Below, piece by piece: positions 1 to 64,000 of a stretch of 64,000 nucleotides of DNA. The position numbers and the translations under genes are program-made. A model generated the notes under the pieces. It worked only from the letters and a program-made list of their open reading frames with translations, did not search any database and was not told the origin of the DNA. This DNA comes from Prunus persica. Lineage: Eukaryota; Streptophyta; Magnoliopsida; Rosales; Rosaceae. Every line of letters starts with the position of its first letter. The stretch's first letter is position 1. Location: positions 21,576,462 to 21,640,461 of the forward strand of contig NC_034015.1 in assembly GCF_000346465.2 (NCBI RefSeq), written 5' to 3'.

Positions 1-2783
1 ATGGATTGGTAAGGGATTATCTGCTTCCAAATTGGTTTTGGGCTTGCCTTTCTATGGCTATGCTTGGAAACTTGTGAATCCTAGGGACAATGGTATTGGT
101 GCACCAGCAACAGGTCCAGCCATTACAGAGGATGGATCCATGAGCTACAAGGATATCAAGGGTTACATTCAGAGATATGGGGCTGATATAATCTACAATG
201 CTACGTATGTAGTTAAGTACTGCATAATTGGATCATCTTGGATTGGTTTTGATGATGCTCAAGTTGTCAAAATAAAAGTTTCTTATGCTAAGGAGCAGAG
301 TTTGCTTGGATACTTTGTCTGGCAGGTTTCCCATGATGACAACTGGGTGCTTTCTCTTGCAGCTGCAGGTAGGAATTGAAGCTCAATAATTATGCATGGT
401 ACTCCACTTGATGAACTCATTTTCTCTGCATATTCCACCATGACAAGTTAATTTCATTACTCCCATCCCATCTAACGAGATCAGATTGGTTATTGTTGAT
501 TGGTCACTTTACAAAAGAGAAAGTCTGCTAATGCAATACTTTAGTGTCTATTGAAGTTTCTTGTAAATAAAAGTCAGAAATTAAAGTATGAGCTGATATT
601 GAAAACAGAAAATATGATTCGCTGTCAAAATTGCATTGCCTTCTCAGCCATTTAGCAGTCAAGAGAGGAGAATAAAATAATTGGTTTCTGCTGAAAATGA
701 AATGAAGATAACCAATATAATTCCTTACTGCAAATTAATGAACAAGATACCCATATAAGTCACCGTCCAATAGAAGACTTGGAGTTTTACTTTGGAAAAT
801 TCAACCATCGCCTTATTTATATTTCCCCTGTAATGAAGGTTTGCTCATGCATTCTTCCCTAACTGTTACATTGAATTATATATGCTGATCACAGCTACAG
901 CTCAAGAGCGTGCAAGCAGTGGACAAAAAAAGCGGCGACTTCTTATAATCATTTTGACTACAACAGCTTCAGTTGTTCTCATATTAGGCTCCGTCATGTG
1001 TTACTTCCGCATGAGAATGTTCAAGTCAAAAGGTATATAGCTTTATTCTTATTTTTGTTCGGCCTGAAAGTATTGAAGCATTAACTATTCACCTCTTTGA
1101 ATATGTATTTTGGATTTTTGTATTATCTATAACTCTTTTTTTGAACGAACGTACTATCTATAACTATGGAGGAAGAATTGGATCTTAAAGCTCTTCTGCC
1201 AATTCTTTGGCAAAAGCAGCTAAAGAATCAGAATCCAGGGCAAATTATATAGCAGACCCAGCTGGAACTTTTAATAGCAATGTACCTAATCTGCAAGTCT
1301 TTGGCATTGCTGTAATTGAGGAGGCAACAGAAGGATTTTCAATTGAAAATAAGCTTGGAGAGGGTGGTTATGGTCCAGTTTATAAGGTAAACTTTTATAA
1401 TGGGGCATATCATGGCACCAGCTTGTCCTCATTAAACATGCTAACCATGAGTGTCTACATAACTTGCTAGGGTGTATTGCCAAATGGACAAGAAATAGCT
1501 GTGAAAAAACTTTCAAAAGCTTCAACTCAAGGATTCGAGGAATTCAAGAACGAGGTCATGCTTACAGCAAAACTACAACACGTTAATCTTGTCAGGGTTT
1601 TGGGATTCTGCATCGAACACCATGAACAAATGCTGATTTATGAGTACATGCCAAAGAAAAGCTTGGATCTCTACCTCTTTGGTAAGTCAATATGAGATTT
1701 CGCTGCCTTCATGCAAAAGATGACAGTCCACTAGTTCCTGGTGGTTTCACTTCCTTGTGCCACACAGCTTTAAGCTGAACATAGTGTAAGCTTGTAAGGG
1801 ATGTCCTATGGTGTCTCTACTATTCCATGCATTTTTTAGTATATTTCAATGCAGAACTGATAGGACAGCATATGTTTCAATGTAGATCCTATCAGAAGGT
1901 ATCAACTAGATTGGAGAAAACGTGTTAGCATTATTGAAGGGGTTACTCAGGGACTTCTTTATCTCCAAGAATACTCAAGATTGACAATAATCCATCGAGA
2001 TCTGAAAGCTAGCAACATTTTACTTGATGAGGAGATGAGGCCTAAGATCTCAGATTTTGGCATGGCTAGAATTTTCACAAAAGATGAACAAGAGGCAAAC
2101 ACAAGCCGGATCGTTGGAACATAGTAACTCTATTTCCTAATAAAGCTAATTTTTTAATTGAGCTGTCTATTATTGGATACTTTGGTAAGTAATCTTCTAA
2201 ATCATTATGTGCAGTGGCTATGTACCTCCTGAATATGTTAAAAAAGGTCTATACTCCACGAAATCAGATGTTTATAGCTTTGGAGTTCTCCTTGTACAGA
2301 TCATAAGTGGCAAGAAGAATGCCGCTTTCTATGGTCCAAATGAAGACTTAAACCTTCTAGAATACGTAAGTTACTTCAATAAGCACAGTTAGATCAGAAT
2401 TAATATTTTCTTCAGCTTTGCTAAGAATTAAATCTTCACGTTTCAATTACATGGTGGGGAACATTCAATAATTTCAGGCATATGAACTTTGGAAAGAAGG
2501 CAAAGGGATGGAGTTTATGGATCCTTCACTTGATGATACACATTCATTATGTAAATTGATGAGATGCTTGCAGATTGCTCTCCTATGTGTTCAAGAAAAG
2601 GCAAATGATAGGCCTTCCATGTTGGAAATTTCTTCGATGCTACAGAGTGAAAATGCTGTAATGGAAAAACCGAAAATGCCAGCTTTTTCAAAAAGAAATG
2701 AAGACAAAGAAACTAATCCTGCACCGCGGCTAGAAGTGTGTTCCATTGATGATTCAACAATCTCAGAGGTTGTAGGCCGATGA
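1..2783 (+). CDS. GH18-ectodomain receptor-like kinase, 5' end outside the window
   Basis: This is a plasma-membrane receptor kinase with a class V chitinase-like (GH18) extracellular domain, resembling tobacco CHRK1. Exons that keep the frame are 1-368, 895-1032, 1217-1386, 1471-1681, 1886-2123, 2215-2365 and 2478-2783. The first holds the C-terminal GH18 barrel strands ([19 protein letters not shown]). The second encodes a basic stretch followed by a hydrophobic transmembrane helix. The rest encode the kinase: glycine loop [12 protein letters not shown]-binding lysine in EIAVKKL, catalytic loop [11 protein letters not shown], and VPPEY in the activation segment. All catalytic kinase residues are present and the HRD arginine makes it an RD kinase. 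The GH18 catalytic motif lies left of the window, so hydrolase activity cannot be judged. It has the same intron phases as the two complete tandem paralogues at 6274 and 15259. I see no frame lesion. Confidence 0.85.
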
Positions 2784-3672
2784 GTGGTGGTATATGCTCA
2801 GTGCTTTGTAAAACAAATTTCAATCAGATTTTCAATTCTTTTTCCTTTTACTCTTAGGCATAACCGCTCTGCCACTAGTCAAACTATTCTTAGAATTTAT
2901 TAGTCATGTATTTCCTAGTAAGTTATTAGGTGTATATTACATTAATGCAGTCTACTTACTACAAAGTTGGTAAGGGGAAGAGGTCCCTCGGGTCACACTA
3001 CAATGTTGCAGTAGGTTTCTTTAGTTTAGGCATGAAGTGAACCAATTATGAGTTTGGGGTGGTTCTGTTCTGTTCATCTATGAGTCTACCAATGGAAGTT
3101 TATTATGTGCTGCGAGTTTTACTGATGTTTCTTTATCTACCAATGTAATTGTTTACTGTAAATGTAACCTGATTATGAAGAATAAGATACCCATAAAACC
3201 TGTCACCATCCAATACGAAAACTTGAACTTTTGTGTGGAAAATTCATTTATATTTCCCCTGCACTAGAAGGTTGGCAGCTCAATGTCAATACTAGAAAAC
3301 AATGAGCTCACTCACACAACTTTATTAATTATTAACAAAAGAAACACACAGACAAACATCTTACTACAAACTTTACAAAGCGAGAGCTCCAGGCTAGCAG
3401 TACAATGAGTTGACAACTTCCAACATCTCTATGGCATCTCTATGCATATTATATTCTCACAGCTTACTGAGCTTTACACGTTTCACCTCTTAAAAAAGAA
3501 ATTTTGATTTTTCTATTATCTGTACTATATGAATGCATGATGAAGCATTGCATCTTATTAAAGAATACAAATCGCCTCCGATTAGGCTAAATACAAATGG
3601 CACTACATCTTGATCTTCCTATTGATAGGAAAAGTAGCTAGTGTAGTGTCCCTAATATGCTCCCCATGCGCA
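2784..3672. other. Intergenic region with a displaced copy of RLK intron 1
   Basis: No coding region is supported here. Positions about 3177-3275 resemble positions about 720-840, which lie inside intron 1 of the receptor kinase upstream. Both carry AAGATACCCATA, then a CACC-TCCAATA block, then TTTATATTTCCCCTG. This looks like a remnant of a partial duplication within the GH18 cluster. Confidence 0.5.
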
Positions 3673-4795
3673 TTAAGCTGCAAACAAATTTGACATTCAC
3701 ATTAGGCATCAGTAAAGTACAATTAATTAACGATCAACTATATATACAAATACAAGAACACGAAAGGGGTTGTTCTCAATGTCATATATACCTGCTTGTG
3801 AAAGAGTCCAATTCACATCGATGCCAACATTCCATGCAAAGTAGCCAACTAGTCCCTTTTCTTTAGGGTATGAAACTTCGGTAGTGATACTCTGCGTATC
3901 ATCATAACCAATCCAAGTTTTTCCAGTGTAGGAATAATCCATAACAAGTGTGGAATTAAACACAGTTGGTGCACCATTCTCAGTTATATATGCCTTGATC
4001 AGGTTGTAACCGGCTGACCTGTCCGGCGGCACTGCCATTCCTTCGGCTGGTGCATAAATACCATGCTGATTTGGGTCTGTTAGGTTCCATGCATAGCCAT
4101 AAAATGGAAGGCCAAATGCAATTTTTTTTGGAGGCATACCTGCCTGAAGCCAAGCAGTGATCCCAGAATCCCCACTGATAGGACTGATTGGGTTGTACAG
4201 GGAAGCAGGGGGTCCTGTTACATTGGGAGACCAACTAGGGGCAAAAAAGCTATATGACATCATATTGATCCAGTCCAAGTTGTTTTTTATGGACTGAATG
4301 GGGTGCAACAATGAGTCGTAAGTTGCAGAGTAGTAGACCGCTGCCACTAGAAGCAATGGGGGCTTGCCAAATGTCTTGGTCATTGGTCACCCCGCCTCGC
4401 CACTCTGCAAGAAGGGTGCCAAAATTGGCCGTGGCTGGGAACTCCCAGTCAATGTCAAGGCCATGGAAGTTATAAGACCTGGAAATGTTTATGGAGGAAT
4501 CGATGAATGTTTTGCGGGAGCTTGGTTGGCTAGCCATTGAAGCAAAAGCTGCCCTACTGGAAGCTGATGCTCCACCTATTGATAAAAGGGTTTTGACAAA
4601 AGGGTTTCTTTGTTGGACTGTGCGTGTGAAGTTGGAGAATTGGGGTTGGTCTTGAGGGGAAATGATGACTTGGTTGGTTTTGTACCAGTAACCTGCTTTA
4701 ATAACATTGCCAGCTGCAGCTGCAGAAATAATGTGGACAAGTAAAAACAAGGAGGGCCAGAAGCAAAAAAATAATGATTGGGTTTTAGAATCCAT
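3673..4795 (-). pseudogene. Class V chitinase (GH18) pseudogene, frameshifted
   Basis: This minus-strand copy resembles the intact secreted chitinase at 26565-25278 but is broken. It starts at 4795 with MDSKTQS and a hydrophobic signal peptide. The mature chain begins KAGYWY and jumps directly to KTNQVIIS, so roughly 25-30 residues after the first barrel strand are missing in frame. The catalytic motif GLDIDWEFP is intact. Near 4383-4395 the reading frame shifts: the upstream frame degenerates after WRGGV and the family sequence resumes in another frame at GKPPLLLVAAVYY. A net loss of two bases fits best. The downstream part runs through GLPFYGYAW and WIGYDD to an SQAG splice donor, with a tiny last exon ending in TAA at 3675-3673. 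No GT/AG intron would repair the shift, so I call it a pseudogene. Confidence 0.75.
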
Positions 4796-6273
4796 TGAGA
4801 CTGAGTTGTAGAATGATTTGCTGCAGCAGCTTGAGTGGCATCCTTTATAGCTGGATTCCTCTAGTATTCTAATGGCTAGACTCATAAGTTTGAACTTGAA
4901 ATTAAGTTGATAGTCGTAAGAAATGAACCCACTAGTTCTATTAAACTAGACGGTTGATATACAAACTAAACTATAGGCGTTGAATTTAAAACATATATGC
5001 CACTGATATCTCATCTATCAAGCTGCCGGCCGTTGGTTTAACACAAAAGTATTTGTGTGGCCTGCCTGCGCGCGGACATTAGCAAAATTGCATGTATACA
5101 GTTTGAGGCTTTGCAACGTCTGCACAGAACTGATTAGTGAAGAAGACAAGTTAACATTCTCCTTGACCAATATTCTAACTGAGTCTCAGCAGCAGCATTA
5201 GGATTTCTTTTTGAACCAGGAATTAATTTGAATGGGTCGCTTTAGGCTTTGCATTAGAATGATAATTTAACAGGAAACAAGCTTTATATATTAGCAACAT
5301 GTAATTAATATAATGACTGCCAACCGCCAAGAATGTATTTCAGAGCCCAGAATACAAAACAAAAAAGACTTTAGACAGAGGCCGCGGTTAAGTAACCATA
5401 ATTAATAGTGACACTTAACCCAAGTATGTCCTCATCTGCAAAAGTACCAACTGGCAAAAACATCGAGGGTATTATTGGGTTTTCACGTTTCATTTGTGAG
5501 CTTATTTCTTTCTTCTCTTTCTTTATAGAAACAGAAAGAAACAAAGTGCCTTATCAAAAACAAAGAAAGAAACAAAGTGGAAATGAATAGCATACACGAT
5601 GTGTTTTAATCTGAACCCTGTATGAAGTCTAGAATTGGCAGAAGAAGGGCTCCAGGAAAATTGTCTCTTGGCTTGCCATCGCTTTCGTGGCAAGACAAAC
5701 TTTTCAAAGAATTTACATTTCACAAAAAGTTCGGTGGCAAAAGTGTTCCATTCCATGCCACGTTCGTCTTCTTCAACTTAATCCAGAGACTTGCTTGTGG
5801 CATATGATTACTCCATTTCACACACACCCTCCTCATCCTGCTGATTTATTATATTTAGAAAAGAAAAAAACAAGAGCTTGATTGATTGGTTTGGCTGCAA
5901 TGCAATCTCCATTAATCTGTCTAGTCCAATATCATGATTTTCCTGCAAATGTAAACAAGGCAGCCATGCAGAGTTACGGCCAAACTGGGGCCGCCACTGT
6001 AAAATATCTGCTTAGATCACGTACGTACACGGAAGGTAAGTGGTCTCATATAAAGTATGTTAAGAATACACACAGTCCCACATTGGATACTTAACAAAAT
6101 ATAAAGTCTCATATAATAAATGGCTCCGCTCCTAATAACATCGAGACCCTCCACACCTTCTAAATAGGTGGTGAAGTTGGAGACAATATCGATGTTGAGT
6201 ACTGATTATCATCTTCAATTATCTTCAATGTCTTAGCTTTCTTCTCTCTTTTTAATTAACTAGCTTTATATCC
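4796..6273. other. Intergenic, 5' flank of the first complete RLK, duplicated downstream
   Basis: No gene is supported. The segment 5158-5345 recurs almost unchanged at about 10530-10730, and 5620-5790 recurs at about 19205-19360. The upstream flank was therefore copied together with the receptor kinase gene. Short open frames in 5408-6094 look like chance. Confidence 0.6.
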
Positions 6274-9200
6274 ATGGGATCAAAAAACGTCACCCACCTT
6301 TTCCTCTTCATCTGCCTTATTTCGTCTCAGTTTTATTGTTGTTTCTCTGCACAAACTGGGATCAGAGCTGGTTACTGGTATGTCGATAGCGAGTCCCCGA
6401 TACCTGACATAAACTCTGCCTTGTTCACTCATCTTATTTGTGCCTATGCTGATATAAATTCATCCACCTACCAGCTCTCCATCCCTTCCTCTCAGGAGCC
6501 ATCCTTCTCCAGCTTCACCGGTATCGTCCAGCGCAAAAACCCATCAGTTATAACACTCCTGTCCATCTGGAATGGACTAGCTGCAACAAATCAATCAATT
6601 TTGGGGGAGAAAGCTAACTCTTCAGTCTTGTCCTCAATGGCCAGCAATCCTTCTAACAGAAAGTCTTTCATTGAATCTTCAATCAAAACAGCAAGGCTTT
6701 ATGGCTTTCAAGGTATCGACTTGCTTTGGCTTTGGCCTAGGACAACCTCTGATATGATCAACATGGGAAAGCTATTGGATGAGTGGGGGGCTGCTGTGAA
6801 TTCTGAGTCAAGAAACTCTAGTGATCAGTCACGCTTGATATTGACAATGGCGGTTCGTTATCTGCCTGCTTTCGAATCATTGAGTTACCCGATTGAATCT
6901 ATGAAAAGGAATTTGGATTGGGCACATGTTGTGGCATATGACTATCATCTACCTGCTAAGGAGAATGTTACTGGTGCTCATGCTGCTTTATATGACCCGT
7001 CAAGCCATGTTAACACCAACTACGGTATAAAGCAATGGCTAAACAACTCATTTCCTGCTAGCAAACTGGTTTTGGGTTTGCCTTACCATGGCTATGCGTG
7101 GACACTTGTGAACCCCAAAGACAATAATGGAATTGGGGCACCTGCAGCCGGAAAAGCTGAGACGAAAGATGGATCCATGAGCTATAAATACATCAAGTGG
7201 TACATTAGAAGCTACGGAGCTCCCATAATGTATAATGCTACTTATGTTGTGAATTATTGTATCATAGGATCGAATTGGATTGGTTTTGATGATTTGGAAG
7301 CTGTCAGAACTAAGATTGCATATGTGAAGGAGAAGAAGCTACTTGGTACCAATGTGTTTCGAGTCACCAATGATGACAATTGGGCGCTTTCTCAGGCAGG
7401 TTGGCCAAAGTGATTTTTGATGCTATGTTGTTGACATGTCATAGAACTCAATTTTATATACTGAAGGAAGTTGAATTTTGACAGCAGGCTATCTGCCTAA
7501 ATCAACTTATTTTCTAATGGAGATCCCTTTATTCTACTTCTAACTGGTTTAGTAAATGACAGTTCAAGAGGAAGAAAATGATCAAGAAAACAGGCGGCGG
7601 TTATTGCTTGTAGTTTTGCTTCCAATTACTTTGATCATAATCCTCATAGCCTTCGTGGTGTGTTACTTACAAAGAAAATTGTTGAAGACAAAAGGTGATT
7701 TTTCTCACTGTTGTTGTTTGTTTCGAATAGCAATTAGACAAAGATAAAACCTCTTTTCGAATTTACATCAAGAGTTTTGCATTTGCATTTTCACTTTTTA
7801 TATTTTTTCCTTCTGGTTTCAGGGATGATTATTCGTGGGAATTCAAGGTCTACTAGTACATCAGATATTAACAGTGATCCACCAACTCTGCAAGCATTCA
7901 GTTTTTCGAATATCAAAGCAGCAACAAATAACTTCTCAAGTGAAAACAAGCTTGGAGAGGGAGGGTTTGGTCCTGTTTACATGGTAATATTTGCTACCTT
8001 ATCTAACATAAGTTTACACTGTGGGAACTGGGATTTAAAACTTGTGGTTGTATGTGTGCCCTTGTGTATAATCTGCTGCTACTTTTAAAACAATGAGATG
8101 TATATCAATAAAAAACTCTTTCCCTGAACTACCCCATTCCTACTTTCCTGCTACCAAGAAAAGGGAACAAAAAAAACTTTAGGCTTAAAGCTGTGTCTAT
8201 GATAATTGGCTACTAATTCCCCTCATGCTGAACCAAAAGCTTATCAACAACTGAAAGCAGAGTCACCTTCACCTCGTGTTAATTAAGTGGTACATTCTGG
8301 TGAACAGTGAGAGTGATACCATTTGTAGATTCATCTTTTGATCAGATATATATCTGGATTTTCTTTTTACTAAACCTTGCTAACTTAACTAACCATGGTT
8401 TTCTTCAATTTTTTCAAGGGTAAATTGCGAGGAGGACAGGAAATCGCAGTGAAAAGACTTTCGAAAACGTCAACTCAAGGACTTGAGGAATTTAGAAATG
8501 AGGTTACACTTACTGCAAGACTACAGCATGTAAATCTAGTTCGAGTTCTTGGATTTTGCACTGAGAAGGAAGAAAAAATGCTGATCTACGAGTACATGCC
8601 CAACAAAAGCTTGGACTTCTACCTTTTTGGTCTGTAATTTTTCATGCTTCCTGTTATGGTTGAGAGTGCAGGCTAGCATAACACAATACTTTTGCATTCT
8701 GTAAGTTTCAGTGGGTCTTAACATCTCCTCTAAGAGGTAAAGATGGGGGGGTTAAACTCATTGAAACTCTCCAAATAGTTAGACAAGCGTATTCTTGAGG
8801 AACACTAGTGTATATTAAGCTAAAAAAATCACTTGTTAAGCCATCTAAGCTTACGGTGCAGAAACCTGTTACTTTTAATTTGTCTGTCTCTTGCTCCTTC
8901 GCCTACCTCATTGGTCCTGAATTTGAAATCTTGCAGATCCTACCAGACGGTATCTTCTAGACTGGACAAAGCGTGTGCACATCATTGAAGGGGTTACCCA
9001 AGGACTCCTATATCTTCAAGAATACTCCAATTTTACAATTATTCACCGAGATCTGAAAGGTAGCAACATTTTACTTGACCATGAAATGAATGCTAAGATA
9101 TCAGATTTTGGAATGGCTAAACTTTTCAGAAAAGATGGACTTGTAGCAAACACAAAGCGGATTGTTGGAACATAGTAAGTAAACTGCCTCTTTTTGGTTA

Positions 9201-9800
9201 TTCACACACACATGATCATTTCCTTTAATACTACTTGTGGTATGCAATGCAGTGGCTATGTTCCTCCTGAATATGTAAAAAAAGGTATATACTCTACAAA
9301 GTACGACGTCTACAGCTTTGGGGTTCTACTTTTGCAAATGATTAGTGGAAGGAGGAGCACATGTTACTATGGTCCAAACGAAAGCTTGCACCTCTTGCAA
9401 TATGTAAGTTCCATAGCTGTCTCTGATTCTATCACCAGTACTGGAAACTATTACTTAGATCTAAACTATATATGAAGTGACATTCAAACTCTTTCAGGCA
9501 TATCTATCATGGAAAGAGGACAAAGGAAGGGAATTTATTGATCCATCACTGGATGATTCTTCTTCTTCTTGCAAATTATTGAGATGCTTGCAAGTGGCTC
9601 TATTATGTGTCCAGGAAAATCCAGAGGATAGGCCTACAATGTTGGAAGTTTATTCCATGCTCAAAACTGACATTGAACCCGTTCCTACTCCTACGAAGAT
9701 GGCTTTCTCAGGACATGGAATTGTGGAAAACACATCAACACCGCAGCAAGGAAGTTGTTCAGTTAATGATGCACAAATTTCCGAATTGCAACCCCGATGA
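6274..9800 (+). CDS. GH18-ectodomain receptor-like kinase, tandem copy A, catalytically dead GH18
   Basis: Exons 6274-7399, 7563-7694, 7823-7983, 8419-8629, 8937-9174, 9253-9403 and 9498-9800 join in frame to about 773 residues. The order is: signal peptide (to about residue 26, ending FSAQT), GH18 barrel (about 28-375), a short charged linker, a transmembrane helix ([20 protein letters not shown]), a juxtamembrane region, and a Ser/Thr kinase. The kinase shows [27 protein letters not shown] and VPPEYV, so it looks active. The GH18 catalytic segment, normally DxDxE, reads GIDLLWLWP. The second aspartate and the proton-donor glutamate are both leucine. Chitin hydrolysis is therefore unlikely, and a ligand-binding receptor role is inferred. 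It sits in tandem with the copy at 15259, which matches it through introns as well as exons. Confidence 0.9.
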
Positions 9801-10761
9801 AATTGCAGGCTCAGAATAGGAGACATTAGTTTTTCATTTTCAGTGGTTGAGTTCTTAGGCTCAAGAATGTGGGTGGTCGTATATACTCTATGAAGTATAC
9901 AAGATTTTAGCAACTTTGGATTCTTCATCTGGAGGCCTACATGTTCTAAACATTACAATATTTGGTTGAATTAAAAATTTGCAATTCCTGTGCAGAGAGA
10001 AGGGAGGGAACTGCTGAGGCAAGTCATTTGAACATTGAACTAGTGGTTAGGCTTAGACCAAGGGGAGGATATGCCAAATTTTTTGTTTTGTTTGTACGAA
10101 ATTCTTTTATACAACAATAACAAAAACTGCAGGGAAAAAAATTCAAATCCAGCCTGCATTATTCCCAGACAAACGCAACTGAACATGAAAAACAACAGAA
10201 TAACATGTCCACTCAGAGCCCCGTTCCAAAAGAAAACCACCACCAAATGAGAAGTATTAGCATTTTTGTCAGAAGTTAAAGGGGTAAGAAATGGCCTCTT
10301 CTAACAACAACCTTCATCATTGATTCATTGATTTCGACAGTTATAAAAATTAGTGACAGCAATTAAGTTAAGACAAGTGGTTTAAAGTAACAATATATGT
10401 TATGTAGTCGTTCTAAGGTTGGTTTTAAAAACCATTTGCTTGTGAAGCCTGTGTTGTTATGATTGGAGCTACTGCTTACTCGTGACTTCCCTGTCCAAGC
10501 ATTGATCATCTCCACAAGCATACATTCTCTTGACCAATATTCTAACTGAGTCTCAGCAGCAGCACTGCAGCAGCATTAGGATTTCTTTTTTAACCAAGAA
10601 TTAATTTGAAAGGGTCGCTTCTCGCATTAGACTTTACATTAGAATGATAATTTAACAGGAAACAAGCTTTTTATATTAGCAACATGGAATTAATATAATG
10701 ACTGCCAACCGCCAAGAATGTATTTAAAGGCCGGTTTTAAGTAACCATAATTAATTAGTGA
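9801..10761. other. 3' flank of RLK copy A and duplicated upstream flank of copy B
   Basis: The stretch 9801-10130 matches the 3' flank of copy B at 18804-19140. The stretch 10530-10730 matches 5158-5345 upstream of copy A. No coding region is supported. The junction between the two duplicated units therefore lies between about 10140 and 10530. Confidence 0.6.
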
Positions 10762-10900
10762 CACTACCAGAAAATGGGCACAAGCCACGGTTCGTTTAGC
10801 CACAGTGAGCCGACTATATTCATTGGTGTTCTAATGGGCGCAATTACTGTATATATTAAAAACGGGATATAGAATATTAGGTCCAGGAAATCAACATTTC
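10762..10900 (+). mobile_element. Possible CACTA-type transposon end
   Basis: The paralogous flank upstream of copy A reads GTGACACTTAACCC. Here the same flank reads GTGACACTACCAGAAAA and then diverges. CACTA followed by a short spacer and AGAAAA is the classic terminus of En/Spm (CACTA) elements. I did not find the matching other terminus, so this is a fragment or a chance resemblance, and the right boundary is a guess. Confidence 0.35.
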
Positions 10901-11399
10901 ACATCGTCACACTCATAAATATTGGGCGCATATCTTTCGTGAGGCAAAGTTTTGTATGATTGTCAGAATATTAGGTTCCTTAACCGTAATGCAATTTGCT
11001 TTGACATTTAAGAAGAGAGAAAAAAGTTTGGTGGCAAAAGTTTTCCATGTCTCATCTTCAACTTTAATCTTTTATGCCAGAAAAAGAGGATCACTTTTCC
11101 TTGGGAATTTCTAGAGACTTATGGTAAAAGTATAACAATGTTGAGAAAATTAGAGTACACGACTCTAATATAGAATGGTTGGAGACAAAATAAGTAAATA
11201 GATTACTTGTATTAGACTCATAAAATATTTCAACAAGACAAGTCTCAAAGGAAAGATCAACTCTTACAAGCGCTCTTTCTCACTTTCTAATTTTCTAGAA
11301 TTATCTTGCAAATTGATCCAAGTGTTGCTGACTTTACATAGTCGGTGAAGACTTCTCCACCTTTCTAGATTTCTCCAAATGAACAATATCATTTCAGTG

Positions 11400-12475
11400 A
11401 GTTGGGCATCTATTTACCTTGGGCTTGGTTAATGTGTTGGGATGGTAATGATGTTTTAAGAGGAACTCTAGCGAGGAGCCCAAGCCTGGGGTTGGGGGGA
11501 GCCCAAGCCAAAAAGTGAGTTCTAGCGGGCCACTTTTGCCCGGGCGGGGGTGGGTCCCACGAAGATGGGCTGGCCCGAAGGTAGCTCGAGCCTGGGGAGA
11601 GCTGATGTCAACGTGCGGTTCAAATTTTTTTTTACTGTTGGTGCGTGCATTGCACGCGCCAACAGTAAAAAAAAATTTGAACTCATATGCACTGACGTCA
11701 GCCCTGTGCTCCGCCAACGGCTAGAAGACACGTGTCGTCGTCTGGGCGCTCTGATCGCCTTCTTTCCTCCAATCCAACAGTTGGCCTTTTTTTGCTATAA
11801 AATTATGAAGAAAAAAAAAATTCAAAATTTTTTAAAAAAATACCAAAAAATTATGGATTTTATTTTTTTTCTCTATAAATACCAACCAATACTCTTCACT
11901 TTTAACACCAAATCCTCATACTTTTTCTTCTCCTTCAACTATTATTCACTTTCTACTCAATATTTTTTTCACTTTTAAGTTTTATTTTTCTTTATCATCT
12001 TATGGCTTCTTCTATCAAAACCAGAGGGGCATGGAGCATCATGGAAGATGTTTTGTTATGTGAGTGGTATGAGTTGAGCCTCTGGTTTTATAGAAAAATT
12101 TAGGCAGATAGAGATGACATGTGGGGCGATTTTATAGGGTGAAAATCTTGTCTGAAATTTGAAATTTGAAATTTATCTGAAATTTGAAACCGAAAATCTT
12201 ATTCGAAAATTTTATCCGATTATGAGATATGAATTTTATAATAAATATTGACACGTACAAATCCAAAAATCTTATCCGAAAATATTATCCAAATTCATTG
12301 TTTATAAAAAAATTTGTGAAAAAAAAAAAATGAATAGTATTTGCCATTTGTCATGGCAACGGGTGAAAACACACATTGCTGTTTGCAAGGGCAGCCACTA
12401 TTCACGTTATTAGTAGCTGCCCTAGCCCCCCCTTTGTCATGGCAAAGGGCAAATGGATGAAGTTGCTCTAATAAG
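11400..12475. mobile_element. Nested non-autonomous transposon debris with a long hairpin
   Basis: This GC-rich block interrupts sequence that is otherwise continuous with RLK flanks. Its edges are loosely inverted: AAGAGGAACTC near 11457 and GTTGCTCTAA near 12463. At about 11617-11683 there is a near-perfect inverted repeat, TTCAAATTTTTTTTTACTGT with its complement, around a GTGCGTGCATTGCACGC core. Open frames on both strands here encode similar peptides simply because of the palindrome. No transposase is visible, so a MITE-like element or two nested elements is the best description. Confidence 0.45.
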
Positions 12476-12850
12476 TGTAGCTTGCGGCATCCTGATTTAT
12501 GGTTAGAAAGAGAAGGAGGGCTTGAGTTTGAGCGATTGGTTTGGCTGGTGGATGGTGCGCTCGCTTAATCCAAATATTACGACATTAATTTGTCCAGTAT
12601 GTATCATGGTCCATGGTGGGTGCTCATCGTTCACTTCACAAGAACTTAATGCAGAGGTTAGGCCGAACCTGCTTAGATCAAAGCCCTTGCACAATTACGT
12701 ATAAGGAACGGTGGGTAAGTGGTCTCTCACTCTCATTTATTATTGAGGTTTTGCAAAATGGCACTGAAGATTTTGTTTCCACTGTCCACAAGACATGCTG
12801 CAAGTCACACTGAAAAATCTGCCCATATCCTGCACTGCACATGCTGATGA
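12476..12850. other. Remnant of the ancestral RLK copy B promoter region
   Basis: This stretch resembles the flank upstream of copy A (about 5885-6050, sharing GATTGGTTTGGCTG, CTGCTTAGATCA and GTAAGTGGTCTC). It also resembles the flank upstream of the broken copy C (about 19365-19690, sharing GCCCATATCCTGCACTGCAC). It is native promoter DNA isolated between two insertions. Confidence 0.55.
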
Positions 12851-15174
12851 TGTTGGAAAAAAAAGAAGGTATAATTGCTATATTTTACATAGAAATTTAG
12901 AAATAATCATTCAATTCATGCTTAGAAAATTAATGCATGTTGTTTTTCTTTTTTCGGCCGGGGCGGTCCACGAAAGGAACTTTTGGTCCTTCTTCTTTGG
13001 AGTGTGTGGCGGGCCACCACCAAGCCTCGAATTTGGGCTCGAATTGAATGTGAGTAGATGGATGTATTGCGCTTCTAACTACTGATCAAACGATTGATCG
13101 GCCAAGCAAGGAACCTCCTCTTGGCCTAGATTCTTTCACTTCCTCGGGCTCAAGGATAGTTAGGTTTCGTACGGATGATTTTGTGATTTTTAGGGTTTTA
13201 AGTAAAAATTATGCAATTAAATCAAATGTGCGTATAAACGTAAAGACAATAATTGAAATGCGATAAAATAAATCAAAGAGATAAATAAAGCAAGAACGAA
13301 ATAAAAGCGATAAGAACGATAAAATAAAAAATAAACTTGAAATTAAACTTAATTGAAGTGCAATAACAATGAAAGGTAAAGCAATCGAAATAAACTTGAA
13401 TTTAAATGACAAGAAATATAAATTGAACAACAATTTAAACGACAAGAAAGATATAAACTCACACTAGAAAAAGGAAGAACTCACTACACTAGGTGCTTGA
13501 AAAGTAAAATCCTAAGTCCAGGAAAAGAAAAGTGCGAGACGAAAGATAAGTTTGTTTGTATGATGTTGTGTGTCTTCTGCCTTCGTTTGGTGAGGTTTAT
13601 ATAGGGCTTCTGTCAGCCCATGGGCTGGCCATTGAATAGCCAAATGTCAACTCTTTTAAAACTCTTTCCTTGAATTCGTGGGATCACATTGGTGGAAATA
13701 TTATGATTGCTTGATTCTCTCATGTTTTGGAATATGCTGAACTATCATCAATCTCCTTGATTTGTTTCCTTGTGAGGCCTCCATTCACATGCACATTGAC
13801 CTCCAGAAATCTTGTGCGTGAATCCGTGGCTTGGGCCTTGACCTCCGAGATTTCATCTTGGCATCTGGTGGAACCTCGTGCCCCTTGAGTTTTTAGAATT
13901 CTAGAGTTGGCTGACCATCCGCCAAGGTGGGTGGTATGGGAGCTCCAAATATTTGGATGTTGGGCTTAGCCCTACGTTGGACTATATTCAAATATTTGAA
14001 TATTGGGAACTCAGCGGACATACCTCCCGCTGAACTTCAACTTCCCTGACCCGACTTTACTTGCCCAAGTGTTGAGAGGAGGGCGCCAAGGTGCTCAAGG
14101 AGAAAATTCGCCCTAGCCCAACTTTTTGTAAGAGGAGTGGCCGACCAAGGTATTCAAGGAGTGCCCGGCCCAACTTTTTGAGAAGGAAGCATTCGGCCAC
14201 TTTTGTAAGAATATGCCCGGCTACTTTTGCAAGGATATGCCCGACCACTTTTGCAAAGGGAAGCGCCCGACCATATTTTTGAAAAGGCACCACGACCTTT
14301 GAAGAAAACACATCGGCCGCATTTTTGAGAAGGCACCATAGCCTTTGAAGAAAAGACCTCGACCACCTTTTTGAGAAAGCACTTTGGCCGCTAGGAATTC
14401 TTTGGCCGCTAGGAATTCTCGGCCGCTAAAAATTCTTCGGCCTCTAGGAATTCTTCGGCCGCTAGGAATTCTTTGGTCGCTAAGAATTCTCGGCCGCTAG
14501 GAATTCTCGGCCGCTAGGAATTCTCCGGCCGCTAGGAATTCTCCGGCTATTAGGAATTCTTCTATCGCTAGGAATTCTGGGCCGCTAAGAATTCTTCCTT
14601 GGCAAATTGGGTGAATTTTGACCACCCCCAAACACATGCTTACAAACATACACAATGAAAAATCACATAATATGGATTAGAAGAACCTGAATAATTGAGT
14701 CGAGGCAAATGTTGGACACTTTGACCTTAAGACGAATTACGCCCCACACAGGTGCTTATGGTTACTAGCACTCACCTCCCAGGATACAACGACTCATGTC
14801 CTTGTGAAAGAAGCACTACAATTCACAAAGTACTCTTTGAACTAGATTATGTAGGAAACCCTCTCACAAACCATAATCATTGACTATACAAAGACTCTGA
14901 ATTCAAATGGATAAACATTGACTGAATTAATTACCTTATTAATTTCAGGAAGACTACTCTATTTATAGATACTAAAGAACCCTTTCCAAAAGGGTCGTAT
15001 GTCCTGGTATCTAAAGTTGGTCTCCCTAGCATGACCAACTCATGCATCCATTGAATAAACAGGTGCTTTGATACCTCTTCCTAGAAATTGACAAAGGACA
15101 CCATGGTTAAATGAACTCTATTAATTTCCATTCAAATAGAAAAATTAATATTAGTTAATATTAAATTTCCAACA
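12851..15174 (-). mobile_element. LTR-type retroelement insertion, about 2.3 kb, no coding capacity
   Basis: The ends are TGTTGGAAA and TTTCCAACA, a typical short inverted LTR terminus. ATGATG lies on both sides, at 12847-12852 and 15175-15180; it overlaps the terminal TG, so the clean target duplication is ATGA. The empty-site structure is visible in the paralogous flank of copy C (about 19668-19700), where CTGCACTGCACATG runs directly into the CATGTATAT promoter segment. On the minus strand the right end reads TGTTGGAAATTTAATATT and continues to CTATAAATAGAG, as expected for the U3 and TATA box of an LTR. The interior has an A-rich leader-like tract and a minisatellite. No gag or pol frame is present. 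It is a non-autonomous (LARD-like) or degraded element. Confidence 0.6.
14383..14594. repeat. Minisatellite, 17-18 bp unit, about 12 copies
   Basis: Twelve consecutive units share the consensus TCGGCCGCTAGGAATTC, with units of 17 or 18 bp and mismatches mainly in the first six bases. It lies inside the LTR-like insertion. A looser repeat of CGACCAC, TTTTTGA and GAAGGCAC words precedes it at about 14105-14380. Confidence 0.85.
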
Positions 15175-15258
15175 ATGATGCCATGTATATATATATGTAT
15201 TAGTACGTAGTAGTAGAAACTAGTCATCTTGTAAGAGGAAAAATCAAACTAGCTTTTT

Positions 15259-18200
15259 ATGTCCATGTCCATGGGATCAAAAAATATCACTCCCCTTATC
15301 CTCTTCATCATCTTCCTTATTTCATCTCAATTTTATTCTTGTTCCTCCGCACAAACTTGGATCAGAGCTGGTTACTGGTACGCCGGTAGCGAGTCTCCCA
15401 TACCTGACATCAACTCTGCCTTGTTCACTCATCTTATTTGTGCTTCTGCTGCTCTGAATTCCTCCACCTACCAGCTCTCCATCCCTTTCTCTCAAGAGCC
15501 ATCCTTCTCCATCTTCACAGGTGTCGTCAAGCGCAAAAACCCATCAGTCATAACACTCCTATCCATCTGGAATGGACAAGCTGCAACAGCTCAATCAATT
15601 TTGGGTCAGAAAGTTAACTATTCAGTCTTGTCCTCAATGGTCAACAAACCTTCTAACAGAAAGTCTTTCATTGAGTCTTCAATCAAAACAGCAAGGCTTT
15701 ATGGCTTCCAAGGTATAGACTTGCTTTGGCTTTGGCCAAACACAGCCTCTGATATGATCAACATGGCAAAATTATTCGATGAGTGGCGAGCTGCTGTGAA
15801 TTCTGAGTCAAGAAACTCCAGTGATCAGTCACGGTTGATATTGACAATGGCCATTCGTTATTTGCCTGCTTTCGAATCGTTGAGTTACCCGATTGAATCT
15901 ATGAAGAGGAACTTGGATTGGGCACATGTTATTGCATATGACTATCATCTGCCTTCTAAGGAGAATGTCACTGGTGCTCATGCTGCTTTATATGACCCGT
16001 CAAGCCATGTTAACACCGACTATGGTATAAAGCAATGGCTAAACAACTCATTTCCTGCTAGCAAACTGGTTTTGGGTTTGCCTTACCATGGCTATGCGTG
16101 GACACTTGTGCACCCCAAAGACAATAATGGAGTTGGGGCACCTGCAGCCGGCACAGCTGAGACGAAAGACGGATCCATGAGCTATACGTACATCAAGCGG
16201 TACATTCGAAGCTACAGAGCTCCCATGGTGTACAATGCTACTTATGTTGTGAACTATTGCATCATAGGGTCGAGTTGGATTGGTTTTGATGATGTGGAAG
16301 CTATCAGAACTAAGATTGCATATGTCAAGGAGAAGAAGCTACTTGGTACCAATGTGTTTCAAGTCACCAATGATGACGATTGGGCGCTTTCTCGGGCAGG
16401 TTGGCCAAAGTGATTTTTTATGCTTTGTTTTTGACATGGCATAAAACTCAATTTTATATCCTGAAGGAAGTTGAATTTTGACAGCAGGCTATCTGCATAA
16501 ATCGACTTATTTTCTAATGGAGATCCATTTATTCTACTTCTAACTGGTTTAGTAAATGACAGTTCAAGAGGAAGAAAATGATCAAGAAAATAAGCGGCGG
16601 TTATTGCTTATAGTTTTGCTTCCAATTACTTTGATCATAATCCTCATAGCCTTCGTGGTGTGTTACGTACAAAGAAAATTGTTGAAGACAAAAGGTTATT
16701 TTTCTCACTGTTAGTGTTTGTTTCGAATAGCAATTAGACAAAGATAAATTCTCTTTTCAAATTTACATCAAGAGTTTTGCTATTGCATTTTCACCTTCTT
16801 TTTTTTCCTTCTGGTTTCAGGGATGATTATTTTTGGGAATTCAAGGTCTACTAGTACATCCGATCTTAACAGTGATCCTCCAACTCTGCAAGCATTCAGC
16901 TTTTCGAATATCAAAGCGGCAACAAATAACTTCTCAAGTGAAAACAAGCTTGGAGAGGGTGGGTTTGGTCCTGTATACATGGTAATATTTGCTACCTTAT
17001 CTAACATAAGTTTACACTGTGGGAACTGGGATTTAAAACTTGTGGTTGTATGTGTGCCCTTGTGTATAATCTGCTGCTACTTTTAAAACAATGAGATGTA
17101 TATCGATAAAAAAAATCTTTCCCTGAACTACCCCATTCCTACTTTCCTGCTACCAAGAAAAGGGAACAAAAAAACTTTAGGCTTAAAGCTGTGTCTATGA
17201 TAATTGGCTACTAATTCCCCTCATGCTGAACCAAAAGCTTATCAACAACTGAAAGCAGAGTCACCCTCACCTTGTGTTAATTAAGTGATACATTCTGGTG
17301 AACAGTGAGAGTGATACCATTTGTATAGATTCATCTTTTGATCAGATATAAATCTGGATTTTCTTTTTACTAAACCATGCTAGCTTAACTAACGGTTTTC
17401 TTCAATTTTTCAAGGGTAAATTGCGAGGAGGACAGGAAATCGCAGTGAAAAGACTTTCGAAAACGTCAACTCAAGGACTTGAGGAATTTAAAAATGAGGT
17501 TACACTTACTGCAAGACTACAACATGTAAATCTAGTTCGAGTTCTTGGATTTTGCACTGAGAAGGAAGAAAAAATGCTGATCTACGAGTACATGCCCAAC
17601 AAAAGCTTGGACTTCTACCTTTTTGGTCTGTAATTTTTCATGCTTCCTGTTACGGTTGAGAGTGCAGGCTAGCATAACACAATACTTTTGCATTCTGTAA
17701 GTTTCAGTGGGTCTTAACATCTCCTCTAAGAGGTAAACATGGGGGGTGTTAAACTCATTGAAACTCTCCAAATAGTTAGACAAGCATATTCTTGAGGACT
17801 GAACCAACACTAATGTATATTAAGCTAACAAAAATCACTTGTTAAGCCATCTAAGCTTATGGTGCAGAAACCTTGACTTTTAATTTGTCTCTCTTGCTCC
17901 TTTGCCTACCTCATTGGTCCTGAATTTGATATCTTGCAGATCCTACCAGACGGTATCTTCTAGACTGGACAAAGCATGTGCACATCATTGAAGGGGTTAC
18001 CCAAGGACTCCTATATCTTCAAGAATACTCCAATTTTACAATTATTCACCGAGATCTGAAAGGTAGCAACATTTTACTTGACCACGAAATGAATGCTAAG
18101 ATATCAGATTTTGGAATGGCTAAACTTTTCAGAAAAGATGAACTTGAAGCAAACACAAGCCGGATTGTTGGAACATAGTAAGTAAACTGCCTCTTTTTGG

Positions 18201-18803
18201 TTATTCACACACACATGCTCATATCCTCTAATACTTGTGGTGGTATGCAATGCAGTGGCTATGTTCCTCCTGAATATGTAAGAAAAGGTATATACTCTAC
18301 GAAGTATGACGTCTACAGCTTTGGGGTTCTACTTTTACAAATGATTAGTGGAAGGAGGAGCACATGTTACTATGGTCCAAACGAAAGCTTACACCTCTTG
18401 CAATATGTAAGTTCCATAGCTGTCTATCATTCTATCACCACTAATGTAAACTATTACTTAGATCTAAACTATATATGAAGTAACTTTCAAACTATTTCAG
18501 GCATATCTATCATGGAAGGAGGACAAAGGAAGAGAATTTATTGATCCATCACTGGATGATTCTTCTTCTTCTTGTAAATTATCGAGATGCTTGCAAGTAG
18601 CTCTATTATGTGTCCAGGAAAATCCGGAGGATAGGCCTACAATGTTGGAAGTTTATTCCATGCTCAAAACTGATACTGAACCCATTCCCACTCCTACAAA
18701 GATGGCTTTCTCAGGAAATAGAAGTATGGAAAACATATCTACATCGCAGCAAGGAAGTTGTTCAGTTAATAATGCAGAAATTTCCGAGTTGCAACCCCGA
18801 TGA
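15259..18803 (+). CDS. GH18-ectodomain receptor-like kinase, tandem copy B, catalytically dead GH18
   Basis: Exons 15259-16399, 16563-16694, 16821-16981, 17415-17625, 17940-18177, 18256-18406 and 18501-18803 join to about 778 residues. An alternative start at 15271 (MGSKN) matches the start of copy A and may be the real one. Domain order and every exon length after the first equal copy A. The GH18 motif is again inactivated (GIDLLWLWP). The kinase keeps its glycine loop, catalytic lysine, HRDLKGSN and DFG. Differences from copy A are scattered substitutions; for example, the protein has FQVTNDDDW where copy A has FRVTNDDNW. Both introns and flanks are alike, so the duplication is recent or kept uniform by gene conversion. 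The promoter holds CATGTATATATATATG about 75 bp upstream of the start. Confidence 0.9.
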
Positions 18804-19710
18804 AATTGCAGGCTCAGAATAGGAGACATTAGTTTTTCAATTTCAATGGTTGAGTTCTTAGGCTCAAGAATGTGGGTCGTCATATACTCTATGAAGTATA
18901 CAAGATTTTAGCAACTTTGGATTCTTCATCTGGAGGCCTACATGCCGTAAACATTACAATATTTTGTTAAATTAAAAATTTGCAATTCATTTGCAGAGAG
19001 AAGGGAGGGAACTGGTGATGAGGAAGTCATTTGAACATTGAACTAGTGGTTAGGCTTAGACCAAGGGGAGGATACGCCAAATTTTTTGTTTTGTTTGTAC
19101 GAAATTCTTTTATACAACAAAAACAAAAACTGCAGGAAAAAAAATTCATTGTGAGTTTATTTATTTTTATCTTTCTTTTAAGAAAAGCCTAGAATACACT
19201 ATGTTTCTTTCCGAATGAAGTCCAGACTTGGCAGGAAAAGTATCTCTTGGCTTGCCATCGCTTAAGTGGGCAGACAAACTTTTCCAAGAATTCACATTTC
19301 ACAAAAAGTTTGGTGGAAAAACTGTTCCATTCCATGCCACATCTTCTTCAACTTAATCTAATTATTGAGCTTTTGCAAAATGATACTGTCTACAGGACTT
19401 CTTTGAAGCTGTCTTTGACCAAAAACAAAGGGTGTGTGGATTTGAACTCAGCACAAGCTCTACGGGATTTTATTACCACACTGTAGGGACGCAATTAAAC
19501 GTAGTTTACCTTCTTGACCTGGACAGACATAATCATATATTAGCTCCAAAACATGATTGGTTTAGTGTCAGTTGTTCTCACATTTCTATACTCTAGAAAG
19601 AAGATTTCAATTTGAATTTGGAGTCTGCTTTAGCAGATAACTGATGTTCAATAGTCATCTGCCCGCCCATATCCTGCACTGCACATGATGCGCCATGTAT
19701 ATGTATTAGC
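18804..19710. other. 3' flank of RLK copy B and promoter flank of broken copy C
   Basis: The start matches the 3' flank of copy A. The stretch 19205-19360 matches 5620-5790 upstream of copy A, and 19365-19705 matches the copy B promoter region including CATGTATATGTATTAG. There is no gene. Confidence 0.6.
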
Positions 19711-20600
19711 AGAAGCAATGATCGACAAACTGCTAGGCGGTAGGCGGGTGGCAGGACGGGGCCTAGCGCCTAGAGGAATAATAGGGCGCCTAGGCGTTTC
19801 TTTTTAAAAAAAAAAAAATTGTATTATAAATTATAAATTTATACCAAAATCATGCAAAATAAAAGGGTATATAAATTATAAAGTACCATAATTGATACTA
19901 GCCTCTCTGCACGCGCTTCCGCGCTTGCGAGAGGTTTTTTTAAAAAAATAAGTAAATTTATTTTAGAATTAAAAAAGATAATGAGTTAGTTGTGTTCCAT
20001 AAAAATAGGATCCATTATCTGCCTTTTCTTTTTCTTTTAATTTTTTTAAATATGAAAAAGTGTGAATTTACCATATTATCCTCATTTAATTAATAATTTG
20101 AATTCTTAATGTTTGCATTAACCAAGGGCATTTTCTGGTATTTTGAATGTTTCACCATTCTCTGTCTTTTGCTTTATATATATAGATTAGCCCATTGGCA
20201 CATGCTCACGCATGTGCCAATTGGTTTTTTTTATTTATTTTTAGAATTAAGAAAAGATAATATGAGTAGTTATGTTCCATAAAAATAGGACATATTATCT
20301 GATTTTGTTTTTAATTTTAATTTTAATTTTTTAATATAAAAAATTTAAATTTACTATATTATCCTCATTTAATTAATAATTTTAATTCTTAATATTTGAA
20401 TTAACCAATAGCATTTTCTGGTATTTTGAATGTTTCACCATTCTCTGTCTTTTGCTTTATATATATAGATAAAACATGGGAAAAACCTAGGAGGCAACGG
20501 CTCAAAGGAGAGAGAGGCAGCGTGCTTGAAGTCCGGAAAAAGAAAATTTTTATAATTAAAAAAAAGGACACGACCCGCCTAGGCCTATTTTCGAACAGGG
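19711..20600. mobile_element. Transposon insertion in the promoter of broken RLK copy C
   Basis: Compared with the copy B promoter, foreign DNA begins after CATGTATATGTATTAG and ends before TCATCTTGTAGGAGG. Its outer parts are rich in GCCTAGGCG words (19735-19800 and 20575-20590). A related block, including GCGACGGCTCAGAGG and CGCCTAAGCC, occurs again at about 23330-23450. No transposase is visible. The element class is unknown. Confidence 0.5.
19900..20470. repeat. Direct tandem duplication of about 280 bp
   Basis: The tail GCATTTTCTGGTATTTTGAA through TGCTTTATATATATAGAT occurs at about 20128-20188 and again at about 20411-20470. The preceding AT-rich text, with ATAAAAATAGGA and CATTTAATTAATAATTT, also recurs in the same order. 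It lies inside the insertion upstream of copy C. Confidence 0.65.
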
Positions 20601-20638
20601 TCATCTTGTAGGAGGAAAATCAAACTAGCTTTATTTGC

Positions 20639-20972
20639 ATGGGATCAAAAAACATCACCCACCTTTTCCTTTTCCTCTTCATCTTCCTTATCGTCTCAAT
20701 TTTATTGTTGTTTCTCTGCACAAACTTGGATCAGAGCTGGTTACTGGTATGTCGCTAGCGAGTCCCGAATACCTGACATAAACTCTGCCTTGTTCACTCA
20801 TCTTATTTGTGCTTCTGCTGATCTAAATTCCTCCACCTACCAGCTCTCCATCCCTTCCTCTTAGGAGACATCCTTCTCCAAATTCACCGGTGTCGTCATC
20901 AAGCGCAAAAACCCATCAGTCATAACACTCCCTGCAGCAAATCGATCAATTTTGTGTGAGAAAGCTAACACT
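20639..20972 (+). pseudogene. GH18-RLK copy C, 5' fragment only
   Basis: This is the start of a fourth receptor kinase of the copy A/B type. The 5' leader (GGAGGAAAATCAAACTAGCT) and the ATG at 20639 are conserved. A two-base loss relative to copies A and B (CTTATCGTCTC where copy A has CTTATTTCGTCTC) shifts the frame in the signal peptide. The Gln codon in the SSQEP segment is now TAG (20862-20864). Further small indels follow. Homology stops at about 20972, where the palindrome array begins. None of the transmembrane or kinase exons is present. It is a dead fragment. Confidence 0.85.
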
Positions 20973-21017
20973 CCCAATCAGTCATAATACTCGGTTTTTT
21001 CTGCTTTTTTAAAAATG

Positions 21018-21442
21018 GTATAGCCGATCGGCTATACCTGTTTGACACGTGGCGACCAACCGCAATAAGGGTTATTTTATACATATAAATAGTATAGCCG
21101 CCCGGCTATACTGGGTTTTGGGATTTCTTTGAAAAATAGTACAGCCGCCCGGCTATACTGGGTTTTGGGATTTCTTTAAAAATAGTACAGCCGCTCGGCT
21201 ATACCCGGTCGGCAATACAGTTTTAGAAACGTGGGCCCCTAATCGCAAGGCGGGTCTTTTTTTTATTTATATAAATAGTATAGCCGAACGGCTATACTAG
21301 GTTTTTCTGAAATTTTGTTAAAATCGTATAGCCGGACGGCTATACTCTGTTTTAGTAATGTTTCTTACAAAATAGTATAGCCGAGCGGCTATACCCATTT
21401 GTTCTCTTCTTTTTTTTATAAATAGTATAGCCGCGCGGCTAA
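21018..21442. repeat. Array 1 of 20 bp palindromes, GTATAGCCG-NN-CGGCTATAC
   Basis: Eight units lie at 21018, 21092, 21139, 21185, 21278, 21326, 21375 and 21425, spaced 46-93 bp apart. A ninth, half unit with centre GT abuts the fourth at about 21205. The nine-base arms are almost invariant and perfectly complementary. The two central bases vary: AT, CC, CC, CT, AA, GA, AG, CG. Units sit in A/T runs (usually AAATA before and GGTTTT or similar after). Some spacers carry GACACGTGGC, or a relative of it, followed by a block like CCTAATCGCNAGGNGGG. No ORF or known transposon terminus explains it. Confidence 0.9.
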
Positions 21443-21449
21443 AACGAGT

Positions 21450-21770
21450 ACACGTGGTGCCAAATTTTTTTCAACAATCCAAACCATCGATTTTTCACAT
21501 CTTCATTTAGAGATCATCCTTGCAAAAAATCATTAAGGCATCTAATTGAGACCAACAAAATCAATGAACACGGTGTTTCAAGAAAGTACTTAGATTTCAA
21601 TCATTTAATTGAGTTGTCAAATGATATCGGATTCAAGTAATTTTTTGTAAAGATAATCTTTGAATGGATATCTATAAAATAGACGGTTTGGATTAGTGAA
21701 ATACAATGTGGAGTGAGCCCTATAAGAGTGTCCCTTAATGGAAGCTATATATATATATATATATCCTTTT
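21450..21770. repeat. Dispersed repeat, second copy at 37560-37890
   Basis: This shares long blocks with 37560-37890, including CAAGAAAGTA, GTCAAATGATATC(A/G)GATTC, ATATCTATAAAATAGA, and ACAA(G/T)GTGTCCCT-like text, and both copies end in an (AT)n run. It does not look coding. A transposon of unknown type is likely. It adjoins palindrome array 1 directly. Confidence 0.65.
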
Positions 21771-22402
21771 TAAAATATCTGAGCCGGATGTTGGCTTAAT
21801 GGGATAGCATGCAGATGAATTTCTGGAAGAAACATGTCAATTTTTATATTAGTTCAATTGACTTTTGTATGGATTGTGAATGTCTGGGAAGCTAGAATTT
21901 GTTGCATCCAGAGGCTGCAGCCTGCAGTTTTCAATCAGAGAATTCTTAATGTTTGAGGATGTTCTTAATGTCGCGTCCTCCTATGCCTAGCCACTCTGTC
22001 CTCAGAACGCACTCCATGGCCTTATATGCAGTATATTAATTTATATATAGACAGCTTGTTTCTGGTTTAATTAGTATATTCTACTCTAAAGTCTAAAATG
22101 AACCATTCTGATCTGATCAAATCCCAAGTGGTGTTAAATAAATAAAAAAGAATGTAAAGTTAACAGATGTCAGCCGACCAGTCAGCTTAGCCAATGCACG
22201 TTTGCACTTGATGCATGTTATACCTGACAGATAAGTATTCACGGAACAAAATAGAAGAAGAAGAAAAAAAAACTTATCAAAGTGAAACCAGCCGTTAGAT
22301 TAGAATACAAGATAAATCCACCTATAAGAATTAAGCATATACCAATGGATTCTAAAAGCTTCAATTCAAGCTGCAGAAAATCATTGTAGAAGAACTCAAT
22401 CA
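21771..22402. other. Intergenic
   Basis: No gene is supported. The last 80 bases resemble a chitinase 5' leader (ACCAATGGATTCTAAAAGCTTCAATTC), similar to the leader and start of the pseudogene at 4795. Confidence 0.4.
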
Positions 22403-22889
22403 ATGGGTTCTAAAACACAAATCACTACCTTTCTTCTTGGCCACCCTGTTTTCCCTTGTCCAAGCTGTTGCCCCAAATGGTACAGTTAAAGCAGGTTACT
22501 GGTCTAGTGGCATCCCATTTCCGGCTGATGCCAGATCATCATGGTATATTTGCACCAGCCAATGGAATGGCAGTACCGTCAGATGGCGCGCTAGGTATAT
22601 TTGTACAGCTGTGACACCAACTGTGATCAATTCCACACTTGTTATGGACTATACCTTCTCTGGGAAGACTTGGATTGGTTATGATGATACGCAGAGTATC
22701 ACTACCAAAGTCTCATATGCTAAGGGCAAGGGACTAGTTGGCTACTTTGCATGGAACTTTGGCCTCGATTTCAATTGGACTCTTTCACAAGCAGGCAGGT
22801 ATATATTTATATGACACCAACCCTCTTTCATGTTCTATTAATTTTGTGCTAACTCCTCATGTGAGTGTTAAATTTGTTTGCAGCTTAAT
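22403..22889 (+). pseudogene. Class V chitinase pseudogene lacking its catalytic core
   Basis: An ATG at 22403 opens a signal peptide like that of the secreted chitinases (MGSKTQITTFLL). An extra T near 22437 shifts the frame into ATLFSLVQAVAP. The mature start VKAGYW is present. Shortly afterwards (about 22525) the sequence jumps to the region that normally reads GIYAPANGMAVP, in a different frame, so about 230 residues including the DxDxE motif are gone. The C-terminal third, from VINSTLVMDYTFSGKTWIGYDD to WTLSQAG, is in frame. A splice donor near 22797 and an acceptor at 22882-22883 lead to a tiny last exon ending in TAA. It cannot make a chitinase. Confidence 0.8.
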
Positions 22890-23039
22890 ACGCTTGGGAA
22901 GCTTAGGGACGGACAACTTTTCCTGCCAGAAGATCATGTGATTTTACATCCTCCTCTCCACTGTAAAGACCAATTAGCTGATGCTACACTACTCAAAGCA
23001 GAAATGGCATGCCATTTGTATTCCTGATTTAGGCCAATT

Positions 23040-23460
23040 ACCTAGAGAGAGAGAGTAAAATAAAATAAAATAAAGACCCGTTCCAACATTTTGTTTTGTT
23101 TTGTTTTTTAAATTAGCGATAACGAACACCGATAATAACTCCGTTCTCTTTTTATCTTATCCAACCCCTGAAAATCCTCCTCTCCATATCCCTCCAAGAC
23201 TCTCTCGTTATCGGACTGAAACTCAACATCCTCTCCATATTTCTCTGCAGGTCGCGGCCCGGTGGTGGTCGTCGTGGGTGGAGGCCTGGTGGTGGTGGTC
23301 TGTCGTGAGAGAGAGAGAGAGAGAGAGAGAGCGAAGGAGGCGACGGCTCAGAGGAGAGAGAGGCAGTGTGAGGTTCTATTTAAAGCCTGCAAAAAAAACC
23401 TGACTCGCCCAGGCGCCCAGACCCGCCTAAGCCGATTTTTCGAAGACAGTTTTTGACAAT
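23040..23460. repeat. Transposon remnant with a (GA)n run, related to 20470-20600
   Basis: The block around 23330-23445, GGCGACGGCTCAGAGGAG then GAGAGGCAGTGTGAG then CGCCTAAGCCGATTTTTCGA, is similar to 20490-20595. A GA microsatellite occupies 23306-23331. The open frames here are low-complexity. Confidence 0.5.
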
Positions 23461-23492
23461 AAACTAAAACTCAGTTTTTTGGTATACAAATA

Positions 23493-24190
23493 GTATAGCT
23501 GCCCGGCTATACTTGGTTTTATTGATGTTTCAAAAAAAATAGTATAGCCGCACGGCTATACCTATTTCGACACGTGGCCTTCTATCCGCTAGGATGGTTT
23601 CTTTTTTTAAAAAATAGTATAGCCGGACGGCTATACTCGGTTTTTCCTTTTTTTGCTTTTAAAAACAGTATAGCCGTTCGGCTATACTCTTTATTCGGTT
23701 TTATTCCAAAAATAGTATAGCCGACCGGCTGTACTTGTTTTGACACGTAGGCTCTTTAAAGATGGGCGGCCCCTTTTTAAAAAAAAAATATAGTATAGCC
23801 GTGCGGCTATACGTATGTTGATACGTGGCCCCTCTTCGATATGCGGTGGGCTCCTTGCTGCTGGACGGGACCTTTTTTTCTTTTAAAAAAAGTATAGCCG
23901 CGCGGCTATACGCGTGTTTTTTATAAATAGTATAGCCGCCTGGCTCTACCGGTTTTTCTGTTTTTTTTTAAAAATAGTATAGCGTCTCGGCTATAAGCAT
24001 TTTGACACGTTTCGCTATGCAGGTCCTTTTTGTATATGTAAATAGTATAGCCGTCCGGCGATACTCTGCGTTATTCTGATTTTTTTAAAATAGTATAGCC
24101 GGGCGGCCATACTTATTTTGACACATGGCACCTAATCACTAGGTGGTCATCGCTTTTTTATTTAAAAATAGTATAGCCGCTCGGCTATAC
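23493..24190. repeat. Array 2 of 20 bp palindromes, GTATAGCCG-NN-CGGCTATAC
   Basis: Twelve units lie at 23493, 23542, 23617, 23668, 23715, 23793, 23892, 23930, 23977, 24045, 24093 and 24171, with a decayed thirteenth near 24211. The centres are CC, CA, GA, TT, AC, TG, CG, CC, CT, TC, GG and CT. Most arms are perfect; five units carry arm substitutions. Spacers again include TTCGACACGTGGCC, TTGACACGTAGG, GATACGTGGCCCC and TTGACACATGGC. The array ends by running into a chitinase fragment at about 24222. It is separated from array 1 by about 2 kb that holds another chitinase pseudogene. Confidence 0.9.
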
Positions 24191-24221
24191 GCAGATGATT
24201 CTAAAAAATAGTATAGGCACC

Positions 24222-24655
24222 CGGGATTCTGGGATCACTGATTGGCTTCAGGCAGGTGTGCCTCCAAAAACGATTGCATTTTGCACCAGCCAGTGGAATG
24301 GCAGTACCACCGGATGGATCAGCGGGTTACAACCTAATCAAGGCATATATAGCTGAGAATGGTGCACCAACTGTGTTTAATTCTACACTTGTTATGGACT
24401 ATTCCTATACTGGGAAGACTTGGATTGGTTATGATGATAGGCAGAGTATCACTACCAAAGTTTTGTATGCTAAGCGAAAAGGACTACTGGGATCCATGTC
24501 CATGTCAATTGGACTCTTTCAGATGCAGGTATGTATTCAACTAAGCATTTAAAAGCTTCCCAATCATGTTTTTCATCATTATTAATTGTACTGATGATGC
24601 CTAATGTGTGTTAAATTTGTTTGCAGCTTCATGCGCATGGGGAGCATAGGGCCAC
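24222..24655 (+). pseudogene. Class V chitinase pseudogene, 3' fragment
   Basis: The fragment begins abruptly at the edge of palindrome array 2 with sequence corresponding to SGITDWLQAGVPPKTIAF. It skips the GLPFYGYAW segment and continues APASGMAVPPDGSAGYNLIKAYIAENGAPTVF in frame to WIGYDD. The strand after GLLG, normally YFAWNVG, is deleted. A splice donor (CAGGTATGTATT, about 24527) and the acceptor TTTGCAG (24621-24627) precede the last exon. With no N-terminal half and no catalytic motif it is dead. Confidence 0.8.
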
Positions 24656-25277
24656 TACTTTTCCTACCAGAAGATGATGTGATTTGCTTTCTCCACAATC
24701 AGACCAAATGCTGATGCTAATTAGGCAGAAAGAAGACATTTCATTCATTTGGTATTCAGCCAAATCAGGCCAGTTACCTATTGTTCTCCATCAACAAACA
24801 TATTAATGATAAAGTTGTAATCCCATTCGCATTTGTTTTTCTTTCTTCTTTTCCTTTTTTATGATAACGAGTAGTGGAAAATAGCAGAACATGGCTGAAA
24901 AATATCCTCGTGTGATGAGAAAATGATTTGAGATAGATCAACAATTACTTGAATGAGTTGGTTTTGCACTTGCATCAACTAGGTTGATATAATTCTGATT
25001 CTGAGCCCAAGATAGTTTGTTTAATTTAATATTTGATTTTGAATTTCCGGTGAAAACACGGCTAGGCTAGCGACATGCATTTTTTAAGTTGGAATCGAAG
25101 TCTACATGACATTAATGGAAGAATAAACAGAAATTGGAAATCTTATTGTTTATCTGGTCGATTAGTCTTATTGCAAGTAACAGCTCTATCTGGATACAGA
25201 GCGTGGGCTTATTTTATGTAATTAACCAACCCTAAAACGTAGATGTATCATATCAGCAGTAACTGTAATCTTTGTGC
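24656..25277. other. Intergenic between converging chitinase loci
   Basis: I see nothing beyond AT-rich sequence and the 3' flanks of the two chitinase loci. Confidence 0.5.
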
Positions 25278-26565
25278 TCATCCCCATGTGCTTGAAGCTG
25301 CAAGAAGGAAAAACAAAAAAAATCATATAGTTAAATCAATCAACAGTAATTAGTGCCACTAAACAAATAGTTATCGTCTTGTTCAGCCAAAAACTACACA
25401 ACCACATATTGTATTATTGAATTTAGAAGAATTAAATTCATATATATTATGCAAATTACTGGTGTTGTTACTAACCTGTTTGAGAAAGAGCCCAATTACT
25501 GTTGTCAGCACCAACATGCCACGCAAAGTAACCAAGAAGCCCTTTTGTTACCTTGGCATATGAAACCTTTGCAGAGATGCTCTGCGTATCATCATAACCA
25601 ATCCATGTTGTTCCTGAGTAGCAATAGTTTGTAACAACCGTGGCATTGTACACTGTTTGTGCCCCATTCTGGCTTATGAAATTTCTTATTTGGTTGTAGC
25701 CTTGATCCCCGTATTGCCCTATAGCCGATCCATTAGCAGGAGCATAAAGGCCATGGTTATTCGCGTTCAATAAACGCCATGCGTAGCCATAAAAGGGAAG
25801 GCCTAGCACTATCTTTTTGGCAGCCAAACCTGCTTGAATCCAGGATGTGATACCAGCATTCCCGCTAACCTGACTGTTGTACAATGCTGCAGGTGGTCCG
25901 GTGTTGTTTGGGGACCAACCAGGGCCGTAGAAGTCATAAGCCATGACATTGATCCAGTCTAAACTGTTTGATATGGCCTGGAAGGGGTAATTTATGGTGT
26001 AGTAATCTGCAGAGCGAAAGACAGCGGCGGCTAAAAGCAAAGCAGTCTTGCCAGAGGCCTTGGACTCATTGGCCACGGCAGCTCGCCACTCGGTGAGAAG
26101 GCTGCCCAAGTTGGTCATCTCAGTGGTGGAGGATGGATATTCCCAGTCGAGGTCCAGGCCGTGGAAGTTGTAAGACCTTGCTAACGTGATGGAGGAGTTA
26201 ATGAATGATTTGCGCCGGCTGGCTTGGCTGGCCATTGCCGCAAAGGTTGCTGGATTAGCATTTCCTCCGCCAATGGATAAGAGGGTTTTCACTGCAGGGT
26301 TGTTTTTTTGTACTGTTTGTGTGAAGCTTGAGAAGGGGGCTGAGTTTGAGGAAGAAACGGTGACTTGGTAAGTGTCGGAATTAAGATCAGCAAATGCGCA
26401 AAATAGATGAGTGAAAAGGCTGGAATTTATGCTGGAGGCTGGGAAGCCACTGTCAGGAAACCAGTAAGCGCCCTTAACCACAGTTTGGCCGGTTGAGAAG
26501 CTGAGTTGGGCAAGGAAAATGAGACCCGAAAGAAGGATCAATGGAAGTGTTAACTTGGAAGACAT
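25278..26565 (-). CDS. Secreted class V chitinase (GH18), intact
   Basis: Exon 1 runs 26565-25476 and a 20-base last exon runs 25297-25278 (stop TGA). Together they encode 369 residues. The signal peptide (LPLILLSGLIFLAQLSF) is followed by the mature start TVVKGAYWF. The GH18 barrel carries the second-strand motif SIGGG, the catalytic motif GLDLDWEYP with all three acidic residues, MAYDFYGPGW, and WIGYDD. It should hydrolyse beta-1,4 GlcNAc polymers in the apoplast or vacuole, a defence-related role known for the family. It is the only copy of the secreted type in the window without lesions. The tiny last exon is shared by the pseudogenes, which confirms the gene structure. Confidence 0.93.
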
Positions 26566-26627
26566 TGCAGCAAATGGATGAAAGAGGAAATGGTTCTTGC
26601 TTGCTGATTGTTATGACGATCTTTTAT

Positions 26628-26640
26628 GTGTATATATACA
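26628..26640 (-). promoter_or_regulatory. Likely TATA box of the class V chitinase
   Basis: TGTATATATACA lies about 65-75 bp upstream of the chitinase ATG on the minus strand, a suitable distance for a short 5' leader. Confidence 0.45.
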
Positions 26641-26686
26641 CACAACACAACACAAGATGATGCAAAGTTGCGTGTAAAATTATATA

Positions 26687-26719
26687 TTGGACTTTGGACT
26701 TTGGACTTTGGACTTTGGA
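26687..26719. repeat. Short tandem repeat, 7 bp unit TTGGACT
   Basis: Four complete copies and part of a fifth lie about 120-155 bp upstream of the chitinase start. Confidence 0.85.
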
Positions 26720-27441
26720 GAAAGAAAGTTGCATTAAGAGACTTTTGTGCGGTGCTATTGGCGTAGATTGCCAAACATATCAAGTTCTTGAGTTTTGACT
26801 AATTTTTGCCGATTGGTAATGACGTATGTAGTGTATAAACATCAAATACATTGGTAAGAAACTGATTCTTATCCACAATGTGAACATCTTTATTCATCCA
26901 AAAGTAGGAGTTAGAGGGATCTTAACTTATAAGATATAGTTGACATCTCCTAAGTTGCTATTTATAACCCTTATAAATTATAATGGCCTACTTGAAAGAT
27001 TGGACTTTAGACTGGCATCCCTTCTGGTTAGGGAGGTCCAAAACCCAAATGTTGTAGTCCATGGTGCTATTATGTACACATTTGCTTCTTCTGCAAGGGG
27101 TTATAATTCAAGTGATTAGGATGTACCCCTTCTCCATTCAAAGTTCTACGTTCCTTCTTCAATATTACTTGTATTAAAAAAATTAAAATTAAAATTAAAT
27201 AATTGCTTTTTCTTTTGTGTTTCTTTAAACATGTGAAAGTCCACCCCAAAAAAAAAAAGCACGTGAAGTACATGATAACGTGCACGTGCAGTATGTGCTC
27301 CTAATCGGTTGGACCCACAAATAAATCCAACGGTTCCAAAAGATTGCCGCTGCCACGTGAACGATCGATCTCACGGATTCAACAATTAAGTTGACGTTGG
27401 TACACGCGGGAGAGATAGCGAGACTAGACTCTAGAGAGGTA
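26720..27441. other. Intergenic between the divergent chitinase and phosphoesterase genes
   Basis: This is the shared upstream region of two divergently transcribed genes. I see no coding sequence. CACGTG-type words near 27259-27290 and CCACGTG near 27353 could be G-boxes for either gene. Confidence 0.4.
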
Positions 27442-30400
27442 ATGCTAAGCACGTTGGTACACGCTCCCACCGTGTGTTCTCCCTCCGGTTCGCCTCCCAA
27501 CCCTTTGTCCAAGCACATCGCCACACGCGCCTCCATGGCCACCGCCTCAGCTCGTAGCTCAGCTCGAATAGCAATTGTCGGCGACGTCGTAAGGCTCTCT
27601 CTTTCTTTCTGTATGTGTGTGGATTTTTGAAACCGTGCCCTGGCCTGCTGATTCTTTTTATAGACAAATTCGTTTTGTTTGCTTCTCAAATTTCACCTTT
27701 TTATTATTATTTTGGCTTCTGAAGCATGATCAGTGGAATCTAGAAGAAGATACGAAGGCACTTGAACTGCTGCAGGTGTGCATTTCCCTCTATATTTTCT
27801 TCTACTGTAAAAGATATAATCTTTAGTTATTTGGGAGATAAATATATAGAGTAAATTTCGTGGTTAACTTTAGAAGGAGTTTGATTTTGATTTGCCTTGG
27901 CTTGGCTAAGGCTGTGCTGGAGTTATGTTTAGCTAAGCTTTTTAAGATGTATTAGCATTTGTTTGGCCAAGCTCGAGTTTGAGCTGAAATTTGAGGTTTC
28001 AGAGTCTTTTTACAAGTAGAAACTTTGAACTAAAATTGGACAGGATTTGTAGGTATTGAAAGTTTGTAGTTTGGGGCACTATTATACACGCCCGTCTGCA
28101 ATCACGAGCAGCACTTGTTTGAATGCTTGAAATATAAGTTCTTTTTTGTTATTGATTTTGTGTTTCTTGTTGTAGTTATACACTTTTTTTTTTTACGTTT
28201 TTATCAAAAAGTTGTATTTCCTACAAAGAAATCTAATATGAGTTTATAACTTTATTGAACTGCAGCCCGATTTGGTTCTTTTTACAGGCAGGTTCCATTC
28301 TCCCTGACTATTCATCTACCTATTGTTTTTCGGTGCTTCTCACTTTCGATTTTCAGCTCCTTCACTTTCTTTTGTTTCCGCATTGGTTACTAAGCTACTT
28401 TAGCATATACAAAAGAGATCTCGGTTCATGGTTGACATCGCACCGGCACACACCACATTTGTCATTTGCATGTTTGATAAATTCATGACATGCCCTTAAG
28501 TGTTGTAAAGGTTAAGATAAATAAGTTATCAGAAAAAAACTAAATCAAATTTAGACACTTAGCCATCTGTGATCTAAATTGATTTCTTGTTTCTGCATTA
28601 GCGTAGTCGGTTATTTGTTTTATGTAAACCTATAGTTGGTCTGTTTTTGTTCAGGTGATTTTGGTGAAGAGAACGTTGAACTCGTTCAGAGCGTTGCAAA
28701 GCTCGGATTTGCTAAAGCAGTTATTCTGGGAAACCATGATGCCTGGCATACAAAACAGTTTTCTGGAAAGTAAGTTCTGGATAGTGTTTCCATATGTTTG
28801 AATAGTCTTTAATTCTTAATTCATGTAGTCACACAGCCTAGTATAGTCAAGCATGTAACTATTAATATGGTGAGTTTAGAGTGTACCTCAACTGATCTAT
28901 CTATCCCTTCACTCCCGCCCCACCCCTATTCTGTCTGCCTCTGCATCATCAAGAATGTTGATGTAATTCTAATTCCGAGTTTATGATAATCTGGTTAATT
29001 TGATATTTTAATTTTGAATATCAGGAAAAAAGATGGCGTTCAACTTCAGCTAGAATGGTGAGCTTGTCTTATCTTCATGATTGTCAAACATTCTGAAATT
29101 ACCATTTGTGTTACATCTTTTTTTATCAGTTATTACTTGTCATTCACATTAAAAGATAGTATTTTTCCTGTTATACTACATTTATATCAATTCAATGAAT
29201 TCGCAGTTGCATACAGATGTCATGGTTGCCAATGAAATATTTTATTGTTTTAATTGTTTTTCCTTGTTTTGCAATGCGTTGAAAATGTTAGAGTGCAGAA
29301 TGTATCCGACACAAGTTTTTCAATCATGCTCTTTATGATTTTCCTTTTAAAAACCAAATTCCCCAGAATTTGAGGATTCTTTTGCATACGCTAATGCCAA
29401 CTATAGTATTCCAGTCCTTTTCATAGATTGGTGAAGATTGTGTCATATTGATTGGCTTTCAAAGTTAATTTCCAACTGCTTCCAGGGAACCAAAAGAAGC
29501 TCAAATTTGGTCAGAGGAGAGATTTTAGTTTGACATGAGATGATATCGCTAGTAAACCAGGCTGAAATGGACATTAATGAACAAAATCAGGTCAAACAGT
29601 TCCAACAGTCCTAAATGATGGAACGTTGGGTGACCGAATTATTTACATTTGGAAGGCCACATGTTATTCTTACGTTGTTGCAGCTGCAAGTTAATTGTGT
29701 TGTTAAGTGATAATACTTGTAATGCTCAGTCTTGGCGAGGAGCATGTAGCTTATCGGCGTTTGGACTTTCCTTTGGTAAAACTGAGCGTTGTTGGTGGGC
29801 GACCGTTTTCTTGTGGGGGACAGCAGTTGTTTCGGGCAAAGCTTCTGTCTGCGAGGTGTGTAATGGTTTTAGCAGCTGTTGATTAAACATGAAACTAGAG
29901 TTTTATCAATTTTCTTGGCCTCTTATCCAAAAATTGTAACCATTTTTCATGATACTATGTATGGGTCACATATATGATGGAAAATTCATCAGAAAAACAT
30001 TGTGTTCTCCTCAATGATGGCCTAAATTATGTGTTGAAACAACCTTTTAGGTATGGGGTCCAAGACATGGATGGAAGTGCTAAGAGAATATGCAAAGCAG
30101 CTTTGGGTGCTCCAGAGGACCATTTAGTCATACTTCTTGCACATAATGGCCCCACAGGTTTATCAGTCTGCTCTGCTGAAATAAATCGTAATCTGGCATT
30201 TTAGGGAAATTTTGTTACTTCATGTAAATGCAAATTTCTGAGTTCACTATTTGTGCAGGTCTTGGTTCTAACTCGGATGACATATGCGGAAAAGATTGGG
30301 TGTATGGAGGCGGAGACCATGGTGACCCAGGTAATAATTAAGCTATTGACTCTACATTGGTGTGCATCTCTACGTTTAGGTTGCCAACCCCATAAAGGCA

Positions 30401-30998
30401 TGATCCGAACTTCTTCAGTGAATCACTGAAAGGGTTTGTGTTATTTTTGTAAACTTAGTTTTACACGTTAAATTGATGTCACTTCCTACTGGGTCTTTTG
30501 GGTTGCTGCATGTGACTGGTGACTCGACGAATCTAAGAGTCTGGTTATGGAAAGGAGGCGAGTTACGTCCTTCGTGTGATTTGTTCATCTATATTAAGAT
30601 GTAATAACATGAACACTTGTTCTTCTGGTGCAGATCTAGCACAAGCTCTGTCCCTCTTAAAAGAGACGGGAAAAATCTGTGGCCCATTGGTAGTGTTTGG
30701 TCACATGCATAAACAGCTAGCAGATGGAAATGGTCTTCGGAAAATGATAGTGGTTGGAGCTGACAACACTATATACCTGAATGGGGCCATTGTTCCGAGG
30801 GTTAAGAGACTAAATGATGAATTCGTGAATAAAGAACCCCATCTTTCAACACCAGAGTCCTGTGGCACCATCCGTGCCTTCACTATAGTGGAGATTGTGG
30901 ACGGAGCAGTAGATAAAATTGTTGAAAGTTGGGTTTCAGTTGTCGGCGATAGGATCACATTGGAAGAGGAGCACATGTTATTCAACAGCGCCCATTAG
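27442..30998 (+). CDS. Calcineurin-like metallophosphoesterase, cyanobacterial TIGR04168-like
   Basis: Nine exons join in frame: 27442 (or 27535)-27598, 27725-27775, 28266-28287, 28655-28769, 29025-29057, 29730-29855, 30051-30157, 30259-30330 and 30634-30998. The metal-ligand motifs of the phosphoesterase fold appear in order: GDVHDQ, FTGDFG, GNHDAW, AHNGPTG and GHMHKQ. Two metal ions would be held by the Asp, Asn and His residues. The substrate is unknown. The ATG at 27535 starts MATASARSS, directly before the first beta strand. An in-frame ATG at 27442 would add 31 residues rich in Ser, Thr and Pro that could be a plastid transit peptide. The third exon is only 22 bases, and its downstream intron needs a GC donor (CAG|GCAGGT at 28288) to keep TGDFG intact. 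Confidence is high for the family, lower for the start. Confidence 0.85.
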
Positions 30999-33800
30999 AT
31001 TTCTCTGGTTTTGATTTTAGTATTATCCATATTTGTATGTATGGAAGTAGGTTATCTGTCCACAATGTCCTGAGTTAAAGGAAAATAGTTGTTTAACACT
31101 GTTGGATGTATATGCTATTAGGTTTCCAAACAAAACAAATCAAGTTTGTATGAACATGAAACTCATTTCTATAAAATCTTACTTATGTCTCAATTTCATT
31201 AAAAATAATCAAAGCAAGCACAAGCACAGGAGCATTGGCATTCTATTGCTATTTAGTTTGCCAAACTTGATCAAATTCAATGTTGGATGATGTTGGTTGG
31301 CGCTCAATGACCTTTTCAGTCTGAGAGTTCCTCAACGTGCCAAAACTAGTTGTTCTTCCCAATGCAAGTAATGAAAAACTGACCTGTATGGATTTTACCT
31401 TTTGTGGACCCCTTGTGTTATAATTTCAGTAGATTATTGAGGGAGGCAAGGCAAATGTATGATGTGGTTGGTAAAGAATCTCAAGCCGTGCCTTTTGGTT
31501 GCCTGAGATAACCAATTTTTCGCTGATTTGATGGCCACCATTAGCAAAGGAACCTTTTGTTTCCCCTTTGATCTGTTAATCAAACTTAATTAACTTGAAA
31601 ACTGATCAACCATTTCATAAATTTCCTCAATTTTGCAATTATTTCAAGCAAGTGATGGCACAGAACACAAATGATGCTCTTTCTTCTTTATTTTTTTCGT
31701 TTGTTTTCTTATCAACATCTTATTATTGCATTTCTCCCTTTTCCCTTTGCTTAGTGCACATTTTCCAAGCAATCTTTGCTTTATTGACCCAAATTTCTTT
31801 TCCTTGGTTAGTGCACAGAATTAAGACTTACCCTAAACCTTTGGCTGTACTATTCACTTTACTTATTGACTGTTATTGGTCCAAAATCACTCAATTACTC
31901 ATAATTTGTCAACTTCAGTCCTAATCATAGTCAACTAACCATAGGGATTAACTTCAATGAGATGATAATTATCAAATTTGTAAAAGGAGGCCATATTATT
32001 GCGATATATAAATACATCTTTCAGTTCATTGATTTGGTCCCCCAAGCTTAAAGCACAAGGTCCCCTACTCTACTGCTAAAGGCCAGTCAACTCATTTCTT
32101 GATGACATCCCCCAGCTGGGCCATTTCAATTCAAAGAAACTATTATCATTGTGCAGAGCAGGACCCAGCAAAAAATAAGAAATACATTTATCTCATCTCA
32201 AACTCACAATTAAGTTATTAACCATTAATTTTTTTCTCTAAATGCTTTTAAAAATTCTGAAATTTCTATGTTTGATCTAAAGGTTTTTACTTTTTTTTTT
32301 TTTTTTTTGTTTATCTGGAAATACACAGAAGTAGCTATTATTGGACCTACTCCATAATCACCTAAAGCAAGTTTGCCCTGTGAATTGAAAATGGGAAAAT
32401 TCCCCCTGACTAGTTTGCCTTGTACCAATCATTAGATTATAATAATTTCAAGAGTCAGTAATAACAACTACAATCCTAGCTGAATACACCCCTAAATCCC
32501 AAAATTTCCCAACTTTCCACTTGTGATCTTCCCCTGTTTAGGCAAATCAATTTAGACCCCAAAAAAAAAAAAAAGGCTTAACCAAACTGTGAACTGATTT
32601 TCTTTTAGATTTATAATAAAATGACAGATGTAACATATGCTCCTTTTTATATAATAATACACAGAAAAAATTTAGTTGCAAATTTGCAATGGGAATAACA
32701 CCATTTTGATATTTCCGATCAATAATTCTATGTTACATAGAAATATTATTATATGTGTCATAACGTTATTAGTCGAGAATAACAAAAGAATGTTATTTCC
32801 GTTTCATAAAAGTCTTCCTCGATTCTGCATATATAGGTTATAATTCTAGGAACATAATTGATTTTGGATCTAAAACTAATAATAAGTGAGGAAAATGGGG
32901 GTTAAGTGGGTAATTTGGGTCAAAGCTTGTGGGGCGGGGCAGTTGTGAATTGACTGAATAAGAGAAAGGCAAACCAACCCAAGTGTCATATATTTTTTTG
33001 GCAAAACATTGGCTCAACAAAGCAAGCAAAATGAGGAATGTCAGACTCTGACATTTCTGCTCAACTTCTCCCTTTCTTCGAAGATCCTCGACAGTCTTTG
33101 ACCGAATCTCGCCCGTCCATCCGTCCACTTCCTTGTGATCTTCCCCTTCCCTTGTTATTTCTCGAAGAAAAAACGTTTTTCTTTAATTATAAAATACATA
33201 AATACATAACCAATTTTTGGTCGAATAAATACATAATTAACCACGGTTTATATATCATGTATATAGAGATTTTGTTTTACCAAATAATTTAACATGAAAC
33301 ATTACTGACCTAAGTCATAAATATTTTTGCTTTTATTTAGGATTTATGGTTAATTCAGATGTGTTAATTTAATATATATTTTTCCTTACGTAAACAGTGA
33401 TTATGAATAATCTAGTTTTGCAGCTGAAGGGTGAATAACTGAAAGTCATGAATTAATGATAATTATTTAATTTAATTATGTGAAAGTAGTGAATTCAACC
33501 GTCTTTATCAGTTTTTGAATTCAACCAATTTTCATTGATGTCCACAATTTATGTTGAGGGGCAAATATGACATTTGATATCTAGTTTTCCTGTCGAGAAG
33601 TTGTAACTTGTACATAACACATACATACGAATCACATCATCAACCAACCTCTTGTTTCTTGTTATTTACAAAATAACAACATACCTTTAAGTTATTCCCT
33701 TAGAGATAATAAAACTAAACTAAATTAAAGTATATACTTACAATAATAATAATCCTAATCATGATTCAAATTATTATTAATTATTAATTATTAATTATAA

Positions 33801-33850
<50 letters not shown>

Positions 33851-34299
33851 AGAAGAGAATACACGAGACAAGAGGAGATACAATAATAAGATGAAATGTG
33901 CGGATTCTGTGTTGAGATTCTCAGAGTGTTTCATCTTTGTTCCTCTCCAACAACATCATTTCCAGCTCACCCGCTTAGATCGGATCTATTTTCTGCCACC
34001 CCCCCCTGCCCTCCTCTTTCACCTTTAATTTCATCTGACGCCACCTGCTTTGCCTTTCCATCATCCCCAGTAAAAAAATTCACACAAACCAAAACCCCCA
34101 CCCCACCCCTCAAAAAATTAAACACCAAAAAGAAACAAGGGAAACCCCATTATTGGTTTTGGCTTTTAATTTCATAATGAACAACAACAACACAACCAAG
34201 CTCAGATAAAAAGGATTAAAAAAACTCAACCCCCCCACCATTTTAGCCTGAGCTCTGTTTCATGCCTGAACCACATATCCCAATTGGTGATCTGTGTTA
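30999..34299. other. Long intergenic region, AT-rich
   Basis: No gene is supported in 3.3 kb. The open frames (for example 31595-31924) lack family resemblance and reflect pyrimidine-rich sequence. An (AG)n run at 33804-33848 and purine-rich sequence to 33880 probably lie in or near the 5' leader of the next gene. Confidence 0.5.
33804..33848. repeat. (AG)n microsatellite
   Basis: About 22 dinucleotide repeats occur about 450 bp upstream of the alpha/beta hydrolase start. Confidence 0.95.
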
Positions 34300-37222
34300 A
34301 TGGGCAATGTAACGTCGGGTGTGGCTGCAAAGTTTGCATTTTTCCCTCCAGACCCACCCACCTATGATGTGCACAAAGACGACGGTGGTAAGCTTGTGTT
34401 CTCGGGAGTTACAGCTGACAAGAACATGGAAGTGCATTTGCTTGATACAAAAGCAGGGAACAAGATCGTTGCCACGTTTTGGAAGCACCCTTTTGCCAGG
34501 TTCACGCTTCTCTACTCGCATGGTAATGCTGCTGACTTGGGTCAGATGCACGAGCTCTTCATTGAGCTCAGGGCTCACCTGCGTGTCAATATTATGAGGT
34601 ATTAATTATATTCTATTTCTCCTTCATTTTTCCCTTTTTTTTTCCTTCTTCTTCTTGTGTTGCTTTGCTTTTTGCTTGTTTTGGAAATCTATTCTGGATT
34701 TTGATGGGTCGGCTTGGTTTTTTATTAATCTGAAATGGGCCTTTTGGTTTTGGCCAATCTGTCATTTGCAAGGTAGTTTCTCCTTTTTTTGCTTACAAAA
34801 AAATATTGATTGAACACCCCTCATACAGTATCTTGAATTTGTTATTGGTTCCAAATTTTCAGTTTATTGATTATTTTCCTCGTTTTGTTTGGATTGATTT
34901 CTGAATTTGGATGAAATATGAACGGTCATGTGCTTGTTTCATTTGTTTCTCTGCATATCCGGGGATCATTTCAGCTTTTAAAGTTTGATTAATGGCAGGC
35001 TTAAAGCTGCCGGCATCATAATCTTTTCATGTTCGTTCCGTTTGGCGTGAGCCTGACTCCTTCAAAAAGAGACCAAACAGAAAATTATCTGTAATCCTAG
35101 TATTCTATTTGAAATTTCAACATGGGTTTTTCTGGTAAACAATGGAGGCGAGTACAAACTCATAGATACTTGTTTAAGCTTTAAATTTTTGATTGGTCAT
35201 GGAGCTTTAAATTTTTAATTTCATTTTTTGGTGGGGTTTGGGAGTTGGAATGGATGCATAGGATGAGAATGTTACTGTGCCAGCATTTATTACGTACTTG
35301 AGAGTACATTATTTATTTATTATTTGTAAAATATGGTCAAGCAGCCAATGAGAATCTTTGAATGTAACATTTAAAAAAAAAGAGAAAAAAAGTCAGGAAC
35401 TTTGAATGTAACACGCAGGCAGCTGATATGCTATGAGTTTTCTGATGCTCTGTGCTGCAGTAGTTATGAACCCTCCCGTATTATTTACGTCAGATATTTT
35501 TCTTTGTGGCAGCTATGACTATTCAGGATATGGAGCATCAGCTGGTAAGGTAAGTGTTAAGTAATCTATGAAGTTGGTTTGCACTAAAAGTTTCTCTTTG
35601 ATTTGAAAGTTTAGTGCAGGCTCTGAAATATGACATTACAGAACTATAGGATTTATTTTATTTAAAATCTCAAATTTACATCCGTTTGTCAATCTATTGA
35701 CCTGCATTGAATTGCAAACTCTATGACTGAAAAGTGTTAATGTTGGTAAATTTTTAGCCATCTGAGTTCAACACATATTATGACATAGAAGCTGTGTACG
35801 ATTGTTTAAAGAACGACTACGAAATAAGACAAGAGGATTTGATACTGTATGGCCAATCTGTTGGAAGCGGACCAACACTGCACTTGGGTTCTCGCTTACA
35901 GAAACTGAGAGCCGTTGTTCTTCATAGTGCCATCCTGTCAGGCATACGAGTCTTGTATCCCGTCAAGTTGACGTTTTGGTTTGACATTTTCAAAGTAAGC
36001 TCTTCTTTGAATCTCTTATTCTGTTACAGAGCTCAGTTTATTGAACTTGTACTGAAAATCCCTCTGCAATATTTTCAGAATATAGACAAAATACGGCACG
36101 TCAACTGTACGGTTTTAGTTATACATGTAAGTAGTTATTCCCTTCACTTATTTTGTTTGAGTACCATTCTTTTAGAATTCAATGTATTTGTGTTGTGGTT
36201 CTATTGTTTTCTCCTCCCTCCTCACCTTTTTCTCAACTTCTGTTTGATGAAAAACATTAAAGAGTCGTAACTTAAGAATGAAAAGCTATTTTGTTATCAA
36301 CTAAACTGAACAACATTTTTCTTTGGATTTGAATAAGTAAGTTTCATCTGTCCAAAAAGAAAGGAAGAAAGGAAGAAAAAATAAATAAATACTAGAGCTG
36401 GCTTAATTCATATGCTTTTGTTGCTTGTTTCCTCAACCAGACTAATGTCAGTTGCCATTTGGAAAGGACTGGTAAAAGATTCTTTTCTGGTAGTTCATAA
36501 AGAGGCCAGGAAGCCTGGAATTGATCCTACATGTGAAGTTTCCTTGTTAAATAATGGAAATTTGGATACAAAATAGTAAACTCCTACAGGAACTACCAAA
36601 TATTACAATTATACGTATTTCACATTAATGGATACTTTTATAAAATGATTTTAAGAAGTGAAAAACTTATCAAAAACATTGTCATAGAGAAAGTAGATTT
36701 TATATCAGTATCAAGAACCTGTTGTGATTAGTGAAAGGAAAAATTACAGTTAGACACCTCCTTTGGATTTAATTCCTAACAAAAGGCTGTAACTTTAACA
36801 ATTACAACAATTAATATGTGTAATCCTAAACATGCAATTGAAAGATCTTACACTTGTGGTTTTATTCAGATTCCCTTTGTTCTCGTATGAATGGTTGCTT
36901 CTGATTTGATTGATCGATATGCTGCCATTGGTGATGCATGTTTAAACGGACTATTTTGCAGGGAACAGATGATGAAATTGTTGATTGGTCCCATGGAAAG
37001 CGTTTATGGGAACTTTCCAAGGAAAAGTATGATCCCTTATGGGTCAAGGGTGGAGGCCACTGCAATCTCGAAACATATCCCGAGTACATTAAGCACTTAC
37101 GCAAATTCATAAATGCAATGGAGAAACTTTCGCTCGCTAAACAAACGAAGAAACAACTCACTTCTAACCTAAGTATCACAGAAGTAAAACACAACAAGTG
37201 CTTGAGATTTGGAAAAAAATAG
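34300..37222 (+). CDS. ABHD17-like alpha/beta hydrolase, likely protein depalmitoylase
   Basis: Exons 34300-34598, 35513-35549, 35758-35994, 36079-36126 and 36962-37222 join to about 293 residues. The nucleophile elbow is GQSVGSG. The acidic residue lies in [12 protein letters not shown] and the histidine in GGGHCNLE, giving a full catalytic triad. The early motif [12 protein letters not shown] supplies the oxyanion region. The N-terminus MGNVTSG fits an N-myristoylation signal (Gly2, Ser/Thr at 6), which would place it on membranes. Animal ABHD17 proteins remove palmitate from Ras and PSD-95; the same chemistry here is inference. The C-terminal tail after KFINAMEKL is basic and not conserved in my recollection of the family. 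Confidence 0.85.
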
Positions 37223-37560
37223 CTGGTTTTCTTGATATCAGTTGAGAAGTAGCGAATGGAAACAGATAGTTCCACTGCATTGTCACCCCGTCTACACGAA
37301 TAGCTATGATTGCTTTGGCAGCAACGTAGCTATCCAGCCTGGTATTTTTCTTGGTAGAGGAACAGATAGGAGGAATCATACCTAGAATGTTTGATCCAGA
37401 TCTAGTTCAGTTCAGATGACCATTTTTTGAGATGGGGAATGAACTTACATGTACAATTTCTAGAGGTTTGGTTCCTGATCTGGGGTTTCTTGTACAATTT
37501 AAAAAACTGAGCTCTATCTCTATGTAAAGAGACTATCATCAATTTCAGTTGAGAAAATAC
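37223..37560. other. 3' flank of the alpha/beta hydrolase
   Basis: This is probably the 3' UTR and downstream DNA. Nothing else is seen. Confidence 0.4.
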
Positions 37561-37903
37561 ATGGGTTGCTTTGATTTACAATCCAAATCATCTGTTTTTT
37601 AAGTCTACATTCATAGATCATTCTTGTAAAAAATTACACAAATTGGAAACCGTTTCGACATCTAATTGTATCCTACAAAATAAATGAACATGGTGCTTCA
37701 AGAAAGTATTAAAATTTCAATAATTAAATTGAGTAGTCAAATGATATCAGATTCAAGTTATTTTTTTGTAGAGATGATCTTTAAATGAATATCTATAAAA
37801 TAGATGGTTTGAATTAGTAAAATACAATATGAAATGGGTCATACAAGAGTGTCCCTCAATAGAAGCTCATTGTAATATATATATATATATATATATACAT
37901 AGG
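37560..37903. repeat. Dispersed repeat, second copy of 21450-21770
   Basis: It has the same order of blocks as at 21450-21770 and also ends in an (AT)n run (37875-37903). A non-coding mobile element is likely. Confidence 0.65.
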
Positions 37904-37911
37904 GAGATTCT

Positions 37912-38066
37912 TCAATAAGTATTTTATGTTAAGGATTTGTAACATATTTCTAATATTGGCCATTGCATTCGTTAAATGTGTTGGTAGTTTTTTAAATGCA
38001 ATCCAACGCCCAAAATTAAAAGTATATAACTAATTTTTAACTTAAATGCTTATTGGAGAATGTCCC
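37912..38066. mobile_element. 155 bp MITE, hAT-like, with 8 bp target duplication
   Basis: The ends are inverted repeats: GGGAGATTCTTCAATAAGTA at the left and, read from the right, GGGACATTCTCCAATAAGCA. TATACATA flanks both sides exactly (37904-37911 and 38067-38074). An 8 bp duplication and short terminal inverted repeats point to a hAT-type non-autonomous element. Confidence 0.8.
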
Positions 38067-38074
38067 TATACATA

Positions 38075-40055
38075 TATAATTAGTTAGCTTTGATTTGACT
38101 TTTTCTCTTCAAAACAATTTTAATAAGCCTGCTGCATCAGTTGTTGTAGCATGTTTTATGCACTCAAGTACTAATAAGACATAAATAATTACTATTTAGA
38201 CTTTGCTAAAGCTGAACCATGAAGGAAGGGTCAATCCAATAGTGGTAGCATATGGAAACTAGGAGAGGTGGAAGCATATATGTACTTTAAATGGCAGACC
38301 ATATTAAAATAGCATGTTTCTCAAGTGGTTCTTGCATTGCACATCACTGATAAAAGAATTTGGGCTGCATTCTTAGAAAAAAAAATATATATATTTAAAA
38401 AATTAAAAAAGGTTGGTATCAAACAATTTGGCTATGTTCATGACCTCTTGTTCTTTTTTTTAGTCTCGAATTGGTTAATCGCTTTAAATTTAGTACATCG
38501 CATTGCATTTACATGTAGTCGCAGTTGTTGCAGCAGCTGCATTCTACTGAGATTGAACAAATGTTTGAAATGAATCAATTCCACATTATGAGGTTATTCA
38601 TTTAGTCATTATTGTTATTATTATTAATATAACGAATACTCATTACTACTGATTGCTAATTTCTGAGTGAATGATATGATAGCCTTTTCCCAATTTAAAC
38701 CCTAAATAAATAAAGTCAATGGGAAATTGAATAAATCCACTCCTTGAGCTCAGCTGCTCTGAGGTCACGTGACCTTTAACGCCAGAGGCCCGTAACCATC
38801 AAATCAACCATGTGAGCAGCGGAGCCCACATGAGCTTATGTAATTTTGATTCCTAATTTATTTATTCATGTACTCTCTCTCTCTCTCTCTCTCATATCCT
38901 GGGACCGACGTGTCGTATCTCGTGAAGGCTGCATTTCTTTCTGGTTCTGGTCTTCAGGGGTCCCTGGAATCTAAACCGGGTCCCACCGAGGACTCAGTCT
39001 CCCAATGAGAATCCGAAACGTGGCATCGTCCTAACACATACTGAGATGGCTTCGGTTGTGTGCTATTTTTTGGCACTTATTTAGATCAAAGTCTGAGACT
39101 CTCTTTCTGGAAATGTGAAATACACGCTCCTCCTAGTAATAAGTAATAAATAATAATACCCAATTATACGTTAATTATACTCCACCCTTTATTATGAACA
39201 CAAAAATAGTGCCCCCGCGATACTCAAAGGAGGAAACACATTGTAAAATAAGAGCTATAATCACGCGCTTTTTAAAAACCAATTAGGAATTTTTGCGGGT
39301 AGATACAATTAATTTACCAAAAACAGAAAATTTAAGGATAATTTGCATTAAATGCCCAAGAAATTAGGGCACTCGGTATAGATGTGTCAAAGTAACCTAT
39401 ACAGAATGTCCTCTGACTTACCATAATAATACCCCAAATCCGACGGACCGTTTTACCCGCCATTTCCATTAGAAGCTTACTTATCAGAGGGGTTGCTGCT
39501 GCTAAAACCAGTAATAACCCTAAGATGCATTTCAAAAATTTCACTTTGACTGAACAAGATGCCAAAAAAAAACATTCATGAATTGGTGATTAAATATTAA
39601 ATGCCAAAATGATAGGGTCCATTGACCTGTTATGGACATTATATACATATATATGTTACAAACAGAGAGATGAGATAAGAGGAAAGAGTTTATCTAATTA
39701 AAAAAAAGGGACACAGCTTGAGAGAGAAGACAAGCTTTGTATTATAAAATCCATTAAAGATAAAAGCTTGAAGACAAGGACGCAGAAGAGAGAGAAGAAC
39801 AAACAATTCTGAAAGAGAGAGAGAGAGACTTTCACTTAAAATACTAAAAAGATTTCTGTTTTGTTGGGTTGAACTCTTCACTCTGTTCTTCTGGCCATCA
39901 CCATCATTGTCCGTTTCTACAGCTTTTACTTCTACCCACATTCTCTCTCTCTAGCCACTCTCTTAGTTTTTTGTTTTTTATTTTTATCCGTCTCCATTTC
40001 TTCTTCTGGTTAATCTCTGTTTTCTCCTCACGCTCTTTAAAGTTGTTGATTCACT
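38075..40055. other. Intergenic and 5' leader of the response regulator
   Basis: No coding region is supported. A (CT)n run lies at about 38874-38892. The last 350 bases are purine- then pyrimidine-rich, as in plant 5' leaders. Confidence 0.5.
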
Positions 40056-43000
40056 ATGACTGTGAAGGCCCAGAGGGGAGGTTTGATTGGTGAGGATGGG
40101 GCTATGGACCGTTTCCCGGTGGGTATGCGTGTCCTGGCTGTTGACGACAATCCAATTTGTCTCAGATTATTGGAGGGGCTCCTTCAGAATTGCCAGTATC
40201 AAGGTTTGTTTCTTCTCCTCGTATCGTTTTTCCCTTGGAGGAATTTGCATTTAGTTTTCTTCAAGTTCTAGTCAATTTGTTCTAACAAATTGTGTGTGTG
40301 TGTGTGTGCGCGCGCGACTGTGAAGTATAATGTAAATTCCGTTCTTTAATTTTGAATTAGTTTGTTTATCTAGATATAAAAGAAGAAGTAGCTTGTTAAA
40401 CTCAAACTATGCATAGTCTCGGGTAGAAAAACTATGCGAAGTCTTAATTTCCTGTTCATAAACTGTTTATTCAAGTTTTCGTCAGGCTCTTTCCACTGTT
40501 TTACTAAATGGGCTCTGAAAATATCCGCTTAAATCCAGTAGAGGTTAAAGTTTGGTACTGGAATCGTTTACGTGATTTCTGGTTTTTGCAGTTACTACGA
40601 CCACTCAGGCAGTCGAGGCACTGCTAATGTTGAGGGAAAGCAGAAATAGGTTTGACCTGGTGATCACTGATGTAAGTATGCCAGACATGGATGGCTTTAA
40701 GCTACTTGAGCTCTTAGGGCTGGAAATGGACCTACCTGTGATTAGTAAGCATGAACTTATCCTGGATCCTCGGACATAAAATACAACTTTTTTACTCTTG
40801 TTAGAATTGGATTTAAGTGCAAGTGAAAAAAATAATTTGAGTTTTCTTTGGTATCTGTTACACTTCTGGCTTTTATTTTAATACTAAAAAACCTGCTTAG
40901 GCCCCATTTCAAGTTGAGCAGTAGATAGTGATTGTTGAAGAAGTGGGAGATGAATTGGTTACTAACATCATTTTTGTGTTGTAAAATGGTCCCAGTGTTG
41001 TCAGGACATAGTGATAAAGAGCTTGTAATGAAGGGAATCTCCCATGGTGCTTGTGACTATCTGTTGAAGCCTGTTCGAAAGGAAGAGCTCACGAATATCT
41101 GGCAACATGTAATCCGAAGAAAGAAGTTCGACTCCAAGGACCAAAACAAGTCGTCCAGTCAAGACAAGGCTTGCCATGAAACCGAAGGGGGACAGGGGGT
41201 TTCACCAGCAGGCAGCTCAGATCAGAATGGAAAATTCAATAGAAAAAGAAAGGACCAAAATGAAGATGAGGAAGAAGAATATGAAGATGATGAACATGAG
41301 AATGAGGACCCATCCACCCAAAAGAAGCCTCGGGTAGTTTGGTCGAAAGAGCTGCACGGAAAGTTTGTTGCAGCTGTACATCAGTTGGGACTTGAAAGTG
41401 AGTCATCTGCTCCAGAGAAGTGATGTGTTGCTTTTGTTATACAGATTATCTTCTTGACTAATGTTTCTTCCCCCTTCTTCCTTAATCTATATGCAGGGGC
41501 TGTTCCTAAGAAAATTCTTGACCTGATGAATGTTCAAGGACTCACGAGGGAAAATGTGGCCAGCCATCTGCAGGTACATATTTCCTTTGCCTTACTTTTA
41601 GAATAACTTTACTACCATGTAACTTTGCTGCAAGAATTCTGGAATTCAAAATCAAATATTTTTTTCGACCCAGGAATAATCTGTATTTTCATATACATGT
41701 GATTTAATAATATATGTATATAAATGCGATGTTGTAATCACCATCAAACACTTAGCATGAAATATCTGGAAACAACTCAAGGAATCATTCTAGTGAGAGA
41801 AGTGATTGCGATAATGTTCTATTCTAGCTATTCTTTAATATTTTAACACTATGACTTCTTTTGGGCTTGTCAGAAAACTAGGTTTTGCAACCACGCTTAT
41901 GCTCTCACTTTGTGTTGCAGAAATATAGGCTCTGCCTCAAAAGACTCAGCAGTACTGCAACCCAACAAGCTAGCATGGTTGCTGCTTTTGGGGGGAAAGA
42001 TTCCTCTTACATCCGCATGGGTGCACTAGATGGATTTGGAGATCTACGGTCCTTAGCTGGATCACGAAGACTCTCAAATGCCACTTTATCACCATACGCA
42101 CCAGGTGGGATGCTTGGTAGATTAAACTCCCCGGCTGGTTTGAGCATACGAGGAATTACTTCTTCTGGTCTGGTCCAACCTGGTCACTCCCAAAACTTGA
42201 GCAACTCTATTAGTAATCTTGTAAAGCTCCAGCCAGCTCTGCCTGCAAACCAAAGTCCAAATTTGTATGAATCAATTCCAACATCATTAGAACTCAATCA
42301 ATTGCAGCAGGGCAAACATACTGCTCACATTGGAGAGTCCAGTCCCAATAATGATCCAACAAGTTATTCAGTACCCTCTAGCTTTCCAGACACAAGTGTG
42401 TCTGTTAGCTCAATTCATTCTGATTCCATTACTTCAAGCAATCCTTTGATATTACACAGGAATCCACAACAAGCATTTGGTATGGGAGTATTTGGAAATC
42501 GGTCTTCTCTTAGTTTGGCTTCATTGAATCCAGAATCTTTTGACATTGGAATCTCCTCCAATTTTCTGGATGACAATCGATGTAGTGAAAGTTGGCAGGT
42601 TGCAGTTCAGTTATCTAAGTTTCCATCGAATGATTTGCCAATGAGCGAGCCTTTCGATCATGGTCAATTGCATGCGAATAACTTGGGTCTTTCTTCTACC
42701 AGGCCTCAAATTGGGAACAGTCCAAATGATTTTTCGTCTTTAAGTGTTCTTCCAGGTCCTGCTGAGGAATTAAGAGGAAATGTGTGGAACCAAGAAGGCT
42801 TGATTGGAGATGTTGTGCCAACCATGGATTGCACACCAAAGCAAAGGTGGGAAGAACATAAGCGAGATTACAAGCACAACTTGAATCTAACTTTCAGTGC
42901 CACAAATCCCACGGTTTCTGCTAATGTTATTGTGAGTCCCCTAAGCCAGAGTTTGGACCAAAGTGATGCAGTCTGCAGTAAAAAGATGAATTCATCTTTA

Positions 43001-43924
43001 TTTGACCAGTTAAATGGGGCCACTCCAACTGTCATGCAGCTCAGTGAGGTTGAGAAATCTGCCATGGGAACAAAGATGAAGCCCAGTGAGGACTACCTGT
43101 GGGAGCAAACAAAGTCGCATGATGGTTTAGTTCAAAATAGTTATGAATCGTTGAATGATATCATGGGTGCGATAATGAAAGGGGTATGATTAAAAAACTG
43201 CTTATAACAAGGCCGTTCCATTATTGATTTGTTCTCTTATTTTGGCAAAGTCATATTGAAGTGGGTATTAGATCTTATATCCTTATTGATATATGCAATA
43301 TCGTTTTTCCTTTGTTGAGAAAGGATTAAGATAGGCCATGTTGGAGTTAAAAAGAAGATCTCATTTTTGACAGTAGAAGCTCTATAATTTGATGTTGAAT
43401 ATGGTCTAGTCTATACATTGCATTATGTCTTGCATCTTGTCTAGAATTAATGTATCTATTTTGATTCATGGAAGTCTGTTAAATAAGCAGTAATTTACAT
43501 GGCACAAATTTTGAAAGGCGCATTTATTTTAGTAGTAATAGATTTGGTCTATTTTCGTTTATTTTTTTTCCTCTCTATGTATCATTATGTGGTAGAGGAA
43601 TTGCTGGAGAGTGGAGAATGTCTAAATATGCAGACTGTATATAGAGATATAACCTAAATTACGTTTTTGTGCTTGTTTAAGTGTCGTGTCCTATCCATAT
43701 TAACATGTTCTGTTTTGTGTTTGCTTTGGGAAGTTGAATAATTACTATTTATCTCATTATAGAAAGAATACCTGGTTTCTGTTACACCTTATTTTCAGTG
43801 TCTCTTATCTGTCTTGTATATTTGTACTTTTTATTTCTCCTCCTCTTCAACAGTATATAATATGAAGACTGTTGTACAGGGACAAAACGAGAATATGCTA
43901 ATGGATGGAGAGTTTTGGATTTGA
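40056..43924 (+). CDS. Type-B response regulator (cytokinin signalling transcription factor)
   Basis: Exons 40056-40203, 40592-40744, 40996-41397, 41497-41573, 41921-43183 and probably 43880-43924 join in frame. The receiver domain (about residues 22-140) shows the acidic pair in VLAVDDN, the phospho-acceptor Asp in [11 protein letters not shown] and the Lys in LLKPVR. After an acidic, nuclear-localisation-like linker (KKPRV) comes the GARP/Myb DNA-binding domain, with [11 protein letters not shown] and NVASHLQKYRL. The long Ser/Asn/Gln-rich C-terminus is the usual activation region. It would act in the nucleus at the end of the His-kinase phosphorelay, like Arabidopsis ARR1, ARR10 or ARR12. 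Reading through the fifth intron ends at 43189 (MKGV). Splicing to 43880 gives a short tail ending GEFWI. Confidence 0.9.
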
Positions 43925-44696
43925 TGCTTAGTCTCTAGGATCATGTATATGATCAGCCTACACTAGTGCTAATTCCTGCCGGAGATAATGGTGGCAGCAT
44001 CGCCGCAGTTTACTCCTGCTCTATGAGAAACTTGTATCATTATGTAATTTCTTCATCTCTCTCGTGTAGTTTTTCTTCCCATCTTCTACTCATGTTCTGT
44101 TGCCAACTTTAATGTCCTTGCAAGTTGCAAACAGCAAACTCGCATCTTTTCAGTTCTTTCTTCTGTTTGGAGTAATGGGCTAATGGCATAATAAGTTGTC
44201 AACTTTCTGTATATCATTTTTTCATATTTTCTTCCTTGTTTCCTTTTACAATTATTTACGATGAAATAACGGACTCTTTAGCTTTATGATTGTTAAATAT
44301 CTTACTGTTTTTGGGGCCTTTCTTGTTGATACTTGGTCAAATCTGCACTTGCCCATTTAATAAGGAACCCGAAAATGAGATTCTGGTTGCAATGGAAAGC
44401 GACGCTCAAAGGTTCCATTATTTTTCTTGTTTTGGCATAGGAATGGTGAGGTTTCTAAAATATAACATTTGCCAGGTGGTCCCTGCCTCTACAGTATCAA
44501 ATAACAAGTTCTGGATGAAGAAGATAAAAGAACTTGAAAATTTCCAAAATAGAATTAAATTCCTAATTTTCATTCTCTTTTCAGCGTCACTTTTGAAAGC
44601 AAATAGAACATTAAACATCTCAAATCAACAAACACAAATGATTTCTGTGATGGCTGCCGCGGTTGACATAGGAGAGACCCAACTTAAGCATTTGAT
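43925..44696. other. 3' flanks of two converging genes
   Basis: This holds the probable 3' UTRs of the response regulator (plus) and CBP60 (minus). The 142-residue open frame at 44290-44718 has no recognisable features and runs into the antisense of the CBP60 end. Confidence 0.5.
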
Positions 44697-47600
44697 TCAG
44701 TCTAGCTCGGTGAGCTGAGCTCTCCTTTCTGCAGCTCTCTTCCTAATAAATATTCCCCACCTTAAAGCGGCTTTGAGCTTAAGCCATCCAACTACAGCCT
44801 TTCCTGAGCTCTTTGCTTGCTCCTTCCTGAATGACTGGCCTATCTGAGGCTCATACTGTACACTGTAATTGTAACAAGCTTCATCAGAAGCACCAAAACC
44901 CGCTCCTGCTCCTACACCGACTCCCATACTAAATGTCTTGAGCAGTCTTTGCATGTCATCACTCTCCAACATCTCTGAACTCCTGAAACGGATTTCATCA
45001 GCCACGAAATCTTCCAATCCACTCACGTTGTTTGGCCGTGACCAATCTCCTGAAAAATGTGAACCTCCAACTGGCATGTAACCCATGCTGCCAGATAATG
45101 CTGCTGGTTCTGGGTTATTAAATTTAATCAATGCTGTTTGATCGGACCTCACAAATGGAAATTCAATGTACTGAGGGACTGATGGGTGGTTATTTTCTGT
45201 TTGGAACTGTTCGCCGAATTGAGAGGTATACTGCTGCATATTCTGAGTAGCTGCAGAATGGTTGTCTATAGCATAATTGTTGTGGTCGGCCAGAGTCACA
45301 GGTGCAGCTGAGGCTTTCGTAACCTTTTTGTTGCTGACAAGAGAGTGTAAGACTTTTCCATCATATTCTATGACTTGATGCCAATTATCATATGCTCTCT
45401 TCACCAGAGAATCCACTGAAACCTGCATGTAGAGCTCCAAATGGGTGAGCTATGTTTGAAGAGATAAGTAATTATCACAGCATTTCCCAATAGTTAAAAA
45501 CATCCAACCTTCTGACTCTGGGTAAGCGACTCCAAAGGAAGAAACTGCCCATCAGCAATAAGGCCTCTGAGCTCATAAATATGGTTGAAAACAACACCAG
45601 TGCTGTGAGTTTGATCAGTGTAGTAAACATAGAGCTTCCCACCCAAGACACAAGTTTTTGCATGCTCCACTGTATTTTCCCACATCCTATTGGACATCCC
45701 ACTCCCAAGCATCTATATTTTGAAATTTAGAAGTAAGAATACCAGAAAAGCAAGGGAGAAGGGTGTTTAAATATAAATGCAAGAGATGCTTACGCTTCTT
45801 AATTTCTGTGGGTCCTTGACAAGAAGGCGAAGAAAGTCTTCAACAGTTACAATCTCAGCCTTAATCAGTTTTTTGTGCAGAGCTCCATCCTTTGCTATTC
45901 TATCCAATCTCCAAACTTCGTCATGCAAAGCCGGTGGGTAGTGTTTCTTGTACACTACAAATGGCAGAAACAGTGACTTCATTAAGACAAGCTTTAAAGG
46001 TATTTTGTAATACATATAAAGGAATAACGGCATATCAGACTCAAGGTACACTAACCAAAATGTATGACACTGCAAGTTAGGAAGATATATGCAAGAATCC
46101 AAAATGACCAAGAAGTTTATGTCATCAATCCTAATAATGACGAGAGGAATGCATTCTGAGTCTGATCAACTAATACTGGGTTATGCTCTCTGCCCCAGGC
46201 AGACATAGTGGCTCCTGGACCCCCTAACTTGATTAGCATATGTACTGCAGACTGTTCTATCATAAGTAAATGCTAAAATGACAAACTTCAGAAAACTCAC
46301 ATTCTCCCCTGTGATCTTTAACAGAAAAAGCATCTGTTTTAGCCTCACAAATACGAATGCCCTCACAATATCCAGGGGAAATCTTAACACCAAGCCTGAA
46401 TTTCCTGCTCCTTGTCCAGCTAGAATTGTCAGTGAAGGTAAGATCTCCAAGAGTACCTACCCCTTCCTTGAGAGTAATTTGTAGATCCCCTGTCAAAAGT
46501 GGCCTTTTCCCCTCACGTTCCTTTACTTCATGGTTTTCAAAGTGTTCTTTGGTCCAAATATCATCAGCTTCCTCATTAAAGTCACCTTCCAACACCACAA
46601 CATTCAGTTTTGCAGCTGATTCAGGCCCTGTTTGCAAAACAGTGCCTGTGCTGTGGTCTAGCAAGACAACATGAATTGCTGCTCCTTGCTCTCCTTCAAC
46701 CTTTGCACCTGTGAACAGATGAGGAGGCATTCTTGTTTTGAATTGTAGTTGCAGAGTTCTTCCTTCTGGGCCCTGTATTCTTGGTGGTGGAGACCTGCAG
46801 TATTTTGGAAAGTGCAAACAATGAATTTGATACGGCTTCCCACCCCAACCTTCCAACCAACACACCATTACAGAGAAAGAAAGAAACAAAACATGATAAT
46901 TTACGAAAATCTGAAGAAGAAAGCATAACATCTGCTTTAAATATTTTTAAATTCTAATTAGAACCGTAGTCTAGGACTCTCAAAATGAACCAAGGAGACA
47001 ATATTATGGTTGAAACAAACCTTCCAGCCAGTTCAGCATGGTCTAACTTTGTCAAAGCACGCTCCACTTCTTCACTAACCTGTTACTCAAAAAGAATTTC
47101 AGAATGATCAAAAGGATGCTAACTTACTGCAAACAATGCACGGTTTTACATATGACTGAAGGCAATGTTTTGAAGAAAGTATAGCCAGGAAATACTACGT
47201 GTCACAGATTTTTTTCGGCATTATCGATGGCAGGATACTAACAACTTAATGTGCTTTCTTTGTTTAAATTAGTGGGAAAAGTAAAACACACGGAAAGCCA
47301 TACTAGGCAGAAAGTGACTTTGCAGGAAAAATAAAAATGAAATGCTATAATTCATTGTTTTGGAAAGGTGGGAAAGGGAAGAAAACAATGATTTGCTATC
47401 CCAGAAGGGACTGATCATTATCTGAGTGCAGCTAGTTTCAACGTCAACTCTACTCTAATATGCGAAGAGTGACAATCTGACTCACAATTCTGCGGAGAAG
47501 AGGCTCCAAAGATGAGCAAAGTCTTTGCAAGCTATCTACCTTCAAAGATTCAACAATTACACTGCAAATAATGAACTGTATAAACAATAGTCTTTAAAGA

Positions 47601-47879
47601 AAATGATATTGAACGCTTGCATAGAGATTGTTCAACAGGGGAGTGTAAATGCAAAATAAGTCAGCCTAAACATTCTTACAATTGAATTAGCACCTACCCT
47701 TTAATTAGCAGAAACAAGTCATAAAATCCAAATATCAAAGTAGGAAATAAAAACCTTGCCAAAGCGGGCAATCTCTGCTTCTTTGGCTCTGGCGAGTGGC
47801 CTTCTTCTGCATCATCATCCAATTCCACGCCCTCTTCATACCCTCTCTTCTCCACCCTCATGCTTCCTGAACTTTCCAT
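44697..47879 (-). CDS. CBP60-family calmodulin-binding protein
   Basis: Seven exons on the minus strand join in frame: 47879-47755, 47561-47486, 47079-47021, 46794-46301, 45954-45794, 45712-45509 and 45422-44697. The N-terminus has a basic nuclear signal (EPKKQR). The conserved CBP60 core begins near RLPALAS and includes [31 protein letters not shown] and DHRGELYKKHYPP, the region known for DNA binding in this plant-specific family. The last exon ends with a Trp-rich basic helix ([20 protein letters not shown]), matching the C-terminal calmodulin-binding site of the CBP60a to CBP60f type rather than the N-terminal site of CBP60g. It is a nuclear calcium-linked regulator of immunity genes by family knowledge. 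All motifs are intact. Confidence 0.9.
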
Positions 47880-49283
47880 TTCAGAAACTTATCCAACCCT
47901 AGCCGCTATAACTCTTTAAAAAATACTTCCCAAACTTGGAAACCCAAGATGGATCAAAGTATATCCACGTATACAGTCACAGAAGCTTCATAGACTGAAG
48001 AACTCAATCAAAACCTATTAAGCGTCAAGTTTTCAGACCCCAAACGACAATTATGTTTTTTTTGGTTTTCCTCCCTGATCTAGGTATTAATTGAAAAGAT
48101 GTATTTGTTGAGTTTTTGGTGGATCTACATCGTTTTCTTTCCTACTTTTATATTATATTTGATCTAAAAAAGATTATAATAATGGGTTTGCATGTTAAAA
48201 TATTATTGCCCCTTAAAATAATTCAACGTCATAGCCTCACAGCTGGGGTTGGATGTGCCTTGTGAGTGCATGAACGTTGAAAGTCCGTCCGAACCGCGTC
48301 ATTTGGTGCAACTTTTGGATTTGTGATATATTATATATTAATATTTATATATGTATCAGTCCTTATATATGTATCAGTCCTTTGACCATCATTATGTTTT
48401 GTGTGTGTTGTGTGGAAGGATAAACATCATGCAACAAATGGCGGTGAGGCAGTGAGAGCCGTTGATTACTTGATTTTGCGTAAAGATGGATGAGGAAGTC
48501 AATGGCTTGCTGTCAGTGTCACCTGCGCCGACAGAAAAGACCATTTATGAGTTCACTGCGAAACACATGTTCAAGTAATTTGAGGTTTCCTTTGGTTTTG
48601 CTAATAGCTGTGGAACCCATGTTCTTGGCATATTGTGTCGAGTCCAAAATTTCTTCACCTTCAAGATTTTGTTTTGTTTGCTCAAATATAATTGATGACT
48701 TGAGTGGCTTGAGTAGTCATAACACTTGATGCTGACATATGATATGCAAGTATATTCTCAAACACCACTTTATTCATCAAGAAAGTATAACTTGGGATGA
48801 GATTGCTTTTCCATTCATTTATGTGATGTACATACAGGAGTAATCTGTAATAAGAATTCAACTCCTTATTTTGATTCCCATTACGAATTAGTAAACATTG
48901 ATTCCCATTACGGATTAGTAAACATGTTAGCATATTCTCAAACATTAGTTTTCTGTGATCTATGGAGGCCACCAAAACCCTTGCATTAATTAATGCACTG
49001 GCAGATTGTAAACATCATCTCATTGTAGTAAAATGGGAAAAGGGATCCTTAACATTTTGTTTATGAAGTAAAATCTGATATCTATATGCCATTTGTGGGC
49101 AATACAAGTACAACTACATTTGGAAGAGAGAGAGAGAGAGAGAGAGAAAAGAGGGATCATTTTTGCTGTAACAGGGGAAGGAACAATCCAGGCAATTTTG
49201 CTTGGTTGTATGTATAAATACCGCAGAGAAAGACGAATCAGTAGTTGAACTGAACCGAACAACTTGCAATCCGGTTTTACAAA
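47880..49283. other. Intergenic
   Basis: This holds the 5' flank of CBP60 and the 3' flank of the DUF1068 gene. The 79-residue open frame at 48490-48729 shows no family motif. A 23-base unit containing ATTCCCATTACG(A/G)ATTAGTAAACAT occurs twice at 48874-48924. Confidence 0.45.
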
Positions 49284-50899
49284 CTATAGCCCTTCCCAAC
49301 CCATTTGACGGGCTCGTCTTTCCCACAACAAAGTCACCTTTCTCTCCTTGATAAACAATGCCTGAGCACGCTCTCTTGCCTCCTCACAAGTTTCTGTTGC
49401 AGCATTGCACTTTTCTGCTTCTTTCTGGTACTGAGAAGCCACCCTCTTTGCTTCAGCAAATGTGATGTTCATGTGTCGGGTGTGCTCTGCAGCAACAGCC
49501 TCTTGCAACTTCAATTCCTCTGTTAAAAGGTCCACAAACTGCTTCTCCATTTCCTGCTTGAGATCTGGGTCATTACTTCCACAATCTGTTCATCAACAAA
49601 AATAATTACAGACCCATGTACCTATACATAGTTCGCAATAAACAACTGGGGAAGGCATTTCCCAGAAGCAGTGGATGAAAGCTTATAATGGCTATTAAAT
49701 ATTTGTTAACAGGTTCTACTGACCTTGTTGCCAAGCTAATACTAATGAATGTAATAAAGGAAAAGGATAACACAATGAGTTGAACGATAGGATGCATTCT
49801 AACCTGTGACTGAGAGATTGGCCAATCCTGCAAAAGAATAACAAAAACCAAACCATGACATATGTTATTATAGGAGTAAAAATGAACTCTCAGATTACAA
49901 TAATTGAAAGAAGATAGGGAAATCGATAGCAAAATCTCAGATTTTGCATGCAGTTTAACAGCAGCAATAGATTTTCCCAGATTCAATATACACAAATCAA
50001 TACTCATTGCTAGCATATTTGAGAATCATTATATGTTGAAACGAGACTTTCCAGCTCCCAGGAGTAAAATCCGAAACATGGTTAACAATGTCTGAGTGCA
50101 GAACTGGTTTATGTTGCCACAAAATGAGCACATTGTGGATTCATAAACTCAGATCAGAAAGACTTCATACACCCCATAGCAATTTTAAAGAGTGCACATA
50201 TGATATGCAGGTAGTGCTGTATTTCCTTTCAAGCACCATAGGATAACAGAATAAAGACACAGTATAACAGTGCACGTAAAGACAAAACAAGGCAAGATCT
50301 CAACTTTACTCAAAACTCAATCAAACAAGAATTACCCAACAAAAGAGAACAGCTCGGGAAAAAAACAATAACACCAGATCAATGCCACAAACCCATCAAA
50401 AGGGAAATTATAATTTCACTCTATTCAGCTTAAAATCAGACACAATAAGAAAAAAAAAAAAAAAAAGTAAATCTAAACCTGAATTGGGTTCCACTGCCCA
50501 CATATATTCCCAACACATAGGCAGCTCCAAATCAAAAATTAGCAATAAGAAGGATTTAAACCCCAAATTGATGACATGGGTAACCATAAGTTTCATTCCA
50601 ATCAAGAAAAAATCACACTTTCAAAAGAACCCAGAAACGAAACATAAGAAATCAGAAATCAAAGCGACAAGAAACCCATATTGAGAAAGGAGAGGGAGAG
50701 TGATACCAGGAGCAATCTTGAGAAGGGACAAAGGAGGAGGGCAATCACAGTTGCAGGTAGGGCAAGAAGTTTTAGAATCCCCCAACCTTATACTCTTCTT
50801 GAACCTCCAATACAAGGCCGGACCACATACCCCCAATGCTGAAACTACTGCAAACACCACCAAACAACATCTCAAACAAGTAGCAGATCGCCTTGACAT
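49284..50899 (-). CDS. DUF1068-family single-pass membrane protein
   Basis: Exons 50899-50707, 49827-49804 (only 24 bases) and 49585-49284 join to 172 residues. A Cys-containing N-terminus (TCLRCC) leads into one hydrophobic transmembrane helix (about residues 10-31). A Cys-rich luminal-looking patch follows (CPTCNCDCPPP), then a long charged helix likely to form a coiled coil (KQEMEKQFVDLLTEELKL to QALFIKERK). It ends LWERRARQMGW, typical of plant DUF1068 (PF06364) proteins as I recall them. The biochemical function is not established here. The 24-base exon is needed to keep the frame and links APG to LANLSVTD. Confidence 0.8.
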
Positions 50900-52042
50900 C
50901 TCTCTCTCTCTCTCTCTCTCTCTCTATTTGTTTTTCCTTTGTTAGTGTGTCACTGTATTTGGGGAAAGCGAGATCTAACTTGGAATCTATGACTGCTAGT
51001 TTTGTTAAAGCAAAACTGTAATTTGAAGAAGTCAGTGGCTCCCCATTAATGAGCTGTAATCATGAAAAATAATGATACAGTGGCAGAGGTGTTAAGTTTA
51101 GTTTGGTAAAGAACCTCTGTTTTTCACTCTAGTCAAAGCAATTATTACAAGATCTAGTGTAACTGTATGAGTGAACGAAAGCAACACATATTCTTTAACT
51201 TCTTAATTCTTATAAAAAAAAACCTTAGATTTCGTCCAAAATTAAAAAAAAAAACTTAGATAATGCGGGCCTGTTGTAAGCTTTTCCTTTGTGGGCTTTT
51301 AGTCTCTCGGACTTTCATGATGAAAGATTATTTCACCCAGTCCAGAAACCAAACTTGTGTTGAATTGCATGTGTTCAGAACCAGGCCCATGCGTAAGGTT
51401 GAGGTCTTTCCATCCTCCATGGAGAAACGGCAGTGAGTATGGGCCGATCACTAATTACATTTCCTATCGATTGATCTTTTTTTTCTTTCTTTTTTTTTCT
51501 TTTTTTGGGAGATAATTGATCACTTGATCTTATCAGTTACAAGGATACAACGCATGTGTGGTCCATGATTTAAGAAGTGACTGGGGCTCGAGATTTGACG
51601 CCCTTTGTGTCAACCCCACTCCTTTGATTTTGATATTTGATCTACAATTCTTGGTTTCACAAGGCAATGACAATGACAGCTTAATGCTTCTTAGCAAGAT
51701 TGCTTTTCTTTCAAGCTACTACCACAAGTTGCTTTTTCTTCCTCCCCAAGCTTGATGTTGTCTTCAAATCAAAACAGAAATTTCTACCTCCATATTTCCG
51801 GAAGGGGAAAGGGAAAAACAAAACCCGACCGCAATGTGTGGCAAGTTCAACCATTCACGCCCTACACGTGTAAGGCCGAGAAAGCCCCACGTCGCTCATT
51901 TAAGTTTTTGGCCCCAAACAAAAGCCATTAAGCTGGAGCCACCTCCACACCTTATCAACAGGCCACAAACATAATAAAACCCCCAAAAACTCTCCCATTC
52001 TGGTCACTCCACTTTCTCGAAGCCTAGAAACCATAAGAAACA
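50900..52042. other. Intergenic between divergent DUF1068 and TIL genes
   Basis: A (CT)n run at 50900-50925 lies just upstream of the DUF1068 start. No gene is supported. Positions 51830-51895 hold CACGTG-like and CCACGT words upstream of TIL that may be stress-type promoter elements. Confidence 0.45.
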
Positions 52043-52710
52043 ATGGCGAAGAAAACCATGGATGTGGTGAAGGGTCTGGATTTGCAGAGGTACATGGGGC
52101 GCTGGTACGAGATAGCCTCATTTCCGTCAAGGTTTCAGCCCAAGAACGGAGAGAACACGAGGGCTACCTACACTCTGAGAGATGATGGGACTGTGAACGT
52201 GCTCAATGAGACTTGGTCTGATGGAAAAAGAAGCTCCATAGAGGGCACTGCATACAAGGCCGACCCCTCCAGCGAAGAGGCCAAACTCAAAGTGAAATTC
52301 TACGTTCCTCCATTTTTGCCCATCATCCCTGTTGTTGGTGATTACTGGGTTTTGTTTATTGATGAGGATTATCAGTATGCTTTGATTGGCCAGCCTAGCA
52401 GGAATTACCTTTGGGTAATTTTTTTATTTTATTAAAATTACCTTTGGAGATTTGTTGTGCTTTGTCTGTATTTGGATTTAACTTTTCTTCTTTTTGCTTT
52501 TTGGGGGTTGGGGAATTTGATCAGATATTAAGCAGGCAGCCTCGTCTTGATGATGAAATTTACAACCAGCTAGTTCAAAGGGCCAAGGATGAGGAATATG
52601 ATGTTAGCAAACTCCACAAGACACCGCAGAGTGAGACTCCACCGGAAGGAGAAGAAGGCCCCAAAGACACCAAGGGCATCTGGTGGTTCAAATCCCTCCT
52701 GGGAAAGTAG
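52043..52710 (+). CDS. TIL: Temperature-induced lipocalin
   Basis: Exons 52043-52414 and 52525-52710 join to 185 residues, the usual length for plant TIL. The lipocalin motif one is RYMGRWYEIASFP. Motif two appears in GDYWVLFIDEDYQYALIG, and the basic residue of motif three follows in SRQPRLDDEIY. There is no signal peptide, as expected: TIL is attached to the plasma membrane from the cytosol and moves to chloroplasts under stress. The proline-rich turn in VPPFLPIIPVVGDYW is a TIL hallmark thought to insert into membranes. Family knowledge links it to heat, cold and oxidative tolerance by limiting lipid peroxidation. There is one intron, between YLW and ILSR. Confidence 0.95.
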
Positions 52711-53683
52711 ACAGTTTCTGATAGCAATAGCATATTTGGGGTTTGAGGATGTGTAGGTATTTGTAATAAGAAACACTAAAAACCCATTTTGGCAACATCA
52801 GTCAAGACTAGGGGGTGTCGTTTGTTAATTTGTGTATGTTTTAGTAGTTGTTTGTTGTAGAGTCGAGACTGTTTCTGTGTGTATGCGATGAACTCTGAAG
52901 AAGCCAATTAGTATTGAAAAAATTCCTTCTGTTTGGTCCTATGTAATTTGTACCTGTGGATTTTGAATGATATTTTGATGAGATCACTCTTTACTTAAAA
53001 TTTTCTGTCGGTTTGATTTTTATGAGCTTCTGCAAGGTAGGAGGACAAAAAGGAAGGTACATCTCTTGAGAGAGTCGTCTTTTTCCGTTCGTTCTTATCA
53101 ACATTTTATCCGTATGGAGGACCATGTCGACACGTATCTATCTCTGGTCACATGGATATTTGTTCGGTGGAGCCGAGGCCGAGGCAAATCAGGACGATAT
53201 AGAGATTCTGACAGGATCTTAATCACTTGATCACTTGAAATGCGACCAGATCAACATCATAACAGCGCCCTCGTCCTGCAATGGACTTTCAGTCATCCAA
53301 GTAGAACTCATCATCCATAAACATTCTGGACCTTTCACTTATGTGCGATATAACTCAGAATTCTTTTCTATCCTCCAAAATCTGAAAGCAATGACATATA
53401 TATTTTATAAAATTGTAATGAGAATATCACATACACCCAGGCAGATGCGCAAACTCGTGTTTCCAAACAGAAACAATATTTAATGCTATAATAGCAGGAG
53501 ACCTCTATAAATATTTGGTTTCCCTTCTTTGATACCTAGGAAAATGAGGAAAATCCACACAATTCTACCAAGCAAACAATTGACAAATGTTATGAACATA
53601 TTACAATCATCAAATTGTAATCCATCAACTTCAGCACCATATCAAGGGATTGTCATTGCAGGATTGCTACTCGCCTCAGAAGC
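52711..53683. other. Intergenic between converging TIL and YKT6
   Basis: This is the TIL 3' flank and the YKT6 3' UTR side. No gene is supported. Confidence 0.5.
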
Positions 53684-56325
53684 TTACAATATGGTACAAC
53701 ACTGATTGGCCTGTTTTGCCTGCTTGTAGAACATCTGTTTCAAAAACCACCGTCATCATCTTCTCACATTAAAAACAAACTTTAATTCCAAATTTCAAGA
53801 GGCAAATATTGTGGTTTAACATATTTTTGTTTGCATCGGGAATCACAAATCCATAATCTCTTCCTCACCAAATAATTAAAAAGAACAATGGAAAAAAAAA
53901 GGTTGTAATCAGTCATGATATGTGTGTGTTCCACACCCAAGACAGATTGGCAAAAACAAATTATAGTGTGTGTTCCACACCCAAGACAGATTGGCAAAAA
54001 CAAATTATAATACATGAACCTAATCTTCAAACTAAGGCAAAATTAAGTGGGATCTTCCTAGCATCATGTCGTTGGGCAATAATGGTATTTTTCCAATGTT
54101 AAACAACGATGCCTTCCCATGATTGGCAGTGTATCTCAGTGCTATTTAACACCATAATATTTGTGGCAGGCAAAATAACATATTGCATTATCTCACACCT
54201 AGACACACCAAAAAGTTGTGTTCTATCAACTTATCTTGATATTGAAAGATCCCAAAGCCCTTGACATCACATTTCAAATTATAGGTAATTAACATGACAC
54301 GGGCTTACACACATATGAAGATCAAATGTACTATGAGAGAGTGTGCAGTGGCAAATTCATAGTCGTTCACAATAATTGTCTGTACCTGCGATGCTGCACT
54401 AAGATCTGAACTCTTCTCAACTAAACTGTCAAGTCTCTCACCTCGTGCAAGCACACTATCAATGGTCTTATGCTGAACCAAGGAAAGAAACAACAAATAA
54501 GCCGGGTGAGAAATGTAGGAGATGACCAATAAGCAACGGCATATACTGAACAAAGATAAATTTATAACACAAAAGATATCTCCAACTCATTTCAGGAAAA
54601 AAATTTCAGCAGATAAGGCCCATGAGGGTATTCAGTTGAAGATCTTCTTTTGGCCATCACTAAACAAAACAAATATGCCAAGTTGGAGGTTCCACTTAAA
54701 TGCAAAAGAATATTTACAACAAACAAACAGACGTACTGAATCCACCAATAAAAAGTTTATAAAAACAGACACGACAAAAATATGTTGAACAAAATGTAAC
54801 TGAAATAGTGCACTATACTCACAAGGATAATTTTTGTTTCATCTAATTCCCTCTGAATTTTCAACAACTTATCAGCCTCTGCAGGGTCCTGAAAATTGAA
54901 AATAAAGAAAGAAGAAAGCAGCTTCAGTTATAACTCATGAAACTTCATCTGTTTTGTCGATTCAGAAAACATAATCTTGATTAACCATATGTTGCCTTAT
55001 GACTCCAGATAAACAAACGAGGGCAACAACAGATTAACAGACACACCTGGAACTTGGTCAGGGCCTCACCCAAATAGGGCCATGTTTGTGTGCTGTCCTG
55101 TTGTGCAGTCCTCCAAGAATCACCAAATTTTTTCTGATATTCATCTAGCACCTGCCAATCGCAGGAATCAATCAGATATTTGATGAGACAAACATGAAAC
55201 AAGCTTGGAGCACTATATTTAAGGTAGTCCATGAAACCAATTATGCAAAAACCTCAGGCACAACTAATTACAAATCAAAGCCAATTGGATCTCAATTTCT
55301 CACTAGGGTACCACTTAAGCTGAAGCAACTAGCCATCACAAAAATATGGGAAGCAAGGTATGGCAAATGAAGGGATTATTCAAAGTATGAATACACTTAT
55401 GCTCCTAGAAAAGGTACATATTGTGTTACCTGGTTGAGCAAAGAAAATGCACTTCGGACAGGATAGTGGTCATCCATGAAGCCCAGCGCACAAAGACCAT
55501 TGCTGTTGTAAGCATGCACCTTATACTCTATGAAGAAACAACACAAAGAAATTCAGAGTTTATAAAAGCATACTGAAACTCCGACAAAAGATAAACAAGA
55601 AGAACAAGAACTTAAATGAGCGTCTAAGAAACACATTCAAAATTATAACAGTAATAACCCTGAGAGCAAGACAATCTGTGCCCTATGTTTTAGTGACCTT
55701 ATTTACAGAAATTTCTAGTAAAAACGTGCCAACAAGCTCCAATAAACAATTGCATCTGATGCCGAATGAAATTGGGGCAATGCAAATTCAAGCCTCAAAT
55801 TCTATAATCACCACAAAAGTCTACAGAAAACCCGAAATTTGCAATTGCAACAAAATTCTGTAACCCTAAATCCAGGGAAAAAATATACAAACAAACAATA
55901 TCACACAAAGACAAGAGAGTTGAAAACTCCGGAAAACCGAGATCCCAAATCAAACCAGATTAATCAGCTAAGGATTTAAAACGCAAGTTAGAATGATCAG
56001 AGCTTTCATCAAATTGGGAAAAATTATTAATATCGTATATAGCGCATAGAACACCTAAAGAGTTGAAAACAAAAGTGACTGCAAGGGGGATCCGCGAAAA
56101 ATAGGGGACCCGAACCGAAAGAAATAACGGACCTTCATGCTTGACGGACTGACGTTGTCCGGATGGGGTCCGTTTGGCAACGGTGCGACCGACGAAGACG
56201 ATGAACTCCTTGACGCTGGACCTCTGGAAGTAGCCGAAGTGACTGGTATCGGAGGCGTTGGCCAGAATGATCGGGTCGGATTCGTCCGGGTTGCACTTGA
56301 GGACCAGCAAGGCCGTGATCTTCAT
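53684..56325 (-). CDS. YKT6: R-SNARE YKT6
   Basis: Six exons join to exactly 199 residues, the family length: 56325-56133, 55527-55430, 55151-55047, 54888-54823, 54472-54386 and 53734-53684. The N-terminal longin domain (MKITALLVLKCN to about residue 130) is followed by the SNARE helix, whose zero-layer Arg lies in VLARGERLDSL. The last exon (MFYKQAKQANQCCTIL) supplies the CCTIL C-terminus. The upstream Cys of the pair is palmitoylated and the CAAX Cys is prenylated in this family, so the protein cycles between cytosol and Golgi, endosome or vacuole membranes. It is most like Arabidopsis YKT61. The last exon is too short to show as an open frame and was found from the family motif. Confidence 0.95.
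53922..54009. repeat. 44 bp direct duplication
   Basis: Two exact tandem copies of a 44 bp unit starting GTGTGTGTTCCACACCCAAG lie in the last intron of YKT6. Each copy contains GTGTTCCACAC, which is close to self-complementary. Confidence 0.9.
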
Positions 56326-57442
56326 CTTTCTTCTCTGTTTCTCTGATTCTCTGTCCCTCTGTTACTCTGTATAAAAGATCTATTGGGGTTCGGAGGCTTC
56401 TTGTCACAGAGAGTCTGAAGTCTGGTGTTTGATTTGGGGATTCGGATCGTGGAGAGGTGAAGAAAGGGAAAGTAAAGAATTGTGTTCTAGCAAGAAACGG
56501 GTAGGGATCCAGTGCATTTAAAGAATCTTTGGATACGGTGCAATTAGGTCGGCATCGCCGTGCACTTGTATGACTTAATATAAGCCTTATCCTTTTCCTC
56601 AAACAAACCCCTAAATTATTTATTTTTTTAGAAAATATACTTTATTAAAAAAAAATAAACACTATAAGAATGTATAAAAAAAAATTTAAATTTAAATTTA
56701 TAATATGTATGCCTTATACTTTTGCTTTGCTCCCCACACCATGCTCCATATAAAATCCAACTCATTTGGACCGCCTTTAAATCAATTCCTTATTCCCATG
56801 GCCAACAATTTTTAATTCCTTATGCTTTTTAGAAATTTAAATTCCATATGCTTTTATAAAATTTTGAATTCCTTATGCTCATCTAAAGATATATCTCTTT
56901 ATGGTTAACGGGTCTAGTCCATTAAAAATTAGCATTAATTTGCAGACTAGTGATCTTAAATTCAAACCCTTATAAGACCATAGTAGTTTGAGCGAGAATC
57001 CATCTCTCTAACAGCTTAGACTATTACTTTCTCTTTATAAGAAATGCTAATCTTCGTTACATTTTACATTAGAAGTGTATATAATGTATATAGTTATTTA
57101 CAAGTGTGACCGCTTTATCTTGATAGTAATTATAGCCATTTTTAAAATCAATTAAGAGGAATTTAAATCGCAAACCTAGTACAACATTGAAAATATAAGT
57201 AACACTGATACAAGATCAGAAGCACATTGGGCCTAAGAGGGGCACATGCCTCCTCCCAAACCAATTCCCTTGTTTTTCATTTGTTATTTTATATATATAC
57301 TTAATGGAGTCTAGTTACAAAATTGCTCTCAAAACAAGAATCTCATATCCCTCTTTATTCTTTTCTCACTTATTATGGAGAATAATTTTTTTTTAAACTC
57401 TCTTTCATCCCTTAACACGTGTTCTTCTCTCTATCTCTCTCT

Positions 57443-57495
<53 letters not shown>

Positions 57496-58842
57496 TCCTA
57501 TAAATATTATAATGAGTTATTATTGAAATATGAAATGAAACAAACTAATGAAATAGAGTTTTGTGACAAGTTAGACTCCCAAAAAGAAAAAAGATACTTG
57601 ACTTGTCTAAGGTGCCCTACTGTCAACAACTCATGGTTCGCCTGTATATGAAGGTTTAGTACTTGTAGTTAGACAATGACAGTAATCCTGTTAGAGGACT
57701 CAAATTTGAAAAAAAAAATCCCCTTAATTTTGACTTGTGCTCTTATATATTTGTTAATTAAAGGTCCATATTGTTGTTGCTCGCATGATCGATAACACAC
57801 TTGCAAGAAAATGGGATAACATTGTTTTGCTATTTCCAGTCAATAACGCTATGATACGTGTGATAACTTTTTCACATGTCATATCGTTATTCGCCAAAAA
57901 TAGCAAACTAGTGATATCCCGTTACAACCAAGTTTTTTTACACGCGATTGGATAATTGTGAAAGACAGTGTTAGGTGTAACTGGTTATCCTATTGAAGAT
58001 TACTCCCGTTAGATCTTAACCATTATGGCATTATGAATGAATGAATTCAATTTGGTTTTATAACAAACTTCTGAAACAATAGTGAAGCAGCAGTAGAATA
58101 TCTGGAACTGGAATTCATGCAAACCGTGTCTGAAACGCCTAATTATAGAAAAGCGGGGGTTTCAAAAAACCGTTAAGGCTTTTAAGGTTACAGATGCCTG
58201 GTTTCCCGCGAAAGAAATACAAAGCCAACTCCATCAGTCTACAAAAATAGTAAATACAGGAATTGACCCAAAAACTAAAAACGGTTCTCCTTTAATAGTT
58301 ATTCCTGGGCTGCTATTAATGCGAGAAATCTGTGCGGAGTAAATTGGTAAAAAAGGAAAGAAGAGCCCCTGTTGGGCTTAAGGCTTTTGTTGATGCCTTT
58401 GGGGGTAAATTAAATTCATCATCTCACACCTTTTTTTTTTCCCTTTGCCCCCCCCCTACCCCCCCTACCACCACTTCTTTTTCTTCTCCATCACATTCCC
58501 TTGATAGTTTTCAAGAAACTTGACAGGGAGTGCCTGATTCCTCCAGAAGTAAGTTCTTTTGGGTTTCTTCTAATTTTCTCTTCTTTTTTTTCTTCTTTCA
58601 ATGTTGTTTATGTTAAGAAAAGATCATCTGTTTGAGGCAGGCATTCTCTAAACTTTAATTAAGACAATAAATATTTTTTTGTTCTGTTTGATGATATGAA
58701 TTCTCACCTACGAATTCAATTAGGAAAAATGTGAACATATAAACACACATATTCGACAATCTCTTTCTCTCTGTTTTGTTTTTCCTATTATGTTCTGCAT
58801 TTGATAAACTAACTGTTGGAATCTGCAACAGAGTCAGAAGAG
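56326..58842. other. Intergenic between divergent YKT6 and the SHV3-like gene
   Basis: No gene is supported. A (TC)n microsatellite fills 57421-57490. The SHV3-like gene appears to have a 5' leader intron, with donor at 58549 (CAGAA|GTAAGT) and acceptor at 58831, twelve bases before its ATG. Confidence 0.5.
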
Positions 58843-61800
58843 ATGATCAGGTGTTTGCTTTTCATATCCTTGTTGATCCACGCAACTTTAGCAGCGAAAG
58901 CACCAAATGCAGCAGCGGAAGCACCAAATGCAGGACAGAAGGCCCCTGCGGGGTCTCCAACGAAGAAATGGCTGACTTTAAATGGTAATAACACCTTTTT
59001 GTTTACTATTTGGAGCTAACGAATTGGCCATTTCAAAACGAAAACGAAAACAAAATCAATAAAAGAATTCTTCAACCAAAAGTTGATCTACGCTGCAAAA
59101 AAGAAAAAAGAAAAAAGAAAAAAAAGGGCAAGAAATTGGGCTTCTCAGAAGTTTCATTTGAGTGAATAAGGCCAATCTCAAGAAATAATTTGATAACTTG
59201 ATATTAACTGAACCGAATTATGAGAGGAAACAACAAGGTTTCTTCAACATTTGCAGGAATGTCTAAACGTCTTTGACTTCTATGTTAACTATAACTAGTA
59301 TCAAGTCAGTGTAATGACTTTCTGCAACTCATGATTTTACCTGCAGGACAAGAGCCCCTCGTTATAGCTCGTGGCGGGTTTTCGGGACTTTTTCCTGAAT
59401 CCAGCACCTATGCGATTGACATGGCAAAGTCTCAAAGTTTGCCAGGGTACGCTTTCTTCTGCAATCTGCAGTTAACGAAAGATAGCGTTGGAATATGCCT
59501 GTCGAACATTCTGCTTGATAATACAACAACTATATCTATGTTCTACCCTAAAGACCAAAAGACTTACAATGTGAATGGGAAGGATATTCGTGGCTGGTTT
59601 GCTTTGGATTTTACAGCTGATCAGCTGTTAAACAATGTATCACGTAAGTTACTAATCAAGTAGACAACAACATTTATGGGTTAAGGTGACTAGTAATCAT
59701 GCTTCGTTTTCTTGTGTTGTTCAATTCTTTTACAGTGACTCAAAACATTTTTTCCCGACCAAGTTACTTCGATGGTACTCTGCCAATAGCTACTGTTGAG
59801 GATGCTTTAGGAATTAAACCAGACAAATTCTGGCTGAACGTTCCGGTATCTCCGTATCCCTTTCTATACCACCAATGAGTTATTTTTGTAGAGTTGTTCT
59901 TCATCAGTCATAAATCATTTTCATTTTCATAATAAATGGTTTTGGTGTTTGGTTTGCTGTCTGTGGCATACAGTATGATACATTTTATAGCCAACACAAA
60001 ATCAGTATGGCATCATTTGTTGAAAAGGTAATCAGATTTCCGTCTATGAATTATATCTCATCTCCTGAGATTGGTTTCTTGAAAACCGTAAGTGCAAAAG
60101 TGAACAAAGGGAGGACAAAGCTCATCTTCCAGTTCCTAGATCCTGAAGAAACTGAACCCACAACCAAACAAAAGTACAGCGCACTTGTGAAGAATCTTGA
60201 GATGATCAAGTCAGTTGCCGCTGGAATCCTTGTCCCAAAAGAATACATATGGCCGGTCAATAAGAACAACTATTTGGAGGCTGCCACTACACTCGTGACT
60301 GAGGCTCACAAACAAGGGCTAGAAGTACATGCTTCTGGTTTCGCAAATGACATCGTGCTCCCTTATAATTACAGTTTTGATCCAACAGCTGAGTACCTGC
60401 AGTTTGTAGATCAGCCAAACTTTTCTGTTGATGGGGTGCTTACAGATTTCCCTCCTACCGCATCCGAAACCATCGGTGAGATATCAGCCTTTACTTATCT
60501 TTCATTCAATTTAATAGCACCTACTTGACAGACATTCATTTCACAAAACAAATGTTGGATTTCTGCCCCAATTAACCTGCCAATGCTTTCCTGGTGCAGC
60601 ATGCTTTGCACAGAACAATAATAGTACCAAGCCTAAAAAAGGTAAGAATATTCTAGTAACTTTTGTACGCCAACAGTTGTGTTGTGAATCCTGTAATATT
60701 GTTGTTAGGAAGTTTCTTATAGAATTTTTGACTTTGCAGGACTTCCTTTGATCATAACAAGAAATGGAGCAAGTGGGACCTATCCTGGCTGCACAGACCT
60801 TGCTTATAAGCAAGCAGTAGATGATGGGGCTGACATAATAGATTGCTCAGTTCAACTGTCAAGTGATGGAGTTGCCTTCTGCTTAGATACCATAGACCTC
60901 AACTCAGGCACTAATGCATTATCTCAGTTCATGACCAAGAGTGAGACTATCCCTGAACTTCAAGCAGAAGCTGGAGTCTTCTCATTCCAGCTCTCATGGC
61001 ATGAGATTCAGAGCTTGAAACGTAAGCTTCTTTACTTCAAAATCTGATATTGCTAGTAAGTAGCAAGCTTCTGAAAATCCCACCCCATCCCGTTAACGGT
61101 TCATCTTGGCTCTTTTTATTTCAGCTCAAATACAAAGCCCGTACGGAACTAAGGAAAAAGTATATAGAAACCCAGCTAACAAGGACGTGGGTAAACTGGT
61201 GACCCTCTCTGACTTCCTGGAGTTTTCTAAGACAAAGGCAGTTACTGGAATCTTGATAAACATTGAGGCAAGACTTTTAATAGTTTCAGTCATTTTGATT
61301 CTCAAACTCTTCTTATTATATATTCATTTTTGCTGAAAGTTAACGATGTTGTGGGATGAATTGTCAGAATGCTGCGTACCTAGCATCAAAGGCAGGTCTG
61401 GACATTGTGAAAACTGTAACCTCTGCCTTGAGCAATGCCACATTTGACAAGCAATCCACTCAGCAAGTGTTGATCAAATCAGATGACACTTCAGTGCTGT
61501 CCAAGTTCAAAGATGTGAAAACATACAGAAGGGTGCTCAACATTAAGGAGAAAATAAGTGATGCAACCAAGGCATCCGTGGATGAGATCAAGAAGTTTGC
61601 AGACGCAGTAACTGTCACCAAAGATTCCATTGTCAAAATCAGTGATTACTTCATTTCGGGGAAAACGAACGTTGTCAAGGAAATGAAGGCCGCAAACATC
61701 TCAGTGTATGTCCATTGGCTGAAGAATGAGTTCGTCAGTCTCATGTTTGATTATTTCTCCGACCCCATCATAGAGATTGCATCATATGTTCTAGACTACC

Positions 61801-62286
61801 AAGTTGATGGCATCGTCACCGATTTCCCAGCAACTGCTAACAAATATATGAGTAAGTATTATTGGTATAGTAGTGTTATTTTTCTGTTTAGTTACCTAAT
61901 AAAACCACCCTCACAACAAGTTTTGACATGAACTTGCAGGGTGCCCATGTAATGATATGGACCCCAAAGCCAATATCCCATATCCCATTTTACCAGTGGA
62001 ACCTGGTTCTTTGCTGGGTTTGGTAGTCCCCGAGGCATTGTCACCAGCACAAGCCCCAAGCCCAGCTCTTCAAGCTTCCAATGTCGCTGACCCCCCCCTT
62101 CCTGAAGTGGTGAAGAAAAGCGACACCAGCCCACCACCCTCCAGCAGTAGCTCTGATTCAACTGATTCCGGCTCCAAATCGACACCTGCTCCTGGATCTC
62201 CTGAAAAGTCAAGTGCTTTCGCAAATGCTGCCAATCTTTGTCTTTCCTTAGTTGCCATAGTGGTTCTCGCTTTGCTGGCAAATTAA
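58843..62286 (+). CDS. SHV3-like GPI-anchored glycerophosphodiester phosphodiesterase-like protein (GDPDL)
   Basis: Nine exons join to 782 residues: 58843-58984, 59347-59643, 59736-59845, 59974-60475, 60600-60641, 60740-61021, 61125-61267, 61368-61851 and 61940-62286. It has a signal peptide (CLLFISLLIHATLA). Two tandem GDPD-like barrels follow, starting at LVIARGGFSGLFPESS and LIITRNGASGTYPGCTD. A Pro/Ser-rich stretch and a hydrophobic tail (LCLSLVAIVVLALLAN) form the GPI signal. In both repeats the active-site HRG of true GDPDs is altered: ARGG in the first, TRNG in the second. The SHV3/GDPDL family acts at the cell wall in root hair, cellulose and pectin organisation. The seventh intron uses a GC donor (GAG|GCAAGA at 61268). 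The start is chosen because the signal peptide begins there. Confidence 0.92.
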
Positions 62287-63677
62287 GTAACCTTGGCCTT
62301 GAGCTTCTAAGATTACGTGAGTCTGTAATATACTTGCATAATTTATATAGTATAGTAAATATCGCAAATTAGACAGATTTATTCTGACTAGTTAAATTTA
62401 TATCAATTCAATTATGTTGTTTTCAAGATTCCATTCAATTCATACCTACCAGTCAATCAACTCAAACCAACAACACTAATCTGATTTTTTTCATTAACCA
62501 TATCCCTTACCCTTATTAAGATCAACTTGATATCAAGTAAAGGTCAAAATTTTATTACATCATTGGATCAGGTTGAGCATTTAACATGGTAAAAGGTATA
62601 AACTTCTACCAAGGGTTATGGGTCGCTCGCTCTTAATTTTCCAAGCAAAATTTAAAAATAAAAATAAAAACAGGGGAAAAATAATAATATTCGATCAAAT
62701 ATGGAAATCAATGAAGAGACAACGAGGCTCAGATTCGCCTTTTTTCAGACAAAAGAGGAAGGAAACGCAGCCTTCCATGGCTGCGACCACGGGCGCCACC
62801 TGTGGATGAAAGGACAGAATAGTCATTTTCACCGACAGATCAACCGGGTCGCCCCGCCAAGGAAACCGGGTCACCATTTCCACGGTCTGGTTTTACAGAA
62901 GCTATAAATATCATCACCGCCTCTTGACTTTCGGTAACTATTACAGAGAGAGAGAGAGAGAGTGAGAAAAGAAGAAGAAGAAGAAGAAGATGATGATGAT
63001 GATGAGGAAGAGGGAGAGAGAGAGAGGGCTGTTTGGTTGCATCGCATGTAACATAAGGTTGGGTGAAAATCATCGGCTCCGCTGACATTCAGAGAGGGGG
63101 CAACCAACCCTCAGGAACACCCCAAACGGCCTCCCTGAGAGCAAAGCCTCATTCTTAAACTAATGAGCCTTAAACCCTAACCCTCTGCTGCCTCAGGCCT
63201 ATTTTATAATGCTCCGGACTTGAGGGAAGGGTATTTTGGTCAGTCTGGTATCATGAAACTTTCTGAGACACGAGATATTTGGACTCAATTTGTCTTTGGG
63301 TTTTCATAATTTTAACTTGAGAAGAAGTTGCAAAACAGTGCTATTTCTGTTATATACAAAATTTTCTCCTTATTTTACCTACTTATTTGGCCCCTATTTT
63401 GGATAATATAGATTAAGTTGGGTATTTGTTATTTCTTTTTAAATTTCAGATTCGTCCCGTCTTGTAACCGAAAGAAAAAAGTTGGTAACTGGTATGAGAG
63501 TCCAGAATTTAACATGCATAATAAATATGCAAAAACGTTTTGTTACCATTAACTATAGAAATCGGAAGTCCATAATTTGCATTTGGCAATGGCTTAGAAT
63601 CTTCTACTGAACACCACTAACAGGACTTCTCAATCTCATAATCTCAATGACAAAATTTTTTCCTTGTCCATTGAAAT
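62287..63677. other. Intergenic between converging SHV3-like and ABCI1 genes
   Basis: No gene is supported. Microsatellites (GA)n at 62945-62962, (GAA)n at 62969-62989 and (GAT)n at 62989-63004 lie close together. The open frames around 62618-63107 follow these repeats. Confidence 0.5.
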
Positions 63678-64000
63678 TCAAAAATCCGAACGATCAAGCA
63701 TATCTACCAGAGTCATCCTCCTTGGGAACCTAGGTGGCAGCCTCAAATACATGGCATCTTCAATCTCAATTGGCTGATGTGTTGCCACAATCACAATTCC
63801 ACCTTTCTTCCTATGCTCTGCAATGATATATTCAAGCAACTTCAGCCCCTCAGTGTCCAAAGCAACAGAAGGCTCATCAAGCAACCAGATTGGCCTATCC
63901 ATTGCCAGCAACCTCGCGAGCTGCAGCCTTTTCCGCTGCCCCATAGACAGCATTCTTGCTTTCTCCTTTGCCAGTCTCCCAAGCCCCATCAGCTCCAAAG
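63678..64000 (-). CDS. ABCI1: CcmA-type ABC protein, cytochrome c maturation, 5' end outside the window
   Basis: Only the last about 107 residues are present. The ABC signature is LSMGQRKRLQLARLLA, Walker B is WLLDEPSVALD, and the switch histidine lies in VATHQP. The spacing and the short C-terminus after Walker B match CcmA, the ATPase of the mitochondrial haem-handling cytochrome c maturation system (plant ABCI1), which works with CcmB. The Walker A part lies beyond the right edge. There is no sign of a lesion. Confidence 0.88.
   Translation of the reverse strand, partial: LELMGLGRLAKEKARMLSMGQRKRLQLARLLAMDRPIWLLDEPSVALDTEGLKLLEYIIAEHRKKGGIVIVATHQPIEIEDAMYLRLPPRFPRRMTLVDMLDRSDF

Follow-up and report, generated by a model that had tools for sequence, protein, structure and literature searches.

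An arrayed palindrome of Prunus persica whose two central bases are probably a mutation hotspot in the intact site, with a dimeric factor as a candidate cause

The two central bases of a short palindrome, GTATAGCCG-NN-CGGCTATAC, which is repeated in arrays in the genome of Prunus persica, very probably constitute a mutation hotspot as long as the palindrome is intact. We observed an excess rate of change at the center, a nearly fixed gap between the arms, a profile of substitution across the site, and a dependence of the excess on the arms (in one clean set of copies and some small ones). To account for these features, we propose that the unit would be an inverted 9-2-9 site whose center is fixed at 2 bp, arrayed in several dispersed repeat backbones. 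With both arms intact, the two dyad bases would form a heritable hotspot that mutates about 10 times as fast as flanking DNA, lesser peaks would occur at the inner G and C and at two bases outside each arm, and loss of an arm would largely stop the hotspot. Combined with a dimeric factor as its cause, this hypermutable dyad that needs an intact site is our best explanation, and we lean modestly toward it.

The palindrome was noticed in a stretch of 64 kb (G000:C7:21576462-21640461), referred to here as the window. A search of the window that allowed up to three mismatches returned 21 matches, whereas shuffled sequence returned none in 100 shuffles. One of the 21 is an overlapping half unit with center GT and three mismatches (21199..21218, no strand assigned), and the window therefore holds 20 units, 11 of them with perfect arms. 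They form two arrays, for which no strand is assigned: eight units at 21018..21444 (centers AT, CC, CC, CT, AA, GA, AG and CG) and 12 at 23493..24190 (CC, CA, GA, TT, AC, TG, CG, CC, CT, TC, GG and CT). The 20 centers comprise 13 distinct dinucleotides, with GT, GC and TA absent. The mismatch search and the shuffles thus bear out an earlier note on this DNA as to the 20 full units (8 + 12), the 13 of 16 possible centers and the half unit with GT. The note gave a spacing of 46 to 99 bp; the start-to-start distances actually range from 38 bp (23892 to 23930) to 99 bp. A degraded unit lies past the second array (24211..24230, no strand assigned; repeat family D2).

The two arrays contain homologous 80-bp stretches on the plus strand, at 21321..21400 and 23488..23567. 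Between them, the center differs at 4 of 4 positions, the arms at 1 of 36 and the spacers at 9 of 40. Each array also has upstream of it a non-array repeat of family D12 on the plus strand (20489..20524 and 23335..23370), the two copies being 92% identical. No part of the window matched an Rfam family at gathering thresholds. Several other features were seen near the arrays. GH18 (chitinase-like) reading frames, which may be genes or fragments, adjoin them at 22356-22811 and 25474-26610 on opposite strands, and a GH18-related stretch follows the second array at 24280-24780. Directly after the first array lies an inverted repeat (21460-21530 / 21640-21711, 76%) that is perhaps a separate small inverted-repeat element. 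Two long similar stretches, 6258-10145 and 15223-19148, are about 5% diverged where sampled and may represent a retroelement that is present twice. Long spacers frequently include a GACACGTGG-like block that has a G-box core (for example, at window positions 21048-21060 and 23571-23581).

In the genome (227.5 Mb in 192 contigs), there are 4,142 exact copies of the pattern and none of its reversed control. The prokaryotic genome_contigs collection contains one matching stretch; a search of IMG/VR, from which near records may be left out, returned none. The 2-bp gap is nearly fixed. Genome-wide, only 36 perfect-arm sites have arms that abut or lie 1 bp apart, and in the fetched loci, within which other gaps were counted, exact half-sites lie 2 bp apart 118 times, 1 bp apart twice and 3 bp apart once. 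Facing half-sites of neighboring units in these loci are most commonly separated by a 28-bp spacer, corresponding to a 48-bp period (50 cases).

To describe the center, we used a fetched subset of the genome consisting of 70 loci plus the window (71 sequences, 317 kb in all), in which, with L039 left out of the count, there are 454 units with up to five arm mismatches. The 114 perfect-arm units among them include all 16 centers, and CG is the commonest (31 of 114). C occupies the inner base in 47% of folded positions, and the two center positions show some dependence on each other (chi-square p = 0.0005; both values from 333 units with up to two mismatches). Because it is CG-rich, C-weighted and non-independent, the center is better called degenerate than uniform. 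With this nuance, the original impression of near-fixed arms around a near-random center, and of something other than even decay, was upheld.

Rates were estimated from homologous units that were aligned through their flanks, with pairs chosen by flank similarity and with L001-L004, L025 and L026 left out of all pair analyses. A first pass over 18 close pairs, a few of which were false units with six mismatches, gave divergences of 0.082 for the flank, 0.080 for the arms and 0.444 for the center. Later counts used stricter mismatch limits. Among disjoint nearest pairs in which both units have up to two mismatches (94 of 96 pairs), the five bins of flank divergence gave differences of 15/747, 62/859, 188/1,690, 230/1,386 and 155/679 in the flank; 6/198, 23/270, 50/558, 42/450 and 18/216 in the arms; and 4/22, 14/30, 40/62, 31/50 and 13/24 at the center, which is near its ceiling once flank divergence reaches about 0.1. 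For 43 disjoint pairs of units with up to three mismatches and flank divergence up to 0.10, the center differs at 39 of 86 positions and the flank at 164 of 2,889, a ratio of 8.0 (bootstrap 6.4-9.7). If a saturation level of 0.67 is assumed, the corrected ratio is 12.8 (8.7-21.9). Because it changes about eight times as fast as the flanks, the center is hypervariable and not merely free to vary.

The arms behave differently. When the partner unit was left unfiltered, arm divergence was 0.012, 0.054, 0.079, 0.087, 0.102 and 0.105 in bins whose flank divergence was 0.022, 0.071, 0.119, 0.166, 0.211 and 0.261, respectively, so that the arms change at 0.4 to 0.8 of the flank rate. A near-consensus copy that decays neutrally would be expected to diverge in its arms by between half and the whole of the flank value. 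The arms therefore look near neutral early, although long-term constraint is possible in the deepest bins, where divergence flattens. The anomaly is mainly the center and not the arms. The earlier note had suggested that the ability to pair, or a dimeric binding site, is kept up while the center merely drifts. The importance of the intact palindrome stands, as described later; upkeep of the arms as the core of the anomaly is not supported, given arms that look near neutral and a center about eight times faster than its flanks. The tabulation of center against arm substitutions that the note suggested, made here over fetched homologous pairs, thus places the arms at or below the flank rate and the center far above it.

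These numbers also bear on the view that constraint is the whole explanation, that is, that the arms are a selected dimeric binding site and the center is simply neutral. A strict gap, a degenerate center and a weak preference for C at the inner base do resemble a dimer site, and in a tree of 35 copies, with units filtered to up to four mismatches and L039, L041 and L072 left out, arm positions of intact units changed in a mean of 1.33 steps against a background mean of 3.73. However, in the same tree, the two center positions took 16 and 12 steps, with a background maximum of 12. A neutral center cannot outpace spacers of the same age eightfold, which contradicts this view unless the spacers are strongly constrained, and arms near neutrality in close pairs are also unfavorable to it. 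We consider it very improbable. Arm positions altered on both sides number 37, compared with about 17 expected if changes were independent (228 units); 14 of the 37 are compensatory, mostly at inner CpG positions, so that the signal for pairing is ambiguous.

Evidence that the excess depends on the palindrome comes chiefly from ten copies of one sub-repeat. Each carries an intact palindrome 1, GTATAGCCG-NN-CGGCTGTAC, whose centers in the ten copies are AT, AT, CT, GT, GT, CC, TC, GT, CT and CT. At a distance of 28 bp lies palindrome 2, whose right arm is replaced by CGGCATCAT or a sequence close to it; its center is TG in eight copies and TT in one, and in the remaining copy palindrome 2 is deleted. 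On a tree built from the flanks, the center of palindrome 1 requires 5 + 2 steps (at least 7) and that of palindrome 2 requires 0 + 1, against a background of 35 steps over 210 sites with a maximum of 2 at any site; the broken-arm copies in this comparison share one junction, and the other broken sets are small. The replaced arm is itself the junction, as five other copies of the right-hand sequence in the genome lack the palindrome side. Units that were broken in a common ancestor likewise hold their center (AG in four, GG in two and CA in two). In pooled pairs with flank divergence of 0.08-0.12, broken pairs differ at 2 of 32 center bases and intact pairs at 208 of 330, whereas in the lowest bins, the broken values (3/36 and 7/56) exceed the flank (0.020 and 0.055) but lie below the intact values (6/28 and 66/120); the pooled broken class consists of few copies counted repeatedly and includes chance matches and minisatellite palindromes. 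The center excess is thus apparently confined to intact palindromes, on the strength of one clean set and small sets beside a mixed pooled class, and the contrast within the ten-copy set agrees with the suggestion that palindrome integrity matters.

A folded profile of 60 disjoint pairs with flank divergence below 0.12 shows where changes fall. The center differs at 56 of 120 positions (0.47), and the inner G/C at 25 of 120 (0.21). The two bases just outside the arms form a further peak (32/116, or 0.28, and 34/115, or 0.30), the remaining arm positions range from 0.01 to 0.11, and positions beyond the outer bases range from 0.02 to 0.12. In all loci, A/C differences dominate at the bases numbered -1 and 20 (30 of 57); the spectrum at the center is flat instead. 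Center changes are mostly single-base, length-preserving and transversion-rich: transitions and transversions stand at 7:17 (d<0.08), compared with 54:37 in the arms (d<0.12), and one-base and two-base changes stand at 7:2 (d<0.06), 23:13 (d<0.12) and 35:25 (d<0.16). Inversion of the center was considered and rejected, because only 1 (AG/CT) of 22 changed pairs among 38 is a flip.

The type of change is informative regarding exchange, in which gene conversion or template switching would carry centers from one palindrome to another. Conserved arms do provide thousands of sites with short homology, loss of an arm would halt such copying, and duplication and repeat junctions fall in palindromes. 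However, a G variant in the right arm of palindrome 1, only 6 bp from the center, is kept in 10 of 10 copies through all of the center steps, which disfavors exchange of whole palindromes. Two-base changes, at 2 of 9 (d<0.06) and 13 of 36 (d<0.12), are also fewer than the 0.56 expected for draws from the pool, and the value for d<0.16 (25 of 60) is nearer its expectation of 0.54. We therefore regard exchange as very unlikely. Slightly less probable again is that the pattern is ordinary decay or an artifact, with CpG loss from a CG center or base-calling errors at hairpins as the source. That CG is the commonest center of perfect-arm units fits this idea, as do the CpG-type transitions often seen at arm positions 7 and 8, but the richness of center changes in transversions does not. 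Moreover, close copies have the same centers (AT in L040 and L041, and both centers in L071 and L072), which argues against base-calling error.

The most serious competitor is a generic hairpin or cruciform, in which the extruded GNNC would form a loop of unpaired bases subject to damage or faulty repair. The outer peaks would then mark the base of the stem, with no need for a special protein. The four-base core (positions 8-11) and the edge peaks of the profile have the expected form, and a tetraloop fold is predicted at -10.2 kcal/mol for the extended unit, compared with -1.6 for a broken unit. Loop or spacer excess has also been reported for short inverted repeats elsewhere. Zou et al. (2017, PMC5737083) describe loop hypermutability in human breast tumors, and a 2026 survey (PMC13155455) describes how, within bacterial species, the spacers of inverted repeats have more substitutions than the arms. 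As in our family, the substitutions of Zou et al. peak at the center of the repeat and depend on its arms. However, that work concerns tumors and many unrelated repeats, whereas we find inherited change in a plant, in one sequence family, at about eightfold and beside a quiet control palindrome; the published excess averages about 1.35-fold, with values of up to 90-fold at single sites. The bacterial excess is statistical, over all inverted repeats, in contrast to a single dispersed family in which the gap is fixed at 2 bp.

Control palindromes point in both directions. A family of similar layout, CCTAGGCG-NN-CGCCTAGG, has just two center classes in 27 copies (GG/CC in 14 and GC in 13), these copies including close neighbors on C2 and C3; in the fetched loci, its center is GG/CC in 7 of 8 and GC in 1 of 8. 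Nevertheless, one palindrome of this layout is predicted to be about as stable as our family and, in its context, to fold better than palindrome 1 (-9.2 vs -5.4), which is contrary to what a hairpin alone would give. AT-rich TTCGAA palindromes show some center excess (5 of 22, against a flank of 0.076), as a generic palindrome effect would produce, yet they vary less than palindrome 1 and fold about as well (-5.1). The other palindromes in the profile comparison are few and mixed. Because the control family is quiet, yet includes neighboring copies, and because TTCGAA palindromes show an excess, a site-specific dimeric factor is only slightly favored over the generic hairpin, which we regard as a possible but doubtful account.

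If such a factor exists, it would be a sequence-specific protein, bound as a dimer to the two half-sites and reading the arms and not the center. It would repeatedly cause damage or nicks in the dyad and at the edges of the site, error-prone repair would then produce the observed peaks, and the protein may be transposon-encoded. We offer it as a candidate cause, tentatively and with rather less confidence than the hotspot itself. No factor or gene for the proposed protein was found among the 60 of 61 open reading frames (ORFs) near arrays that were scanned. The AP2/ERF factors suggested by the earlier note do not appear to be favored by anything in the letters of the motif, where GCC-box or DRE cores would arise with only some of the 16 centers. 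Because the data come from one assembly, mutation in time and change at each copying event fit alike. The stronger claim of a sequence-specific germline mutator, a dimer on the 9-2-9 palindrome that would rewrite the dyad bases without altering their number at thousands of dispersed sites, is in our judgment doubtful.

The surroundings of the arrays were studied in twenty 9.9-kb loci read around the first matches on contig 1, and in additional loci. Arrays are carried by several different repeat backbones, none of which is given a family name here. A 500-bp backbone is flanked on each side by units in 12 of 12 loci fetched, one of them overlapping a locus read earlier, and sometimes forms array-backbone-array chains. 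A second backbone adjoins a CGCCTAG minisatellite (L040-L057), whose own palindromes hold a nearly constant center. Two arrays are enclosed by inverted repeats (L019 and L023), and others, including those in the window, have spacers with the GACACGTGG-like block. The 61 ORFs of at least 130 amino acids were listed from the 20 loci and part of the window. The scan for domains found a single reverse-transcriptase fragment, which lies in L007 at a distance of 2.6 kb from a unit. The genome has many MULE and hAT domains; no MULE domain occurs among the 60 scanned frames. One frame (L009:3-713) has no Pfam match and is presumably copia-like, judging by its appearance.

We considered whether the unit represents abutting ends of micro-transposons with a 2-bp target duplication. 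This reading is disfavored because single palindromes occur without neighboring units in the L016 and L017 copies. Palindromes may act as rearrangement breakpoints. A 99.85% identical duplication (L038/L039; G000:C7:20700600 and 20755960) starts inside a palindrome unit, at position ~305-315, and the junction of the L042 group likewise lies inside a unit. Past the boundary of the L038/L039 duplication, about 3.3 kb contain three mismatches, one of which falls on a palindrome center. At the boundary itself there are two more, both in the center of the unit where the duplication starts.

Literature searches with the letters of the motif, for palindromic Prunus repeats and for dyad hotspots gave nothing that looked related by title among the papers listed. 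Two plant systems invite comparison. Sireviruses carry repeated motifs with a CGG-CCG core near the promoter in Ty1/copia LTRs (Bousios et al. 2010, PMC2829016), and they resemble our family in that a CpG-bearing palindrome recurs many times in non-coding mobile DNA. However, the core here is CCG-NN-CGG and so differs from CGG-CCG, and the accessible sections of that report contain no description of hypervariable centers. The VANC target motifs of VANDAL transposons are protein-bound and densely arrayed in the non-coding parts of these elements (Hosaka et al. 2017, PMC5735166). Here too, short motifs have been amplified into dense non-coding arrays. The VANC motif, YAGTATTAY, is arrayed in one orientation, and palindromes are not mentioned in the accessible portions of that article.

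If our explanation is true, thousands of near-identical copies, together with broken-arm controls, would serve as a natural assay for mutation directed by palindromes in the germline of a eukaryote. With it, one could ask directly whether hairpins alone or a protein raise mutation several-fold. It would also mean that degenerate positions within conserved motifs can reflect fast mutation and not relaxed selection.
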